A stretch of DNA of 64,000 bases, from NCBI RefSeq assembly GCF_030464365.1, contig NZ_VCYI01000001.1, positions 124,001 to 188,000 on the forward strand, given 5' to 3'. Numbering within the stretch: position 1 is the first letter of the stretch; each line of letters starts with the position of its first letter. Below the pieces are notes generated by a model. That model saw nothing but the letters and a program-made list of their open reading frames with translations. It had not been told where the DNA came from and ran no database searches. Below, one piece after another: positions 1 to 64,000 of this stretch. The translations under genes and the position numbers were made by a program. The stretch comes from Methanoculleus methanifontis (lineage in GTDB: Archaea > Halobacteriota > Methanomicrobia > Methanomicrobiales > Methanoculleaceae).

Positions 1-1
1 C

Positions 2-838
2 TCCGGAAAGTCGGCCGACCTCAAGAAGCCCGACGTTGTGGCGATCCTCGATCTCGGGGAAGGCACCGTCGAGGTGCAGGTGAACCCCGTCTTCTTCGCC
101 GGCCGGTACCTGAAGTACGAGCGCGGCATCCCCCAGACCCACTGGGACTGCCGGGCGTGCCGGGGAGCCGGGTGCGAGAAGTGCAACTTCACCGGCAAGC
201 AGTATGCCGACTCCGTCGAGGAACTGATCGGCCGGCCGGCGATCGAGGTATTCGGCGCGGAGAACGCCGTCCTGCACGGTGCCGGGAGAGAGGATATCGA
301 TGCCCGGATGCTCGGATCGGGCCGCCCCTTCGCGATGGAGATCGAGGCGCCGCGGAAGCGGTCGGTGGATCTTGCGGCGCTTGAAGTGGAGATCAACCGT
401 GCGGCCGAAGGCCGGGTGGCGGTTCACCTTGACGGATGGGCGGATCGGAAATTGGTGCAAAGCCTTAAATCAGACAAAGCGCATAAAAAATACAGGATCC
501 TGGTCGAGATCGACGGTTCTGTAACCCCAGATGAGTTCAGGGCGGCCCTCGATCAGTTAAAAGGTGTAACGATACGACAGCGCACCCCGAATAGGGTGTC
601 ACACCGACGGGCAGATAAAGTTCGGGAACGGCGTGTCCTCGATATCGAATGTACGGGTAGCGTCGACGGCAGATACTGGGTTGAAGTCGTCGGCGAAGCG
701 GGCCTCTACATAAAAGAACTGGTATCGGGCGACAGCGGCAGAACCCAGCCCAGCCTTGCCCAGATCCTGGGGCGCACCGCAAGTGTTGTCAGCCTCGATG
801 TGGTGCTGGTCAAAACTGCAAACGAGTATGGTGAGTAA
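2..838 (+). CDS. pus10: tRNA pseudouridine synthase Pus10, 5'-truncated by the window edge
   Basis: The window opens inside this gene: the frame is already open at base 2 and ends at TAA 836-838, so the N-terminal part is missing. Pus10 converts uridine 54 (and 55) of the tRNA T-loop to pseudouridine in archaea. The fragment shows a cysteine-rich stretch with paired C-x2-C motifs (CRACRGAGCEKC) followed by the catalytic region EDIDARMLGSGRPF, in which the Asp before A-R-M-L-G is the expected nucleophile. The C-terminal end has the typical pseudouridine-synthase segment around GLYIKELVSGD. It lies two bases before rpl21e and heads a conserved archaeal operon. The family call is firm; the true start lies outside the window. 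Confidence 0.93.
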   Translation, partial: SGKSADLKKPDVVAILDLGEGTVEVQVNPVFFAGRYLKYERGIPQTHWDCRACRGAGCEKCNFTGKQYADSVEELIGRPAIEVFGAENAVLHGAGREDIDARMLGSGRPFAMEIEAPRKRSVDLAALEVEINRAAEGRVAVHLDGWADRKLVQSLKSDKAHKKYRILVEIDGSVTPDEFRAALDQLKGVTIRQRTPNRVSHRRADKVRERRVLDIECTGSVDGRYWVEVVGEAGLYIKELVSGDSGRTQPSLAQILGRTASVVSLDVVLVKTANEYGE

Positions 839-840
839 TC

Positions 841-1134
841 ATGGCACATCACAATGGACCACGCAAGAAGACGCGGTATAAGTTCAAGAAGGACCTCAGA
901 AAACGTGGCATCCCCCCGGTCACCTCGGTGATTCAGAAGTTCGAGATCGGGCAGAAGGTGCACGTCGTGGTCGAGCCGAGTGTCCAGAAGGGCATGCCCC
1001 ACCGGAGATTCCACGGGAAGACCGGCACGGTCATCGGACAGCGCGGACGCGCATGGCTGCTTGAAGTCAGGGATGGAGATTCGGTAAAACAGGTGATTGC
1101 GAGACCGCAACATCTAAAAGCGCAGAAAGTATAA
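841..1134 (+). CDS. rpl21e: 50S ribosomal protein L21e
   Basis: A 97-residue basic protein starting MAHHNGPRKKTRYKFKKDL, the standard start of archaeal/eukaryotic L21e, a large-subunit protein contacting 5S/23S rRNA. The SH3-like barrel segment (GQKVHVVVEPSVQKG, then FHGKTGTVIGQRGRAW) is intact and the length is normal for the family. The ATG is two bases after the pus10 stop, and GGTGA at 830-834 serves as a short ribosome binding site. It is translated as part of the pus10-rpl21e-rpo4-DUF655-rsmA-hemK2 operon that is syntenic in many euryarchaea. Confidence 0.97.
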   Translation: MAHHNGPRKKTRYKFKKDLRKRGIPPVTSVIQKFEIGQKVHVVVEPSVQKGMPHRRFHGKTGTVIGQRGRAWLLEVRDGDSVKQVIARPQHLKAQKV

Positions 1135-1155
1135 TCCTCAACAGTAGTGGTTGGC

Positions 1156-1506
1156 ATGAAGGTAAAACGAATTGTGAGTGAAGAGCGGATGCTGCTTCCC
1201 GAACTGCGGGAAACCCTTCTCGCGGTGGAGGCAGCCCGGCTCGAGTCCGGTGAAGAGATGTCCTACGAGCTTCGTAAGAGCATCGAGCATGCCAACCAGC
1301 TTTCAAAGACATCTTCCGAGAGGGCTTGCGCCCTCGTTGATGAGCTCCTGAAACTTGAGAAGATGAAAGAGGAGATCGCCTACCGCATCGCGAACCTGAT
1401 GCCGCGGACCCGGGATGAACTGCGGGCCATCTACGCCAAAGAACGGTTCAATCTTACAACGGAAGAGCTGGACGAGATCCTCGACCTGGTAATGACCCAC
1501 TTCTGA
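1156..1506 (+). CDS. rpo4: DNA-directed RNA polymerase subunit Rpo4 (subunit F)
   Basis: A 116-residue acidic helical protein of the Rpb4/RpoF family, which pairs with Rpo7 to form the polymerase stalk that guides nascent RNA. The conserved HRDC-like C-terminal half is visible (ANLMPRTRDELRAIYAKER, then LTTEELDEILDLV). A GTG at 1147 would add three residues, but the ATG at 1156 gives the usual MKVKRIVSEERM start and is preferred. It sits directly behind rpl21e and before the DUF655 gene, as in most euryarchaeal genomes. Length and motifs are ordinary for the family. Confidence 0.94.
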   Translation: MKVKRIVSEERMLLPELRETLLAVEAARLESGEEMSYELRKSIEHANQLSKTSSERACALVDELLKLEKMKEEIAYRIANLMPRTRDELRAIYAKERFNLTTEELDEILDLVMTHF

Positions 1507-1523
1507 TTGAAGGGGTGGTGCCA

Positions 1524-2087
1524 ATGAAGACCGAAAGGAAAGAGGAGAACGCGGTAGTTATCGATGTCCTCCCCATGGGATACGTGAGCGAGCAGCGGCC
1601 GGTCTACAAGCGCGAGCCGGTCGTCCAGGCGGTCGGCGTGAACCAGTTCAAGTTGCTCGAACTCATCCCGAAGCAGGGTGCGGATATCCAGCTCTACGAC
1701 CGCGTTTATATCGGCGATGCGGAACGGGAGAAGATCGAGCGCGTCAAGCGGCGGATCAGTTACGATGATCTGACGGCGACGGCGAAACTCGAACTGCCGT
1801 TCGTTGTCGAGGAGATCGTCCGCGAGAACGAGCCGCGGTTCGTCGACTTCTTCAACAAGTCCGTGCCCATCACACCGAAGTTTCACATGCTGCACCTGCT
1901 CCCCGGCATCGGGAAGAAGCTGATGTGGGAGATCATCGAACAGCGCGGGAAGAAACCGTTCGAGAGTTTCGCCGACATCTCCGGGCGGATCAAGTCGCTC
2001 CCACATCCGGACAGGATGATTGTCAGCCGGATCCTGCGTGAGATCGAGGATCCGAACGAGAAGTATCACGTCTTTACATCGAGATGA
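1524..2087 (+). CDS. DUF655 protein, predicted nucleic-acid-binding
   Basis: A 187-residue protein of the archaeal DUF655 family, of unknown precise role. The N-terminal half (to about residue 85) looks like an OB/S1-type beta domain. The C-terminal half contains a helix-hairpin-helix segment (LHLLPGIGKKLMWEIIEQR, then FADISGRIKSL), which in other proteins binds nucleic acid backbones. The ATG at 1524 is chosen over GTG 1515 because GGGGTGG at 1512-1518 gives a ribosome binding site at normal distance. Its stop overlaps the start of rsmA (ATGA), implying coupled translation and a role close to ribosome or rRNA maturation. That role is inferred from context only. Confidence 0.85.
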   Translation: MKTERKEENAVVIDVLPMGYVSEQRPVYKREPVVQAVGVNQFKLLELIPKQGADIQLYDRVYIGDAEREKIERVKRRISYDDLTATAKLELPFVVEEIVRENEPRFVDFFNKSVPITPKFHMLHLLPGIGKKLMWEIIEQRGKKPFESFADISGRIKSLPHPDRMIVSRILREIEDPNEKYHVFTSR

Positions 2088-2857
2088 GTGCTCCGAGGGA
2101 TCAGCACTTTCTCGTCGACCGGAGAGCCGTCGGGAAGATTGCCGGTTTTGTTGATGTCTCCGGCCGGAGAGTGCTCGAGATCGGGCCCGGCGAAGGGATC
2201 CTCACCCGCGCCCTCCTTGACCGCGGAGCGGAGGTCATTGCGGTAGAGATCGATCCGGCTCTCGTGGAGGAACTCGAGATTGCCTTCGCCGACGAGATCG
2301 GGGAAGGCCGTCTCGAGATCATCCACGGCGACGCGAAGAAGGTGGATATCCCGCCGTTCGAGATCGCCGTCGCGAACCTTCCCTACTCTGTTTCTTCGAA
2401 GATCACGTTCCGGCTGCTCGAGATCGGCTTTGAGGTCGCTGTCCTGATGTACCAGAAGGAGTTCGCCCGGCGGATGATCGCGCCGCCGGGTACGCCGAAC
2501 GTGGGCCGCCTCTCGGTGATGGTGCAGACCTACGCCTCGGTAAAACCGCTCCTCGACCTCGGGCCGGGTTCGTTCCGCCCGCAACCGCAGGTTCGTTCCT
2601 GGGTGGTCCGGATCACGCCGCACGAACCACCGTACCCGATCACGGACCGCGAGGTCTACGCGGACGTCGTCCGGGTGCTCTTCTCCCACCGCCGCAAGAC
2701 CGTCCGGAAGGGTCTTCGGACCGGCAAGGATGCGTTTGCACGTGAGGCGATCGAGCGGACGATCGCGGAACTGCCCGACGACCTCCTGCGGCGCCGGCCC
2801 GAAGACCTGACGCTCGAGGAGTTCGCGCTGATCGCGAACATGCTTGCCGGGAGTTAG
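2084..2857 (+). CDS. rsmA: 16S rRNA dimethyladenosine transferase KsgA/RsmA
   Basis: A 257-residue SAM-dependent enzyme that dimethylates two adjacent adenines in helix 45 of 16S rRNA late in small-subunit assembly. The first block is QHFLVDRRAVGKI. The glycine-rich SAM motif I is LEIGPGEGILTRALL and motif IV is VANLPYSVSSK, where N-L-P-Y is the catalytic signature of adenine N6-methyltransferases. The C-terminal helical domain ends ALIANMLAGS. The start overlaps the DUF655 stop by four bases. Length is normal for the archaeal enzyme. Confidence 0.96.
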   Translation: MSAPRDQHFLVDRRAVGKIAGFVDVSGRRVLEIGPGEGILTRALLDRGAEVIAVEIDPALVEELEIAFADEIGEGRLEIIHGDAKKVDIPPFEIAVANLPYSVSSKITFRLLEIGFEVAVLMYQKEFARRMIAPPGTPNVGRLSVMVQTYASVKPLLDLGPGSFRPQPQVRSWVVRITPHEPPYPITDREVYADVVRVLFSHRRKTVRKGLRTGKDAFAREAIERTIAELPDDLLRRRPEDLTLEEFALIANMLAGS

Positions 2858-2859
2858 GG

Positions 2860-3426
2860 ATGCTCCCCGACCAGGTCTACCCTCCCGCTGAAGACTCGTT
2901 CCTCCTCCTCCGGGCGGCGCGACGGGAAGTCCGGGAGACCGACCGGGTGCTCGAGGTCGGGACCGGGAGCGGCTACGTCGCGGCCGGACTTCTCGGCCGC
3001 GCGGCGAGCGTGGCCGCAACCGATATCAACCCCCACGCCGTCCGGTGCGCCCGCGCCCGTGGGGTGGCGGCGATCAGGACAGACCTCGTCGCGGGCGTCT
3101 CCGGTCCGTTCGACCTCATTCTCTTCAACCCCCCCTACCTCCCGACGTCTCCCGATGAGCGGATGGACGACTGGCTGGAGTACGCCCTCGACGGCGGGCC
3201 GACAGGAAGGGTAGTGATAGAACGGTTCGTCGCGGACGCCGGGAGGGTGCTCTCGCCATACGGGCGCATCCTGCTCCTGGTCTCGTCGCTGACCGGGCTT
3301 GACGAAGTCCGGGAACTCTTCGCCCGCGAGGGATTCGTCTCGTTCGTCGTCGACGAGGAACCGCTCGAGGGGGAGCGGCTCTACGTCATCCGGGCGATGC
3401 GGGACCTCTGCCGGATGGGAGCGTGA
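2860..3426 (+). CDS. HemK2/Mtq2-type protein-glutamine N5-methyltransferase
   Basis: A 188-residue Rossmann-fold methyltransferase of the short HemK2/Mtq2 branch, which methylates the glutamine of the GGQ motif in class-I release factor aRF1. It begins with the typical YPPAEDSFLLL block (residues 7-17). The SAM motif LEVGTGSGYVAAGLL follows, then the substrate motif LFNPPYLPTSP with N-P-P-Y and the conserved WLEYALDGGPTGR segment. The ATG lies two bases after the rsmA stop. Unlike bacterial PrmC it has no N-terminal helical domain, which is normal in archaea. Confidence 0.92.
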   Translation: MLPDQVYPPAEDSFLLLRAARREVRETDRVLEVGTGSGYVAAGLLGRAASVAATDINPHAVRCARARGVAAIRTDLVAGVSGPFDLILFNPPYLPTSPDERMDDWLEYALDGGPTGRVVIERFVADAGRVLSPYGRILLLVSSLTGLDEVRELFAREGFVSFVVDEEPLEGERLYVIRAMRDLCRMGA

Positions 3427-3608
3427 GCCTTCGGGTTTCTTCGGCTCCGTTTCTCCTGATAGAAGGTTGCTTACTATTTTTCTTATTCCGGTAACCCCGA
3501 TGGCCGGATAAGGGCTTGATGTGGCTCAATTTTTAATGTATAGGCTGATTGTGGTTAGAATATTCAGTTAGATTTTATCTCCTCTTGCATCACATAAGAT
3601 ATGTTATC

Positions 3609-4988
3609 GTGACAATACAACATTCCAATAATCTCCTCACTGAAGGATCGGTCGGAAAGGGTCTCTGGATCGTGGCTCTTCCGATCATCATCAGCAACTT
3701 CCTCGCAAGCGTCCTGGAGGTGGTGGATATGTATTTCATCGGGAAACTCGGCGATGTTCCGATCGCCGGCGGAGCGATGAGCATATCCATCATAATGGTG
3801 CTTACAACAGTGATCTTCGGGACCGTGACGGCAACGGCTGCATTTGTCTCGCGAGCATACGGGTCGCAGCGGTATGAGCGTATCCCGGTGATCCTCGCGC
3901 ATTCGCTGTATCTGGCACTTGCCTTCTCGATGATCCTTATGGTCATCGGCATCTTCTGGCCACAGGATCTCCTCCTGCTCCTTGGAGCGGAGAGCGAGGT
4001 CGCAGTGGTGGGAGCACGCTTCCTCTCCCCGATGCTGATGGGAATGTTTGCGTTCGTCACGCTGATGATCCTGACGACCGTGTTCCAGAGTACGGGAGAC
4101 TCGCGAACGCCGATGTACGTGATGATCGCGGTGAATATCGTGAACATTGTTCTGAACCCAACGCTGATCATGGGTCTCGGCGGTCTCCCGGCGCTTGGAA
4201 TAGCCGGATCTGCGTATGCGTCCCTTACGTCGCGTACGATCGGCGTGCTGCTTCTGATTGGGGTGATGTATCTGCCGTCCAGAAAGGACAGACCGGTCAG
4301 GTTCCCGAAGAAGTGGACGTTCGAACCACAGCTGATCAAGGATGTCGTGAAGGTCACGATACCTTCGGCGGTGCAGAGCGGGGTCAGGAGCTTTGCGTTC
4401 CTGGGGATGACGGCGATCGTTGCGCTGTACGGGACGGCGGCGGTGGCGGCATACGGCATCTGCCAGCGTCTGGATATGCTGGGCCTGATCTTTGTGTTGG
4501 GGCTTTGCACGGGAGTCGCGGTGATGGTCGGGCAGAACCTGGGAGCAGGGAAAGTGGAGAGAGCGGAGAAAACGGTCCGGATCGCGATGATCGTGAACGC
4601 ATCGTTCATGGCGATGGTGGGTATCCTGTATCTGTTGCATGCGAAGAATCTCCTGGCGCTCTTCGGCGCGACAGGCGAGTCGCTTGCAGACGGCACCCTG
4701 TTTATGCAGATAATCCCGATGTCGTATTTCGTGATCGCTATGGCGATGACGATGGGATTTGCGATGAACGGTGCGGGGATGACGAGACCCGGCATGTACG
4801 CGGCGATCGCGGGGCAGTTGATCGTGCAGGTGGGTCTTGCTGCGATCTTTGTGACGATGGACCTGCCGTTGCAGTTCGTCTGGTTCGCGGTGGTCTGCGG
4901 CACCGTGGTGGTGTTCCTGTGCGACCTGTTCTTTTACCGGCAGGGCGCCTGGAAGACAAAGAAACTGAATCTCGGCGGAGAGAATTAA
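3609..4988 (+). CDS. MATE family multidrug/sodium antiporter
   Basis: An integral membrane protein of about 459 residues with twelve hydrophobic segments in two related halves, as in the MATE (MatE) family, which exports organic cations using sodium or proton gradients. Recognisable blocks are LTEGSVGKGLWIVALPIIIS at the N-terminus, the motif around FGTVTATAAFVSRAYGSQ, and the second-half counterpart GLCTGVAVMVGQNLGAGK. The frame is open upstream to TTG 3549. GTG 3609 is chosen because translation then starts just before the conserved N-terminal block, although no good ribosome binding site precedes it. A TATA-like stretch lies at 3530-3538. The substrate cannot be told from sequence. Confidence 0.88.
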   Translation: MTIQHSNNLLTEGSVGKGLWIVALPIIISNFLASVLEVVDMYFIGKLGDVPIAGGAMSISIIMVLTTVIFGTVTATAAFVSRAYGSQRYERIPVILAHSLYLALAFSMILMVIGIFWPQDLLLLLGAESEVAVVGARFLSPMLMGMFAFVTLMILTTVFQSTGDSRTPMYVMIAVNIVNIVLNPTLIMGLGGLPALGIAGSAYASLTSRTIGVLLLIGVMYLPSRKDRPVRFPKKWTFEPQLIKDVVKVTIPSAVQSGVRSFAFLGMTAIVALYGTAAVAAYGICQRLDMLGLIFVLGLCTGVAVMVGQNLGAGKVERAEKTVRIAMIVNASFMAMVGILYLLHAKNLLALFGATGESLADGTLFMQIIPMSYFVIAMAMTMGFAMNGAGMTRPGMYAAIAGQLIVQVGLAAIFVTMDLPLQFVWFAVVCGTVVVFLCDLFFYRQGAWKTKKLNLGGEN

Positions 4989-4990
4989 GC

Positions 4991-5014
4991 CAGAGATTCT
5001 CTGAGACTTTTTTT
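4991..5014 (+). terminator. Hairpin plus T-tract terminator after the MATE gene
   Basis: CAGAG (4991-4995) pairs with CTCTG (4999-5003), and a run of seven T follows at 5008-5014. It starts three bases after the MATE stop codon. The following gene has its own ribosome binding site. Confidence 0.7.
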
Positions 5015-5156
5015 CGACCGGCCCTGTAAGGAGCCTGTGGACGTTTTGTCCGCTGGCGATCCTGCGCCGGTGACTTGATGTTCTGTGACGGCGATACCTG
5101 GCCCGTGAGAGCCTGAGCGCTGTTCCGGTCGGGCTAACTCGCACGGAGGAAGTATC

Positions 5157-5951
5157 ATCACGCATACCTGGAACCCGGATGACTATCATCGGCACTCCGC
5201 CGCCCAGGCTCACTGGGCGCACGAGTTGATCGAGAAACTCGCGCTTGCCGGCGGCGAGCGGGTGCTCGATCTCGGGTGCGGCGAGGGGAAGGTGACCGCG
5301 GAGATTGCAGCCCGCCTCTCCTCCGGCTCGGTGCTCGGCCTCGATCTTTCCCGCGACATGATCGCCTTCTCCCGGGCTCACCTGCCCCCGGAGTGGTACC
5401 CGAATCTCCGGTTTGTCGAGGGCGACATGCTCGGTCTGCAGTTTAATGAGGAGTTCGACGTCGTCTTCTCCAGCGCCGCCCTGCACTGGGTCGCCGACCA
5501 CGGCAGGGTCTTTCAGGGTATCTCCCGCGCTCTCCGGCCGGGGGGAAGGGTCTTCCTCCAGATGGGCGGGAGAGGAAACGCCGCGCCGATCCTTGCGCTC
5601 GCGGACGAGATGCTCGCGGAGGAGCCCTGGAACGAACTCTTCAATGGGCTTTCCCGCCGTTACGCCTTCTATGACCCTGAGGAAGAGCGCGGGTGGCTTG
5701 CGGAGGCGAGGCTTGCGCCCGTGCGGGTTGAGTTGATCGAAAAGGACATGGCCTTCGGTCAGCTTGACGACCTCGCAGGGTGGATTCGGACAACCTGGCA
5801 CCTGTATCTCGACCGGCTGCCCGAAGAGGCCCGGCCGGCGTTCATCGCCGGGGTGGTGAGCCGGTATGTGGAGCGATACCCCTCGGCCGACGGCCGCATC
5901 CACGTCCCCATGGTGCGCCTTGAGGTGGAGGCGGTCAAACCGTCGGAATGA
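5157..5951 (+). CDS. Class I SAM methyltransferase, trans-aconitate methyltransferase-like, apparent AUC start
   Basis: A class I methyltransferase of about 264 residues. SAM motif I is VLDLGCGEGKVTAEIA, motif II is VLGLDLSRDMI, and the later motif is DVVFSSAALHWV. This pattern matches the trans-aconitate/malonyl-ACP (Tam/BioC-like) group; the substrate is unknown. The family's N-terminal block, here HTWNPDDYHRHSAAQ then HWAHELIEKL, is encoded from 5163 onward in the same frame. The only usual start codon in frame is TTG 5226, which would delete that block and has no ribosome binding site. A perfect GGAGG (5145-5149) lies seven bases before an ATC at 5157, so I place the start there. The upstream in-frame stop is at 5106. 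Confidence 0.75.
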   Translation: MTHTWNPDDYHRHSAAQAHWAHELIEKLALAGGERVLDLGCGEGKVTAEIAARLSSGSVLGLDLSRDMIAFSRAHLPPEWYPNLRFVEGDMLGLQFNEEFDVVFSSAALHWVADHGRVFQGISRALRPGGRVFLQMGGRGNAAPILALADEMLAEEPWNELFNGLSRRYAFYDPEEERGWLAEARLAPVRVELIEKDMAFGQLDDLAGWIRTTWHLYLDRLPEEARPAFIAGVVSRYVERYPSADGRIHVPMVRLEVEAVKPSE

Positions 5952-6040
5952 CGGCCACCTCCCCGCGTCCGGCTATGAGAACAATTATGTCGCATCGACC
6001 CCCGGGAGCGGTCGTTTCAACTGCCCCGTGACGGGGAGGT

Positions 6041-6048
6041 ATTTATAC
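6041..6048 (+). promoter_or_regulatory. TATA box of the EgtD-like gene
   Basis: ATTTATAC at 6041-6048 lies about 28 bases before the ATG at 6073, the distance expected for a leaderless or near-leaderless archaeal transcript. There is no Shine-Dalgarno sequence before that ATG. Confidence 0.6.
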
Positions 6049-6072
6049 GTCGGCGGGGATCTGAGTCGGGCT

Positions 6073-7077
6073 ATGCTGAACCGCACGGGGAACCCCGTCC
6101 CGCGAAGCGAGTTCCGTAACTATCTTTCCTCCGGGTACCGGGACGACCTGGCCCGGGATATCCTGGCCGGGATGACCGCAGAGCAGAAGTGTATCCCCAG
6201 CAGATACTTCTACGATGCCCGGGGCTCGCAGCTCTTCGAGGAGATCTGCCGCCTCCCCGAGTACTATCAGACCCGGCTGGAACTTTCCATCCTTCACGGG
6301 GCATGCGGGGCGATCATGGAATCCTTCGGCAAAGGGGATCTCGTGGAACTGGGGCCGGGAACGGATCTGAAGGCCTCGAAACTGATCGATGCGGCACCGG
6401 AGCCCGAGGGGGAGGGGATATGTTACATCCCGGTGGATGTGAGCGAGTCGGCTCTGGCCGCCGCAACGGAGGGTCTGCTCAGGCGGTACCCGCGGCTGCG
6501 CGTTCTCGGGATTGTGGGTGATTTCACCCGCGATCTGGGGTACATTCCCGCCAGGGGCAAGAAACTCGTCACGTTCTTCGGGGGCACCATCGGGAACTTC
6601 ACCGATCCTGCAGCGCAGCGGATGCTCAGGAGCGTGGCCGGCGTGATGGGGGAGGATGATCGTTTCGTCGTCGGGCTCGATATGGTAAAACCGGTCCCGG
6701 TGCTCGAGGCCGCGTACAACGATGCGGCCGGGGTGACGGCCGCGTTCAACAAGAACATCCTTGCCGTGGTCAACCGGGAACTCGGGGCGGACTTCGACCC
6801 CGGCAGATTTGAGCACCGTGCAGGTTTCAACCGGGACGAGGAGCGGATCGAGATGCATCTTGTGGCATCGGCGGCTATGGCGGTCGGTATCCCCGCCCTG
6901 GATCTTCACGTGGCGTTCGAGCGGGGCGAGACCATCCTTACCGAAATCTCCCGGAAGTTCACCCGGGAGAGCGCCGGCCGGCTCTTTTCGGCCGCAGGGC
7001 TTACCGTGGAGCGCTGGTTCTCCGACCCGAAGGAGTGGTTTGCGCTCGCTGAGGTCTCCCGGGCGGGGCTGGGATGA
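6073..7077 (+). CDS. EgtD-like L-histidine Nalpha-methyltransferase family protein
   Basis: A 334-residue protein of the EgtD family (Methyltransf_33), whose founding member trimethylates the alpha-amino group of histidine in ergothioneine synthesis. Typical blocks are SRYFYDARGSQLFEEICRLPEYYQTR near the N-terminus (residues about 38-63), the SAM site VELGPGTDLKASKLI, VDVSESAL, FFGGTIGNF and the C-terminal EISRKF. The ATG at 6073 is chosen because it follows a TATA box at leaderless distance. No EgtB-like sulfoxide synthase is present in the window, so the product may be a different betaine or modified amino acid. The gene converges on the ABC transporter operon. Confidence 0.82.
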   Translation: MLNRTGNPVPRSEFRNYLSSGYRDDLARDILAGMTAEQKCIPSRYFYDARGSQLFEEICRLPEYYQTRLELSILHGACGAIMESFGKGDLVELGPGTDLKASKLIDAAPEPEGEGICYIPVDVSESALAAATEGLLRRYPRLRVLGIVGDFTRDLGYIPARGKKLVTFFGGTIGNFTDPAAQRMLRSVAGVMGEDDRFVVGLDMVKPVPVLEAAYNDAAGVTAAFNKNILAVVNRELGADFDPGRFEHRAGFNRDEERIEMHLVASAAMAVGIPALDLHVAFERGETILTEISRKFTRESAGRLFSAAGLTVERWFSDPKEWFALAEVSRAGLG

Positions 7078-7221
7078 CGTCCCTTGCTGTATCCTCCGCC
7101 GTAGTGGTGAGGAATCGGCGGCACGGGGTGGTGATCCGGCGCGAGCGCGTCGAACTCCTCCCGGGATATGCCGGCACCCGGTCTCTCCCACCGGTGAAAA
7201 AAAGGTTGTGCGGCTGCTCTG

Positions 7222-8028
7222 CTATGGTGCCGTTCCCCTGGATGGGCCCATCACAGGCACGCAGATCCGCCGGTTGAACGGGTCGTCGAGGTGCAGGATC
7301 CGCACGTCCACCCCGTAGGCCCGGTGCATGGTATCTTCGCCGATGACCTCTTCGGGGCTTCCCATAGCAAGGATTCTTTGATCTTTCAGGATTGCAACCT
7401 GGTTCGACGTCAGAAGCGCGTGATCCGGGAAATGGGTCGCGACGACAATGGTCATTCCGTCCTCTGCAAGCCCCCTGATGACGTCGAGCACCCGTACCTG
7501 GTTGCCGAGGTCCAGGTGGGACGTTGGTTCGTCGAGCAGGAGGATCCCCGGACGCTGCGCGATCGCCCGGGCGATCAGGACAAGCTGCCACTCGCCGCCG
7601 CTGATCCCGGTGCACGGACGATCGGCGAGGTGAGAGATCCCGACCCGTCCAAGGGCGTCGGCAGCAATCTCTTCGTCTTCCGCAGACGGGGTTGCAAAGG
7701 GGCCGAGATGGGACGCCCTGCCCATCAGGACGATGTCCCTGACCATGAACGGGAACGGTGAGACCTGTGTCTGGGGAACGAACCCGACCTGCCTGGCAAT
7801 CTCGTGCGGCTGCATCCCCGCGATATCGCGCCCGTCAAGATGAACGCGGCCGTGCGATGGGGAGATGAGCCCGGCCATGCACTTGAGGAGCGTGGACTTC
7901 CCGGTGCCGTTCGGGCCAAGGAGTGAGTACACGCATCCCTCGTCCACGGCGAGCGAGATGCCCGTAAAGACGGTGGCTCCACCCGGGTAGTTGAACGCTA
8001 TATCCTCTACGCTGATGCGGCACCCCAT
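7222..8028 (-). CDS. ABC transporter ATP-binding protein, FecE/BtuD type
   Basis: A 268-residue ATPase of the family that powers uptake of iron-siderophores, haem or cobamides. Visible are Walker A GPNGTGKST, Q-loop VGFVPQTQ, the signature ISGGEWQLVLIARA, Walker B ILLLDEPTSHLD and the switch histidine in VATHF. The frame is open further upstream, but ATG 8028 starts the conserved part (MGCRISVEDIAFNYPGG) and lies just behind the permease stop at 8031. It is the last gene of an SBP-permease-ATPase operon. On the minus strand a T-run at about 7197-7203 may terminate it. Confidence 0.92.
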   Translation of the reverse strand: MGCRISVEDIAFNYPGGATVFTGISLAVDEGCVYSLLGPNGTGKSTLLKCMAGLISPSHGRVHLDGRDIAGMQPHEIARQVGFVPQTQVSPFPFMVRDIVLMGRASHLGPFATPSAEDEEIAADALGRVGISHLADRPCTGISGGEWQLVLIARAIAQRPGILLLDEPTSHLDLGNQVRVLDVIRGLAEDGMTIVVATHFPDHALLTSNQVAILKDQRILAMGSPEEVIGEDTMHRAYGVDVRILHLDDPFNRRICVPVMGPSRGTAP

Positions 8029-8030
8029 GC

Positions 8031-9134
8031 TCACCACCCCGGGTTGTTCCGCCGGAGCAGCACCGCAAATATCGGCGCCCCGATGACCGCCGTCAGGATG
8101 CCGATCGGTATCTCGGCAGGGGCTGCCGTCCTCGCGACGGTGTCGACGGCGATCAGGAACGCTCCCCCGAGGAGCACCGATATCGGCAGAAGGTAGCGGT
8201 TGTCGGGCCCGACGAGCATCCGTCCCATATGCGGGATAACAAGCCCGATCCACCCGATGATCCCGCTCATGCAGACCGCTGCAGCGGTGATCACGGTCGA
8301 GAGGAGGATGATGACGACCTTCAAGCGCTCGGTGTTCACCCCGAGCGCCCGTGCCTCCTCATCGCCCATCGTGAGGACGTTGATCCGCCACCGGACGGCA
8401 AGCAGCCCCACTATCGAGACGGCGATGATCGGGCCGAGGATCATCAGGTCCGGCGCCGAGACGTGGTTGAGCGATCCGAGCAGCCAGAAGACGATCGCCG
8501 GCATCTTGTTCATCGGGTCGGCCACGTACTTCACCATCGAGGTGAGGGCCGAGAAGAGCGATGTGATCACGATCCCCGAGAGGACGAGCATCAGGATCGG
8601 GGTCGTGCTCCTGACCCGGCTGAGCCCGTAGGCCATCCCCACAGCGAGCAGGCCGAAGACGAACGAAAGGATCTGGACAAGGACGAGGCTGTCGGAGAGG
8701 AGGATGCCGATTGCCGCTCCGAAGCCCGCGCCGGAGGCCACGCCCAGTATCTGCGAGGAGACCAGGGGGTTCCGAAACATCCCCTGGAACGAGGCTCCGC
8801 TGATGGCGAGCCCGGCCCCGACGAGGAGGCCGGCGATGATCCGGGGGATGCGGACGTTTACGACGGCTGAAGTCGCTGTCGCCGCCCAGGTCTCCTCGAT
8901 CGGGAAGACCGAACTTAAGAGCGCCGCTATCACCGTCTCCGGCGGGATCATGTACCGGCCGACCATCAGGGCGACGAACGCCAAAACCCCGAGCACGCCG
9001 AGGAGGAGCATCAGGATGGTGCCGGGGTGCTGTTCTCCCCAGCTCCTGTTGTGGGCCTGGTTTGCCGCCGCCGTCCCGGTCACCGTGGCTCCTCCATTGG
9101 TCTGCACGTCGGCGCTCGTTGAGCTCTGTCTCAT
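8031..9134 (-). CDS. ABC transporter permease, FecCD/BtuC family
   Basis: A 367-residue membrane protein with about ten transmembrane helices, of the FecCD family. Characteristic blocks are RIPRIIAGLLVGAGLAISGA, the following LVSSQILGVASGAGFG, LGSLNHVS, and the C-terminal coupling region FIGLVIPHMGRMLVGPD-like (here GWIGLVIPHMGR). It also carries GAAFLI-like and EIPIGILTAVIGAPIF blocks. The N-terminal 45 residues, before the first helix, are hydrophilic. Its ATG overlaps the stop of the binding-protein gene (ATGA), so the two are translationally coupled. The substrate is undecided between an iron complex and a cobamide. Confidence 0.93.
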   Translation of the reverse strand: MRQSSTSADVQTNGGATVTGTAAANQAHNRSWGEQHPGTILMLLLGVLGVLAFVALMVGRYMIPPETVIAALLSSVFPIEETWAATATSAVVNVRIPRIIAGLLVGAGLAISGASFQGMFRNPLVSSQILGVASGAGFGAAIGILLSDSLVLVQILSFVFGLLAVGMAYGLSRVRSTTPILMLVLSGIVITSLFSALTSMVKYVADPMNKMPAIVFWLLGSLNHVSAPDLMILGPIIAVSIVGLLAVRWRINVLTMGDEEARALGVNTERLKVVIILLSTVITAAAVCMSGIIGWIGLVIPHMGRMLVGPDNRYLLPISVLLGGAFLIAVDTVARTAAPAEIPIGILTAVIGAPIFAVLLRRNNPGW

Positions 9135-10240
9135 CAGGACTGCTTCACCTGGCCGAACGTCACGCTCCCGTAGGTGCCGTCGATGACCTTCTGCGCCTGC
9201 GCATCGGTGATGGGGAACTCGAAGATCTCGGCATAAAAGTCTTTAACCCGGTCGGTGAGCGGCACGTCCTCGAAACGGTCGGGGTAGGCATTATACGCGA
9301 GCCAGAGCGGGTAGAGGACGGCGGATTCGGCGGACGGGCGGCTCCAGAGGAAGACTCCGGTCGGCTCCTTGTAGACCCGGCCTTCTTTGACGGCACCGAG
9401 TTCCTTCCAGCGGCTGTCGTCCTTGAGTTCGGTGGGGCTGCCGGTATCGATGATGATGATATCGGGGTCGACGGCAAGGACCTGCTCCATCGAGATCTCG
9501 TTGATGCCGGTGTGCATCCCCTCCTGCTGCCCCAGCGTGGTCTCGATGCCGGCGACAGCGTTTCTGCACCCCGCAGCCTCGGTCCACTCGGCGAAGAACG
9601 TGTCGCCGCCAAGCGTCTGGAGATGGCTTACGCCCTCGCCCAGGAAGACGGTGGCGCGTTCGTCGTCGGGGATATCGCCGGTGCGCTCGCGGAGGAATGC
9701 GAGGGTTCCATCAAGGTAGTCGATGTAGGCCTGCGCCCGATCGGGCTTTCCGAAGACCTCGCCCATGAAGGCGATCTCCCGCCGCATCTCGTCGAACCCG
9801 TCGCCCATGGTGCCGGAGAGGTAGATGACCGGGATGTCGGTGTGCGATTCCACGATCTTCCCGTCGACATCGAAGGCGATGACACAGTCGGGGTTCGCGA
9901 CCAGGAGTTCTTCGATGTTCACGTTGCCGTTCGTCGTCCGCGGCGCCGGTTTATCGATGATGCCCGGGTCCATCTCCTGCATCATCTCCATCATCTGCGG
10001 CCCTTTCGTGACTGCAACGATGCTGGCGTTTGCCCCGAGGAGGTAGGGCACCTGGCTGATGGGGCCGCCGAAGACACCGAACGTCGCTCCTTTTGCAGGC
10101 AGCGTGATCTGGTTCCCCTCCATGTCGGTGATCGTCCGTGTCGCGGCCGGATCTTCCGGCGTTGTTGTAGTCGTACAACCGCAGCAGAGTATCCCTGACG
10201 CAACGATGAGTGCACAGAGCACATAACTGATTTTTGTCAT
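9134..10240 (-). CDS. ABC transporter substrate-binding lipoprotein, BtuF/FepB type
   Basis: A 368-residue exported binding protein with two lobes linked by a long helix (periplasmic-binding type 2, iron/B12 class). It begins with a signal peptide (MTKISYVLCALIVASGIL) and a cysteine cluster C-C-G-C followed by threonines, which fits lipid anchoring at the outer face of the membrane. Inside are blocks typical of the family: VYLSGTMGDGFDEM, PDCVIAFDV and VLAVDPDIIIID. It is the first gene of the importer operon and has a structured upstream region (palindrome 10243-10256 over its ribosome binding site and inverted repeat 10265-10300). Confidence 0.9.
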   Translation of the reverse strand: MTKISYVLCALIVASGILCCGCTTTTTPEDPAATRTITDMEGNQITLPAKGATFGVFGGPISQVPYLLGANASIVAVTKGPQMMEMMQEMDPGIIDKPAPRTTNGNVNIEELLVANPDCVIAFDVDGKIVESHTDIPVIYLSGTMGDGFDEMRREIAFMGEVFGKPDRAQAYIDYLDGTLAFLRERTGDIPDDERATVFLGEGVSHLQTLGGDTFFAEWTEAAGCRNAVAGIETTLGQQEGMHTGINEISMEQVLAVDPDIIIIDTGSPTELKDDSRWKELGAVKEGRVYKEPTGVFLWSRPSAESAVLYPLWLAYNAYPDRFEDVPLTDRVKDFYAEIFEFPITDAQAQKVIDGTYGSVTFGQVKQS

Positions 10241-10242
10241 CT

Positions 10243-10256
10243 TTACACCTGTGTAA
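10243..10256 (-). promoter_or_regulatory. Palindrome covering the ribosome binding site of the importer operon
   Basis: TTACACCTGTGTAA is a 6-bp palindrome with a two-base centre. On the minus strand it contains AGGTG, the only ribosome binding site candidate before ATG 10240, about five bases away. If folded in RNA it would hide that site. It could also be a protein operator. Confidence 0.45.
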
Positions 10257-10264
10257 CCGTTATA

Positions 10265-10300
10265 CAGCGGAACTTACCTGCTTTAAGCGTAATTCCGCTG
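10265..10300 (-). promoter_or_regulatory. Inverted repeat at the predicted transcription start of the importer operon
   Basis: CAGCGGAA (10265-10272) and TTCCGCTG (10293-10300) are perfect 8-base inverted arms with a 20-base spacer. A minus-strand TATA box, ATTAAATC at 10311-10318, predicts transcription start near 10289, inside the repeat. This is where an archaeal repressor would block initiation. Confidence 0.5.
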
Positions 10301-10427
10301 AATACGTGAGGATTTAATTTTTGTGGAAGAAAACAATTGCCTTTCTCGGTTGAGTTAATTGGTTTTTGTTAACCATGGCGTGTAGATGGCTGCCTGGTTT
10401 CTCTGGTGGTTATGATTGAGCTCCTGC

Positions 10428-10597
10428 CTCGCACCTGACGGTGCTCGAGTTCCGTTCCGTTGGAACGTCGCACCCTACGGCCAGTCGTGCTCGCACCTGA
10501 CGGTGCTCGAGCTCCGTTCCGTTGGAACGTCGCACCCTACGGCCAGTCGTGCTCGCACCTGACGGTGCTCGAGCTCCTGCCCCTACGGGCCAGTCGC
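10428..10597. repeat. Tandem repeat, 62-base period, 2.7 copies, hairpin-rich
   Basis: Units begin at 10428, 10490 and 10552, a period of exactly 62 bases. The first two are almost identical and the third is shortened. Each full unit contains two hairpins, GCACC-TGAC-GGTGC and CGTTCC-GTT-GGAACG. Related single copies of the first hairpin lie at 20213-20225 and 54416-54428. The rest of 10301-10641 holds no gene that I can see. Confidence 0.9.
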
Positions 10598-10606
10598 TTT
10601 GCACAA

Positions 10607-10615
10607 ACTATATAT
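10607..10615 (+). promoter_or_regulatory. TATA box of the Lon-like protease gene
   Basis: ACTATATAT at 10607-10615 lies about 31 bases before ATG 10642. Its upstream edge abuts the end of the tandem repeat. Confidence 0.55.
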
Positions 10616-10641
10616 CCAGATGAATAATATCCGGGCAGCGT

Positions 10642-11502
10642 ATGCGCATACGGGAGAAGACTCTGACGATTCTATTCGTTCTGTCGCTTGTCGCGAACGT
10701 CTTTCTCCTGGTTGTCGTCCTCATGCCGGCGGACGATCTCTCCCCGGCGCTCTCCAAACCCGAGGAGACCGAAACTCTTCCGACTGCGACCGTCGCCCCG
10801 CTCCTCCCGGTGAAGGTGGCCGGGAACGGGAGCGCCGCCTCGATGCAGGTGCCGGTCATCGTCCAGAAGATTGAGGTCGACCGGGGCGGCCCGCTCTTCT
10901 ATGAGGAGGTGATCGAAGAGGGGGCGATGGTGAACGTCTCGGTCGAGGTCGTGCCCGGGAAAGGGAGGGTGCTCGTCCAGACGACGCCCCTGATGGGGAT
11001 GGTCTTTCAGGACGCCGCGAACCTTGCGGTAACGGTCGCCGCCAACCGGTCTCGTGCGGATCTCACGAAGAGTGATATCATCTTCAGCATCCAGGGGCCG
11101 GAGGATATCTCCGAGATCGACGGCCCCAGTGCGGGGGCGCTGATGTCCGTGCTGCTCCTCTCGGTGCTGGAGGACTTCGCGCTCAACGAGAGCGTGACCG
11201 TGACGGGAACCATCGATGAGAACGGGAGTATCGGCCCGGTCGGGGGGATCCTTGAGAAGGCTGAGGCTGCTCAACGCGGCGGGAAGACCCTTCTCATCCT
11301 CTCTGGCGAAAACGATCAGATGCTCGATTACCGCGAGGAGATCCAATCGTTCGGCGGACTGAGGATCGTACGGCAACGGCCGATCATCGTGGATTCAAAA
11401 GAGTTTATCGAAGAGGAACTCGGCATCCGGGTGAAATACGTGAATACCCTCGACGACCTGCTCGCCGATCTTCGTGCCCCTGCGCCCGACCGGTCATCCT
11501 GA
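10642..11502 (+). CDS. Membrane-anchored S16 (Lon-type) serine protease domain protein
   Basis: A 286-residue protein with one N-terminal membrane helix (residues about 8-29), a linker, and a Lon-type proteolytic domain but no ATPase domain. The catalytic serine is Ser163 in DGPSAGALMSV and the partner lysine is Lys206 in GGILEKAEAA, both in family-standard surroundings (TGTIDENGSIGPVGGI before the lysine). The protease domain would face outside the cell if the helix acts as an anchor or signal. Such ATP-independent Lon-like proteins occur in many euryarchaea; their substrates are unknown. The start follows a TATA box at near-leaderless distance. Confidence 0.85.
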   Translation: MRIREKTLTILFVLSLVANVFLLVVVLMPADDLSPALSKPEETETLPTATVAPLLPVKVAGNGSAASMQVPVIVQKIEVDRGGPLFYEEVIEEGAMVNVSVEVVPGKGRVLVQTTPLMGMVFQDAANLAVTVAANRSRADLTKSDIIFSIQGPEDISEIDGPSAGALMSVLLLSVLEDFALNESVTVTGTIDENGSIGPVGGILEKAEAAQRGGKTLLILSGENDQMLDYREEIQSFGGLRIVRQRPIIVDSKEFIEEELGIRVKYVNTLDDLLADLRAPAPDRSS

Positions 11503-11509
11503 CTGAAGG

Positions 11510-11518
11510 GTATTTATC
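11510..11518 (+). promoter_or_regulatory. TATA box of the secreted PsbP-like protein gene
   Basis: GTATTTATC at 11510-11518 is centred about 31 bases before ATG 11546 and lies just downstream of the protease stop codon, so the next gene has its own promoter. Confidence 0.55.
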
Positions 11519-11545
11519 CTCCGCCGGTCTACGTACCTGGACAGT

Positions 11546-12169
11546 ATGAGATCGCAAAAATTGCTGATTGCCGCGGTTTTCGTGGTTGTTCTGGTCGTTG
11601 TTCTGGCGGTTCTGCTGCCGGGGCTCTCCTCGACGCAGCCGCCCGGCCCTGACCCGACCCAACCTCCTACCCCGGCTCCGACCTCCACCTCGGTCCCGAC
11701 ACCGGCACCGAAGCCCGTTCCGGAGAACGGCACCTACGTCAACACCACGTACGGGTATGCCGTCACCTGCCCGGAGGGATGGTTCTACACCGAGTCCGGT
11801 GAGAGCGTCTGGTTCTCCTCGCCGGATAAGCACGAAGAGGTTCGCGTGAACACGAACCCGCTCTCGAGCGAGAGCGAGGGCGACACGGAGAACGTTCTCG
11901 AAGCGCTGAACGCGACCTATGTGGAGGATCTTCGCGCCGGAATCGATGCCGAATGGGTGTCGACGGAGGAGATTTCCCTTGACGGCGTTCCGGCATACGA
12001 GTCGGTCTTCTCTGTTCCCATCGTCGATGAGGACCGGTATACCTTCGTCGTCCGTTACGCCGTCAAGGACGGTGTCATCTACTCGGTCATGCATACGGTG
12101 TTCCCGCCCGAGTACGACGTTTACAACGCCGACGCGGCTCCGGCGGCTGAATCGTTCCGTTTCCTCTAA
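11546..12169 (+). CDS. Exported protein with Pro/Thr linker and PsbP/DcrB-like domain
   Basis: A 207-residue protein. Residues 1-27 form a strongly hydrophobic signal or anchor. Residues 30-58 are a Pro/Thr/Ser-rich linker. The remaining 145 residues resemble the PsbP/DcrB fold: an opening NTTYGYAVTCPEGWFY, then VWFSSPD and a closing AAESFRFL. Proteins of this shape occur in many methanogens as cell-surface proteins of unknown role. There is a C-terminal run of T just after the stop (12171-12178). I do not recognise a specific function. Confidence 0.6.
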   Translation: MRSQKLLIAAVFVVVLVVVLAVLLPGLSSTQPPGPDPTQPPTPAPTSTSVPTPAPKPVPENGTYVNTTYGYAVTCPEGWFYTESGESVWFSSPDKHEEVRVNTNPLSSESEGDTENVLEALNATYVEDLRAGIDAEWVSTEEISLDGVPAYESVFSVPIVDEDRYTFVVRYAVKDGVIYSVMHTVFPPEYDVYNADAAPAAESFRFL

Positions 12170-12170
12170 T

Positions 12171-12178
12171 TTTTTTTG
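12171..12178 (+). terminator. T-tract terminator
   Basis: Eight T at 12171-12178 directly follow the TAA stop of the preceding gene. No strong hairpin is needed for archaeal termination. Confidence 0.55.
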
Positions 12179-12681
12179 GCTGCACCGCAATCCGGAAGTG
12201 TCGGTGGGGTTGTCCTGAAACGGCTCTGCCGGGAGGTACACCTGGCGGGAACAGCGGGCGACATCAAAAAATGTGGCGGGTAAACGGAGTTGCTGAGAGG
12301 TGGTTTTCTTCGGCAGGACGTTTAGAGATGGCTCCCCGTCACCTGTTTTTAACACGGTATCGTGAGCAGTCAGGGGGAGGCTTGCTGGCGAGAGAATATC
12401 GAAGTGCACTGCAACTCGATAACCCGGTCACTTCTATGAATCTGTGGTAATAGTCCTCTGTTTCCCCATATCAGAGGTGAATTGCTGGAGTAGTGTCGTA
12501 TGGTTCAATCCGTTTCGTCTGCAGCGGGTGCCCGCTGCGACACATAGTCGTAATGAACTCCCTGGATAAATCCATTATGATACGGGATTTTGCTATTGCA
12601 CCTATTTTAACCCGCCCAATTTGGAAAATGGGTGTTTATGGGCGTTTCTTAAGTTTTTTATGCCGCTCCGGCCGGGTGCCG
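12179..12681. other. Gene-free interval with a nested inverted repeat
   Basis: About 500 bases without a convincing gene between two converging genes. GCAGCGGG (12521-12528) and CCCGCTGC (12531-12538) form an 8-base inverted repeat with a two-base centre. An outer pair TGTCG (12494-12498) and CGACA (12538-12542) could extend it. The interval is lower in GC than the surrounding genes. Confidence 0.5.
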
Positions 12682-14439
12682 CTACCCCCGCCTGAACATC
12701 CCGTCGAGTTTGCGCCTGTCGAACGCCACGACCGTCGGCCTCCCATGCGGGCACGTCCAGGGTGTCTCCGTCCGGGCGAGCTGGGCGAGAAGACGTTTCT
12801 GCTGGTCGTGCGTGAGATGGGCGCCGGCCTTCACCGCTCCACGGCATGCGACGATGCAGGTGACTGCCTCCCGGCGATCGGGAGCGGTGCGGGATTCGTT
12901 GGAGAGAAGGTCGGCGATCGTCTCGCGGACTGTCTCGGGGCTCTCGGTCGCGCCGAGGGCGGCGGGCACCGCACGGACGGCGAAGGTATCCCGGCCGAAC
13001 TCCTCCACCACGAACCCCTCATCCGCGAGGAGCGCCGTTGCGTCCCGGAGCGCGGCAGACTCCTTTGGGGGGAGGGAGAGGATGACCGGCGCGATCAGTT
13101 CCTGCGACCCGGCTTCCTTATCGCGCTGCTCCGCGACCTGGTCGTAGAGGACGCGCTCGTGAGCCGCGTGCTGGTCGACGAGGTAGAGGGTGCCGTCGGT
13201 TCCCTCCGCCACGATGTAGGTCGCGGCCACCTGTCCGATCGGCTCCATTGCGGGGAGGAGGTTCTCTCCGCCTTTCGTCTCCGTCCGGCGGAGCTGCTTG
13301 TCGGAGAGGGCGAGTTCCCGGTGACCGGCCGTGTAGGACGTCCCGGCCTCGGCGACCGGCGGGGGTGACGGCACCGGTTCGGGCAGATCCCGGGCGATCT
13401 GCTGCTGCACCGGGTCGGTCGCGGTCTCCCGTGCAAGGTCGTGCCCGGCAAGCGCCTCTGCCACCGCGGCCGCAATCGCCGGGAGGATCTCCCGCTCCCG
13501 GGAGAGACGGACCTCCCGTTTGGTTGGATGGACGTTGACGTCCACGAGCTCGGTGTCGATCAAAAGTTCGAGAAACGCCACCGGGTAGCGGTCCTTCGGG
13601 AGGAGGGTGCCGTAGCCCTCCCGGACAGCGGCGGCAATCTGCCGGGAAGAGATGCTTCTCCCGTTGATGCTGACGGAGATCTGCGAGGGACTCCCCCGGC
13701 TCTCCGACGGCCGGGAGATGTAGCCTCCGATACGGAGGAACGGGAGCCTTCCCTCGACCGGGACGAGTGCCCGGGCGAGTTCAGCGCCGTAGAGGCCCGC
13801 GATAGTGTTCTGGAGCCCCGCGGACCGCTGGGTTGCCATCCGCTCTTTTCCGTTGTGCACCACCCGGAAAGCGACCTCGCCGTGGGCAAGGGCGAGATTC
13901 TCCACGACCGCGTAGACGTGGGCGAGTTCGGTGTTCCTGCTCTTGAGGAACTTCCGGCGGGCGGGGGTGTTGTAGAAGAGGCGTTCCACCGTGACCGTCG
14001 TCCCTTCCGGTGCCCCGACCTCGCTCTTCTCCACGACCTCGCCGCCCCTGACGACCAGTCGGGTGCCGGCGAGCGCCCCGGCTCCCCGGGAACGGGTGAT
14101 TACGGTCACCTCCGCGACGGCGGCGATGCTCGCGAGCGCCTCCCCCCGGAACCCGAGTGTCCTGATCGCCGAGAGATCGGCGATATCCCGGATCTTGCTC
14201 GTCGCATGAGGGTGGAACGCGAGGACCGCCTCCTCCGGGTTCATGCCCTCGCCGTTGTCGGTCACCCGGATCTTCGTGACCCCCGTCATGTCTGACGCGA
14301 CGTCGAGGAGGATGCTCGTCGCGCTCGCGTCGATCGCGTTCTCCAGAAGTTCCTTCACCACCGATGCCGGCCGTTCCACGACCTCGCCGGCGGCGATCTG
14401 GTTCACGGTATCGGGGTCGAGGACGCGGATCTTCGTCAT
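12682..14439 (-). CDS. mutL: DNA mismatch repair protein MutL
   Basis: A 585-residue MutL. The N-terminal GHKL ATPase domain shows VNQIAAGEVVERPASVVKEL, DNGEGM, the ATSKI segment and TLGFRGEALASI. The C-terminal dimerisation/endonuclease domain has VDQHAAHERVLYD, matching the metal-binding DQHA-x2-E-x4-E motif except that the last residue is Asp. It also has the CPHGRPT block near the end. MutL couples mismatch recognition by MutS to nicking of the new strand. The gene follows mutS with an ATGA overlap. mutSL are rare in archaea and are generally regarded as bacterial acquisitions. Confidence 0.97.
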   Translation of the reverse strand: MTKIRVLDPDTVNQIAAGEVVERPASVVKELLENAIDASATSILLDVASDMTGVTKIRVTDNGEGMNPEEAVLAFHPHATSKIRDIADLSAIRTLGFRGEALASIAAVAEVTVITRSRGAGALAGTRLVVRGGEVVEKSEVGAPEGTTVTVERLFYNTPARRKFLKSRNTELAHVYAVVENLALAHGEVAFRVVHNGKERMATQRSAGLQNTIAGLYGAELARALVPVEGRLPFLRIGGYISRPSESRGSPSQISVSINGRSISSRQIAAAVREGYGTLLPKDRYPVAFLELLIDTELVDVNVHPTKREVRLSREREILPAIAAAVAEALAGHDLARETATDPVQQQIARDLPEPVPSPPPVAEAGTSYTAGHRELALSDKQLRRTETKGGENLLPAMEPIGQVAATYIVAEGTDGTLYLVDQHAAHERVLYDQVAEQRDKEAGSQELIAPVILSLPPKESAALRDATALLADEGFVVEEFGRDTFAVRAVPAALGATESPETVRETIADLLSNESRTAPDRREAVTCIVACRGAVKAGAHLTHDQQKRLLAQLARTETPWTCPHGRPTVVAFDRRKLDGMFRRG

Positions 14440-17057
14440 CGCTCACTCCTCTCCCCGTTCGCCATCCTCTGGAGCCTGCAGAGGGCGTTCAGTGCCTCAA
14501 TTGGTGTCATCTCATCGGGATTCATGTTTTTAAGTTCTCCGACCGCCGGGTTCTCCTCCACGACCCCCTCACCGGGATCAACGAGGAGCATCTGGGTGTA
14601 GCGGGGAGCCCGCGAACCGGCTGAGAACTCCCGTGTCGACGCCTCTTTCAGGAGTTCCATAGCCCGGTCGGTCACCTTCTTCGGGATCCCGGCAAGGTGC
14701 GCTACGTGGACACCGTAACTCCGGTCGGTCGCGCCGGGGATAATTTTTCTGAGGAAGACAACATCCTGTCCGGTATCCTTCACCGCAAAGTGGAAGTTCT
14801 TCACCCGCTTGAGCGATCCTTCGAGGTCGATCAGGTCGTGGAAGTGTGTCGCAAAGAGTGTCCGGGGGCCGGCGACCGCCTTCCCGTGCAGGAACTCCAC
14901 CACCGCCCGGGCAATCGAGCACCCGTCCAGCGTGCTCGTCCCCCGCCCGATCTCATCGAGGATAACGAGACTTCGCGGGGTCGCGTTATTCAGGATGTTC
15001 GCGAGTTCCAGCATCTCGACCATGAACGTCGACTGCCCGGAGGCGAGGTCGTCGAACGCCCCGACCCGGGTGAAGACGCGGTCGACGATCCCGACGGTGG
15101 CATGCCGGGCCGGGACGAAACTCCCCATCTGGGCCATGATGCAGCAGAGCGCCACCGCCCGCATGTAGGTGGACTTGCCCGCCATGTTCGCCCCGGTGAT
15201 GATCATGATCTGGTCGGCGGCGGAATCGAGTTCCGTGTCGTTCGGGACGAACGGGACCGGGAGGTGGCGCTCCACCACCGGGTGGCGGCCGTCGCGGATG
15301 ACGATCCGGCCGCTCTCCTCGATCGTGGGGCGGGTGTAACTGTAGCGGGCGGCGATCTCGGCGAGCGCCGCATAGACGTCGAGGAGCCCCACAGCCCGGG
15401 CGGTCGCCTGGAGGTCGGCGACCTCCGCCGCGAGCGTCCGGACGAGTTCGGCGTAGATCTCCGCTTCGAGGGCGCCAAGACGCTCTTCGGCGGTCGCGAT
15501 CATCGCCTCCTTCTCCCGGAGGTCGGGGATCGTGTAGCGCTCGCCGTTCGCGGTCGTCTGCCGCCGCTCGTACTCCGGCGGCACCAGGTGCAGGTTCGGT
15601 TTCGTCACCTCGATGTAGTAGCCGAAGACCCGGTTGTAGCCGATCTTGAGCGACTTGATCCCGGTTCTCTCCCGCTCCTGTTGCTGGAACTCCGCGATCC
15701 AGTCCTTCCCGGTCGTTGCGAGGTGCCGGAGTTCGTCGAGTTTCTCGTTGAACCCCTCCCGGATCATCCCGCCGGACCTGGCGAGTGCCGGGGGGTCGTC
15801 AATGATCGCCCGGCCGACGAGGCCGGTGACGCGAGCATGGTCGCTCATCGCGTCGAGAGCCTCGCGGACCAGGGCCGGGGCGTCGGCAGGAATGAGCGCT
15901 TTTACGTCCGGGATCGCTTCGAGCGACTCCCCGAGCGTCGCGAGATCCCTCGGCCCGGCGTTCCCGTAGGCGATCCTTCCTGCAATCCGCTCGGTGTCGG
16001 CGAAGTCGCTGAGCGTTGCGCGCAGCGCCTGCCTATCGAGCGCGTGGTCAAAGAACCACTCCACCGCGTTGAGCCTGGCCTCGATGGCGTCCTTCCCGAG
16101 CAGGGGGGCGATCAGGAACGACCGCATCGTCCGGCTCCCCATCGATGTCTCTGTGGCGTCGAGCGCGGCAAGAAGGGTGTTCGCGTCGCCAACGCCGCGG
16201 ATCCCCGCCGTGATCTCCAGGTTCCGCAGGGTGATTGCGTCGAGCGCCATGTTCCCCGACGGAACCCGTGTCGAGAGCCCCGAGATGTGGGAGAGGGACG
16301 ACTGCTGCGTCTCCTGGGCGTAGTGGAGCGCCGCTCCGGCTGCGCTGATCGCGCCGGGCATTCCCGCGCACCCGTAGCCGTCGAGCGTTGCCGTTCCGAA
16401 CTGCCCGCAGAGGCGCTCACACGCTGCGTCAACGTCGAAGGCGTCGTCGCGGTAGCGGCTCACCGTCACCCCGAGGGCTTCGAGCCGGGCGGGGAGGCCG
16501 TCGCTGAGGCTCTCGGGAACGATCGTCTCCGTCGGGCGGTACCTGACAACCTCCGAGACGATCTCGGCGTAGTCGCGCCCGCCGCTGCCCGAGGAGACGA
16601 AGAACTCCCCGGTCGAGACATCCAGGAATGCGAGGCCGAAGGTCTCTTTTTGGTCAGGAGCGACCGCCATCAGGTAATGGGCGCCGGCTGAGGAGAGCAT
16701 CGAGGAGTCGATAAGGGTTCCCGGGGTGATCACCCTGGTGACCTCCCGCTTGACTACGCCTTTTGCGGTCTTCGGGTCCTCCACCTGGTCGCAGATCACC
16801 ACCTTGTAGCCCTTGTTCACCAGGCGGGCGATGTAGCCGTCGGCGGCGTGGTGGGGGACGCCCGCAAGCGGCATCCGGTCGCCGTTCTTGTCCCTGCCCC
16901 GGGCCGTCAGGGTGATGTCGAGTTCGCGGGCCACCACGCCGGCATCCTCGCCGAAGGTCTCGTAGAAGTCCCCCATCCGGAAGAAGAGGATGGCGTCGGG
17001 GTACCGGGCTTTCGCTGAATAATACTGCCGCATTGCCGGGGTCGGTCCGTCGGTCAT
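14436..17057 (-). CDS. mutS: DNA mismatch repair protein MutS
   Basis: An 873-residue MutS1-type protein. The mismatch-reading F-x-E motif is in GDFYETFGEDAG near residues 29-40. The connector, lever and clamp regions follow in normal order. The ATPase domain has Walker A TGANMAGKSTYMR, the DDLASGQSTFMVEM block, Walker B LVILDEIGRGTST and the FATHFHDL switch. The C-terminus carries the helix-turn-helix dimer contact before residues AMANGERSER. It is the first gene of the mutS-mutL pair and diverges from leuC. Confidence 0.97.
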   Translation of the reverse strand: MTDGPTPAMRQYYSAKARYPDAILFFRMGDFYETFGEDAGVVARELDITLTARGRDKNGDRMPLAGVPHHAADGYIARLVNKGYKVVICDQVEDPKTAKGVVKREVTRVITPGTLIDSSMLSSAGAHYLMAVAPDQKETFGLAFLDVSTGEFFVSSGSGGRDYAEIVSEVVRYRPTETIVPESLSDGLPARLEALGVTVSRYRDDAFDVDAACERLCGQFGTATLDGYGCAGMPGAISAAGAALHYAQETQQSSLSHISGLSTRVPSGNMALDAITLRNLEITAGIRGVGDANTLLAALDATETSMGSRTMRSFLIAPLLGKDAIEARLNAVEWFFDHALDRQALRATLSDFADTERIAGRIAYGNAGPRDLATLGESLEAIPDVKALIPADAPALVREALDAMSDHARVTGLVGRAIIDDPPALARSGGMIREGFNEKLDELRHLATTGKDWIAEFQQQERERTGIKSLKIGYNRVFGYYIEVTKPNLHLVPPEYERRQTTANGERYTIPDLREKEAMIATAEERLGALEAEIYAELVRTLAAEVADLQATARAVGLLDVYAALAEIAARYSYTRPTIEESGRIVIRDGRHPVVERHLPVPFVPNDTELDSAADQIMIITGANMAGKSTYMRAVALCCIMAQMGSFVPARHATVGIVDRVFTRVGAFDDLASGQSTFMVEMLELANILNNATPRSLVILDEIGRGTSTLDGCSIARAVVEFLHGKAVAGPRTLFATHFHDLIDLEGSLKRVKNFHFAVKDTGQDVVFLRKIIPGATDRSYGVHVAHLAGIPKKVTDRAMELLKEASTREFSAGSRAPRYTQMLLVDPGEGVVEENPAVGELKNMNPDEMTPIEALNALCRLQRMANGERSER

Positions 17058-17161
17058 CGCTTCTCCTTATAGAATCCGCATGGAGTCACATAAGGGTACT
17101 GTCCCGGGAAAACGGCCGAAAAGGGCTCCGATTCACTGCACCACTCAGGCACCCCCGGACA

Positions 17162-17170
17162 AATTAAATA
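17162..17170 (+). promoter_or_regulatory. TATA box of the leuCDB operon
   Basis: AATTAAATA at 17162-17170 lies about 38 bases before ATG 17204. No Shine-Dalgarno sequence precedes the ATG, so a short leader of roughly ten bases is predicted. Confidence 0.5.
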
Positions 17171-17203
17171 CGTCCGGAACGCGTACCTGAGACACGATAC
17201 TGT

Positions 17204-18457
17204 ATGTCGGCGACTATCGCAGAAAAGATATTTTCGCAACGGTGCGGGAGACCCGTCCGCGCGGGAGAGGTTGTGATGGCACCCGTGGATGCAGCGATGA
17301 TCCACGACATCACCGGCCCGCTTGCGGTCAGGGTCTTTCGCGAGATGGGTGGAGAGCGCGTATTCGATCCCGAGCGGATCATTATGCTCTTCGACCACCA
17401 GGTACCCGCCGACTCGATACCCGCCGCCGAGAACCATGTCTTCATGCGGCAGTTTGCAGATGAGCAGGGGATCCACAACTACGACCTCCTCGAGGGCGTC
17501 TGCCACCAGGTCGTGATGGAGAAGGGGCGGGCGGCACCCGGCGAGATCGTCGTCGGGACCGACTCCCATACCTGCACCTACGGTGCGGCGGGGGCGTTTG
17601 CGACCGGGATCGGCTCGACCGATATGGGGTTCGTCCTGAAGTTCGGGGCGCTCTATTTCCGGGTGCCCGAGAGCATCCGGATCAAGGTCGAGGGTGCGTT
17701 CGGCCGGAGGGTGGGGGCGAAAGATCTCATCCTCTCCCTCGCCGGCGACATCGGCGCGGACGGGGCGACCTATATGGCGCTCGAGTTCACCGGCGCCGCC
17801 ATGCATGATATGAGCATGGCGGGCCGGATGACCTGCGCGAACATGGCGATCGAGATGGGGGCGAAGGCCGGGATCGTCCAGCCCGATGCGGCTACCTGGG
17901 ACTACGTCACCGCCCGCCGCGATATCGAGCCGTTCGACCTTGCGGGCGACGAGGACGCGGAGTACCGGGAGCGCCGCCGCTATGACGTCACCGACCTTGC
18001 CCCGCAGGTCGCCGTCCCGCACAACGTCGACAACGTCGTGGACGTGACGAAGGCAGCGGGAACAAAGGTCGACCAGGTCTTCATCGGTTCCTGCACGAAC
18101 GGCCGCTACGAAGACCTCGTCGAGGCGGCCGAGGTTCTCGGGAACGCCGACCGGTTCGCGGACGGTGTAAGGGTGATCGTCATCCCGGCCTCGCGGACGG
18201 AGTATCTCAAGGCTCTCCGGGCCGGGCTCATCGAGCGGTTCGTCGAGGCGGGCGCACTCGTCGAAGCGCCCTGCTGCGGCCCCTGCATGGGTGGGGCGTT
18301 CGGCCTCCTGGCCCCCGGCGAGGTCTCGCTCTCGACGTCGAACCGGAACTTCCGGGGGAGGCAGGGGAGCACGCAGGCGTCGGTCTACCTCTCCTCGCCG
18401 GCGACGGCGGCGGCGAGCGCCCTCTACGGCGAGATCACCGACCCGAGGGAGGTGTGA
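17204..18457 (+). CDS. leuC: 3-isopropylmalate dehydratase large subunit (homoaconitase family)
   Basis: A 417-residue aconitase-family large subunit that isomerises 2-isopropylmalate to 3-isopropylmalate in leucine synthesis. [4Fe-4S] cluster cysteines are in [12 protein letters not shown] and CCGPCMGG. Substrate-site blocks are FDHQVPADS and [25 protein letters not shown]. Methanogens also carry a paralogous homoaconitase for coenzyme B synthesis. The large subunit alone does not separate the two, but the small subunit next to it lacks the YLRT loop of homoaconitase, favouring LeuC. It heads leuC-leuD-leuB. Confidence 0.87.
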
Positions 18458-18460
18458 ATC

Positions 18461-18952
18461 ATGCGAGTCTGGAAGTTCGGCAACGATATCGATACGGATG
18501 CGATCATCCCCGGCCGGTTCCTCACGATCTACGATCCGGCGGAACTCGCGAAGCACGTGTTCGAGGGGACGCGGGACGAGTTCGCGAAGGAGGCGCGGGA
18601 GGGCGACGTCGTGGTCGGAGGCAGCAACTTCGGGTGCGGCTCCTCCCGCGAGCACGCGCCGCTCGCGCTCCTCGGCGCCGGGGTGAAGGTCGTGGTCGCG
18701 AAGTCGTTTGCACGGATCTTCTACCGGAACGCCGTCAACACCGGGCTCCTGCCCCTGGTCTCTGCCGGGGCGGAGAGCATCCGGGACGGCGAGACTGTCA
18801 CGGTGAACCTCGCCGGAGGTTACATCGAGGTGAACGGCAGACGGCTCGCGATCGAGCCGGTGCCCGGGTTCATGAAGGAGATTATCGATGCTGGCGGCCT
18901 GGTGGCCTACGCAAAAGATCTGGATGAGGTGAAGACATGCAGCACAGAGTAG
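18461..18952 (+). CDS. leuD: 3-isopropylmalate dehydratase small subunit
   Basis: A 163-residue swivelling-domain subunit. It opens with [18 protein letters not shown]. The substrate-specificity loop reads R-F-L-T-I, not the Y-L-R-T known for methanogen homoaconitase small subunits, so isopropylmalate is the likelier substrate. [15 protein letters not shown] is the phosphate/carboxylate-binding block. GGGAGGTGTG before ATG 18461 is a strong ribosome binding site. The gene overlaps leuB by 16 bases, indicating coupled expression. Confidence 0.87.
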
Positions 18953-20058
18953 CCGCAATCGGCGGGGACGGTATCGGGCCCGAGATCGTCGCGGCGGGAA
19001 AGGAAGTCCTTGATTCCGCGGGCGAGCGCTATGGGTTCGACATCGCCTGGACGGACTTTGATATCGGGGCCGACCGCTATCTCGCGACCGGTGAACTCCT
19101 GACCGAAGAGGATATCCGGGAACTCTCGAAGTTTTCCTCGATCTACTTCGGGTCGATCGGCGACGACCGGGTGAAGCCCGGGATCCTCGAGAAGGGCATC
19201 CTGCTCGCGATCCGGTTCCACTTCGACCAGTTCATCAACCTCCGGCCGATCAAACTCCTCGACGGTGTTGAGACACCGCTCGCGAACAAGCGTCCGAAGG
19301 ATATCGACTTCGTCGTCGTCCGGGAGAACACCGAAGACTTCTACGTCGGGATCGGCTCCCGATTTGCCGGACGGCGCGAGCAGAAGACCCTCGAGGTCGT
19401 CCGCGACCTCTACAGCGTCAGGTTCGGCCTCGACGTCGAGACCGATGCCGACGAGCTTGCCTACCAGATCGGCGTCGTCACCCGGCCGGGTGCGGAGCGG
19501 GCGATCCGCTACGCCTTCGACCTCGCCGCAGCGAGGGAGAAGAAGGTCACGTCGGTCGACAAAGCAAACGTCCTCTCCGACGTCTACGGCCTCTGGCGGG
19601 ACGTCTTCACCGACGTCGCCACCGGGTACCCCGACGTCAGGACGGAGTTCAACTTCGTCGACGCCGTCACGATGTGGTTCGTCAAGAACCCCGAGTGGTT
19701 CGACGTCGTCGTCACCCCGAACATGTTCGGCGACATTATCACCGACCTCGGTGCCATGATCCAGGGCGGGCTCGGGCTCGCCCCCGGCGGAAACATCAAC
19801 CCCGCGGGCACCTCGATGTTTGAGCCGATCCACGGTTCGGCGCCGAAGTATCGCGGCCAGGACGTCACGAATCCGCTCGCCACCGTCTGGGCGGGCTCGA
19901 TGCTCCTCGACCACCTCGGCGAGCACGAGGCCGCGGCGGCCGTTCTCCGGGCGATCGAGAGGAGTATCCTCGACGGATACGTCACCCGGGATATGGGCGG
20001 CGCGAAGAAGACGAGCGAGATCGGGCGGCACCTCGCGTCGCTTGTGAAGACGGTGTAG
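18937..20058 (+). CDS. leuB: Isopropylmalate/isocitrate-type decarboxylating dehydrogenase, probably LeuB
   Basis: A 373-residue beta-decarboxylating dehydrogenase that would oxidise 3-isopropylmalate to 2-oxoisocaproate with NAD. It has [14 protein letters not shown] at the N-terminus, the substrate-binding [23 protein letters not shown], the catalytic lysine region [11 protein letters not shown], and the metal/cofactor region [16 protein letters not shown] with [15 protein letters not shown]. It is some 25-40 residues longer than other methanogen LeuB/AksF proteins and resembles the tartrate-dehydrogenase-like branch. Its place behind leuCD supports LeuB; a role in coenzyme B synthesis (AksF) is the alternative. 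Confidence 0.82.
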
Positions 20059-20102
20059 GGCCGCCACCAGTATCAGCATCTCATGTGAAGTCGTGAAGCC
20101 CT

Positions 20103-20120
20103 GAAGTTGTTAACAACTTC
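20103..20120. repeat. 18-base perfect palindrome after leuB
   Basis: GAAGTTGTTAACAACTTC reads the same on both strands. It lies 45 bases after the leuB stop and could fold as a transcript-end hairpin or bind a dimeric protein. Confidence 0.6.
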
Positions 20121-20225
20121 CTTCGCGTTCTTCGCGGCTTCGCGTGAGACCTGATTGCTACCCCTATTACAACCTCACGCGAAGAACGACGGATGAGACA
20201 TCCGGAGTTTGAGCACCGCAGGTGC
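20120..20225. repeat. Dispersed repeat, CTTCGCG/CACGCGAAG type plus GCACC hairpin
   Basis: A 23-base block at 20120-20142 is repeated identically at 54561-54583. CTTCGCGTGAG (20138-20148) and CTCACGCGAAG (20174-20184) are perfect 11-base inverted arms with a 25-base spacer. GCACC-GCA-GGTGC follows at 20213-20225, the same hairpin found in the 10.4 kb tandem repeat and at 54.4 kb. This looks like an intergenic REP/BIME-like family; it occupies most of the gap between leuB and the next gene. Confidence 0.75.
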
Positions 20226-20299
20226 GACCCGCGAAGACAGGTTGCTGGCAGTCACACAGACTTCGTGACGACCTCCTGGACATCCCCGCAGATCCCGTC

Positions 20300-20308
20300 T
20301 TTTATATC
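20300..20308 (+). promoter_or_regulatory. TATA box of the solitary nitrogenase-like gene
   Basis: TTTTATATC at 20300-20308 lies about 32 bases before ATG 20336, so the gene has its own promoter with a very short leader. Confidence 0.55.
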
Positions 20309-20335
20309 CCCGCACCGCCATGATCTTGTGGACCG

Positions 20336-21499
20336 ATGCAGGAAGAGCAGCAAACACCGTGCGAAAACCCTCTCTGGCCGTGTGCGATGACCGGGGCGGT
20401 CGCCTGTCTTTCGGGGTTCGCGGATATCGCCGTCGTCGTCCACGGTTCGAGCGGGTGCTACTTCTACCCCGCGTCGCTCGTCGGCGTCCCCATCCACGGG
20501 ACGTTCCTCGTCGAGAACGAGGTCATCTTCGGCACGGAGTCCCGCCTCGCGGAGGTGATCCGGGAACTCGCCGGCCGCTACGCCCGGATAGCCGTGGTCA
20601 ACACCTGCGTGCCCGCGATCATGGGCGAGGATATGGGCGACCTTGCCGGCGACGGGCAGATTTTCTTCGTCGACAGCCCGGGGTTCCTCGGCGACCTCGA
20701 GGCCGGGTACCGCCGTGCGCTCGATACGATCGCGCCGGTGGTCGACCCCGATACCCCCGGCGTCAACATCGACGGCATCTGCCGCACCGACCCCTTCTGC
20801 CGGGGGAACGCCCTCGAGGCACGGCGCCTGCTCAACCTTGCAGGCGTCGATGTCGCCGCCACCTTCTGCCTGGACCGTTACGCCGCGACCCGCCGGGCGG
20901 CGCCGTTCACCGTCGGGACGAACCCGGACATCGCGAGCGGTGTCGGGACGTGGTGCGGCTCGCTGCTCGGCCTCGATGCCGTCCGCGAGACCTTTGAGCG
21001 GCTTGGCGCCGTAATCGACGGCGTGGATACCCGCCCGGTCATGGACGAAGTCGCGTGGGCCGATGCCCGGATCCGGAAAGCCTGCGAGAAGTATCTCAGG
21101 AGGTTCGACCCGCCCCGCGTGGCGATCGCCGGCGGGCACGCCTACGCTGCGTTTGCCGCCGACCTCCTCGACCGGTATCTCGGTGCCGAGATCGCCTGCG
21201 TCGCCGCCCGGAACGGCTCCTCCGGCGACGGCATCACTCACACAACCGACTTCTCGGTCATCCGGGAGATGATCCGGGACGCCGAACCCGATCTTATCCT
21301 CGGCTCCTCCTACGAGCGGGCGATCGCTCCCGGCGCCGCGTTTGTCGGGTTGACGCTGCCGCTCCGGGACAGGGTCACGCTCTCCTCTCACGCGGTCGCC
21401 GGGGTGGAAGGGGCGCTCCGGCTGATGGAAGAGGTGCTCAACGCCTGTATCAACCGGAACCGGGCGAAACGCGGTGATCTGTTCACGCCCTCCCGGTGA
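20336..21499 (+). CDS. Short nitrogenase component-1-like protein (NifD/NifK superfamily)
   Basis: A 387-residue protein of the nitrogenase component-1 superfamily, much shorter than NifD or NifK (about 450-520). Three cysteines stand where P-cluster ligands lie in NifD and BchN: Cys16 in WPCAMTGA, Cys41 in HGSSGCYFY and Cys91 in VVNTCVPAIMGED. The block VENEVIFGTESRL and a later SPGFLGDLEAGYRRAL also match the superfamily. Extra cysteines sit at 9 and 24. It has its own promoter and no reductase gene beside it; a NifH-like gene with a second component-1-like protein lies 3.7 kb away. It does not match my recollection of CfbD (F430 synthesis), so the function is open. Confidence 0.75.
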   Translation: MQEEQQTPCENPLWPCAMTGAVACLSGFADIAVVVHGSSGCYFYPASLVGVPIHGTFLVENEVIFGTESRLAEVIRELAGRYARIAVVNTCVPAIMGEDMGDLAGDGQIFFVDSPGFLGDLEAGYRRALDTIAPVVDPDTPGVNIDGICRTDPFCRGNALEARRLLNLAGVDVAATFCLDRYAATRRAAPFTVGTNPDIASGVGTWCGSLLGLDAVRETFERLGAVIDGVDTRPVMDEVAWADARIRKACEKYLRRFDPPRVAIAGGHAYAAFAADLLDRYLGAEIACVAARNGSSGDGITHTTDFSVIREMIRDAEPDLILGSSYERAIAPGAAFVGLTLPLRDRVTLSSHAVAGVEGALRLMEEVLNACINRNRAKRGDLFTPSR

Positions 21500-21518
21500 G
21501 CCGCCGCATCTGGCATAA

Positions 21519-21527
21519 GATATTTAT
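21519..21527 (+). promoter_or_regulatory. TATA box of the small helical protein gene
   Basis: GATATTTAT at 21519-21527 predicts transcription start near 21549, giving a leader of about 45 bases that contains the ribosome binding site GGGAGGG at 21581-21587. Confidence 0.5.
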
Positions 21528-21593
21528 CAGTCGGCGGATACCGGGGTGCCGGTTCGTCCGCAGGGCGGGCCGGTACGAGAGGGAGGGTATGAC

Positions 21594-21800
21594 ATGACAC
21601 ATCACGGCGGATACGGTGCCCATGATATGCTTCTCGCGAAGATGTACGATCTTCTCGACGAGAACGAGATGCGGCAACTGATGATACGGATGATCGAGTC
21701 CCGCATCAAGATGAAAGAACAGTATATCGAGACGATGCAGTATAAGGTCGGGACCTACAAGATGGCACGGGACATGCTCGAGAAGGGCATGAAGAAGTGA
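21594..21800 (+). CDS. Small helical protein, unknown function
   Basis: A 68-residue protein beginning MTHHGGYGAHDMLLAKMYDL. The His/Gly-rich head (residues 1-10) could bind a metal; the rest is a charged, Met-rich, all-helical segment (MRQLMIRMIESRIKMKEQ) with coiled-coil character. GGGAGGG seven bases before ATG 21594 fixes the start; the frame is open further upstream without a comparable site. Codon use matches the neighbours. I do not recognise the family. It is transcribed in the same direction as the preceding nitrogenase-like gene but from its own promoter. Confidence 0.65.
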   Translation: MTHHGGYGAHDMLLAKMYDLLDENEMRQLMIRMIESRIKMKEQYIETMQYKVGTYKMARDMLEKGMKK

Positions 21801-21870
21801 GCGCCGGGTTCGGGAGCGTTCCCCGCCGGGGATCGTCTCCTCTTTTTTACATCATGACGAATGTACCGGT

Positions 21871-22350
21871 ATGAATCTGACGATCAGGGAATACCTTGAT
21901 GAGGATTTTCTCGCGGTCTGCGGCCTCGAGCGGGAGAACAGCCCGAGAGGCTGCAAGCCCGAGGTCTTCATCCGGCAGGCCGGCGTCCTCTTCGCCGATA
22001 CCTTTCTCGTTATGGAATGCGGCGGGAAGGTGGTCGGCTACACCATCGGGGCTCTCGTCCAGCACCGGCAGACAACGGGTTGGATCGTCCGGCTGGTGGT
22101 GGGGGAGCGGTACCGGCGCAGGGGGTTCGGGAAGGGCCTCGTTGCGGCCGTCATCGCCGCTCTCCGGGAGCGGGGAGCGTATGAGGTCTGCCTCTCGGTC
22201 GCGCCGGGGAACCGTGCCGCCCGGGCGCTCTACGAGAGGCACGGCTTTCGAGAGACGGACTTTTTTCCGGCCTACTTCGGCGAGGGGGGCGATCGCTGTA
22301 TCCTCCGAAGAGACCTCACCGGCCGGGAAGATTTAATCTGTTCAGGTTGA
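21871..22350 (+). CDS. GNAT N-acetyltransferase, RimI-like
   Basis: A 159-residue GCN5-type acetyltransferase. The acetyl-CoA pyrophosphate loop is V-x-x-x-x-R-x-x-G: RLVVGERYRRRGFGKGL (residues about 73-89). The C-terminal signature is NRAARALYERHGFRETDFFP, as in RimI and archaeal Ard1 proteins, which acetylate protein N-termini. The C-terminus is longer than in typical RimI. Substrate is unknown. The start at 21871 has no strong ribosome binding site and a T-run lies just before it. Confidence 0.82.
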   Translation: MNLTIREYLDEDFLAVCGLERENSPRGCKPEVFIRQAGVLFADTFLVMECGGKVVGYTIGALVQHRQTTGWIVRLVVGERYRRRGFGKGLVAAVIAALRERGAYEVCLSVAPGNRAARALYERHGFRETDFFPAYFGEGGDRCILRRDLTGREDLICSG

Positions 22351-22365
22351 GATCTGTGCGATACC

Positions 22366-22953
22366 ATGCCTCTCACTACTTTCCGCATAGGAGAACCGTT
22401 CAAACCGGTGCCACAGTTCCGGTCGTACCTCTACGCGTCCCTGATCCTGGCTGTCGTCGTCTTCGTCCTGCCGTGGCTCGCTCCCATCGTCATCTTCAGC
22501 CGGCTGCCCGTCGCTCTCGCCTTCGCCGTCCCGGTGCTCGCCATCGTTGTCTTCGTCGCCTACTGGATACCGCTCTACCACGAGAGCATCGTCTACCGGC
22601 TCACCGTCACCGAGGTGACCTGGCAGCGCGGGGTCTGGTTCCGGCAGACGGGGATCGTTCCCTACAACCGGATAACGAACGTCGATATCACCCAGGGCCC
22701 CCTGATGCGGTTCTTCTCCTTCTCGGCCGTTCGAGTGCAGACCGCGGGCTACTCGGCCCAGGCACAGGCGGAGATCGTCATCAACGGGATCGCGGACCCG
22801 AGGGATCTCCAGGAGAAGATCATGAACTTCGTCCGGACGACCGGGCCGGTCGCCGCGACCGGCGGCGAGCCGGAAGAGGGGGCGGCTGCCGATGCGGTGG
22901 TGGCAGAACTCCGGGCGATCCGGCGGCTGCTCGAAGGCCGGCAGGAGCGGTAG
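22366..22953 (+). CDS. Membrane protein with bacterial PH-like (bPH2) domain
   Basis: A 195-residue protein of the YdbS/bPH2 (formerly DUF304) type. Two membrane helices (residues about 22-64) precede a PH-like beta domain, with VTWQRGVWFRQTGIVPYNRITNVDITQGPLMRFF as the diagnostic stretch (conserved IPY-x-R-I-x-N-V). The last 40 residues form a helical, Glu-rich tail. Such proteins are membrane-associated and of unknown biochemical role. The ATG lies 13 bases after the acetyltransferase stop, so the two probably share a transcript. Confidence 0.82.
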   Translation: MPLTTFRIGEPFKPVPQFRSYLYASLILAVVVFVLPWLAPIVIFSRLPVALAFAVPVLAIVVFVAYWIPLYHESIVYRLTVTEVTWQRGVWFRQTGIVPYNRITNVDITQGPLMRFFSFSAVRVQTAGYSAQAQAEIVINGIADPRDLQEKIMNFVRTTGPVAATGGEPEEGAAADAVVAELRAIRRLLEGRQER

Positions 22954-22985
22954 ATACTTTTTTTAGATACAGGGAGGTGGGGGGC

Positions 22986-23459
22986 TTACCTCCCACTGAT
23001 CGTCTCCCGCTTGATGACCAGGACCGGCTGGCGGGCGTTCTTGATCACGTACTCTGAGACCGACCCGAGGAGGCGTTCGCGGATGTTCGACCGGCCGTGA
23101 GAGCCGATGACGATGAGCGACGCTCCTTCCGCATCGGCCGCGGCCACGATCTCCTTTCCCGGGGTGCCGACGGGCGTCCGGACGGTCACCTTCACGCCCT
23201 GCCTCTCGAGCGCCCGGCGGGTGTCGATGATCCGGTGCTGGATCTCTTCCCGCAACTCTTTCTGGGTCTCGGTCTCCCGGTCGGGCACGGTTCCAAGGAA
23301 CCCCTGCCCGCCCGAGGCGATCAGCGTGATCTCCTTTGAGTCGATAACGTGGACGAGGACGATTTCCCGGGTTCCCGCCTCGTGCAGCACGGGGATATAG
23401 TCCAGCACCTTCATGGAGGGTTCTGAAAAGTCTGTGGGAAACAGGATGCGTTCAAACAT
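22986..23459 (-). CDS. Universal stress protein (UspA family)
   Basis: A 157-residue UspA-fold protein beginning MFERILFPTDFSEPSM. The nucleotide-binding signature G-x2-G-x9-G-S/T is seen as GSHGRSNIRERLLGSVSEYV near the C-terminus, so it is probably an ATP-binding member. The frame is open far upstream, but ATG 23459 fits the family start. On the minus strand GGAGTGAG lies just before it. Convergent with the PH-domain gene. It probably helps in stress adaptation, as inferred from family only. Confidence 0.88.
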   Translation of the reverse strand: MFERILFPTDFSEPSMKVLDYIPVLHEAGTREIVLVHVIDSKEITLIASGGQGFLGTVPDRETETQKELREEIQHRIIDTRRALERQGVKVTVRTPVGTPGKEIVAAADAEGASLIVIGSHGRSNIRERLLGSVSEYVIKNARQPVLVIKRETISGR

Positions 23460-23667
23460 ACTGGCACTCACTCCGATGAGACCTTTTCTGCAGAAGAGGT
23501 ATAAAAGAGATTGTGTGGACGCCGGAGGACGAGGTGGGTGCCGGGGGTTGCTATACGGGATGTGTATCATACCCGACGGGGTCCCCCTCCGGAGCTTCAT
23601 GTGGTTTGCCATCTCTGAAGATCTGCGGTCCATTTACGTTCTTTTTACGAAGAAAACAGGCAGAAGG

Positions 23668-24864
23668 CCCCCCACTTTAGTGGGGGGATGAATGTCGTCC
23701 ATCGATAATCATATTACGCACCGTGGTGCATAAGACTATAATGCGTAAGGCATGTCGGTATCGACTCTATCCCTCAAAGTCTCAGACGACTCTGCTTGAG
23801 CAGACGCTTGAGATCTGTCGGTGGGTCTATAACGATACGCTCGCATTGCGAAAGAACGCCTGGGAGCAGGAGCAGCATACTATCTCTCTCTACGAAACCA
23901 ACAAGATCCTGACACAGTGGAAGAAGCAACGATCCGATCTGAATCGGGTTCATTCTCAGGTCCTCTAGAACGTTCAGGTTCGAGTGGATCTTGCCTTCAA
24001 ATCGTTTTTCAGGCGCGTAAAAGCAGGGGAGACCCCCGGATATCCTCGGTTCAAGGGGAAGGGACGATACGATAGTATCACGTACAAACAGTCCGGGTTC
24101 AAACTTGACGGGGATCGCCTCCACCTCTCGAAGATCGGAGACGTGAGGGTCGTCCTCCACCGTCCGGTTGAAGGGACGATCAAGACCCTCACGATCCGGC
24201 GGTCTTCGACTGGAAAGTGGTATGCCTGCTTCTCGGTCGAGTACGATCCCCCTCCCCTCCCACAGAAAGAGTCGGTCGTCGGGATCGATGTGGGTCTGGA
24301 ATCCTTCGCCACCTTCTCCAACGGGGAGAAGATCGAGAATCCCCGGTTCTTCCGTACCGACGAGAAAGATCTCGCCAGGGCGCAGAGGAAACTCTCGAAG
24401 GCAGAGAAGGGCACTCCTGAACGGAAGAAAGCCCGGAAGATCGTCGCACACGTCCATGAACGGATCGCCAACAGACGGCTCAATTTTGCTCACCAGACCT
24501 CCCGTCAGCTGGTGAATCGGTTTGGTACAATTGTGTTCGAGGATCTGAATATCACAAATATGCAGAAGAACCACCATCTGGCAAAAAGCATTGCAGATGT
24601 TGCCTGGAATATGTTCATCACGATCACAGAGAGCAAAGCGGAAGATGCTGGCTCACGCGTGATCCTGGTGAACCCCAGAAACACGTCTCAGATATGCTCC
24701 AGATGTGGGATGATCGTCGCCAAGACGCTCTCTGATCGAGTCCACTCCTGCCCGCATTGTGGGTTGGTGATGGATCGCGACCAGAACGCGGCGATCAATA
24801 TTATGAGATTGGGACTGCAATCTCAGGGGTGATATCCCAAGATGCCCCCGACTTCAGTCGGGGG
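23668..24864 (+). mobile_element. IS200/IS605-family element of the TnpB-only (IS1341) group
   Basis: The element carries a single tnpB-type gene with no tnpA. Each end has a subterminal hairpin: CCCCCCAC (23668-23675) with GTGGGGGG (23680-23687), and CCCCCGACT (24845-24853) with AGTCGGGGG (24856-24864). The second begins 12 bases after the tnpB stop. Ends with stem-loops and no terminal inverted repeats or target duplication are typical of this family, and in TnpB systems the guide (omega) RNA overlaps the 3' end of tnpB and the right end. The exact outer borders cannot be set from one copy. It sits between the stress protein gene and the nitrogenase-like operon. Confidence 0.8.
23741..24832 (+). 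pseudogene. tnpB: TnpB (OrfB) RNA-guided nuclease/transposase protein, interrupted by an in-frame TAG
   Basis: The reading frame encodes a TnpB of about 363 codons split by TAG at 23966-23968. The upstream part (from ATG 23741, KACRYRLYPSKSQ) is the N-terminal helix-turn-helix region. The downstream part resumes in the same frame. Around the stop the sequence reads HSQVL-stop-NVQ, where the family has a glutamine, so CAG has probably become TAG. All RuvC-like catalytic features remain downstream: GIDVGLESFATFS, VFEDLNITNM and DRDQNAAINIM. The zinc ribbon is CSRCG and CPHCG. The protein cannot be made full length unless the stop is read through. Confidence 0.88.
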
Positions 24865-25232
24865 AGCAGTCACTCGTATAAACTCATGCACGGGTTTCCA
24901 CCGAGTATCGCCGTGGGGGGTGGGGACAGGGGAGGGGGTCTTCCCCTCCCCTGCAACCCCTCCCCCAAACGCGATATCCACCACGGTCCACTGCATTGGG
25001 TCTTTCCATTGTTTGAAAACCTTCGGTGTGATATTTTCTTCCAGTTGAATTAGTTCCTTCTGAATACTAATTAGAAGAGGCCTCTTCGCCCTTTGCCCCG
25101 TTCCACGCTTAAAATGTGGGTATACCGGGACAAACGTTCGTTGCACAACACGCTCGAAGCGCGGCGGCCCGACTTGCTCTTGGGGCAGTCCTGCGCTTCC
25201 CAATCAGCTGCTCCCCCTCCCGAGCACGTCTC
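24865..25232. other. Gene-free interval with a G-run cluster and GC-rich hairpin
   Basis: Between the mobile element and the nitrogenase-like operon. Four runs of four or more G, spaced by one to three bases, lie at 24915-24938. GGGGAGGGG (24929-24937) pairs with CCCCTCCCC (24943-24951). The rest is AT-richer with no convincing gene. Confidence 0.6.
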
Positions 25233-26300
25233 TCACCCCCGCTGCTTCTCCCGGATCAGCACCCGCCACCGGTGCAGCATCCGGCGGAGACCGGCCGTCC
25301 CGACGGGCGCCGGGTAGGGGAGGGGGATCGCCGCCCCGTCCGGGTCGACGGTGAGATCGAGGGCTTCGGCGCACTCGGTGCAGATGGCCACCGCACCCGG
25401 ATCGCCCCTGAGCATGGGGTGGGGGGACTGGAAGCACACCCGGCTCCCGGCGATATCGTCGAACCGGGAGAGCATCGCCGCCTGGTGGGCTCGTTCCTCC
25501 TCGACGGCGGCGGTGGCGTCGATGCCGCATATCCGGCCGACCTCTTCGAGGAACAGGCACGTCCCGGTAAGGCCCGCCGGGAACGAGTCGACGCAGGGCG
25601 TGCCGAGCCTCCGATCGAGGTCTTCGCCGACCGGCCGGAGCGCCGGTTCCCGGAGGATGTTCACGGCGGCCGAGCTGAGCCGTCCGATATCCCGGGTCTC
25701 GATCCCGCGCACGAACCTGAGGTTGATCGTTATGCCGAGCCGGGAGAGAAGGCGCTCGATCTCGGTTGCGTTCTCGTCGGCACCGTACTCAAGGTTCTTC
25801 TCGCCGACCAGGTTTGCCGACAGGGTCGTTTCGGTTGCCGGCCGGGCAAGCGATGCGACGGAAGAGAGGGCGTTTCTCACTCCCGTCTCGAAGACCCCCC
25901 CGAGGAACCCGGCGGTCGGCACGGGGATCACCGGGACACCCCGGTCTTTCGCGCAGATCGCCGCGACGTCGTCTCCGATCGTCTCGACGATGCAGGTCGA
26001 AAGGACGAAGACGGAGGCGGGCGCGAGCGAGACCGCCCGTGCCAGGCTCTCCTCCAGCGCGTCTTCGCCCCCGAAGATGATGCCGTTCTCTGTTAACCGG
26101 GTGGAGAGAAGACGGGGCACCTCGAGCCGGTCGTTTGAGAGATGAGTGGCGTGCAGGAGAGAGAAGTTGTGGTGCGTGCATCCCGCCGGGCCGTGGATGA
26201 TGGAGATGGCGTCCCGTACCTCTGTCGTCACCGAGAGCGCCCCGGTCAGGGTGCACCCCTCATACCTGGACGAATTCAAGGGCGAAGGATTCGAGTTCAT
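25233..26300 (-). CDS. Short nitrogenase component-1-like protein paired with a NifH-like reductase
   Basis: A 355-residue protein of the nitrogenase component-1 superfamily. Putative cluster ligands are Cys16 ([10 protein letters not shown]), Cys41 (HGPAGCTHH) and Cys103 ([13 protein letters not shown]). Their surroundings match NifD/BchN-type proteins, including TENGIIFGG and [14 protein letters not shown] Cys-x2-Cys pair ([10 protein letters not shown]) lies near the C-terminus. Cys16, His36-Gly37 and Cys41 have exactly the same positions in the solitary protein at 20.3 kb, suggesting partners or paralogues. The ATG at 26300 is inside the end of the NifH-like gene (41-base overlap), so the two are co-translated. 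TTG 26279 is a later alternative. Function unknown. Confidence 0.72.
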
Positions 26301-27078
26301 CCATCTCGAGGGGTGTGGGGATGCTCGTCGTCTCGTTTCCGTAGACCGTGCGGGCGAGTTCCTGGTAGACCGCTGCCTGGTCGGATTCGGGGGCGTACTC
26401 GACGACCGTCTGCTTCTGCAGTTCTGCGATCTGCACCACCCGGTCGCGGGGGATGTAGGCGATGAGCCGGGAGTTGATCCGGCGGGCGAACTCCTCCACG
26501 AGTTCCTGCTCGCCCTCGATGTTCTTTGCGTTGCAGATGACGCCCCCAAGCGTGCACCTGCTCCGCACCCGGCGCGAGAGCCGCGCAATGGCTTTTGCGA
26601 TGTTGTTTGCCGCGTAGATGGACATCAACTCGCCGGAGGTGACCAGGTAGACCTCCTGCGCGTATCCCTCGCGCATCGGCATTGCAAATCCCCCGCAGAC
26701 GACGTCACCGAGGACGTCGTAGACGATCACGTCGCCTTTGAGGGCGTCAAGGCGTTCGAGGAGCTGGAACGTCGCGATGATCCCCCGGCCGGCGCACCCG
26801 ATCCCGGGCTCGGGCCCTCCGGCCTCCACGCAGCGCACGCCACGAAAGCCCCGATAGACCACGTCGTCGGCGGTGATAGTCTCGTCTCCGCGCTCCCGGA
26901 TGAGGTCCAGGACGGTCGGGATCCAGGTCCCGTGCATCAGCATGCGGGTGCTGTCGTGCTTCGGATCGCAGCCGATCTGCAGGATATCGAGTCCTTCTCC
27001 CGCGAGTGCTGCCGACAGGTTCGCTGCAGTGGTGGATTTCCCGATTCCCCCCTTCCCGTAGAGGGCGATCTGTTTCAT
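26260..27078 (-). CDS. NifH-like iron protein (ATP-dependent electron donor)
   Basis: A 272-residue NifH/BchL/CfbC-superfamily ATPase. P-loop [11 protein letters not shown] (residues 7-17), then [10 protein letters not shown]. The two [4Fe-4S] cysteines of the homodimer are Cys95 in PGIGCAGRG and Cys128 in [11 protein letters not shown]; all are canonical, so electron transfer to a component-1 partner is expected. It overlaps the component-1-like gene by 41 bases and is first in the operon. A minus-strand TATA-like sequence (TAAATATAC, about 27138-27146) lies upstream. It could be CfbC of F430 synthesis or the reductase of another nitrogenase-like system; motif reading alone does not decide. 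Confidence 0.88.
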
Positions 27079-27307
27079 TGCAGCTACTATGCGCTTGCAT
27101 GGGTAATTAGGTGTCGGATGCTGTTCCTGTAGGGGGTATATTTACCCTTTTCGCCCTTATGGCCGCCTGCTCTGGATGGTTCTTCACCCAAACCGTTCAT
27201 CCTCATGAACTTTTTTGATATTCTAGCATTTATAATTCTTTTTTTAAAATAAGAAAGGTATATAATGAACAGTTTGAAACTCATTGTTACGCAGAGGGAA
27301 ACGAGTT

Positions 27308-27928
27308 ATGGACCCACGATTCCGATCAAGGTTGGTTGCGGCGACAATCCTCATTGCCGTCGTCTGTTCGGTCTTCTCGGTGAGCCCGGTTGCTGGTTTC
27401 CGTCTGGAGAACAGGGATGGAAGCGGCACCGAAGCGGCGCTGGCGGAGGCCCTGGTGTTGCAGCAGAGCACTAAAATCAGAGAAGCGTTTATGGAGAACC
27501 TCACCGTCTACATCGACAGCAAGAGCGAAGTGTTCAAGCGGGAGGGTGCGTCCGGGGACGTGAGCGGGGTCTACGTCCCCGAGGAGAACGCTGTCTACAT
27601 CCGGTCGGACAGGGATCCGGCCCGAGCCGACGAGGTCTTTGTCCAGCAGGTGGGCTACCGCGTCTACCACACGATGGGGTTTGACGAGAGTAAGGCGTTT
27701 GCGGCGCTTGCCGAAGACCCGGGCACCTTCCTGGCCCGGATCACCCCGCCTGCCGGTGAGGAGAGAGAGGCGGCGATCTTCGCTGAGGCGTTCATGCTCT
27801 ACCACACCTCCCCCGAGGTCCTGGAGAAGTATGCCCCGGAGGTTCACGCCTACGTGAACCTGCTCGTCAAGGACGGCGGGGACGGGGCGGCGGTGGACGA
27901 CCTGTACGCCAACAATCAGCTGGAGTAA
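27308..27928 (+). CDS. Secreted protein of unknown function
   Basis: A 206-residue protein with a signal peptide (residues 1-31: RSRLVAATILIAVVCSVFSV then a likely cut after PVAG). The mature part is acidic and mostly helical, with a YVPEENAVYIRSDRDPARADE stretch and AEAFMLYHTSPEVLEKYAPEVHAY. This pattern faintly recalls zinc-metallopeptidase-like scaffolds (a helix facing a distant E-x4-E), but there is no HExxH. I do not recognise the family. The start at ATG 27308 follows AGAGGGA; the frame is open earlier at 27284. A TATA box lies near 27257-27265 and a hairpin terminator overlaps the stop. Confidence 0.6.
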   Translation: MDPRFRSRLVAATILIAVVCSVFSVSPVAGFRLENRDGSGTEAALAEALVLQQSTKIREAFMENLTVYIDSKSEVFKREGASGDVSGVYVPEENAVYIRSDRDPARADEVFVQQVGYRVYHTMGFDESKAFAALAEDPGTFLARITPPAGEEREAAIFAEAFMLYHTSPEVLEKYAPEVHAYVNLLVKDGGDGAAVDDLYANNQLE

Positions 27929-27947
27929 CCGGCTGATTCTTTTTTTT
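27914..27947 (+). terminator. Hairpin and T8 terminator overlapping the stop codon
   Basis: AATCAGC (27914-27920) pairs with GCTGATT (27932-27938), with the TAA stop inside the loop, followed by eight T at 27940-27947. Confidence 0.75.
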
Positions 27948-28090
27948 GCGATCCGGGGGATCCGGGTCGGTTGACCTGAGGCGAACGTCGTTCTTCGATG
28001 CTCGTGTGCTGGACGCTGCGGTTGTTTCACGTTTCGGACATTCTGTTTCTTCCAGCTCCTGCCCTCGCAACGAACTGCTCAATTGACCCC

Positions 28091-29548
28091 TCAATCCGAT
28101 CTCTTGAAGAGCCCCATGAAGAGCATGATCACCGGAATGATCTCGAGACGCCCGATCCACATGATCAGGATGAAGAGGCCCTTTGCCGGAGCGTCCATGT
28201 CGGGCGAGACGAACCCCGTGGATATGCCGTTGTTGCACATCGCAGTGGCGACCTCGAAGATCACGTTGCTCGAATCAAACGACGTCGGCTGCAGGTGCAT
28301 CACCAGTATCGTGGCGACGAAGATGATCAGGAAGTAGAGCATGATGATCAGCATGTTCCGCGAGATCTCCAGGTCGGCGATGTTCTTCGGGATCACCCTG
28401 CCGTCGTACTTGAACGGCACGAGCACCTTTCCGGAGACGAACATCCGCCGGAACCACCAGACCAGGCTCTGGAACCCGAGGACAACCCGGGAGAGTTTGA
28501 TACCGCCGGCGGTGCTACCCGACGACCCGCCGATCACGATCAGCATCGCGAGGAAGAGGACGGTCACGCTTGCCCATTCGTTCGGGGAGGCGACCTGGAA
28601 CCCGGTACTGGTGACTGCTGCGGTAGCCATGAAGAGCGACTGGCGGACGGCCGTGGGGAGATCGGTTGCGGTGAGTGTGACGAGATCCCATGCTATCACG
28701 AAGATCCCGAGCGCGATGAGCATGAAGAGGAGACGCGCCTGCTGGTCTTCGAAGAACCGCACGCCTTTCTGGCGGTAGAGGAGATAGTAGAGTTTGAACG
28801 GCAGGGCGCCGGCGATCATGACCGGGATGATGAGGACTTCGAGCAGCGGGTTGTTGTAGAACGGGATCCCTCCTGAGTGGACGGTGAACCCGCCGGTGGC
28901 GATGGCGACGAGAGCGATGTTTACCGCGTCCCAGACGGGCACTCCCGAGAGCAGGATGATGCCGATCGAGGCGGCGGTCAGCACCAGGTAGATCTTCCAC
29001 ATCTCGAACCCCGTCGCGACGACGCTCGGCATCAACGCTTCCGAACGGCCTTCCGACCGGTAGAGACGGAACTGGGTCAGCCCGGTTCTTGAGGCCATCG
29101 CGACGGTGAAGGCGATGATCCCGATACCGCCGAGCCACTGCATCAGCGACCGCCAGAAGAGAAGCGTCCGGGGCAGGTCGTCGACCGACCGCATCACCGT
29201 CAGGCCCGTGTCCGTCCATCCGGACATTGCCTCGAAGACGGCGTCGAGGTACGGGACGCCGAGCCCGAGGCAGAACGGGAGGGCGCTCACCAGCGCGATG
29301 GCGAGCCAGATCAGGGCGACCGCCATGAGGGCGGCGGATAGGGGTGCCTCGCGATCCTCGCGGGGCACCTGGAGAAGAAACATCCCGAGGATAAAGAGGA
29401 CGACCGGGACGGAGGCCATGGGCAGGATCATCTCCCACTCCCCATAGATCACCGCCACGACAAGAGGCAGCGCCGTGGCGACGCTCATGTACTTGAAGAT
29501 GCTGCCGATGTCCTGTGCGATGATCGAGAACTGCTCGATCCTATCCAT
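28091..29548 (-). CDS. trkH: TrkH/KtrB-type potassium uptake channel subunit
   Basis: A 485-residue membrane protein of the SKT superfamily, with four repeated M1-P-M2 units. Selectivity loops are seen around AMSGWTDTGLTVM, ATGGFTVHSGG, AAVTSTGFQVA and TAMCNNGISTGFV, and conserved SGSTAGGIKLSR lies before the third loop. TrkH forms the potassium pore and normally needs a cytoplasmic TrkA/KtrA gating ring; no such gene is adjacent. The ATG at 29548 is the first in frame. Transcribed on the minus strand behind phosphoribulokinase. Confidence 0.94.
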   Translation of the reverse strand: MDRIEQFSIIAQDIGSIFKYMSVATALPLVVAVIYGEWEMILPMASVPVVLFILGMFLLQVPREDREAPLSAALMAVALIWLAIALVSALPFCLGLGVPYLDAVFEAMSGWTDTGLTVMRSVDDLPRTLLFWRSLMQWLGGIGIIAFTVAMASRTGLTQFRLYRSEGRSEALMPSVVATGFEMWKIYLVLTAASIGIILLSGVPVWDAVNIALVAIATGGFTVHSGGIPFYNNPLLEVLIIPVMIAGALPFKLYYLLYRQKGVRFFEDQQARLLFMLIALGIFVIAWDLVTLTATDLPTAVRQSLFMATAAVTSTGFQVASPNEWASVTVLFLAMLIVIGGSSGSTAGGIKLSRVVLGFQSLVWWFRRMFVSGKVLVPFKYDGRVIPKNIADLEISRNMLIIMLYFLIIFVATILVMHLQPTSFDSSNVIFEVATAMCNNGISTGFVSPDMDAPAKGLFILIMWIGRLEIIPVIMLFMGLFKRSD

Positions 29549-29627
29549 CGTTACACGTTCTCCGGGTGCTCTTATCTACTTTCTCCTGTGCGGCCGTTCG
29601 CCTATCGGGCTCTCAAGAAGTTCAGAA

Positions 29628-30650
29628 TCACCTGCGGCCGCATTCGCACCCGTTGTTTCCGGTCACCGTCTCTCCGGTCTCGGTCACTCCCGGCGCGCTC
29701 TCGATGAAGATGCGCCGGTTGATGATCCGCCAGGCAAGGACGAGCTGGGCCATATCGCTGGCCGTCAGGTAGTCGCTGTCCTGGCTGAGATCGATCGGCT
29801 CTACCTGCGTCTGAATCTCGATGTTGTGCTCCAGTCTTCTCGCGACGGCATCGTTCAGTTCCCCGTCGAACGTGAGCGCCCCCATCGCCTTCCCCCCGAC
29901 ATCCTCGATGGTGAACTCGACCATGAAGTCGCGCTCGGAGAGCGAGAGGAGCCCGAAGAGGTCGATGGAGAGGTCGACGTCCCCGATGCTCTGCTCAAGC
30001 CTGTTCTGGCAGAGGGTGACGTGATAGACGTTGCGCTCCTCGCTCACGTCCCTGCCGTACTTCGAGAAGGCGATCCGGATGACCGCATCGGCAAACAGGC
30101 ACTGCGGCGCGACGTACTGTTCGTAATCGGGTTTGCGCTCCTCCATCTCCTGGAGGACGGCCTCGGTGGCGTAGCCTCGCCGTTCCACGTCGCGTTTGAT
30201 CTTCCAGGCGCGCTTGACGTCGGGGTCCGGGTCGACGTAGAGTTTGAAGTCGATCAGGTCGCGGAGTTTCCCGGTGATGAACGGGTGCAGCCCTTCAAGG
30301 ATCAGGATCTTCGTGGGGCTGAAGGGCACCGGCGGATCGAACTGCCCGTTGTCATGGTTGTAGACCGGTTTCTCGATCGCCCGCCCCGCCTTCAGTTCGG
30401 CGAGGTGTTCCTCTAAGAGGTCGAACCGGTTCGCCTCGGGGGCGAGCGGGGTTATCCCGAGATCCTTGCGTTCCTGGCGGTCGTATTTGTGGTAATCGTC
30501 GATGGTGATGGTGGAGACGAGTTCGTCCCCGAAGATCTCGCGGATCGCCCGGGTGAAGGTGGTCTTCCCGGACCCGCTGTCTCCCGCGACGCCGATGATG
30601 AAGACGTAGGGCGACTCGGCAATGACTCTCTTGAAGTTGGACGGGGGCAT
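29628..30650 (-). CDS. prk: Phosphoribulokinase
   Basis: A 340-residue kinase of the phosphoribulokinase/uridine kinase family. P-loop GVAGDSGSGKTTF (residues 20-32), then TIDDYHKYDRQERKDLGITPL with the substrate-phosphate region, then ILILEGLHPF as Walker B. The C-terminal half (PRK-specific; includes FMVEFTIEDVGGKA) distinguishes it from uridine kinase. In Methanospirillum hungatei the homologous enzyme makes ribulose-1,5-bisphosphate for archaeal RuBisCO in the reductive hexulose-phosphate pathway. RuBisCO is not in the window. The C-terminus ends in a Cys-x-Cys tail (NNGCECGRR). Confidence 0.92.
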   Translation of the reverse strand: MPPSNFKRVIAESPYVFIIGVAGDSGSGKTTFTRAIREIFGDELVSTITIDDYHKYDRQERKDLGITPLAPEANRFDLLEEHLAELKAGRAIEKPVYNHDNGQFDPPVPFSPTKILILEGLHPFITGKLRDLIDFKLYVDPDPDVKRAWKIKRDVERRGYATEAVLQEMEERKPDYEQYVAPQCLFADAVIRIAFSKYGRDVSEERNVYHVTLCQNRLEQSIGDVDLSIDLFGLLSLSERDFMVEFTIEDVGGKAMGALTFDGELNDAVARRLEHNIEIQTQVEPIDLSQDSDYLTASDMAQLVLAWRIINRRIFIESAPGVTETGETVTGNNGCECGRR

Positions 30651-30752
30651 GATGCAACTCGAAGGTTGGTCGGTATCTGAGCGTGTTAAGATTTCGGTGC
30701 AGGCCGACCCGGCGGGGAACGGGGCGGCAACCGTGAAAAAAGGGTGGGGTGC

Positions 30753-31943
30753 CTAGGAGGGGAGGATCCCCGCCTCCTGGTGCTTCTTGGCGATCTCGTC
30801 GGCGAGCCGGTCGAGCGCCGCGAAGTCCTCCTCCTTCGGGTGGCCTTTGACGTAAACCGGGTCGAGGAACTCGACCCTGAGCCGGCCGAGCATCTCCACG
30901 ATGGTATCGACCGTCTTGCCGCCCCAGCCGTATGACCCGATCACCGTCGCGTAGCGGGCCTTCGGGCGGAGGAGGTTTGCGAGGTAGGTGGCGTAGACCG
31001 CCTGCGGGTGCGGGCCGAAGATGACCGTCGGCGCCCCGATCACGACCGTCGCCGCGTCCACGAGCGCTTTTGCGAGTTCGCCGGTGTCGGTCTTCGGGAG
31101 GTTGAACGGCTGAACCTCGATGCCGCGCGCCATCAGGGCGTCCATGAAGTGCTTGACCATGGTCTCGGTGCTTCCGTGCATGGAGACGTACGGGAGCACC
31201 ACGGTGTTCGTCACGTCGTCCCCCGTCCAGTCCCGGTAAGCCTCGACGATCAACGCCGGGTTGTCGTAGATCGGGCCGTGGCTCGGTGCGATCAGGTCGA
31301 TATCGCGCATCGCGAGTTTTGCAAGGTGCGCCTTGATGCTTGAGCGGAACGGCATCATGATCTCGGCGTAGTAGCGTTTCGCGGACTCATAGATCACGCC
31401 CTCGTCGGGGACGTAGAGGGAACTCGTTGCGTAGTGCGAACCGAAGAGGTCGCAGGGGAAGAGGATCCGGTCTTCTTTGAGGTAGGTCAGCATCGTCTCC
31501 GGCCAGTGGACCCAGGGGGCGATGATGAACTCGAACGTCCTCCCCCCGAGGTCGAGCATATCGCCGTCGCCGATGACGACGAACCGGTCTTCGGGGACGT
31601 GGAGGAGGTCGACCAGGAAGTCGCGGCACTTCTGGTTCGTCACCACCTGAGCGTCCCCGAACCTCTCAAGCATCGCCGGCAACGAGCCAGAGTGATCCTG
31701 CTCGGCGTGGCTGGAGACGATGTAGTCGATCGAATCAACCCCGAGACTCTCCAGGTTCCCCACGAGCTCTGCGGTCTTCATCGGGTCGACGGTGTCGATC
31801 AGCGCCGTCTTCTCGCTGCCCTGCACCAGGTAACTGTTATAGGTGGTGCCGTCGGGAAGCGGGATCAGTTCGTCGAAGAGCCGGCGGTCCCAGTCGATTG
31901 CGCCGACGGCAAAGACGCCCGGCACGATCTCGCGTGCGGCCAT
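30753..31943 (-). CDS. fprA: A-type flavoprotein FprA (flavodiiron protein, F420H2 oxidase type)
   Basis: A 396-residue flavodiiron protein. The N-terminal metallo-beta-lactamase domain carries the diiron site (SSHAEQDHSGSLPAM with H-x-E-x-D-H; PWVHWPETM; APSHGPIYDNP). The C-terminal flavodoxin domain starts near residue 252 (VLPYVSMHGSTETM binds FMN phosphate). In methanogens this enzyme reduces O2 to water with F420H2. GGAGGCGAAGGA before ATG 31943 is a strong ribosome binding site. That site lies inside a 20-codon open frame whose TAA overlaps the fprA ATG. A minus-strand T-run at about 30735-30740 may end the transcript. Confidence 0.94.
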   Translation of the reverse strand: MAAREIVPGVFAVGAIDWDRRLFDELIPLPDGTTYNSYLVQGSEKTALIDTVDPMKTAELVGNLESLGVDSIDYIVSSHAEQDHSGSLPAMLERFGDAQVVTNQKCRDFLVDLLHVPEDRFVVIGDGDMLDLGGRTFEFIIAPWVHWPETMLTYLKEDRILFPCDLFGSHYATSSLYVPDEGVIYESAKRYYAEIMMPFRSSIKAHLAKLAMRDIDLIAPSHGPIYDNPALIVEAYRDWTGDDVTNTVVLPYVSMHGSTETMVKHFMDALMARGIEVQPFNLPKTDTGELAKALVDAATVVIGAPTVIFGPHPQAVYATYLANLLRPKARYATVIGSYGWGGKTVDTIVEMLGRLRVEFLDPVYVKGHPKEEDFAALDRLADEIAKKHQEAGILPS

Positions 31944-32005
31944 TACTCCTTCGCCTCCGTCGGTTCTGTTCCGGCTGCCACACAGGTTATCAAGGTATCC
32001 GACAT
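31943..32005 (-). CDS. 20-residue leader peptide candidate coupled to fprA
   Basis: ATG 32005 is preceded by AGGAGGCG at ideal spacing and starts MSDTLITCVAAGTEPTEAKE, ending with TAA that shares a base with the fprA ATG (TAATG). The fprA ribosome binding site lies inside its last codons. Too short to judge by composition. It could be a regulatory leader (one cysteine at position 8), a small protein, or an accident of a strong site. Confidence 0.4.
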   Translation of the reverse strand: MSDTLITCVAAGTEPTEAKE

Positions 32006-32100
32006 GCTTGCGCCTCCTAGGTTATCGACCGTCCCGGCGAAGCCCTGCTGCGCCGGTCGGCAAGCGTCTCTCCGGCGCGAACGGTGATAACGGTTTCGCT

Positions 32101-32805
32101 CTATTTCGTGGAGGAAGAAAGGGTGGTCTGCCCTTCCCATCTTCTTACCTCGTTTGCAAACAGGTGGGCCTGCCGCGTCGGTTCCGGGAGCCGGTAGCCC
32201 CGTGCGGTCGCGAGGACGAGGTCGACCGCCTGCGAGAGATCGATCCGGTGGCCCACCGAGACGTAGACGGGTTTCACCCGCTTTCTCGTCCGCACCGCCA
32301 TCCCGATCGTCTCGCCGTCGCGGAGTATCGGGGCGGTCGATCCCCTGCCTACCGCGGGCTCGGCCGCTGTTCCCACAAGAAGGCTCTTTGCGACCCCGAC
32401 GGCGGGCCGGTCCAGGAGGACGCCCATGTGACTCGCGATACCGAGCCCCCGGGGGTGGGCGATCCCCTGGCCGTCGAAGAAGATGACCTCCGGCTCTGAC
32501 TGCAGCCTCCGGAACGCCTCGACGAGGGCGGGGCCTTCCCGGAAGGTCAGGAGGCCGGGGATGTAGGGGAACGGTGTCACGGCGGCGGCGGAGACCCGTT
32601 CGACGACGGTGAGATCGGGGTAACTGAGGGCGACGACGACCGCGTGGATGACGTCTTCGCCCTTCACGTAGGAGGCGTCGGCACCGGCCACGAGGGAGAC
32701 CTCCCCGATATCACCGGCGAGACGGACCCGGGCCCGGAGCGTCTCCTGGAGGCGGATCGCTTCGGCCGGCGTCAGATCGAAGGGGTGAGTCTCTCTGATC
32801 TCCAT
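32101..32805 (-). CDS. nfi: Endonuclease V
   Basis: A 234-residue endonuclease V, which cuts one base 3' of deaminated purines (inosine) in DNA or RNA. Family blocks: AGADASYVKGEDVIHAVVV with the first metal Asp, VTPFPYIPGLLTFREGP (the P-Y-I-P-G-L-L wedge), VIFFDGQGIAHPRGLGIASH with the second Asp, and VGVAKSLLVG with the lysine. ATG 32805 opens MEIRETHPFDLTP. The gene is upstream of fprA on the same strand and diverges from rubredoxin. Confidence 0.95.
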   Translation of the reverse strand: MEIRETHPFDLTPAEAIRLQETLRARVRLAGDIGEVSLVAGADASYVKGEDVIHAVVVALSYPDLTVVERVSAAAVTPFPYIPGLLTFREGPALVEAFRRLQSEPEVIFFDGQGIAHPRGLGIASHMGVLLDRPAVGVAKSLLVGTAAEPAVGRGSTAPILRDGETIGMAVRTRKRVKPVYVSVGHRIDLSQAVDLVLATARGYRLPEPTRQAHLFANEVRRWEGQTTLSSSTK

Positions 32806-32925
32806 GGCGGTCTCCCGGTATACGGGGGTAAGTGGTGTTGTGACCTGCTATTATATGCTTGGGGCGTACGGCACTCCATGGCAACGCCCCATAAACTGCA
32901 GAGTTCCCCCGGGGTGGCGGGGCAT

Positions 32926-32935
32926 TTTTATACGT
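32926..32935 (+). promoter_or_regulatory. TATA box of the rubredoxin-TPP enzyme operon
   Basis: CATTTTTATA at 32926-32935 predicts a start near 32957. The leader of about 25 bases contains AGGAG before ATG 32982. Confidence 0.55.
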
Positions 32936-32981
32936 GGAGGAGGTTACGGCCCGGCGGAGCGATCTTAGGAGCGTGGACGGT

Positions 32982-33179
32982 ATGGCACGATGGGTCTGCA
33001 GTGTCTGTGATTACGAGTATGTTGAGGAAGCGGGAGACCCGGCAGCCGGTATCCCGCCGGGTACACCGTTTGAGGACATCCCCGCCGACTGGCGGTGTCC
33101 CCGCTGTAGCGTGGGAAAGGAAGCGTTCGTGCGGGCCGGCGAAGAAGAGGTGGAGACGAATGACGAAGACTACCTCTGA
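32982..33179 (+). CDS. Rubredoxin
   Basis: A 65-residue rubredoxin with the two iron-binding Cys-x2-Cys knuckles (VCSVCDYEY and CPRCSVGKE) and the usual PPGTPFEDIPADWRCP between them. The C-terminal tail is extended and acidic. Rubredoxin shuttles single electrons, often to oxygen or superoxide reductases. Its last 20 bases overlap the start of the TPP enzyme gene, so the two are made together. ATG 32982 follows AGGAG and starts at the normal family position. Confidence 0.94.
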   Translation: MARWVCSVCDYEYVEEAGDPAAGIPPGTPFEDIPADWRCPRCSVGKEAFVRAGEEEVETNDEDYL

Positions 33180-34779
33180 AGGGGGCGGCACGACCGTGGC
33201 CGACGTGCTGGTCTCGGAACTCGCGGCCTGGGGGATCACCCTCTACTTCGGCATCCCCGGCTCATCGTCGCTCCCGCTCGTGGACGCGATCAGGAGGAAC
33301 CCTGACGCACGCTACATCGTCGTCCGGCACGAGCAGACCGCGGCGCTGGCGGCGTCCGCGTACAACAAGTTCACGGGGAAGATCGCCGTCTGCCTGACCA
33401 TCGCCGGGCCGGGAGCGACGAACCTCGCCACCGGCCTGTATGACGCTAAAGAGGATCGGGCGAGCGTGCTCTCCCTGAACGGGCAGGTGCAGGCGCAGTA
33501 CGCCGGCCCCGGCGGCATCCAGGAGATCGATCAGGACGCGTTCTTCCGCCCGATCGCGGTCTTCAACAACACCGTCGCCGACCCGTCGACGGCGGTCAAA
33601 CTCCTCACACGGGCGCTCCGCTACGCGATCGTCGCCCGCGGCGTCGCCCAACTCTCTGTCCCGAACGATATCCAGAGGGAACCGCTCGAGCCTGCCTACT
33701 GCGAACGCGAGACCTGCCTCTCGACGGTCACGGCGGTCCCGACCGACGAGGCCGTCCAGGCGGCGGCGGACGCGATCGACGGCGCAATGCGGCCGGTCAT
33801 CCTCGCGGGCTTCGGCGCCATGCGTGCGGCGGGAGCAGTCCTCGAGCTTGCGGAGACGATCCGGGCGCCGATCGTCACCACCTTCAGGGCGAAGGGCATC
33901 CTCCCCGACGAGAACGAGTGGGTTGCCGGGGTGCACGGGCCGCTCGGGACGCCCCACGCCCGCACACTTATTGCAGAGTCCGACCTCGTGATCGCCTGCG
34001 GGGCGAGTTTCTCCGACTTCACCGGGATCCCCGGCGAGAAGCGGGCCGTCCACATCGATATCGACCCGCTCCAGCTCGGCAAACACCCGCTCGCGGCAGG
34101 GGTCTATGGCGACTGTGCCGTTGCCGTACCGATGATCCGGGAGCGGGTCAGGCCGCGGGAGGATACGGAGGTCAGGGCGTGGCTTGCCGGACAGAAGCAG
34201 GAATGGCTCAACCAGCTCGACCGGGAGGCCGACCCGGAGGCGGTTCCCATCCGCCCGCCCTACATCATGAAAGTCCTCTCCGAGACCCTTCCGGAGGACG
34301 CGGTCATCTCCCTCGACGTCGGGGAGAACCAGTGGTGGTTCGGGAGGAGTTTCCGGATGAAGCGGCAGCGGTTCGCAATGTCGGGATACCTCGGGACGAT
34401 GGGGTTCGGGCTCCCCGGGGCGATTGCGGCGAAACTGGCCTACCCCGATGCGACCGTCGTCTGCATCACCGGTGACGGGGGTTTCTCCATGGTCATGGCC
34501 GATTTCGTCACGGCGGTCAGGAACGATCTTCCCATCGTCGTCGTGGTCTTGAACAACCACGAACTTGCGATGATCCGGGAGGAGCAGCGGGAGGCGAACT
34601 ATCCACCCTACGGCGTCGAACTCACGAACCCCGACTTCGCGGCGTATGCGGAGGCCTGCGGCGGCGCCGGGATACGGGTGGCCCGGCCACAGGATCTCGC
34701 GGATGCCGTTCTCCGGGCGTTGCGGATGGATAAGCCCGTCGTGGTCGATATCGAGACCGATCCGGTGCGGTTCGGGTAG
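33160..34779 (+). CDS. Thiamine-diphosphate enzyme, pyruvate oxidase/acetolactate synthase-like
   Basis: A 539-residue TPP-dependent enzyme with the three-domain layout of pyruvate oxidase and acetolactate synthase. The catalytic glutamate is in VVRHEQTAALAA. FAD/Rossmann-like middle domain around residues 190-320. The TPP motif is GDGGFSMVMADFVTAVRNDL then VLNNHELAMI. Unlike AHAS catalytic subunits it lacks the usual RxPxD-type ALS context and no small subunit is adjacent. Its ATG (33160) lies inside the end of the rubredoxin gene, suggesting that electrons from 2-oxoacid oxidation may go to rubredoxin. That is an inference from gene order. Confidence 0.8.
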   Translation: MTKTTSEGGGTTVADVLVSELAAWGITLYFGIPGSSSLPLVDAIRRNPDARYIVVRHEQTAALAASAYNKFTGKIAVCLTIAGPGATNLATGLYDAKEDRASVLSLNGQVQAQYAGPGGIQEIDQDAFFRPIAVFNNTVADPSTAVKLLTRALRYAIVARGVAQLSVPNDIQREPLEPAYCERETCLSTVTAVPTDEAVQAAADAIDGAMRPVILAGFGAMRAAGAVLELAETIRAPIVTTFRAKGILPDENEWVAGVHGPLGTPHARTLIAESDLVIACGASFSDFTGIPGEKRAVHIDIDPLQLGKHPLAAGVYGDCAVAVPMIRERVRPREDTEVRAWLAGQKQEWLNQLDREADPEAVPIRPPYIMKVLSETLPEDAVISLDVGENQWWFGRSFRMKRQRFAMSGYLGTMGFGLPGAIAAKLAYPDATVVCITGDGGFSMVMADFVTAVRNDLPIVVVVLNNHELAMIREEQREANYPPYGVELTNPDFAAYAEACGGAGIRVARPQDLADAVLRALRMDKPVVVDIETDPVRFG

Positions 34780-34839
34780 GGTCTTTCTCCCCGATCCCCG
34801 GCGAGCGCCGGTGGGACACGTCACGCCGTTCACCCGAAA

Positions 34840-34849
34840 TCTATAAGTA
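34840..34849 (+). promoter_or_regulatory. TATA box of the short 34.9 kb transcript
   Basis: TCTATAAGTA at 34840-34849, preceded by a purine-rich CGAAA, predicts transcription start near 34870. Confidence 0.55.
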
Positions 34850-34881
34850 TCCTGCAACTGTATGAAAGGCCGAGGGTAGAT

Positions 34882-34995
34882 GTGAACATCCCGGTCATGG
34901 CCGCGCAGCCTGCGAGGCCTGTGCCGGGCAAGCGCGGATCTCCGGATGTCGATCCGGGTGGGAGCATGGGTATGTCGTTCTTCGCTCCACGCTAA
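34882..34995 (+). CDS. Candidate 37-residue protein, or structured small RNA, in a complete short transcription unit
   Basis: Between a TATA box (34840-34849) and a hairpin-T5 terminator (35009-35030) lies a frame with GAGGG (34872-34876), GTG start at 34882 and TAA at 34993-34995. The product begins MNIPVMAAQPARPVPG and ends MGMSFFAPR; most third positions are G or C, as in neighbours. The same interval can also fold into successive hairpins: 34879-34882/34887-34890, 34891-34894/34924-34927, 34935-34940/34951-34956 and 34958-34965/34984-34990. I cannot say which reading is right. No gene is otherwise present in 34780-35133. Confidence 0.45.
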   Translation: MNIPVMAAQPARPVPGKRGSPDVDPGGSMGMSFFAPR

Positions 34996-35008
34996 AGGGT
35001 CCCGAGAG

Positions 35009-35030
35009 CCCGTTAATCGTACGGGTTTTT
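35009..35030 (+). terminator. Terminator hairpin of the 34.9 kb unit
   Basis: CCCGT (35009-35013) pairs with ACGGG (35021-35025), followed by five T at 35026-35030. Confidence 0.7.
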
Positions 35031-35133
35031 GGGGTAAACTTGCGGCGAACCGGATCCGCTCCGGTTCACCGTTCTTCTTGTGGCCGCCCGTCGGCCGAAT
35101 GTTTTGCCGTTCCAAAAGAGTGGTGGGGTTGCA

Positions 35134-35877
35134 TCATTCGCAGCAGACGTAGTCGTAGAGGAACGCGGCGAGCACCGCACCGACGATGGGGCCGATGATG
35201 TAGATCGGGAAGAACTCCCAGAGGTTCTGGCCGGCAAGCAACCAGTCCCCGAGGAACGGGCCGAACGTACGGGCGGGGTTCAGCGACGCGCCGGTCAGGT
35301 TCCCGATCGTTGTGATGATCCCCGCGACCGCGAGACCCACCACAAGCCCGGCAAAGCCCGGCGTGGCCCGTTCGTCCACGGCAGCGCCCATGATGACGAG
35401 CATCAGGAGGAACGTCCCGACCGCTTCGATGACGATCGCCTGCAGGTAGCCGATACCGGGGAACGGTGTCGTCGCTCCAAGCCCCCCGATGACTACGGCG
35501 TCCGGGCCGACGGCCCAGGCGAAGAGCAGGCTCGCTGCCGCGGCACCGACGAGCTGGGCGGCGATGTACGGAACGACGTCGCGGCCGGGGAGCCGGCGGG
35601 TTGCAAAGAGGGCTATCGTCACTGCTGGATTGATGTGGCAGCCCGATATCCGCCCGAAAGCGTAGATTGACCCGGCGATGGCGATACCGAAGGCAAGCCC
35701 TATCGCGAGCCAGTCGCCGAGGCCACCGAGCGCCCCGATCCCTATGTTGAAGGAGGTCGCCGGGGTCGTCCCCGCGGCGAGCATCAGCGTGACGACCGCG
35801 GCGCCGGCACCGAAGAAGACGAGAATGAACGTCCCGACGGCTTCGGCGACGCATCGTTTTCCAAGAGATGTGGTCAT
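35134..35877 (-). CDS. aqpM: Aquaporin (MIP family)
   Basis: A 247-residue major intrinsic protein with six membrane helices and two NPA half-helices: HINPAVTIALFA in the first half and LNPARTFGPFLG in the second. The long third-helix extension and sequence style resemble the methanogen AqpM, which passes water and some glycerol. The ATG at 35877 opens MTTSLGKRCVAEAVGTF. It ends with YDYVCCE. The gene stands alone and converges on the short 34.9 kb unit. Confidence 0.93.
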   Translation of the reverse strand: MTTSLGKRCVAEAVGTFILVFFGAGAAVVTLMLAAGTTPATSFNIGIGALGGLGDWLAIGLAFGIAIAGSIYAFGRISGCHINPAVTIALFATRRLPGRDVVPYIAAQLVGAAAASLLFAWAVGPDAVVIGGLGATTPFPGIGYLQAIVIEAVGTFLLMLVIMGAAVDERATPGFAGLVVGLAVAGIITTIGNLTGASLNPARTFGPFLGDWLLAGQNLWEFFPIYIIGPIVGAVLAAFLYDYVCCE

Positions 35878-35946
35878 AGTTTCACCAGTACGTAAGATAC
35901 TCCTTTTTTAATGAACCTTAGCCCAAAAAAGGGGCTGGGTGTGTTG

Positions 35947-36156
35947 CTACTTCTCATACAGGGCTTTATAGCAAGCGGGACAGAGTATCCGCGGCAGCGG
36001 AGCCTTCACACGCTTGCTGGGGAGCGGGTAGCCGCCTTCCCAGACGTCGACATCCTTTCGGATCGCGTGCTCCATGCAGAGCCCCATCCCGCAGACGATG
36101 CAGATCGCCACCGCCTCGCTATCCTTCCCCTCGAGGGCGCAGTAGTAGCACTTCAT
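35947..36156 (-). CDS. DUF2180 zinc-finger-like protein
   Basis: A 69-residue protein of the archaeal DUF2180 family. Cysteine pairs MKCYYC, AICIVCGMGLC and ILCPACY with a His in MEHAI give a two-site zinc-binding (B-box/treble-clef-like) pattern. The ATG at 36156 lies 12 bases after the DUF2193 stop and is preceded on its strand by AGGAG. It is thus second in a two-gene operon with DUF2193. Biochemical role unknown; it may act as an adaptor. Confidence 0.85.
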   Translation of the reverse strand: MKCYYCALEGKDSEAVAICIVCGMGLCMEHAIRKDVDVWEGGYPLPSKRVKAPLPRILCPACYKALYEK

Positions 36157-36167
36157 GATCGCTCCTT

Positions 36168-37667
36168 TTATACCGCCTCTCTCCACTGGCAATACTGGTG
36201 ACGCATGTCGACCAGGCACGCCGAGGCACAGTTCTTGCAGGCCCGCACCGGGGCCGCCGCCGTCTCCTTCTCGAGAGCGATGATGTTCGTCATCATCGTC
36301 GCCGTCACCGGCTCGCTCGTCAGGAGGCACGGGTAGTCGGCAAGACTCATCAGGGCGGCGAACCGGACGGATATCGCACAGGCCGGGTAGGCGTACCACT
36401 GTGGGTTCATCAGCACCTCGTTTGCGTGGATGGGCGAGAGGTCGACGGGGTACTTGCCGACCATGGGGACCAGTGTCTCACCGGAGCCGTTCCGCATCCG
36501 CTGTGCCTTGTCGAGGATCTTCCACCCGCGGTAGATCATGTCCATGAAGTCGCAGTTGTGGAGTTCCGCCGCCGCGCCCCGGGACGGGTAGAGCTGGACG
36601 TAATTGTGGAACCGCCTTGTGAGCAGGTCGACGATCATGGGGGCGTTGAACCCGTCGAGCTGGAGGAGGTACTCGGTCGCGGCGGCAGACGACCCGGTCG
36701 CGACCGAGAGGACGTCCCAGTAACTCTTGTAAGAGTCGAGCGATTTCCGGAGCGATGACTCCATCACGTCGGTGACCGCCTCGATCGTCGCCATGACAAC
36801 GTCGTCCTTGCACATGTTGAAGGTCGACTGCGCGATGTGGTGCGCGACGTCGCCGACGCTGTAGGCGGGAACCGTCAGGATGTTCGCGTAATGGACGCCG
36901 TCGTCGACGGCGGCGCGAACCGTCGGCTCCATCCGCCGCCGGTACTCGCTCATGTACTTCCGCGGGTCGAACGACGACATCCCGGCCCCATCCATCAGTT
37001 CCGCCTGGGCCTCCATCGGGTCGCGGTAGATCCTCTGCATGATCCCGACCTCTTTCGCCGTCGCCTCGCCGGGGGTGGCGCCCTCCTCGAGGGCGTGGGC
37101 GAAGGTGTCTCCGAACCCGTAGGAGGTGTTCATCCCCCACGATTTGGCAGCAAGGATCGCCCGCTTGTGCTCGACCGGTATATCGGTCTTCTGGAGCACC
37201 CGGTTCACCACGTTGCTCGTGCTGCCCGGGATCAGCGCGAAGTCTACGACGCAGGTGGGGCCGTAGAACCCGCCGTAGCGGCGCACCGCTTCAAGGCCGA
37301 TCCTGGCCTCCGCGGCGGCGATCGCCTCCGTGAAGGCGTCGACGCTCTTTGCGAACGCTCCGTCCTGACTTTTGAGAATATCGAGCACCGCGGGGGTCTG
37401 GTAGTGTTCGACGAAGGGATCGTCTTCCGGCCGGACGGTCTTCGTGAGGCTTTGCAGGACCTCGGCATGCGAGACGACCGAGTTCTTGTGTAGATCGATG
37501 ACCGCCTGGCTCTGGTCGCCGATCGCGGTCATCCCCCGGACGGCATCGACGTAGGGTTTCGTGTCCGTAAGGACGAATTTCTGGCCGCGTTTTGTTTTTA
37601 ACGTCTCCACGTCCGCCCGCTGGGCGGTCATGGCCTCGTTGATCATCTTCTCGTAGAGTTCTCTCAT
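36168..37667 (-). CDS. DUF2193 protein, methanogen-specific, unknown function
   Basis: A 499-residue soluble protein that I place in the DUF2193 family found in methanogens. It is largely helical. It ends with a cysteine cluster CKNCASACLVDMRHQYC (C-x2-C-x3-C...C), fit for an Fe-S cluster or metal. Other conserved-looking blocks are GGFYGPTCVVDFALIPG and MVGKYPVDLSPIHANEV. The ATG at 37667 is chosen over GTG 37676 because the GTG is part of a perfect AGGTGAT ribosome binding site. Operon with the zinc-binding DUF2180 protein downstream. A minus-strand TATA-like ATATATGTG lies near 37945. Confidence 0.8.
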   Translation of the reverse strand: MRELYEKMINEAMTAQRADVETLKTKRGQKFVLTDTKPYVDAVRGMTAIGDQSQAVIDLHKNSVVSHAEVLQSLTKTVRPEDDPFVEHYQTPAVLDILKSQDGAFAKSVDAFTEAIAAAEARIGLEAVRRYGGFYGPTCVVDFALIPGSTSNVVNRVLQKTDIPVEHKRAILAAKSWGMNTSYGFGDTFAHALEEGATPGEATAKEVGIMQRIYRDPMEAQAELMDGAGMSSFDPRKYMSEYRRRMEPTVRAAVDDGVHYANILTVPAYSVGDVAHHIAQSTFNMCKDDVVMATIEAVTDVMESSLRKSLDSYKSYWDVLSVATGSSAAATEYLLQLDGFNAPMIVDLLTRRFHNYVQLYPSRGAAAELHNCDFMDMIYRGWKILDKAQRMRNGSGETLVPMVGKYPVDLSPIHANEVLMNPQWYAYPACAISVRFAALMSLADYPCLLTSEPVTATMMTNIIALEKETAAAPVRACKNCASACLVDMRHQYCQWREAV

Positions 37668-38058
37668 ATCAATCACCTGTATGGTTCCTGCCGCCCGGTT
37701 CTTCGGACAGCATGTTCAAGAAAGCGATTCTTACGGCGGTCCCTGCGGAACCTCCGGATCATGCGGAGCTACTCTGAGCGATGGAGAATGCGGATGGTTT
37801 GGCTATGGCGGCCCGGGAAAGGGCCCGGAGAGCATGGATGACGGCGATCGGGGATACGATACCTGTTGTCCGGCTCGTGCACCCTCCATCATGCCTTGAA
37901 ATCCCGGTAAGGAGTCTTCAATTGGCCTGATAGGGCGTCCTCACATATATCTCTTGTGTCGTTCGCCGGCCCCCGTATTCAGGGGAAAAGAGGGGTTTTC
38001 TGGCCCGTCGGCCCACTCACGCCGGCTCGTTACCTTCGAGCGCTCGCCGTTTCGGCGG
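37668..38058. other. Gene-free interval upstream of DUF2193
   Basis: About 390 bases between divergent DUF2193 and the end of fen1. GGCCC-GGGAAA-GGGCC-type pairing occurs near 37812-37827. A plus-strand frame from ATG 37681 to 37899 is Gly/Cys-rich, but its third positions are only about half G/C, unlike local genes. I do not call it a gene. Confidence 0.45.
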
Positions 38059-39060
38059 TCAGAACCAGGCATCCAGCGTCTTCTGCGTCGCCTTCACCGA
38101 GACCTTGGCGAGAGCGCTCCTGACCCGCTCTTCGGAGAAGTCGTAACGGCCGGAGAGCATCTCCACGACGCCCTCGACGTCCGGCGTCCTCCACTCGAGG
38201 GTGTAGTCGTCGGTGACCGGCGGGTCGAGGAAGAAGTCCCGGACCGGAGCGGGGTCGAAGTCGGGCTGCTTCTCGGCAATCACGGACTCGAACTCGCCGT
38301 TCCGCACGATCTTCAGGGCCGTCTTGCCGCCGACGCCCCGGATCCCCGGGTTGAAGTCCGTGCCCACCAGGATACCGATCTCGACGAGTTGCTCTCTCGT
38401 GACGCCGAGACGGTCGAGGAGGGAGGAGAGGACGATCCGTTCGGGATTCACCGTGATCGTCCTCCCCCTGGTCTTTCGCCGGCCGCTGACGGTGAGGTTA
38501 CGCACCAGCACCGGGGAGCCGAAGAGGAGCGAGTCGTAGTCCTGAGAGACCGCGTAGGTGACCGATCCCCCGTGCACCATGTGGGCCGCCTGCGCTTCGC
38601 CCTCGCTCGGCGCCTGCACCCAGGGGATGCCGAGCAGGTCGAGGAGCTCGCGGGACGACGCGATGGTGTGGCTGTCGATACGGGCGGACGCGCTCGCCTG
38701 CTTGTAGGCCTCTTCCATATCGCCCTCCCGGAGCGCTGTCTTCCAGGCTTCGTCGGCCCGGGCGCGATGTTCGCGTCGCTCGTTGATCGTCTCCTTCTTG
38801 AACTCCGGCGGTTTCCCGTCGAAGACAAAGACCGGCCGGATGCCTTTCTCCAGGAAGTTCACCGTGCGAAAGAGGATCCCGGAGAGGTGCGAGGTGATCC
38901 TGCCCGCACCGTTCATCAGCGGGGTGCCGTCCGGCTGCCGGATGATGGAAAGGAACTGGTAGAGCGCGTTATGGGCGTCCAGTGCGGCAATGCCGGATAG
39001 ATCGTTCCACGTCAACGTCTCTTTACTGTCTGCCAGGATGTCTCGGATAGCAACGCCCAT
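38059..39060 (-). CDS. fen: Flap endonuclease 1 (FEN-1)
   Basis: A 333-residue structure-specific nuclease that removes 5' flaps during Okazaki-fragment maturation and repair. The XPG-N part has [15 protein letters not shown] and [12 protein letters not shown]. The XPG-I part has [17 protein letters not shown] and [10 protein letters not shown] with the metal-binding acidic residues. The helix-hairpin-helix is [19 protein letters not shown]. The C-terminus [11 protein letters not shown] is a canonical PCNA-binding (PIP) box. Length is family-normal. Confidence 0.97.
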
Positions 39061-39109
39061 GCTTACCTAGTCATGAGAGGGGGAGATGCCATTAAGATGG
39101 CGATCCTGT

Positions 39110-39424
39110 TCACCGGTACATCCGCCGGGAGAGCCCGTCGACGATCTCCTCGATGTGGCTGACGGTGTTGTCGTATCTGGCGGTCATCGTCTTTCCCATC
39201 TCCTCCATGTTCACGCGCATGGTGCGCTCCCGCTGCACGACGCTCTGCTCGAGGCTCACGATCTTTATGCCGAGTGAGATGAGCAGTCCTCCCAGGGAGA
39301 GCATCATGAACGTCGCAGCAACCGCTATGACGAGGTCCTGCCAGAACCGCATCACCAGCACGACGGTGGAGACCACCATCACGATGGTGAGAACAATATC
39401 GCCAATGAGTTCGCGAATCTCCAT
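39110..39424 (-). CDS. Small two-helix membrane protein with coiled-coil tail, unknown function
   Basis: A 104-residue protein. Two membrane helices (residues about 9-27 and 30-53) are followed by a charged helical tail (EQSVVQRERTMRVNMEEMGK). There is no ribosome binding site; an AT-rich TATA-like stretch (AATTAATG, 39444-39451 on the minus strand) is consistent with a leaderless transcript. It diverges from the presenilin-like protease across 57 bases. I do not recognise a family. Confidence 0.65.
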   Translation of the reverse strand: MEIRELIGDIVLTIVMVVSTVVLVMRFWQDLVIAVAATFMMLSLGGLLISLGIKIVSLEQSVVQRERTMRVNMEEMGKTMTARYDNTVSHIEEIVDGLSRRMYR

Positions 39425-39481
39425 AATTTAAAGTGATGAGGATGCATTAATTAACCTACCTATAATGAGTGGAGTTTTGTG

Positions 39482-40387
39482 ATGCAGATACGCGACTGGC
39501 TGCCTCTTCTTGGAATGCCCCTGATGCTCCTGTTCGTCCAGATCATCGCCATCGTCCTCGTCATGCCTATGCAGGCTGCGGGGCTCGTTGCGTTTGAAGA
39601 TCCTGAATCGGTAGCGAATCCCCTGATATTTATCGGGATGCTGCTTGCCTTCACGTTGGTTCTGCTCTTCCTGCTCCGGACGGGGGGTCGGCGGTTCATC
39701 GCCGCGTTCATCGGGTTTGCCCTCTTCATGACGTTCATCTACATATTCGGTGCGCTCTCCCTCCTCGCGCTCGGGCCCACCACCGCCGCCGCGGCCGGAA
39801 CGCTCATCGGTGCCGTTGCAGCGACTGCGCTCCTCTACCTCTACCCGGAGTGGTACGTCATCGATATCCTCGGCGTGCTGATATCCGCCGGGGTTGCGTC
39901 CATCTTCGGGATATCCCTCGCCGTCCTGCCGGTGATCGTGCTGCTGGTGCTGCTCGCGATCTACGACGCCATATCGGTCTACCGGACAAAACACATGATC
40001 ACCCTCGCCGAAGGCGTCCTGGAGACGAAGGCACCCATCATGGTCGTGGTCCCGAAAAGAGCGGACTACTCGTTCAGAAAAGAGGGGCTCAACATCAGTG
40101 AGGGGGAGGAGCGCGGCGCGTTCGTCATGGGCATGGGCGACCTCATCATGCCCTCGATCCTTGTCGCGTCGTCGCACGTCTTTGTGGACGCGCCCGCGCT
40201 CCTCTGGGTTCTCTCCGCCCCGACGCTCGGCGCGATGGCGGGAGCGCTTGCAGGTCTCGCGGTGCTCCTCTACATTGTCAACAAGGGCAACCCCCAGGCG
40301 GGGCTCCCGCCGTTAAACGGCGGGGCTATTCTTGGGTTTCTGGTTGGGGCGGCTCTCGCAGGCTCGTTCTCGTGGCTTCCTTTCTGA
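39482..40387 (+). CDS. Presenilin-like intramembrane aspartyl protease (PSH)
   Basis: A 301-residue protein with nine predicted membrane helices of the A22 presenilin/signal-peptide-peptidase family. The catalytic aspartates are in AIYDAISVY (Y-D motif, helix 6) and GMGDLIMPS (G-x-G-D motif, helix 7). The helix-9 PAL motif is GLPPLNGGA-like and is present as the P-A-L equivalent region near the C-terminus. From memory the sequence is nearly the same as the Methanoculleus marisnigri JR1 protein used for the archaeal presenilin structure. ATG 39482 is used rather than GTG 39479. Its 3' end overlaps the converging GTPase gene by 62 bases. Confidence 0.94.
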   Translation: MQIRDWLPLLGMPLMLLFVQIIAIVLVMPMQAAGLVAFEDPESVANPLIFIGMLLAFTLVLLFLLRTGGRRFIAAFIGFALFMTFIYIFGALSLLALGPTTAAAAGTLIGAVAATALLYLYPEWYVIDILGVLISAGVASIFGISLAVLPVIVLLVLLAIYDAISVYRTKHMITLAEGVLETKAPIMVVVPKRADYSFRKEGLNISEGEERGAFVMGMGDLIMPSILVASSHVFVDAPALLWVLSAPTLGAMAGALAGLAVLLYIVNKGNPQAGLPPLNGGAILGFLVGAALAGSFSWLPF

Positions 40388-41315
40388 ACGCGAGCAGGAG
40401 GTCCAGCACCGCCTCCACCCCCTCTCCGGTGAGGGTGGACATCTCCGGGTAACCCTCGATCCCCTGGATATCCGCCTTGTTTGCGACCGTTACCACTGGC
40501 ACGTCGACGAGCCGGTGTACCTCCTCAAGGAGCCGGTTCTGGTCGTCGAGCGAGTAGCCGCAGTGTTCGCTTGCGTCCAGGATGAAGAGAACGACATCGG
40601 CCGTATTGATGATGGCGCTGACCGCCTGCCGCTCGATGGGGTTCCTCTCGTCCGCCGGGCGCTCAAGAACCCCGGGTGTGTCGATGAACTGGATCCGGTC
40701 GCGCTTGCCGATCTCGCGGTGGCCGACGACGATCCCCTTGGTGGTGAATGGATATGCGGCGATCTCGGGTTCCGCCGTGGAGACAAGCCGGATAAATGAG
40801 GATTTCCCGACGTTCGGGAATCCCGCAACCACCACGGTGAAGTCGTCGTCGTTCACGTGCGGGAGTTTCCGCAGGATGTTCCGGGCCTCGTTTAAGTATA
40901 CGAGATCGTCTTCCACCTGGTGAACGATGGAGGCTATGCGGGCGACGGCCTGCCGCCGTTTTGAGGGTGTGTCTACTCCGGATCGCATGCTGCGGGCGTA
41001 ACCGGAGCCGATGACCCAGGCCTGGTCGGCCGCCCAGTTGACGGCGCCGAGGGATCGTTTCAACCGGTCGAGCGAGACGAGGATGTCGGTCGCCTCCTGG
41101 TAAAAGGGCGAGAGGCGCTCGAAACTCGGAAACGAGCTGACCACACTCTTTAATTTGTCGTGGATGGCTTTCGCGACCGCTCTCACGAACTCCTCGTTCG
41201 CGGTATCGACGTTGGTCTTCAGCTTCTTTTTAGCTGCCGCCCTGCGAAGACTGCGGTCGAGCACTTCGTCCGCCGTCGGAACGGTCGGGATGGTTTCGAA
41301 TTCCACTGTACACAC
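40326..41315 (-). CDS. Nog1-type GTP-binding protein
   Basis: A 329-residue GTPase of the OBG/NOG1 group, probably acting in large-subunit ribosome assembly. The N-terminal helical domain (residues 1-150) precedes the G domain: G1 GFPNVGKSSFI, G2 around PFTTKGIVVG, G3 FIDTPGVLERP, G4 VTVANKADIQ and G5-like STLTGEGV. Archaeal Nog1 lacks the eukaryotic C-terminal extension, as here. The start may be GTG 41315 or GTG 41306; the TATA box at 41321-41332 favours the second as a leaderless start. The 3' end overlaps the presenilin-like gene by 62 bases. Confidence 0.88.
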   Translation of the reverse strand: MCTVEFETIPTVPTADEVLDRSLRRAAAKKKLKTNVDTANEEFVRAVAKAIHDKLKSVVSSFPSFERLSPFYQEATDILVSLDRLKRSLGAVNWAADQAWVIGSGYARSMRSGVDTPSKRRQAVARIASIVHQVEDDLVYLNEARNILRKLPHVNDDDFTVVVAGFPNVGKSSFIRLVSTAEPEIAAYPFTTKGIVVGHREIGKRDRIQFIDTPGVLERPADERNPIERQAVSAIINTADVVLFILDASEHCGYSLDDQNRLLEEVHRLVDVPVVTVANKADIQGIEGYPEMSTLTGEGVEAVLDLLLAFRKEATRTSLREPPQPETQE

Positions 41316-41320
41316 AACCT

Positions 41321-41332
41321 AATGTATTTAAA
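41321..41332. promoter_or_regulatory. Single TATA-like element shared by two divergent genes
   Basis: AATGTATTTAAA contains TTTAAA that can be read from either strand. It is centred near 41328, about 26 bases from ATG 41355 on the plus strand and about 23 bases from GTG 41306 on the minus strand. Confidence 0.5.
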
Positions 41333-41354
41333 CAACATATAATGACTGATAATT

Positions 41355-42236
41355 ATGGAGCTCTCTCCGATTCAGAAGGACATCCTGATAACTTTGATTA
41401 CCCTATACCATCAGTCTTCCCACTCTATAAAAGGTGAGGAGATCGCGGAGGTGCTGAAACGCAACCCCGGCACCGTCCGCAACCAGATGCAGGCGTTGAA
41501 AGCTCTTGGGCTGGTCGACGGCGTTCCCGGCCCGAAAGGAGGATACAGCCCGACCGCAGGTGCGTACAGGGAGCTGAATCTCGGGGATCTCGAGCACCAG
41601 TCCGAGGTGCCGATCCTCCGTGACGGCGAGAAGGTGAAGGGCGTCCGCGTCAGGGAGCTCGGGTTCACCACCCTCTGCCACCCCGACCTCTGCCAGGCGA
41701 TGGTCAGGATCATCGGGAGCGTGAAACTCTTCCGCGTCGGGGATATGGTCTCGATCGGGCCCACGCCGGTGAACAAACTCCTTGTCCGCGGCGAGGTCTT
41801 CGGGATGGACGAGAACCTGCAGGCGCTGCTTATCAGCGTCTCGGAGATGATATCCCTCCCCAAACAGCCCATCAAGCACTATATGAGCACCCCGGTCCTG
41901 ACCCTGCCGCTCATCGCCACCCTCCGCGATGCCGTGCACCTCTTCAATACCCATCATATCCACGGCGCGCCGGTGCTGAAGGACGACGGCGCCCTCGCGG
42001 GCATCATAACGCTGAGCGATCTCGCCCGCGGCCTGGATGCGGGTCTGACGCTGGATGCGCCCGTCGTGGAGGTCATGACGGCCGATGTGGTGGAGGCTCC
42101 GTCGTCGATCCGGCTCTACGAGCTCGTGGGCCGGTTCAAGGAACGGGAGATCGGGAGGTTGATTGTGGTCGAGGACGGCAAGCCTGTCGGGATCGTTACC
42201 CAGACCGATATTATTCGGGTCTTTCCCTCACTTTGA
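41355..42236 (+). CDS. HTH and tandem-CBS-domain regulator
   Basis: A 293-residue protein. Residues 1-75 form a winged helix (KGEEIAEVLKRNPGTVRNQMQALKALGLV) as in archaeal transcription regulators. A middle domain of about 95 residues follows (VRVRELGFTTLCHPDLCQAM). Two CBS motifs close it (YMSTPVLTLPLIATLRDAVHLF... and VMTADVVEAPSSIRLYELV), a pair that usually senses adenine nucleotides or SAM. It is thus likely a ligand-responsive transcription factor. Leaderless start at ATG 41355. Divergent from the Nog1-type GTPase, which it may control. Confidence 0.87.
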   Translation: MELSPIQKDILITLITLYHQSSHSIKGEEIAEVLKRNPGTVRNQMQALKALGLVDGVPGPKGGYSPTAGAYRELNLGDLEHQSEVPILRDGEKVKGVRVRELGFTTLCHPDLCQAMVRIIGSVKLFRVGDMVSIGPTPVNKLLVRGEVFGMDENLQALLISVSEMISLPKQPIKHYMSTPVLTLPLIATLRDAVHLFNTHHIHGAPVLKDDGALAGIITLSDLARGLDAGLTLDAPVVEVMTADVVEAPSSIRLYELVGRFKEREIGRLIVVEDGKPVGIVTQTDIIRVFPSL

Positions 42237-42285
42237 TCCCCTCCCCGTTCGAAATTTCGTGCTTCAACCCCTCTGGAGACGGATA

Positions 42286-42297
42286 AGTATTTATATG
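42286..42297 (+). promoter_or_regulatory. TATA box of the histone gene
   Basis: AGTATTTATATG at 42286-42297 predicts start of transcription near 42318, giving an unusually long leader of about 62 bases for this genome. Confidence 0.6.
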
Positions 42298-42324
42298 AGA
42301 ATACCTATGGTGCTTCTGTTAAAC

Positions 42325-42357
42325 GAGTTCTGTGTGTGAGTGCATTTCACAGAACTC
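42325..42357 (+). promoter_or_regulatory. Perfect 10-bp stem-loop in the histone mRNA leader
   Basis: GAGTTCTGTG (42325-42334) pairs perfectly with CACAGAACTC (42348-42357), with a 13-base loop. It lies between the predicted transcription start and the ribosome binding site AGGGGG (42365-42370). Confidence 0.65.
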
Positions 42358-42379
42358 AATGAAAAGGGGGAAATGGATC

Positions 42380-42589
42380 ATGACTGATATACCACTGGCA
42401 CCTGTTGGCAGAATTGTAAAGAAGTCCGGCGCGGAGCGTGTGAGCTCCGATGCCAATGAAGAACTGGCAAAATTGATGGAGCAGTACGCCTCAAAGATCG
42501 CGAAAGAGGCGATCAAGCTGGCGGGCCACGCGGGCAGGAAGACGGTCAAGGCAACCGATGTCCGGATGGCGGCCGAGACCGTGAAGTAA
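42380..42589 (+). CDS. Archaeal histone
   Basis: A 69-residue histone-fold protein: MTDIPLAPVGRIVKKSGAER, then the long central helix (EELAKLMEQYASKIAKEAIKLA) and GHAGRKTVKATDVRMAAETV, all matching HMfA/HMfB-type histones that wrap DNA as dimers and longer filaments. The R-x-T-V-K-x-x-D pair needed for folding is intact. ATG 42380 follows AGGGGG by nine bases and is preferred to upstream in-frame ATGs. The mRNA leader carries a perfect 10-bp stem-loop. Confidence 0.97.
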   Translation: MTDIPLAPVGRIVKKSGAERVSSDANEELAKLMEQYASKIAKEAIKLAGHAGRKTVKATDVRMAAETVK

Positions 42590-42795
42590 CCCTAAAAATC
42601 TCTTTTTCTCCAGGCTATACTTGTACCTCCGGGAAGACCGTACTGACGCCGGTTGGGTGTGGGCGATCGGGTATGCAACTCTCCGGTGAAGGAGGTCTCT
42701 GCATTGTGGTTTCTCCCGCTGCGGGCAGCGGCGGTGCATGCACATCCGGCAATAATTTGGAACGCTCTTTTCCGTGATTTTATAGACTTTAGAAG

Positions 42796-42804
42796 ATTTA
42801 AATA
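42796..42804 (+). promoter_or_regulatory. TATA box of the PRC-barrel gene
   Basis: ATTTAAATA at 42796-42804 is centred 28 bases before ATG 42828, consistent with a leaderless transcript. No Shine-Dalgarno sequence is seen. Confidence 0.6.
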
Positions 42805-42827
42805 GTACAAACGTCCCACGGTTCTGT

Positions 42828-43079
42828 ATGAGCAAAACTTTCTGCCGCTCCCTTGCCAGGAAGAAAGTGATGAGTAACGATGGCATGCTCATCGGGACCA
42901 TCAAGAATATTATTGTCGACCTCAACACGGGGCAGGTTGCCGACCTGCTCGTCAAACCGGACGAGACGTTCAAGACCGACGGCTACAGGACGGACGGGGA
43001 CAAGATGCTCGTGCCGTTTGAGTCGGTGAAAGATATAAAAGATTACGTCGTCGTCGACCGTTACCTGCTGAAGAGATAG
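42828..43079 (+). CDS. PRC-barrel domain protein
   Basis: An 83-residue protein comprising one PRC-barrel: FCRSLARKKVMSNDGMLIG, then a barrel with IVDLNTGQVADLLVKP and a closing VPFESVKDIKDYVVVDR. Archaea carry several such stand-alone barrels; some bind RNA-processing or division (CdpB-type) partners. The length is family-normal. It follows the histone gene but has its own promoter. Confidence 0.9.
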   Translation: MSKTFCRSLARKKVMSNDGMLIGTIKNIIVDLNTGQVADLLVKPDETFKTDGYRTDGDKMLVPFESVKDIKDYVVVDRYLLKR

Positions 43080-43286
43080 GGATAATACTTTTTCTGACCA
43101 CACCTGGGTGCGGTAACGATACTGGTTTGGATACCTACGGGTTTCCAGGCCCGTCAAAGGTTCATGACACCGCCCGCATCGATACTCGCACCGGGACGGT
43201 GAGCATGACGATTCTGTCCTGAGCCCGGGGATCGGGCTCTGGCTTGTGTATCGGCGGAGAATGACCCGGCCTCGCACGATGGATCG

Positions 43287-43328
43287 GGCGCGGTCAGGGT
43301 TGCAGGCCCTGGTCGCGCCACACTTTTT
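43287..43328 (+). terminator. Strong 13-bp hairpin with T5, distant from any gene
   Basis: GGCGCGGTCAGGG (43287-43299) pairs with CCCTGGTCGCGCC (43307-43319), counting two G-U pairs, followed by TTTTT at 43324-43328. It ends 250 bases after the nearest gene (PRC-barrel). ACGGG/CCCGT (43137-43141/43150-43154) and GAGCCC/GGGCTC (about 43222-43240) also pair upstream, so 43095-43328 may be a structured transcript. I see no coding frame in 43080-43529. Confidence 0.5.
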
Positions 43329-43435
43329 GGAGAAATGACGACAGGGCAGCCCTGTACATCAGGACTCAACTCCCCTGTATCGCGCGTGATTGATCAGTCT
43401 GCGTAGCGAATCGCTCCTCATTCGGGTTCGGCGAT

Positions 43436-43463
43436 TGCTTGCAAACATATATATCCGCAAGCA
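43436..43463 (+). promoter_or_regulatory. Inverted repeat enclosing a TATA-like box
   Basis: TGCTTGC (43436-43442) and GCAAGCA (43457-43463) flank CATATATAT (43446-43454). A second box, AAAATATATAC, lies at 43476-43486, about 49 bases before the surface protein ATG at 43530. Confidence 0.5.
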
Positions 43464-43529
43464 TGTATTCGGAGTAAAATATATACGTGGCTGAATTTGT
43501 GGGGATGCGAGTCAAATGGGGTTATAATC

Positions 43530-45083
43530 ATGAAACAATCCGAAATCGTCGCTGGAATCGTTCTCGCCCTCGCTCTGGCTGTAGGCGTTGTTTACGCCAC
43601 TGGCGGGTTTGAAACAGGGGAGTTGAACGATTCGACGGAAATGAATTCTGTTATCGTGAAAGACGCGGTCGTCTCGCGGACTATTGATAATACGACGAAT
43701 GCGACCGAGAATAAGACCGTTGGGACCCCGGGTGAACCGGGACCGGGGATCGTGAATACAATTATCGGGATGTTTTCAAATGTGGTTGAAACAAGCAGTT
43801 CTGGCGGTTCGGTACGGTCTTCGTCATCATCTGGAGGAAGTAGCAGTAGTAGCAGTTCTTCCGGAGGGACAACGGTTACTCCAACGGCAACGGAGACACC
43901 CTGCCCGACGACCGAGCCAACAACGGCCTCGACGGTGAAGGTGACCGCAACCCCGACTACGAATGAGACGGCGACTCCCACCCCAACTACGAGCCCAACA
44001 CCCACCGCGACCATGACACCCGTTCCTACGGCGACCACGGAGCCTGCACCGGATTCTACACCAACGGTATCCCCAACGATTGACCCGACACCGACGCCAA
44101 CGCCGACAACGGAGGTTACTATCGAGACCTGGACGGGAACGGCGGGCGTTCCCCGCACCTATTATTACATCGTTGACCATGCTACGCAAACAACAAGTGT
44201 TATCGTTGAATCGGAGTTTCCCCCGGAATTAGCCGGTATGATGAGCGTGGAACTGCACGACCACGTTTACTACTTCAGCAACATTGAACTGAAAAACGTC
44301 TATTTACACTTCTATAGCCGGAGCGCCGGGCCAAACGGTGAGAATTACGGTGGTCCGACCCTCGAAACCCGTTTCGGTTATTATGATTGGCTTATGGAAT
44401 GGAATTACCCGCTCACAGAGTCGGTAATTCTCATTTACTCGGAGAATGTCCCGGTGTATGTGATAAGCACGGTGGATTTCGGCCAATATTCATTTACGAG
44501 AAATCCCTATACGAGTGAACAAGATTACATCCCACGGAAATACTATAATATGAAAGCGGTAATGCCGGAGAAGCAGCCAGGTATACCAAGGTATTATGAT
44601 CTCCCGGTTTCTGCGCCAATACGGCTGCTTCGCGAAGGAAGGCCCGATAATCCCTATTTACCGGCCACTCCGACGCCCACTGGGTCGCCCACGGTCACAC
44701 CAACCTTTACTGCTCCAACTGCATCTCCTACGGCTATAGAAACACCAACCCCGGTAGGAACATCGGTTCCGCAACCAACCCCGGTGCAACATTTGCCGCC
44801 CCACCCTACCGCAACCCCGCCCCGGGATGACCGGGAACCGCCAGAAGACTGGACACCACCGCCAACCGTTCCCCCGGCCACTCCATCGACAACACCGAAG
44901 CCAACCCCAGTTGAGGAGCCAATTGAGGAGCCAACTGCGGAGCCCACGGTCGAGGAGCCGACCCCGGAAGTGACCACGATTGTGGAGCCGGAACTGGAAG
45001 AATTTTCAACGTTCACACCGGAACCGACTGAGGAACCGATAGAGGAGCAGACTCCTGTGGAAGACGAGAACAGAACCAATTAA
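43530..45083 (+). CDS. Secreted Thr/Pro-rich surface protein, AT-richer than its neighbours
   Basis: A protein of 517 residues. Signal peptide MKQSEIVAGIVLALALAVGV (residues 1-26), an N-terminal region with N-T-T glycosylation-type sites, a Ser/Gly block (residues about 87-115), a Thr/Pro-rich stretch to about 205, a globular domain of about 180 residues (begins EVTIETWTGTAG), and a second Pro/Thr/Glu-rich tail ending PVEDENRTN. There is no C-terminal membrane anchor. The coding sequence uses many A/T-ending codons and is clearly less GC-rich than nearby genes, which suggests transfer or different selection. Function unknown; probably a cell-envelope or exported protein. Confidence 0.6.
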   Translation: MKQSEIVAGIVLALALAVGVVYATGGFETGELNDSTEMNSVIVKDAVVSRTIDNTTNATENKTVGTPGEPGPGIVNTIIGMFSNVVETSSSGGSVRSSSSSGGSSSSSSSSGGTTVTPTATETPCPTTEPTTASTVKVTATPTTNETATPTPTTSPTPTATMTPVPTATTEPAPDSTPTVSPTIDPTPTPTPTTEVTIETWTGTAGVPRTYYYIVDHATQTTSVIVESEFPPELAGMMSVELHDHVYYFSNIELKNVYLHFYSRSAGPNGENYGGPTLETRFGYYDWLMEWNYPLTESVILIYSENVPVYVISTVDFGQYSFTRNPYTSEQDYIPRKYYNMKAVMPEKQPGIPRYYDLPVSAPIRLLREGRPDNPYLPATPTPTGSPTVTPTFTAPTASPTAIETPTPVGTSVPQPTPVQHLPPHPTATPPRDDREPPEDWTPPPTVPPATPSTTPKPTPVEEPIEEPTAEPTVEEPTPEVTTIVEPELEEFSTFTPEPTEEPIEEQTPVEDENRTN

Positions 45084-45213
45084 ACTCCGCCGTTGCGGGG
45101 AGCCGGTATGATTGGTGGATTCGGGAGGACGAGGTAATAATTGAAATACAGAATCCCTGGTGTTAAATAATGACCTTCAAGGTCGACCATTGAGAGCCGG
45201 ACCACCAACGCGG

Positions 45214-45918
45214 TTACCGCCCCTCAAAACCATCAAAATACTCTTTTACCGCTTCCACGAACCCGTCCCCGTAGGATTCTTTGGTGACCCGGTCCGCCGC
45301 CGCCCGGGTCGCGGCAGGAGCATTTGCAACAGCGACGCCGATACCGGCTGCCTCGAGCATCTCGATATCGTTCTCGGAGTCGCCGATAGCCATCATCTCT
45401 GAGGGGGAAAGCCCCATCTCCCCGGCGAGATCCCGGAGCGCGGTTCCCTTGTTGATACCGGGCGCCTGAAGGTGGATTGCAAATCCGGTGTCCAGCACCC
45501 GAACGGGGAGGTCGTGGTCGCGGATGACCGTTCTCGCTTCGTCGGGGGCGATGTTCCGGGCGAAGGCAACGTCGGCGAACCGGTACTGCGCGCTGTAGAG
45601 TTCGAGTTCCACGCCTTTTTCGGTAAAATAGTCCTTGAGAATCTCGAACGCCGCGAGGCAGGCGTTCTTGTCACCGGGGATGCGGAGGGTGCCGGAGAAT
45701 GTCCTCCGGTAGACACCGCCGTTCTCGCCGATGATCGTCCCGTCCGTCCCGACCATCTTGCAGAGCCCGTCCATGAAACAGACGGTGTTGCCGCTTGCGA
45801 GCACCACCTCTATTCCGACGTCGACGAGGCTACGGATGGTCTCGACGGCAGCGGTGTTGATCCGCCGCCGCCGGTCGGTGATGGTGCCGTCGACGTCCGT
45901 TACGAGCGCCTTCAACAC
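45214..45918 (-). CDS. Archaeal-type phosphoglycolate phosphatase (HAD superfamily)
   Basis: A 234-residue HAD phosphatase of the Cof-like archaeal phosphoglycolate phosphatase group. Motif [14 protein letters not shown] (the first Asp is the nucleophile), motif [12 protein letters not shown], motif III lysine in [11 protein letters not shown], motif [14 protein letters not shown]. It removes phosphate from 2-phosphoglycolate. This would suit a cell with RuBisCO side products, and a phosphoribulokinase is encoded in this window, but the family is general in archaea. The last bases overlap the radA end. Confidence 0.88.
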
Positions 45919-46886
45919 TGCTTGAGCCCTGCCTGTTCGACGATGAACGCCGCCTCGCCCTCGGGGAGGTTGGGGCTGTCCACCAGGCGGGCGACCCTCT
46001 TGCCGCCCTTGCTCTTCCTGAGATAGAGCCGGAAGGTTGCGGTGTGGCCGACGATGTTGCCGCCGATCGGTTTCGTGGGGTCACCGAAGAGGACGCCGGG
46101 GTTCGACATCACCTGGTTGGTCACGAGCCCGACGGCGTTGTGGTCGTCGATCAGTTTCAGGAGGTCGTGCATGTGGCGGTTCAGTTTCTGCTGCCGGGGA
46201 GCAAGGGTGCCCCGCCCCGCGTACTCCGAACGGAAGAGCGACGTTAACGAGTCGATGACGAAGAGCCTGACCGGGTAATCGGAGTTCCGCAGGTCGTTTG
46301 CAAGTTCCCGTGCGGTATCGAGGAGCAGCATCTGGTGGTCGGAGCTGTGCGCCCGCGCAACGTGAATCCGTTCGAGGACCTCATCGATCTCCCCGATCTC
46401 CGCCTCTTCGGGGAGACCATTCAGCATCTGCTCGACCCGCTCCGGTCGGAAGGTGTTCTCGGTATCGACGTAGATGACCCCGCCGTGAAGCCCGCCGAGT
46501 TCTTCGGGGAGCTGGGCGTTGACGGCCATCTGGTGAACGAGCTGGCTCTTACCCGACCCGAACTCGCCATAAACCTCCGTTATCGCCTGCGTCTCGAACC
46601 CGCCGCCGACCAGTTCGTCGAACTCGGGCACCAGCGTCTGGAGCTTCTTGATATCCTTCCTCTTATCGAGGATGTCCCGGCCGGTCTTGAACCCCCCGAT
46701 ATCCGCCATCTTCCTGGCGGCGAGAATCACTTTCTTTGCGGTGGCCTCGCCTATCTCCGCCGCTTCGGCGAGGTCCGCCGTGGTGGCCGTCGCAACGCTT
46801 TCGACGGTCCCGTATCCGGCTTCGCGGAGCTTGTCGGCGGTGGTCGCTCCGACGCCGGGTAAATCTTCAAGATCAATCTCTGACAT
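45912..46886 (-). CDS. radA: DNA repair and recombination protein RadA
   Basis: A 324-residue archaeal RadA (Rad51/DMC1 family) that forms filaments on single-stranded DNA for strand exchange. N-terminal helix-hairpin-helix domain [15 protein letters not shown], then the core ATPase: Walker [14 protein letters not shown] and Walker [13 protein letters not shown]. The DNA-binding L2 loop and C-terminal block are [15 protein letters not shown] and [13 protein letters not shown]. Translation is taken from ATG 46886; an upstream in-frame start (46952) would add 22 unusual residues. It overlaps the phosphoglycolate phosphatase by seven bases. Confidence 0.97.
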
Positions 46887-46986
46887 CTCAATCCTCACTT
46901 GATCTCTAGGTGTGTTTCTGTATGCTACACTAGACTCTCTAGCCGGAGACATAAAGGTCGCTTGCCGTGCGGGGTGAAAGTGAAGA

Positions 46987-48276
46987 TCAGGATCCGGGGT
47001 GCCCGGAGATCCGATCCAGGCGGCGTTGCAGGTCGTCGGGATCAGGCTGTACGGCCTCGATAGCGCTCGGACTGATCACGCCTCTGTGCACCGTGCCTCG
47101 CGCGCGGACGATGTATCCGACGGGCAGCGGTTCACGGAGGAGGTAGCAGGCGTCGCCCGTATCGAGAGCGGTTCCCTGCCGGGTGGGAACGACCGTTCCC
47201 ACCACTTCGATCTCCTCCTCCTCCTCACCGATGATGACGAGAGCGCTCCCCCACGAGAGGTGCACCTCGAGGTCGCCGTACCGCCCCCGCCGTGCGTTCG
47301 CGTTGTAGACCTCGATCCGGTCTCCGGGCACCAGGTGCTCTTGAGCCTTCTCGCCCCAGATGACGGCCGGGATCTCGCCGGTATCGTCGGCGGCGACGAG
47401 ATTCCTGACCGAAGACTGCCGCCCGCTCCGCGTGACGAACGAGTGAGGGGGCTGCACGGAGAGAACCTTCCCGGCAAGCGAATACGTCCCGCCCTCCTCG
47501 ATCTCGGTGACGGTATTCATCGGGACGCCGATCTCATGGCCGGAGCGGGATATCGATGCCGTTTCACCGAGACTGTACTCGATTCCCCGGTCGCTTTCCC
47601 GTGCAACGGCGCCGCGAATGACGACCGTTTCCCCCGCGTCCACTCCTTCAAGAATGGCCGGTGCCCAGGCGACGAGCCGGAAGACGCCGTCCTCGTTCCC
47701 GATCACCGCTTCGACCATCTCGCCGGGTGTCCCGTCGCGGCGGGTGAACGTTCGCGGGCTCTCGATCGCGATCAGCCGGACCTCGAGATCCCCCGCCGGT
47801 TCGGGCCCCCCGGGTGTTGCGGTCTCCTCGCAGGTGATCTCGCACGCTGCCTCCTGGACGGCGACGGCCGTGACGTCCGGAACCTTCCCGCCGCCCTTCG
47901 GCCGACCGAGGATCTCGAGCACGTCGCCCGCCTCGATCTCCGCGACCGCGGCGGCTTTCTCGTCCCAGAGGGTCAGCCGGGCCCTGCCGGTCTCGTCGCC
48001 CACCGTAACGTTCGCGACGATGCCGGGGGTGCCGTCGGGCCGCTCGAACTCCCGCGGCTCCTCGACGGCGAGCACCTTTGCAAAGAAGCACGCGAGGCTC
48101 GGGGCCGCGGCGAGGTCGCGTATACGGATGTGCGAGCGCCCCAGATCCCGGACGACCAGCATCGCCGCCGTCCGATCGTCGAGGAGGTCGCCCGACTCCG
48201 CCACCTTCTCCTCTACGCGGCGCTCGAACTCTTCCTTTCCAAGGAGGTCATCGACCAGGAGGTAGTGAAACTTCAC
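46987..48276 (-). CDS. RPA-like single-stranded DNA-binding protein, multiple OB folds
   Basis: A 429-residue protein with at least three OB domains arranged in tandem. Domain boundaries are marked by the repeated R-D/P-G-T-P-G pattern ([21 protein letters not shown] and [21 protein letters not shown]) and by [20 protein letters not shown] in the third. This repeated pattern matches the methanogen replication protein A (RPA) families that coat single-stranded DNA. There is no C-terminal zinc finger. Starts at GTG 48276, 17 bases after the lysA stop. It shares repair context with radA downstream. Confidence 0.88.
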
Positions 48277-48292
48277 GGTTGCGGCCCCGCTC

Positions 48293-49585
48293 CTACTCCT
48301 GCCAGGGCGGTATCATCATGGGAGCCGTCAGGTCGTCGATCGTCTCGGCCCGGCGCATCAGGGCGGCCTGCTCGCCCGCGAGGAGCACCTCGGCGCACCG
48401 GGGACGGCTGTTATACTGCGACGACATCGCAAACCCGTACGCCCCGGCGTCCAGCACCGCGACGAGATCGCCTGCCTCGAGTTCGGGGAGCATCCGGTCT
48501 TTCGCGAGGATGTCGCCCGTCTCGCAGATCGGCCCCGTGACGGAGTATTCCCGCACCGCGGGTGCGTCGGCCCTGTTCGCCGCGACGACCTCGTGGTAAG
48601 AATCGTACATCGTCGGCCGGACGAGGAGGTTGAACCCGGCGTCGACGTTCGCAAACGTCTTGTGAGCGGTCTTGACGGAGTTGACCCGTGTCAGGAGAAG
48701 CGTCGAGTCACCGATGAGCCATCGGCCGGGCTCGACCCAGAGTTCGGGCTCGATCCCGAGTTCTTTGACGCCGCGGAGGAAGACCGGCATGACCGCTTCC
48801 GCGTACTCCTCCGGCGTCGGGGCGCGATCGGTCCCCCGGTGGTAGGGGATGCCGAGGCCGCCCCCGATATCAATGAACGAGGGGTTGACCCCGATGTCGA
48901 GCAGATCGCGGGCGACGTCAGTCAGCACCTCGACCTCGCGGGCGAAGGGCTCCACGGCGAGGATCTGCGAGCCGATGTGGCAGTGGATCCCGACGGGGTT
49001 CGTGTGCTCGAGCGCGAGCGCTTCCTTGTAGGCATCCAGGATCTGCCCGGCGGGGATGCCGAACTTGCTCGTCGCAAGCCCGGTCGCGATCTTCGGGTGG
49101 GTGGGGACCTCGATCGCCGGGTTGACCCGGAAGGCGATATCGACGGTTGTTCCTGCTTCTCCGGCCGCGCGGTCGAGCTGCCGGAGTTCGTCGGGTGAGT
49201 CCACCGAGACGCGGATGCCCTTCTCTACTGCGAGGGCGAGGTCGGCGGGGGTCTTTGAACTCCCGTTGAAGAGGAGCGACTCCGGGCGCATCCCGGCGGC
49301 GAGGGCGAGCGCGACCTCTCCTGCGGAGAAGACGTCGGCCCCGGCGCCCATGGATGCAAGGATCTTAAAGATCGCGAGGTTGCCGTTCGCCTTCGCGGCG
49401 TAGAGGACGCGGATCTTCGGGTAGTGGGCAGTGAGCGCGCCGGAGAGCCGCTGGAAGTTTCCACGGATCCGCTCTTCGTCGGTGACGTAGAGCGGGGTGC
49501 CGAACCGTTCCGCGAGGTCGACCGTGTCGTGCTCGCCGATCCGGAGACGGCCGTCCCTGACCGTGAGGTGCGAGGGGAGGGTCAC
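48293..49585 (-). CDS. lysA: Diaminopimelate decarboxylase
   Basis: A 430-residue PLP enzyme that decarboxylates meso-diaminopimelate to lysine. The PLP lysine is in [13 protein letters not shown]. Phosphate-binding and substrate motifs are [25 protein letters not shown] and [14 protein letters not shown]. The GTG start at 49585 overlaps the dapL stop (GTGA), so the two are translationally coupled. Length is normal. Together with dapL this forms a compact lysine pair. Confidence 0.96.
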
Positions 49586-50733
49586 AGGTCAATCCCCCGC
49601 ATCCGCTCTACGGCCTCGTTGATCCGGTCGATCGACCGGGTGATCGCGAACCGGACGAATCCTTCGCCGTTCTTGCCGAACCCGACCCCCGGCGTCGCGA
49701 CGATCCCCGCCTGGTCGAGGAGTTTTGCGGAAAACGCCATACTGTCGTCGACCGGCGCCCAGACGTAGAAGGTGGCCTTCGGGGCCGTGACGTCGAGCCC
49801 GACTTCGGTGAGCCCTTTGACGAGGACGTCCCGGCGCTCCTGGTAGATCGAGCAGGCCTTCGCGATACAGTCCTGCGGCCCGGTCAGCGCCGTGATGGCT
49901 GCGTGCTGGATGGCCTCGAACGCGCCCGAGTCGACGTTGGTCTTGACCCGGCCGAGCCCGGCGATGATATCCGGGTTGCCGCAGGCCATACCGATCCGCC
50001 ACCCGGTCATGTTGTAGGTCTTCGAGAGCGAGTGCATCTCGACCCCGACCTCCATCGCGCCGTCGGCCTCGAGGAACGAGGGCGCCCGGTAGCCGTCGAA
50101 GGTGATCTCGGAGTAGGCGTTGTCGTGGACGACGACGATGTTGTGCTCCCGTGCAAACTCGACGACCTCCTCGAAGAATGAGAGGGGCGCGATTGCGGCC
50201 GTGGGGTTGTTCGGGTAGTTGATGAACATCAACTTCGCCTGCTTCACGACGTCGGCGGGGATATCCTCGAGCACCGGGAGGAAGTCGTTATCCGCCCGGA
50301 TGGGCAGTTCGTGGACTTTGCCCTCGGCAAAGAGCGTGGACGTCTTGTAGACCGGGTAGCCCGGGTCCGCGGCGAGGACGACCTCGCCGGGGTTGACGAA
50401 AGCCTCGGCGATGTGCGCGATGCCTTCTTTCGAGCCGATGAGCGCGAGGGTCTCCTTCTTCGCGTCGAGGTCGACCCCGAACCGGGCCCGGTACCACTCC
50501 GCCACCGCCTCGCGGTAGGCGAGCATGCCGGTGTAGGAGGGGTAGTGGTGGTTCTTCGGGTTCCTGGCCGCGTCGCAGAGCGCCTCCACGATGTGCGGCG
50601 GGGTGGGGAGGTCGGGGTCACCGACCCCGAGATCGATGACGTCGACACCCTGTCGCTGCTTCTCCTCTTTCATCTCGTCAATGCGTGCAAAAAGGTAGGG
50701 GGGAAGGTGTTCCATGCGTCTCGAATACATCAT
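49582..50733 (-). CDS. dapL: LL-diaminopimelate aminotransferase
   Basis: A 383-residue class I/II aminotransferase that makes LL-diaminopimelate directly from tetrahydrodipicolinate, bypassing succinylation. Visible: [40 protein letters not shown], and the PLP lysine in [16 protein letters not shown]. The paired ATG-ATG at 50733/50730 is preferred as start because AAAATACATA (about 50757-50766, minus strand) gives a leaderless position. The frame extends further, but the family begins near [14 protein letters not shown]. Other aminotransferase assignments are less likely given lysA next door. Confidence 0.92.
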
Positions 50734-50844
50734 CAGGTATTGCGCACGGGAGCCTATGTATTTTCTCACTCACACTTCCGGGGTTCCCGTTCGTCACGTG
50801 ACCGGTAACGCTGATACGTTCCCGGACCAAACGATGTATTGGAC

Positions 50845-52044
50845 ATGAACGACCTGGCAGAGCGTCCCGTGTATATGGATCATGCGGCGACGACATTCAT
50901 GAAGCCCGAAGTCGTCGCGGCGATGGCCCCGTACCTCTCGGAGCATTTCGGCAACCCTTCGTCCCTCTACCGGTTTGCCGCCGGGTCCCGGAGCGGTGTC
51001 GAGACGGCGCGGGGGCAGGTGGCGGCGGCCGTCGGCGCTACACCTGCGGAGATCTTCTTCACCGCCGGGGGCACGGAGGCCGACAACTGGGCGATCAAGG
51101 GGGCCGCTTTCGCGAACCAGGAGCGCGGCAACCATATCGTCACCTCTGCGATCGAGCACCACGCTGTCCTTCATACCTGCGAGTGGCTGGAGCGGCAGGG
51201 GTTCTCGGTCACCTACCTCCCGGTCGACGAGTTCGGGCGGGTCGAGCCGGTGGCGGTCGAAGCGGCGATCACGGATGCGACGATCCTCGTCTCGGTGATG
51301 ACCGCGAACAACGAGATCGGGACAGTCCAGCCGGTCGCGGAGATTGGCCGGGTTGCGCACGAGCACGGCGCTCTCTTCCATACCGACGCCGTCCAGGCGA
51401 TCGGGGCGGTGCCGATCGATGTGGAGCGGATGAATATCGATCTCCTCTCGCTCTCCGGGCACAAGTTCTATGGCCCGAAGGGGACGGGGGCGCTCTATAT
51501 CCGGCAGGGAACCCGGGTCGAGACCCTCATCCACGGCGGCGGGCAGGAACAGGGCCGGCGCGCCGGAACCGAGAACGTCCCAGGCATCGTGGGGCTCGGG
51601 CGGGCGATCGAACTTGCGACCGCCGATATCGAGGGGCACAACCGCCGGATCGCCGCGATGCGTGACCGGCTGGTTCGGGGTGTCATCGGTTCCATCCCGG
51701 ACTGCCGCTTAAACGGCCACCCGACTGAGTGACTCGCGAACAACGCGAACTTCAGTTTCCGCTACGTCGAGGGGGAGTCGATCCTGCTGCTGCTCGACGG
51801 CCGCGGGATCTGCGCCTCCACGGGGAGCGCCTGCTCGTCGGGGTCGTCGGAACCGTCACACGTCCTGCTTGCGACCGGACTCTCCCACGAGGAGGCGCAC
51901 GGGTCGCTCCGGCTGACGCTCGGCGATGCTAATACGGTGGATGACGTCGATTATGTCCTTGATGTGCTGCCAGAGGTGATCGGGAGGCTGCGGCGGATAT
52001 CGCCGCTGACACCGCCCTGTGCCCGGGTACCGGAGGCCGAATGA
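50845..52044 (+). pseudogene. nifS: Cysteine desulfurase NifS/IscS, interrupted by an in-frame TGA
   Basis: The frame encodes a full cysteine desulfurase (about 400 codons) with one TGA at 51730-51732. Before it (295 residues) are MDHAATTFMKPEVV, FFTAGGTEADNWAIKGA, HHAVLHTCEWL, VSVMTANNEIGTVQP and the PLP lysine region LSGHKFYGPKGTGAL. After it the same frame continues [16 protein letters not shown], then [13 protein letters not shown] with the catalytic cysteine, ending PEAE before TGA 52042. The family has Arg where TGA stands (GHPTE-R-L-x-N-N), so CGA has become TGA. The truncated product lacks the active-site cysteine. The nifU start overlaps the final stop. Confidence 0.88.
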
Positions 52045-52487
52045 TGTATACGGAGAAAGTAATCGAAGAGTTCACGAACCCCGAGAACGTGGGCGAACTG
52101 GCTGACGCCGACGCTGTCGGCGAGGCCGGGAGCCCGACCTGCGGGGATATCATGAAGATCTACTTAAAAGTCGAGGACGACCGGATCACCGATGCCCGGT
52201 TCCAGACCTTCGGGTGCGCGGCGGCGATCGCCTCGAGTTCGATGGCTACCCGGATGATCCTGGGGATGACGGTCACCGAGGCATGGAACCTCTCGAACGT
52301 CGACGTGGTGGACGCTCTCGGCGGTCTCCCGGAACCGAAGGTGCACTGCTCGCTCCTCGCCCGCGACGCCATTCGGGCCGCGATCGACGATTTGCGAAAC
52401 CGGCAAGGGCTCGAGCCCCTGGAGAGGGAGTCCGGCGGGTGCTGCTGCGGGGAGGGCGGATGCTGTGTCCGGCCCGAAAACGGTTAA
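52041..52487 (+). CDS. nifU: NifU/IscU-like Fe-S cluster scaffold
   Basis: A 148-residue IscU-type scaffold. The three cluster cysteines are in [23 protein letters not shown] and [12 protein letters not shown]. The IscU-characteristic start is [19 protein letters not shown]-terminal cysteine-rich tail ([14 protein letters not shown], five cysteines) is unusual and may bind extra metal. ATG 52041 overlaps the nifS stop (ATGA). It would normally receive sulfur from the preceding NifS, which is interrupted here. Confidence 0.92.
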
Positions 52488-52513
52488 ATACGGGCGGAGG
52501 TGAAGGTAAAACC

Positions 52514-52831
52514 ATGGCTCTCCCGGAATTTGTCGTGGTCCTCTGCACGGCCCCCGCCGGCGAGGCGGAAGACCTTGCAAGAGCGCTTGTCGATGCACGC
52601 CTCGCTGCATGCGTGAACGTTGCCGACGTGCAGTCCTGCTTCTGGTGGGAGGGGACGGTCACGAACGAGCCCGAGCGGCTCCTTGTCGCGAAGACGCAGC
52701 ACCGCCTGCTCGATCCGCTCATCGAGCGGATCCGGGAGCTGCACAGTTACGAGACCCCCGAGATCATCGCCCTTCCCATCGTCGGCGGCTACGCGCCGTA
52801 TCTCGACTGGGTCAGGGGGGAGACGGCCTGA
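52514..52831 (+). CDS. cutA: Divalent-cation tolerance protein CutA
   Basis: A 105-residue CutA1 protein, a trimeric ferredoxin-like fold tied to copper/divalent metal tolerance. Blocks: VVVLCTAPAGEAEDLARALVDARLAACVNV, SCFWWEGTV, HSYETPEIIALPIVGG and the closing YLDWVRGETA. ATG 52514 follows AGGTAAAA. Its stop overlaps the fdhD start (TGATG). Confidence 0.95.
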   Translation: MALPEFVVVLCTAPAGEAEDLARALVDARLAACVNVADVQSCFWWEGTVTNEPERLLVAKTQHRLLDPLIERIRELHSYETPEIIALPIVGGYAPYLDWVRGETA

Positions 52832-53574
52832 TGGAGATCGTCTGCCGCGCCGGCATCCAGGTGACGGGTGACGGCGCGCGCGAAGTCCACGACGACATCA
52901 TCGTCGAGGATCACGTCCGGCTCTTTCTGAATGGCGAGTATCTCACGGCGCTCGTGGCGAGCCCCGACCGCCTGGGCGACCTTGGGGCCGGGTTCGTTGT
53001 CTGCGAAGGGCTGGCGGACTCGGTCGAGTCGGTGGAGGTCTCGGAAAAGGACGTCTACATCACCGCCCCGGTGAAAAAGGAGATCCGGCTCGAGACGGAG
53101 TCGTCCGGCGGTTCCCGGGTGCTCGGCGAGCCGGGATCGGTCGCGTCGTCGGTCACGATCACGGCGGACGGCATCCGTGCGGTCACGGCGGCGATCGAGT
53201 CCGATACCTGGCGGAGGACCGGCGGCGTCCATTGTTCGGTCCTCTTCTGCGACGGCGAACTCGTCACCCGGGCGTGCGATGTGGGGAGGCACAACACCGT
53301 CGACAAGGTCGTGGGCCATGCGGCTCTCCGGGGGCTCGACCGGTCGAGGTGCGTCCTCGGGTGCACCGGCCGGCAGCCGGCGGGGATGGTGGCGAAGGCG
53401 GCGAACGCGGGGATCCCGATCGTCGTCTCCCGCGCCGCCACGACCGACGGGGGCATCCTCACGGCAGAGCGGGCAGGGCTCACGCTGGTCGGCTTCTCGC
53501 GGGGGGAGCGGTTCACCATCTACACGCACCCCGAACGGGTGCCCGAAGTCCTGAGTATTCTGGAGAAACCATGA
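52831..53574 (+). CDS. fdhD: FdhD-family protein lacking the usual cysteine motif
   Basis: A 247-residue protein of the FdhD family, the sulfurtransferase that sulfurates the molybdenum cofactor of formate dehydrogenase. Family blocks: LGDLGAGFVVCEGL, TGGVHCSVLFCDGE, ACDVGRHNTVDKVVGHAAL and GRQPAGMVAKAANAGIPIVVSRAATTDGGI. In E. coli FdhD sulfur is passed through a Cys-x2-Cys loop. Here that loop (residues about 88-98, ETESSGGSRVL) has no cysteine, so catalysis must differ. The ATG overlaps the cutA stop, and DUF1890 overlaps its end. Confidence 0.88.
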   Translation: MEIVCRAGIQVTGDGAREVHDDIIVEDHVRLFLNGEYLTALVASPDRLGDLGAGFVVCEGLADSVESVEVSEKDVYITAPVKKEIRLETESSGGSRVLGEPGSVASSVTITADGIRAVTAAIESDTWRRTGGVHCSVLFCDGELVTRACDVGRHNTVDKVVGHAALRGLDRSRCVLGCTGRQPAGMVAKAANAGIPIVVSRAATTDGGILTAERAGLTLVGFSRGERFTIYTHPERVPEVLSILEKP

Positions 53575-54044
53575 CGGAGAACGACGAAAAAACCGCGCTG
53601 ATCCTGCTCGGGTGCCCGCAGGTGCCCGTCCAGACGAGCATGGCGCTCTACCTGGTGCACGGCCTGAGACAGCAGGGGATCCGGCCGGTGATTGCCGGGA
53701 CACAGGCGGCCCGTAAACTGATGGAGGTGGCCGACCCGGACCGGCACTACGTTTTGGAGATGACCGATCTCGACGCGGCGATCGACGAGATCACGGGGAA
53801 GCAGCGGGACTTCGACCTCTGCTTCGTCTTCATCCACAACGACTCGGGAGTCGCGTATGCCGGGACGGTGGCCTACATATCGAAGGCACGGGTGTATGCC
53901 CTCCTCTTCGGGGAGCACGCGGAGGAACTCGCCGGTGAGATCGAGTTCCCCTGCGAGGTCGTGGCGGCGAAGGCCGTCCACAACCCCATGCCGCTGAAGC
54001 GGAAACTTGACAAGGTGATGCAATGGGCTGTCTCGAAGCGCTGA
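53571..54044 (+). CDS. DUF1890 protein, methanogen-associated, unknown function
   Basis: A 157-residue soluble protein of the DUF1890 family, with a flavodoxin-like alpha/beta pattern. It opens ALILLGCPQVPVQTSMALYLVHGL and has FDLCFVFIHNDSGVAYAG in the middle. The ATG overlaps the fdhD stop (ATGA) and the DUF1894 gene begins inside its end (22-base overlap), so all three are translated in series. Known only from methanogens, to my knowledge; role unknown but tied to fdhD by context. Confidence 0.86.
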   Translation: MTENDEKTALILLGCPQVPVQTSMALYLVHGLRQQGIRPVIAGTQAARKLMEVADPDRHYVLEMTDLDAAIDEITGKQRDFDLCFVFIHNDSGVAYAGTVAYISKARVYALLFGEHAEELAGEIEFPCEVVAAKAVHNPMPLKRKLDKVMQWAVSKR

Positions 54045-54298
54045 AACCCCAGGTCATTCTCTCGCAGTCGTCTTTTAAGGAGGCGCGGGAGTATATCAAG
54101 AAGAACGTCCGGGAGTACCACGAGGTCGAACCGGGTTACAAAATCCATGATGTCCATATCATCGGCGTGCCGCCGCTGTATGTCGGCGTCGAGGGCGAGC
54201 ACCTGATCTTCCCCTACACCAAGCCCTGCCACGGGACGTTCGTGGTGAAGGTCGCGGGCGGCGAGGATATTGCACGGCTGCGGGCGAGGAAGAAGTAG
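54023..54298 (+). CDS. DUF1894 protein, methanogen-associated, unknown function
   Basis: A 91-residue protein of the DUF1894 family, starting MGCLEALKPQVILSQSSFKEAR and ending VKVAGGEDIARLRARKK. Mixed alpha/beta with a tyrosine-rich loop (VIGVPPLYVGVEG-like). Overlaps DUF1890 by 22 bases. A short T-run after the stop (54304-54309) may end the nifU-cutA-fdhD-DUF1890-DUF1894 operon. Confidence 0.85.
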   Translation: MGCLEALKPQVILSQSSFKEAREYIKKNVREYHEVEPGYKIHDVHIIGVPPLYVGVEGEHLIFPYTKPCHGTFVVKVAGGEDIARLRARKK

Positions 54299-54384
54299 CC
54301 CCTTTTTTAGAACCCGTTGTGTTTGTCCCGGTCGTTCAGTTGCACCGTTGCTTTGCGCGGAACCCATATGGCTGATGGCACCTT

Positions 54385-54600
54385 CGCGCCTGATAGTGCT
54401 CGAGTTCCGGTTCTCGCACCTTCGGTGCTCAAGCTCCTGCCAGGACGGTAGTCGCACTCACAAACCATCACACCCGGGGTGAGGCTGTATCCCCTCCCCT
54501 GCACAGTTGCCTCACGCGAAGGCGCGAAGGCGCGAACTCCGGCATCTAGTTTCTGGCGACCCTTCGCGTTCTTCGCGGCTTCGTGTACGTCGTGATGTAT
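54385..54600. repeat. Second copy of the dispersed intergenic repeat
   Basis: GCACC-TTC-GGTGC at 54416-54428, surrounded by the same CTCGAG and GCTCCTGCC words as the 10.4 kb tandem repeat. CCTCACGCGAAG lies at 54510-54521 (also at 20173-20184), and 23 bases at 54561-54583 are identical to 20120-20142. The remainder of 54299-54738 shows no gene. Confidence 0.75.
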
Positions 54601-54738
54601 AGTTAGGAGGTGACTCGTCCTCTGGGGAAGGATTTCAACAAAGCTGGTTCTTCCCTTAAAAGAGTATATTGATAGAGACTCCCGGGAATCCCTCAGAAAA
54701 ATGGAGGGGCGATCTGCCCCGTCTCATCGATCCCGGAG

Positions 54739-54858
54739 TCAATCGTATTTCTGGAAGAGCGCCGGGTTCTGCCGGTGCATCCACCAGCGGCGAACCAGGA
54801 ACCCGCCGACGGCAAGCACCTGGACGGCCCCGGCGACAAGGGCGACGTCCGGGCCCAA
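54739..54858 (-). CDS. Candidate 39-residue single-helix membrane protein
   Basis: On the minus strand a frame with TTG start at 54858 and TGA at 54739 encodes a hydrophobic stretch ([18 protein letters not shown]) followed by [17 protein letters not shown]. The hydrophobic helix, then basic/aromatic boundary, then polar tail is what small membrane proteins look like, and third positions are almost all G or C. There is an in-frame TAA just upstream. The start codon is weak and no ribosome binding site is seen. Confidence 0.35.
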
Positions 54859-54865
54859 AGAACGA

Positions 54866-54873
54866 GATATAAA
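54866..54873 (+). promoter_or_regulatory. TATA box of the sensor kinase gene
   Basis: GATATAAA at 54866-54873 predicts a start near 54896. An in-frame GTG at 54898 would be leaderless; otherwise the leader is about 135 bases to ATG 55033. Confidence 0.5.
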
Positions 54874-55032
54874 TTACCGGAGAACCGTACTACACTAGTG
54901 AGAACCCGGGCGCGTGCGGTCAGACCCCCGCGAGGGGATCGGCGAGCAGCCCGTGCGGCGAGCCGTTTGCGGCCGGGACACCTGAATCTACACCGATACG
55001 GGCAGGTACCGGCCCTGGATGCAAGTGAGACC

Positions 55033-57012
55033 ATGAGCGAACCCTTACGCGTGCTGTTGATCGGGAAGAGTCCCGGCAAACTCGGGGAGATGCTTCGCGA
55101 GTGCGGACGCGACGTCGAGTTGATCCGTTGCGAGCGCCCCCGGGACGGGCTTGCTCTGGTATTGGGGGGCAGGATCGAGATCGTGCTCCTCGACCTCGAT
55201 CTCATGGACGGGCAGGGGGCGGCGGCCTTCGACCGCCTGCGCCGGACGGCCCCCGACGTCCCGGTCATCGTGCTCACCACGGCCGGCTCTTCTCCCGCTG
55301 CGCTCCACGCGATGCAAAACGGCGCGCAGGACTACCTGGTCTGGGGGAAGACCGATGCGGAACTGCTCTGCCGGGCGTTCCGGTACGCGCTCGAACGCAA
55401 ACAGGTGAAGGCCGCGCTCCGGCACTCGGAGACGATGTATCGGAGGCTCGTCGAGAACCTCAACGAAGGCGTCATCGCCGTCGACGAGACCGGCTGCATC
55501 ACCTTCGCAAACCCCGCGATGGAAGAGATCCTCGGCTACCCCGCCGAACGCCTGGTCGGCTCGCCGGTCGCCGGGTTCTTCGACGGTTCCGGCCGGGAGG
55601 GGTCGGTCTCGAAGAACCCCTTCTGCCGGGAGACCGACGAACGGCAGGAGTTCGAACTGGACCTCCTCCACTCGGGCGGCGGACGCATCCACGCGCTCGT
55701 GGTCACGTCGCCGGTCACCGACGAGTCCGGCCGGTTCCGGGGCTCGATTGCCGGTGTCATGGACATCACCGAGCGCAAATGCGCCGAAGAAGAACTCCTG
55801 ATCCGGAACGAACACCTCATGGTGCTCAACCAGATCATCGGCGTCACAGCCGCCTCCCTCTCCCTTGCCGAACTCCTGGAGGAGTCGCTCAAAAAGACCC
55901 TCAAACTGATGAGGCTCGACGTCGGCATCGTCTACATGCTCGACTCCGAGCGGAAACGGGCGCTGTTGCAGCACCAGAACGGACTCCCCGGATCCGCCCT
56001 GGCCCGGCACCGCCTGATCAAAGTCCACCACTGGCCGTTCAACTTCGTCTTCATCGCCGGCCAGCCCCGCTACATCGAGCAGCAGGCTGACCTCAACTCC
56101 ATCGAGGCGGGCATCCTCCGGGAACTCGAGGTCTCCGCGCTCGCCTGCATCCCCCTCGTCGCGGAATCAGTCGTCGTCGGCGCGGTCTACGCCGGCAGCC
56201 GGACGAAAGAATCCTTCTCCCGCGATGAACGGACGCTCCTCGAGACGATAGGGCAGGAGATCGGGTCGGGGATCCTGAAAGGGATGCTGCACAAGAAACT
56301 CGAGGCGGCCAACCGGGAGGCGAACCTCTACCTCGACATCATGACGCACGACATAAAAAACGCCGAAAACGTCTCGAACCTCTACAACGACCTCCTCCTC
56401 GAGATGCTGGAAGGCGAGGCCGCGCTCTACGCGAAAAAGATCCGGAGCAGCATTCATCGGAGTGCCGAGATCCTCGGCAACGTCACCACGATCCGCCGCA
56501 TCCACCACGACGCGCCCGACGTCGGACCGGTCGACCTCCATGCCGTCATCCGGGAAGAGGTCGCCGCATTCCCGGAGATCGCGATCGAGGTTGCAGGGGG
56601 CACCCCCGCCCGGGTCTGGGCTGACGACCTGCTCTCCGAGGTCTTCACGAACCTTATCCGGAACGCCGTCAAGTTCGGCGGCCAGGATGTCAGGATCGCC
56701 ATCCGGGTGGAGGATTACGACGGCGAGAACGTGCTGGTCTCGGTCGAGGATACCGGGCCGGGCATACCCGATCGCATGAAAGAATCGATCTTCCGCCGGT
56801 TCGAGCGGGAATGGGTCGGGGGGTACGGCGACGGCCTCGGCCTCTTCATCGTCCGCGCTCTGGTCGAGCGCTACGGCGGCACCATCCGGGTGGAAGATCG
56901 GGTGGAAGGGCGGCCGGATCTCGGTGCGGCATTCAGGTTTACCCTCCATGAGGTTCTCCCCGCCGGCGACGACGAGGACGACGAGTACCCGGACGGGGAG
57001 GAGTGCGAATAA
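55033..57012 (+). CDS. Sensor histidine kinase with N-terminal receiver: REC-PAS-GAF-HATPase
   Basis: A 659-residue cytoplasmic sensor without membrane helices. Receiver domain (residues about 1-120) with phospho-acceptor Asp in IVLLDLDLMDGQG. PAS domain (about 135-250; GCITFANPAMEEILGY). GAF domain (about 270-430; LDVGIVYMLD). Histidine-kinase core with an atypical H-box, YLDIMTHDIKNAENV, lacking the usual Leu-Arg-x-Pro-Leu. ATP-binding N and G boxes are FTNLIRNAVKFG and VEDTGPGIP, then GDGLGLFIVRALV. The C-terminus is acidic. ATG 55033 is favoured; the same frame extends to GTG 54898 and would add a 45-residue Arg-rich extension. Confidence 0.88.
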   Translation: MSEPLRVLLIGKSPGKLGEMLRECGRDVELIRCERPRDGLALVLGGRIEIVLLDLDLMDGQGAAAFDRLRRTAPDVPVIVLTTAGSSPAALHAMQNGAQDYLVWGKTDAELLCRAFRYALERKQVKAALRHSETMYRRLVENLNEGVIAVDETGCITFANPAMEEILGYPAERLVGSPVAGFFDGSGREGSVSKNPFCRETDERQEFELDLLHSGGGRIHALVVTSPVTDESGRFRGSIAGVMDITERKCAEEELLIRNEHLMVLNQIIGVTAASLSLAELLEESLKKTLKLMRLDVGIVYMLDSERKRALLQHQNGLPGSALARHRLIKVHHWPFNFVFIAGQPRYIEQQADLNSIEAGILRELEVSALACIPLVAESVVVGAVYAGSRTKESFSRDERTLLETIGQEIGSGILKGMLHKKLEAANREANLYLDIMTHDIKNAENVSNLYNDLLLEMLEGEAALYAKKIRSSIHRSAEILGNVTTIRRIHHDAPDVGPVDLHAVIREEVAAFPEIAIEVAGGTPARVWADDLLSEVFTNLIRNAVKFGGQDVRIAIRVEDYDGENVLVSVEDTGPGIPDRMKESIFRRFEREWVGGYGDGLGLFIVRALVERYGGTIRVEDRVEGRPDLGAAFRFTLHEVLPAGDDEDDEYPDGEECE

Positions 57013-57119
57013 AATTCCATTCCGGGAACGGTGCATCGTCGGCTTTCCGTCGGGGCGTGGGCTGACGATTGCGACCAAGATCAAAAGGCTTAAGAATGTG
57101 AGAAACATTATTTCCCAGC

Positions 57120-57605
57120 GTGACGCCCGCCTACGTCCGAATCATCCAGTTCATCATGGCGATAGGGATCAGTCTCGCGGCCGGACAGATCGGCTCGTTC
57201 TTCACGATGCCGGCGATCTCTACCTGGTATGCCGGTCTTACCATGCCCGAGTTCAGTCCACCTTCATGGGTCTTCGGCCCCGTCTGGACAGTGCTCTACA
57301 TCCTCATGGGCATCGCGCTCTATCTTGTCTGGAGCAAGGGGTGGAAACATAAGAACGTGCGCGTTGCGACGGCGGTTTTCGGCGTCCAGCTGGTCTTAAA
57401 CGTCCTCTGGTCGTTTGTCTTCTTCGGGATGCAGGCACCGTTCTTCGCGTTCATCGTGATCCTGCTCCTCTGGCTTGCAATCCTCATGACGATAGTCGCC
57501 TTCGACCGGGTCTCGATACCCGCGGCAGTTCTGCTCATTCCTTATCTGTTCTGGGTGAGTTTTGCGGCTTACCTCAACTACGGGATCTACCTTCTCAACC
57601 CGTAA
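57120..57605 (+). CDS. tspO: TspO/MBR family tryptophan-rich sensory protein
   Basis: A 161-residue protein with five membrane helices of the TspO family, which binds porphyrins and lipids. Signature: WYAGLTMPEFSPPSWVFGPVWTVLYILMG, then WSFVFFGMQAPFFAF and the C-terminal YLFWVSFAAYLNYGIY. Length is family-normal. The only start near the conserved N-terminus is GTG 57120. A TATA-like CTTAAGAATG lies about 30 bases upstream. It may serve tetrapyrrole or oxidative-stress signalling, as inferred from family only. Confidence 0.93.
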   Translation: MTPAYVRIIQFIMAIGISLAAGQIGSFFTMPAISTWYAGLTMPEFSPPSWVFGPVWTVLYILMGIALYLVWSKGWKHKNVRVATAVFGVQLVLNVLWSFVFFGMQAPFFAFIVILLLWLAILMTIVAFDRVSIPAAVLLIPYLFWVSFAAYLNYGIYLLNP

Positions 57606-57716
57606 GGGACGCTCCAACCCGGATCGTCGGGTGCAAAGGCAGGTTCGCGCCGATGCACCTGCACCCTCCGGCGAGCGGCGGCACGGCCTCTCGTGCGGAG
57701 GGGTAAAAATAGTAGA

Positions 57717-58319
57717 TTACTGTTTTTCTATCTGCCGCCAGACGTGGGCGAACCGCTGGAACGCGGTGTAGTGCCCGAGGAAACCGAATATGACGAGGAG
57801 CCACCCGAGGTAGTTCAGGCCGTAAATCTCCCCCGGTATCAGCACTGTGAGAGCGCCTGCGATGATGATCAGCACCAGCCGGTCTGCCCGGCCGAGGATC
57901 CCGCCGTAGAACCTGCCCACCCCGACGGCCTGCGCCTGGGTGCCGAGGTAGGAGGACATCAGGACGCCGGTCAGGGCAAAGACGCCGATCTGCCAGGGCG
58001 CGGCCCCGCCCGCAAATATCCCGGTGATGATGAAGATATCGGCGTAGCGGTCGATGACGTGATCGAGAAAGTCTCCACGGATGCCCGCGATCCCCATATC
58101 ACGGGCGAGCGCCCCGTCGAGCGCGTCGAAGACGGCGTTGAACACGACCATGATGGTGCCGAAGACGACTCCCCCGGCGTAGAACGCGACGCCCGCAAGC
58201 GCCGAGACGAGGAACGACGCAATCGTCAGCGCGTTTGGGGTGACCCCGGCCCTTCGCATCAGGTTCACCACGGGCTGAACGATCCACTGCACCTGCGGCC
58301 GGAACTGGTCGAGCGTCAT
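57717..58319 (-). CDS. CDP-alcohol phosphatidyltransferase (archaeal phospholipid synthesis)
   Basis: A 200-residue membrane enzyme with the CDP-alcohol signature D-x2-D-G-x2-A-R-x8-G-x3-D-x3-D, seen as DALDGALARDMGIAGIRGDFLDHVIDRYAD (residues about 65-94). About six membrane helices. In archaea such enzymes attach inositol phosphate, glycerol or serine head groups to CDP-archaeol. The four-base overlap with the kinase gene upstream shows coupling. Substrate cannot be settled from the sequence; inositol-phosphate transferase (AIPS) is a likely option. Confidence 0.88.
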   Translation of the reverse strand: MTLDQFRPQVQWIVQPVVNLMRRAGVTPNALTIASFLVSALAGVAFYAGGVVFGTIMVVFNAVFDALDGALARDMGIAGIRGDFLDHVIDRYADIFIITGIFAGGAAPWQIGVFALTGVLMSSYLGTQAQAVGVGRFYGGILGRADRLVLIIIAGALTVLIPGEIYGLNYLGWLLVIFGFLGHYTAFQRFAHVWRQIEKQ

Positions 58320-58828
58320 CTTCCGACCTCCAGGTAGTCCGACCAGTCGATGGAGCCGTAGGACGGCGGGAGTTCTCCCCGGACGAACCACTCGATCCGG
58401 TCGGCACACTCGCCGACGGAGAGATCGGTCGTATCCACCTCGAGGACGTGCTCGCCGGGGTGCTCTTCGAGCGTCTCGACCAGGATGACGTCGAGCGCCT
58501 CCGCCTCGACGTTCTCCGCGACCTTCTCCTCCGGGTAGTTCCTGGGCAAAAGCCGCTCCCGCAGGATGTCCGGGCGGCACCGGAGCACCACCACCCGGTT
58601 GCAGGGGAGGAGGTGGGCGAGGTGGCCTTCGACAAACCCGTCGAGGGGCTCGAACTCGTCCACCCACCGGTCGACGTCCACCACCAGCGTCTGCCGGGAG
58701 CAGTCCTCTTCGATAACGTAAGGCCGCACCGTATCCGTCAGGCGGACGACAGTGTGCCCCCGCCGTTCGAGTTCGGCCGCAATGGATGTCTTCCCGGTTC
58801 CCGGCGTGCCGGTGATGCCTGTCATCAT
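58316..58828 (-). CDS. AK6/Fap7-type adenylate kinase
   Basis: A 170-residue P-loop kinase of the AK6 (Fap7/hCINAP) family, which acts as an adenylate kinase and as an ATPase in small-subunit ribosome maturation. Walker A ITGTPGTGKTSIAAELE and the AMP-site region with YVIEEDCSRQTLVVDVDRW. Then LRCRPDILRERLLPRNYPEEKVAENVEAEALDV, a block diagnostic of AK6. Tandem ATGs at 58828/58825 overlap the hisC stop. It belongs to the hisC-AK6-CDP-alcohol transferase run. Confidence 0.9.
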   Translation of the reverse strand: MMTGITGTPGTGKTSIAAELERRGHTVVRLTDTVRPYVIEEDCSRQTLVVDVDRWVDEFEPLDGFVEGHLAHLLPCNRVVVLRCRPDILRERLLPRNYPEEKVAENVEAEALDVILVETLEEHPGEHVLEVDTTDLSVGECADRIEWFVRGELPPSYGSIDWSDYLEVGR

Positions 58829-59883
58829 ATCTTCGTTATCGCCTCGAGGAATCGAATGTTCTCCCAGTCTTCTCCGATGCAGACCCTGATATAGTGGTTC
58901 CCGAGCCCCGGGAAACTGGTGCACGACCGGACGATGACGCCTTCTGCCGCGAGGCGTTCCGTCACTTCGTCACCGGTGTGAGGTTCGACGTCGATCATGA
59001 CGAAGTTTGCGTCCGAGGAGTATACCCGGAACGGCACCTCTTCAAGGAACCGTCGTCGCCACTCCCGCACGTGATCAAGGGTCCCCCTCACCTGATCGGT
59101 GTCGGCGAGGGCTCCCGCGGCAGCGGCCGCCGAGACCGCGTTCAGCGCAAACGGCGTTGCGGCCCTCTGGTAGAACGGCTCCAGCCACGTCGGGACAAAT
59201 GCGTAGCCGACCCGGAGCCCTGCAAGGGCGAAGATCTTCGACATCGTCCGCCCGATGACCAGGTTCTCGTACCGGCGCATCAGCGGCCGGTAGTCGATAT
59301 CCGCAAAATCCACGTAGGCGTTGTCGAGGAAGAGCAGCCCGTCCATCTCTTCCAGGATCGTCTCGACATCCTCCAGCGGAACCGAGTTCCCCGTAGGGTT
59401 GTTCGGGGTGCAGAGGAAGGCGAGTTTTGCGCCCCGTGAGGCTTCGACGAACGCTGCCGGATCGACCGAGAAGTCGTCTCTGCGGGGGACGTTCACCACC
59501 TGTGCGCCGTGCGCCGCGGCCGCGATCCCGTAGAACGAGAAGGTCGGGGTCGAGGCGGCCACCGTCTCGCCGGGCTCGACGATCGTCCGGATCACCGTCT
59601 CGATGACGCCGTCCATCCCCGCGCCGGCGACGAACCGGTAATCGCCGTGGTAGCGGCGGAGGGCTTCGACGAGCGCGGATGCCCGCTCATCAGGGTAGCG
59701 GTTCGTTTCTCTGAGGGCGGCTGTCGCCGCCTCGATCGCGGCGGGCGACGGGGGCCGGGGATTCTCGTTGCTCGCGAGAAGGGCCACCCGGTCGAACCCG
59801 TGTTCCCGTGCGACGTCCCCGGCCTTCTTCGCGTAGGAGTAGCCGCTCGCACCCGTATAGCACGCTCTAACCAAGCGCCGCAT
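58825..59883 (-). CDS. hisC: Histidinol-phosphate aminotransferase
   Basis: A 352-residue class I aminotransferase that makes histidinol phosphate from imidazole-acetol phosphate. LASNENPRPPSPAAIEAA, YPDERASALVEALRRY, FLCTPNNPTGNSVP and the PLP lysine in VIGRTMSKIFALAGLRVGY are all present. ATG 59883 lies inside the end of argD (17-base overlap) with GGTGTC before it. A GTG at 59892 is in frame but less likely. Threonine-phosphate decarboxylase (CobD) is a related alternative, weaker because the substrate blocks match HisC. Confidence 0.9.
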   Translation of the reverse strand: MRRLVRACYTGASGYSYAKKAGDVAREHGFDRVALLASNENPRPPSPAAIEAATAALRETNRYPDERASALVEALRRYHGDYRFVAGAGMDGVIETVIRTIVEPGETVAASTPTFSFYGIAAAAHGAQVVNVPRRDDFSVDPAAFVEASRGAKLAFLCTPNNPTGNSVPLEDVETILEEMDGLLFLDNAYVDFADIDYRPLMRRYENLVIGRTMSKIFALAGLRVGYAFVPTWLEPFYQRAATPFALNAVSAAAAAGALADTDQVRGTLDHVREWRRRFLEEVPFRVYSSDANFVMIDVEPHTGDEVTERLAAEGVIVRSCTSFPGLGNHYIRVCIGEDWENIRFLEAITKI

Positions 59884-60991
59884 TGATGACACCGACAGCT
59901 GTGTCGATCTCCTCGTCCGTGATCACGAGCGGCGGGATCAGCCGGAGGTTCCCGTCGGCGGCGCAGTTGACGAGCACCCCGTTCTCGGCGCAGGTCTGCT
60001 GCACCTCCGGGCACCGGTCGCCGACCGACATGCCGATCATCAGGCCGCGGCCCCGCGGGTTGTGGGCGGCAAGGGCTTTCTTGAACCGTTCTCCCTTCCG
60101 GGCCACGTCGGGGAGGATCTCCTCGATGACACCGATCGTCGCGAGTGCCGCGGCGCAGGCAAGCGGGCCTCCGGCGAAAGTGCTCCCGTGCTCGCTCTTC
60201 TTGAATTCGAGCCCCTCTCGGGCGACGAGCGCACCGATGGGGAACCCGCTCGCGAGCCCTTTTGCGGTCGTGACGATGTCGGGGGTCACCCCTGAGTGCT
60301 GGAAGGCGAACCATTTCCCGGTCCGGCCCATCCCGGTCTGCACCTCATCGACGATCATCAGCGCCCCGGTATCGTCGCAGATCTCCCGGATGCCCTGGAG
60401 GAACTCGTCGGGCGGGATCAGGACGCCTGCTTCGCCCTGGATCGGCTCGATGAAGACCCCGGCGGTATCCTTATCGACCGCACCCGCAAGAGCGTTCAGG
60501 TCGCCGTAGTCGACGAAGGTGCAGGGGGTCGAGAGCGGTTCGAACGGCTCCCTTATGGCGGGCTTGTGGGTGACGGCGAGCGACCCACAGGTCCGGCCGT
60601 GGAACCCGTGGTTGAACGCAACGAAGTTTTTCCGTCCTGTCCGGACGCGGGCGAGTTTTATCGCGCCGTCGTTCGCCTCCGCGCCGGAGTTCGAGAAAAA
60701 CGCCTTTGCGAGTCCCGTGATTCCGACAAGCCTCTCCGCGAGTTCCGCCTGGTTCGGGATGTAGTAGAGGTTCGAACAGTGGATCAACTCTTTAGCCTGA
60801 CCACAGATCGCCTCGACGACCAACGGGTGGCAGTGGCCGGTGCTGCAGACCGCAATACCCGCCACGCAGTCGATATACTCGTGTCCCTGGTCGTCCCAGA
60901 CACGCGACCCCGCGCCCCGGACGATCTTCATCGTCCGGCTAAACGCGGGCATGTAGTAGCGTGCATCAAGCACGCGTGAATCTTCTGCCAT
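59867..60991 (-). CDS. argD: Acetylornithine/diaminopimelate-type aminotransferase ArgD
   Basis: A 374-residue class III aminotransferase that converts N-acetylglutamate semialdehyde to N-acetylornithine in arginine synthesis. Blocks: GHEYIDCVAGIAVCSTGHCHP, FFSNSGAEANDGAIKLAR, FNHGFHGRT, VDEVQTGMGRTGKWFAF and the PLP lysine in TTAKGLASGFPIGALV. ATG 60991 is chosen; the frame extends upstream but the family begins near MAEDSRVLDARYYMPAFSR. hisC starts inside its end. Confidence 0.94.
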   Translation of the reverse strand: MAEDSRVLDARYYMPAFSRTMKIVRGAGSRVWDDQGHEYIDCVAGIAVCSTGHCHPLVVEAICGQAKELIHCSNLYYIPNQAELAERLVGITGLAKAFFSNSGAEANDGAIKLARVRTGRKNFVAFNHGFHGRTCGSLAVTHKPAIREPFEPLSTPCTFVDYGDLNALAGAVDKDTAGVFIEPIQGEAGVLIPPDEFLQGIREICDDTGALMIVDEVQTGMGRTGKWFAFQHSGVTPDIVTTAKGLASGFPIGALVAREGLEFKKSEHGSTFAGGPLACAAALATIGVIEEILPDVARKGERFKKALAAHNPRGRGLMIGMSVGDRCPEVQQTCAENGVLVNCAADGNLRLIPPLVITDEEIDTAVGVINAALG

Positions 60992-60998
60992 GATTATC

Positions 60999-61916
60999 TC
61001 ACTCGTATTCGATCGTTGCCGGGGGTTTGGGGGTGACGTCGTAGACGACCCGGGCGACACCGGGGATCTCGGCGGTGATCCGGGTCGCCATCCGTGACAG
61101 CGTCTCGTGGGGGAGGAGCAGCGGATCGGCGGTCATCCCATCACGGGATGCGACGGCCCGGACGGCGACGATCCAGCCGTGGAGCCGGACGTCTCCCTTG
61201 ACCCCGGTTCCAAGGCCGATCAGCGCCGCGAAGCACTGCCAGGGGTGGAACTCCTCCACCAGGCACTCCTCGACGATGGCGTTCGCCTCACGGACGATCG
61301 CGATCTTCTCCTTCGTCACCTCACCGATCACCCGGACGGCGAGCCCCGGGCCCGGGAAGGGCATCCGGTGCTGGATCTCCGCCGGGAGCCCGAGCCCGCC
61401 GGCGACCTCGCGGACCTCGTCCTTGTAGAGGTCGGCGAGCGGTTCGATGACGCCCTTAAACTCGATGTTGAGGGGCATGCCGCCGACGTTGTGGTGGCTC
61501 TTGATGCCCCCCTCGCTCTCGATGCGATCGGGGTAGATCGTCCCCTGCAGGAGCATCGTCGCCCCCGTCCGCTTCGCTTCCCGCTCGAAGATCCTGATGA
61601 ACTTCGCGCCGATGGCCTTGCGCTTCTCCTCGGGGTCGACGATGCCCGCGAGAGCCTCGAAGAACTCGTCCGCGGCATCCACGACGCGGAGGTTTGCGTC
61701 GGCAAAGAGCGACCGGATGCGGTCGGTCTCGCCCTTCCGCATGAGGCCGGTGTCCACGTATATCGGGACGAGACGGTCGCCTATCGCACGGGTCGCGAGC
61801 GCCGCGCAGACCGACGAGTCCACGCCGCCGGAGAGCGCCATCACGACCTTATCCTCACCGGCAGCATCGCGTATCTGCTTGACTGCCTGGTCGATAAACT
61901 TCTCGACGTTTACCAT
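60999..61916 (-). CDS. guaAb: GMP synthase ATP-pyrophosphatase subunit (GuaAb)
   Basis: A 305-residue protein equal to the C-terminal synthetase part of bacterial GuaA. PP-loop [22 protein letters not shown], then [32 protein letters not shown] and the closing R[16 protein letters not shown]. It amidates XMP with ammonia supplied by the separate glutaminase subunit (GuaAa), which is not in this window. The split form is normal in archaea. It begins seven bases after pyrG ends and precedes argD. Confidence 0.96.
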
Positions 61917-61925
61917 TCTGTTGTT

Positions 61926-63515
61926 TCACCTGACCTCTGATGATGTTTTATTCTTCTTGCATGCCTCTACAAAGCCGACGTAGGGCGGGGAGGGGTTTGT
62001 CGGGCTCGATTTGAACTCGGGATGGAACTGCGTCGCGAGGTAGAAGGGGTGATCCGGGATCTCGCAGACCTCCATCCGCGGCCCGCAGGAACCCGAGAAG
62101 ACAAGCCCGGCACCTTCAAATTCCGCGATGAACGCGGGATTCACCTCATAGCGGTGCCGGTGCCGCTCCACGATTGCCGTTTTGCCGTAAAGGCCAGCCA
62201 CCTTCGTCCCATCCTTCAGGACGACGTCGCAGTCCCCGAGACGCATCGTGCCCCCGAGGTCGCTGACGTCTTCCTGCTCGGGGAGGATGGCGATGACGTG
62301 CGTTCCCTCTCCCATCTCCTCGCTCGTGGCGTCCTCGATGGCGAGGACGTGCCGCGCGTACTCGATCACCGCGAGCTGGAACCCGAGGCAGAGGCCGAGA
62401 TACGGCTTGTTGTTTTCGCGGGCGTACCGGATCGCCCGGATCTTCCCTTCAATCCCGCGCTTCCCGAACCCGCCCGGGATCAGGATACCGTCGACGTCGG
62501 CGAGATCGCAGACATCGAACGTCTCCGCATCAAGCCAGCGGATGTTCACCTCGGTGGAGAGCGCTCTTCCGGCGTGCTTGAGCGACTCCTTGATGGACAT
62601 GTAGACGTCCTCGATCCCGTATTTGCTGACGACGGCGACCGTCGCCCGGTTCGTATACTCCTGCGAGACGACCCGGTACCACGTGGAATCCGGTTCGTGG
62701 TTGTCGAGGCCAAGATAACTGCAGACGACGTCCGCGACCCCTTCTTTCTCCAGTTCCATCGGGATCTGGTAGATGTCCGGGGCGTCCTTTGCGGAGACGA
62801 CGGCCTTTACCGGGACATCGGTGAAGGCGGAGATCTTCTTCTTCGTCTGCGGGCTGATCACGTCGCTGCTTCTCGCGACGATGATGTCGGGCTGCAACCC
62901 GAGTTCGCGGAGCGCCTTCACCGAGTGCTGCGTGGGTTTGGTCTTGAAGTCCCCCATTGTGTCCATTGGAACCAGGGTGACGTGAACCAGGATCATCTCT
63001 TCCGGCGCGAGTTCGCCGTGCATCTGCCGGACGGCCTCCAGAAACGGCATGCTCTCGATGTCACCCACCGTGCCGCCGACCTCGACCAGGCAGATATCGG
63101 CAACCTTGCCGCCGTTGACCGCCTCCTGTGCCGCGCGGCTGATGCAGTGCTTGATCTCGTCGGTGATGTGGGGGATGATCTGGACGGTAGCGCCGAGGAA
63201 ATCCCCGCGCCGCTCTTTCTCGATGACGTTCCGGTAGACCTTGCCTGTCGTGATGTTGTGGATCGATTTCAGGTTGATGTCTAAGAACCGCTCGTAGTTG
63301 CCGAGATCAAGGTCGACTTCCCCTCCGTCGGAGAGGACGAAGACTTCACCGTGCTGGGCGGGATTCATGGTGCCGGCGTCGATGTTCAGGTACGGGTCAA
63401 TCTTTACCGCCGTCACCTGGTAGCCGCGGTTTTTCAAGAGGCGGCCGATGGATGCGGTGGTGATGCCTTTCCCAAGCCCGCTCATCACGCCGCCGGTTAC
63501 AACGATATACTTCAA
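61926..63515 (-). CDS. pyrG: CTP synthase
   Basis: A 529-residue CTP synthase. The synthetase domain starts [23 protein letters not shown], then [23 protein letters not shown]. The C-terminal glutaminase domain has [15 protein letters not shown] with the nucleophile cysteine, and [10 protein letters not shown] near the end. No ATG or GTG fits; TTG 63515 sits exactly before KYIVV with GGAGGGG at 63526-63532 (minus strand) as ribosome binding site. UTP is amidated to CTP in pyrimidine synthesis. Confidence 0.97.
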
Positions 63516-63651
63516 GCTCTCGTTCCCCTCCGGTTCTTCCGGATACTCTCTCTTATGTATGTGTCCTGGGTATTGAGAATGTATTGTTCCAGCAGTCCCG
63601 GGGAATCCCCACCGGCGAAAGAGGGTTTTTGCCGGGCGGGCCGTCCCGACG

Positions 63652-64000
63652 CTACTCCCCGATGACTGCGAACGATGTCGACGTCCGGGTAAGAAGCGTA
63701 TCGTCCGCCGCGTTCCTGACTTCTCCGTCTGCAAACGCTACCCGGCGGCCTTTGCGGACAACCTTCCCGGTGGCGACGATCGTCCCGGTGTTGACGCCTT
63801 TGATGAAACTGGTATGCTCATCGATCGTGGCGATCCTCTCGTTCTCGGCAAGAAGCGTGTAGAGCGCAAGCGCAATCGCCTCGTCGGCGAGCGCCACGTA
63901 GACCCCGCCCTGGAGCCACCCGGCGCCGTTCAGCATATCCGGCCGGACCCCCATGCTGAGCCGGGCGCGCCCGTCGCCGTATTCGTCCACGTCTATCCCC
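63652..64000 (-). CDS. PaaI-type hotdog thioesterase, cut by the window edge
   Basis: A hotdog-fold protein whose start lies beyond base 64000: the frame is still open at the edge (G-I-D-V-D-E-Y before the first visible methionine-equivalent). The block [21 protein letters not shown] is the active-site helix, with [26 protein letters not shown] after it, as in PaaI/YbdB acyl-CoA thioesterases. It would hydrolyse acyl- or aryl-CoA thioesters. The substrate is unknown. Minus strand, about 130 bases upstream of pyrG. Confidence 0.83.

What the first reader, a model, noticed from the sequence alone, without database searches (positions are those of the whole stretch)
34840..35030. Complete short transcription unit: 37-residue protein or structured RNA
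A TATA box, a GAGGG site, a GTG-TAA frame of 37 codons with high third-position G/C, and a hairpin-T5 terminator lie in order within 190 bases. The same bases fold into four successive hairpins before the terminator. It sits between a TPP-enzyme gene and aquaporin, with no other gene.
Basis: seen in the sequence. Interest (0 to 1): 0.6.

Follow-up and report, generated by a model that had tools for sequence, protein, structure and literature searches.

The report
New structured RNA gene in Methanoculleus
Between two ordinary genes of a methane-producing archaeon lies a separate small gene for a roughly 205-base folded RNA, not a protein; it is conserved in most sequenced species of the genus Methanoculleus, was found in no other genus searched, and matches no catalogued RNA family.

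Summary
The window lies in a Methanoculleus genome. Homologues occur in 23 of 35 Methanoculleus genomes, always just behind the same TPP-enzyme gene, and convincingly in no other genus searched. The 37-codon frame is intact in 11 of 23 homologues, and differences among those fall equally on the three codon positions (341/366/358). The helices are kept instead: 93% of pair cells against at most 49% in slid controls, 10 pairs with compensatory changes, mean folding z -3.5. The 'hairpin-T5 terminator' is wrong: T5 occurs in 1 of 23 and is an arm of an internal helix. In one genome the upstream gene is a pseudogene while RNA and promoter are intact, so this is an independent gene. No Rfam match; RNase P and SRP RNAs lie elsewhere. 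Best reading: a new intergenic regulatory RNA of the methanogen sRNA kind. Expression, targets and mechanism are not shown.

The parts
34834..34849 (+). BRE/TATA promoter CCGAAATCTATAAGTA
   Evidence: Conserved in homologues at 29-30 nt before GAGGG; the only exact match to CCGAAAYYTATAARTA in the genome, one other with 1 mismatch
34872..35079 (+). noncoding RNA gene, whole predicted transcript (start predicted, not measured)
   Evidence: Alignment of 23 homologues; folding z mean -3.5; core model match 34872-34999, 142 bits
34872..34887 (+). conserved 5' motif GAGGGUA-N-AUGUGAAC, partly unpaired
34890..34928 (+). hairpin P2, variable in sequence, kept as a stem
   Evidence: 4 pairs with compensatory changes
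34935..34942 (+). conserved GCGGAUCU joining segment; GCGGA may pair with the P6 loop (proposed pseudoknot)
34942..34957 (+). hairpin P3, CCGGAU-GUCG-AUCCGG
   Evidence: 97% of cells paired, mostly invariant
34958..34992 (+). hairpin P4, GUGGGAGC / GCUCCACGC
   Evidence: 97% of cells paired
   Evidence: 3 pairs with compensatory changes; T5 in 1 of 23
35043..35071 (+). hairpin P6 with conserved loop UCCGC
   Evidence: 93% of cells paired; arms fully replaced but hairpin kept in L053
35072..35079 (+). pyrimidine tract TTCTTCTT, likely transcription end
   Evidence: Kept after P6 in the alignment except in L052
34882..34995 (+).

Best explanation
A single-copy, independently transcribed noncoding RNA gene of the genus Methanoculleus. 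Shown by comparison: its own conserved BRE/TATA promoter, a ~205-nt body of five hairpins supported by compensatory changes, no coding selection, and constant placement behind the TPP-enzyme gene. Inferred: transcription from about 34872, ending after hairpin P6 in the UUCUUCUU tract. Inferred and weaker: it works in trans as an intergenic regulatory sRNA, its conserved and partly open segments (5' GAGGGUA-N-AUGUGAAC, the GCGGAUCU segment, the P6 loop) pairing with mRNAs to change their translation or stability. RNA gene rather than protein: about 0.93; trans-acting antisense regulation: about 0.45.
For: Homologues in 23 of 35 genus genomes; structure kept in 93% of cells, 10 compensatory pairs, 0 of 500 shuffles reach the covariation score; mean z -3.5; promoter kept at fixed distance; frame not selected; RNA and promoter intact where the upstream gene is a pseudogene; methanogen precedents sRNA154 and sRNA41 (PMC5867862).
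Against: No transcript data. No conserved complementary target of the 5' motif was found. The RNA is absent from 12 of 35 genomes, so it is dispensable in the genus. No genome-wide target prediction could be made.
Confidence: 0.6

Rival explanations
1. A structured RNA that serves as a scaffold or sponge for a protein (for example an Lsm, L7Ae or RNA-modifying protein) and not as an antisense RNA.
For: Strong conservation of loops and joining segments, stable fold, no conserved antisense target.
Against: No C box or TGATGA element in any homologue; no known protein-binding motif recognised; nothing tests it directly.
Confidence: 0.25
2. A 37-residue protein is made from the GTG frame behind the GAGGG site.
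For: Frame open in 11 of 23, GTG and GAGGG invariant.
Against: Frame broken in 12 of 23; no excess of third-position or synonymous changes; no Pfam match.
Confidence: 0.02
3. A conformational switch: the 5' GUGAAC and GCGGAUC pair with GUUCAC and GAUCCGC of P6, opening the P6 hairpin and changing transcription end or activity.
For: 96% of cells can pair; the two folds lie within about 4 kcal/mol in roughly 16 of 23 homologues.
Against: Little covariation beyond shuffles; clearly disfavoured in L017, L019, L020, L021; no gene downstream on that strand to control.
Confidence: 0.08
4. The conserved stretch acts only as the end of the TPP-enzyme transcript (3' UTR and terminator).
For: Always directly downstream of that gene on the same strand.
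Against: Own conserved promoter between the two; kept where the TPP gene is a pseudogene; TPP gene occurs without it.
Confidence: 0.05

Closest known systems
Methanosarcina mazei intergenic sRNAs sRNA154, sRNA41 and sRNA162 (review PMC5867862)
   Same: Intergenic RNA of a methanogen with stable hairpins, conserved within a genus
   Different: No recognisable shared sequence or structure is claimed; targets and expression known there and unknown here
Archaeal C/D box and H/ACA guide sRNAs
   Same: Small noncoding archaeal RNAs
   Different: No C box in any homologue and no conserved box pair; five hairpins and about 205 nt
Archaeal RNase P RNA (RF00373) and SRP RNA (RF01857)
   Same: Stable structured archaeal RNAs of a few hundred bases
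   Different: The genome's own copies lie on contigs C10 and C9; no Rfam match here

Membership tests
Intergenic trans-acting sRNA of methanogens (kind of sRNA154/sRNA41) | Own promoter and gene between protein genes | tested here: met
Intergenic trans-acting sRNA of methanogens (kind of sRNA154/sRNA41) | Conserved stable secondary structure without coding function | tested here: met
Intergenic trans-acting sRNA of methanogens (kind of sRNA154/sRNA41) | Expressed as a discrete small transcript | not testable with these tools
   No RNA-seq data available
Intergenic trans-acting sRNA of methanogens (kind of sRNA154/sRNA41) | Base-pairs with target mRNAs | tested here: inconclusive
   Only the 5' motif was searched for complementary sites; none conserved
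Any Rfam family (release 15) | Score above the curated threshold | tested here: not met
C/D box guide sRNA | C box RUGAUGA with D box CUGA | tested here: not met
   C box in 0 of 23
H/ACA guide sRNA | ACA box 3' of a hairpin and a kink-turn | tested here: inconclusive
   ACA occurs somewhere in 18 of 23 but at no conserved 3' position in the alignment; no conserved kink-turn seen by eye
RNase P RNA / SRP RNA | Match to RF00373 / RF01857 | tested here: not met
   Genome copies are elsewhere
Small protein gene | Frame kept and third-position changes in excess | tested here: not met

The most novel reading that the evidence does not exclude
A new class of structured archaeal RNA with a long-range contact (P6 loop to the GCGGA segment) that works as a protein-bound or conformational regulator and not as a simple antisense sRNA, confined to Methanoculleus.
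Probability: 0.2. Interest if true: 0.6.

Novelty: new member of a known kind. Interest (0 to 1): 0.42.

Why it matters
The methanogen sRNAs with known function met here are from Methanosarcina; three library searches aimed at Methanoculleus, Methanomicrobiales and RNA motifs turned up no report of a regulatory RNA from Methanoculleus. A ~205-nt RNA with a covariance model and a defined set of genomes with and without it can be tested directly and could seed a new RNA family entry.

Tried and rejected
Protein reading: rejected on frame and codon-position tests. T5 terminator: rejected, present in one genome only. Short blastn matches elsewhere in the genomes: brief and at scattered query positions, treated as chance. 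Exact pattern hits in records titled Deltaproteobacteria and Acidilobaceae: not matched by the covariance model, chance. Second hit in G016 (26.6 bits): sequence lacks the conserved motifs. G102 hit at E 0.005 (26.6 bits over 67 nt): judged chance, not followed up. Homologues behind the TPP gene in other genera: none, best 13.7 bits. Antisense targets of the 5' motif: none conserved.

Full report
OBSERVATION. The neighbours are confirmed by Pfam (TPP_enzyme N, M and C; MIP); NCBIfam gives the TPP protein only below-cut-off matches to pyruvate oxidase and acetolactate synthase models. Rfam finds nothing.

HOMOLOGUES. blastn over 61 genomes finds the stretch strongly in 21, all of the window's genus. 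Named records with the 5' motif include Methanoculleus chikugoensis L21-II-0, M. sediminis S3Fa and sp. MH98A, which places the window in Methanoculleus. A covariance model of the core adds two divergent members, L052 and L053. The improved model finds 23 of 35 genomes of the genus and no convincing match in the other genera among 232 genomes of the class. The core is single-copy in six genomes checked by pattern.

RNA, NOT PROTEIN. Eleven of 23 homologues keep the 37-codon frame. Among these, pairwise differences fall 341, 366 and 358 on codon positions 1, 2 and 3, and the synonymous share is not higher than in the other two frames. The other 12 have frameshifts or early stops. The fold is kept: all 23 fold better than dinucleotide shuffles, mean z -3.5. 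A 43-pair structure (P2 to P6) pairs in 93% of cells, against 29-49% when slid by 1-3 columns; 10 pairs have changes on both sides, and no shuffle of 500 reaches the covariation score. Part of the advantage over slid versions is expected because the structure was derived from these sequences; the compensatory pairs are the firmer point.

ENDS. The TATA box lies 29-30 nt before GAGGG in the 20 homologues measured, which by usual archaeal spacing puts the start at or within a few bases of GAGGG (inference). The conserved end is hairpin P6 followed by a pyrimidine tract. In L053 the arms of P6 are wholly different (GATGGA/TCCATC), yet hairpin and tract remain. U-tracts help archaeal termination (PMC8716108, abstract), which fits.

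INDEPENDENCE. In G023 the upstream TPP gene is broken (residues 197-449 missing, frame change near 140) while RNA and promoter are intact. In G008, G009 and G018 the TPP gene runs straight on to aquaporin with no RNA. On a tree of the TPP protein the presence is patchy, best read as ancestral presence with repeated loss (single-gene tree, some weak nodes).

HIGHER STRUCTURE. The P6 loop UCCGC is complementary to the conserved GCGGA before P3 in about 95% of cells, against 41% on average over positions, but a segment of P4 scores as high. In L053 the re-made hairpin still shows UCCG in its loop. Alternatively the 5' GUGAAC can pair with GUUCAC of P6; this fits 96% of cells with hardly any covariation and is energetically poor in several homologues. 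Both are proposals, not results.

FUNCTION. Nothing here shows function. The most likely is an intergenic regulatory sRNA: confined to a genus, dispensable, own promoter, stable hairpins with conserved and partly open segments. Precedents are M. mazei sRNA154, which stabilises some mRNAs and masks the ribosome site of another, and sRNA41, which masks ribosome sites (PMC5867862). A search for sites complementary to the 5' motif found none conserved, so a protein-binding role remains a serious rival. A C/D guide, RNase P RNA and SRP RNA are excluded.

VERDICT. A real and apparently undescribed RNA gene of a known general kind; solid as a conserved structured RNA, open as to how it acts.

Noticed in passing
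L108 (G023:C1:1883300-1887500), about 1219-2042: The TPP-enzyme gene of genome G023 is a pseudogene (large internal deletion and a frame change), while the RNA behind it and the aquaporin gene are kept.
   Followed up: partly
window 34880-34885 and homologues: GAGGG is followed 4-5 nt later by NTG-TGA (ATG in 20 homologues, GTG and TTG in one each), which reads as a start codon directly followed by a stop codon; probably chance, unexplained.
   Followed up: no
G000:C11:34878-34891, - strand: An exact complement of the RNA's 5' motif (GTTCACATCTACCC) occurs once elsewhere in the window's own genome, not in the other seven genomes searched; gene context not examined.
   Followed up: no
window 32934-33179, + strand: An 81-residue frame with two CxxC pairs (WVCSVCDYEY...WRCPRCSVGK) that looks like a rubredoxin lies just upstream of the TPP-enzyme gene.
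   Followed up: no
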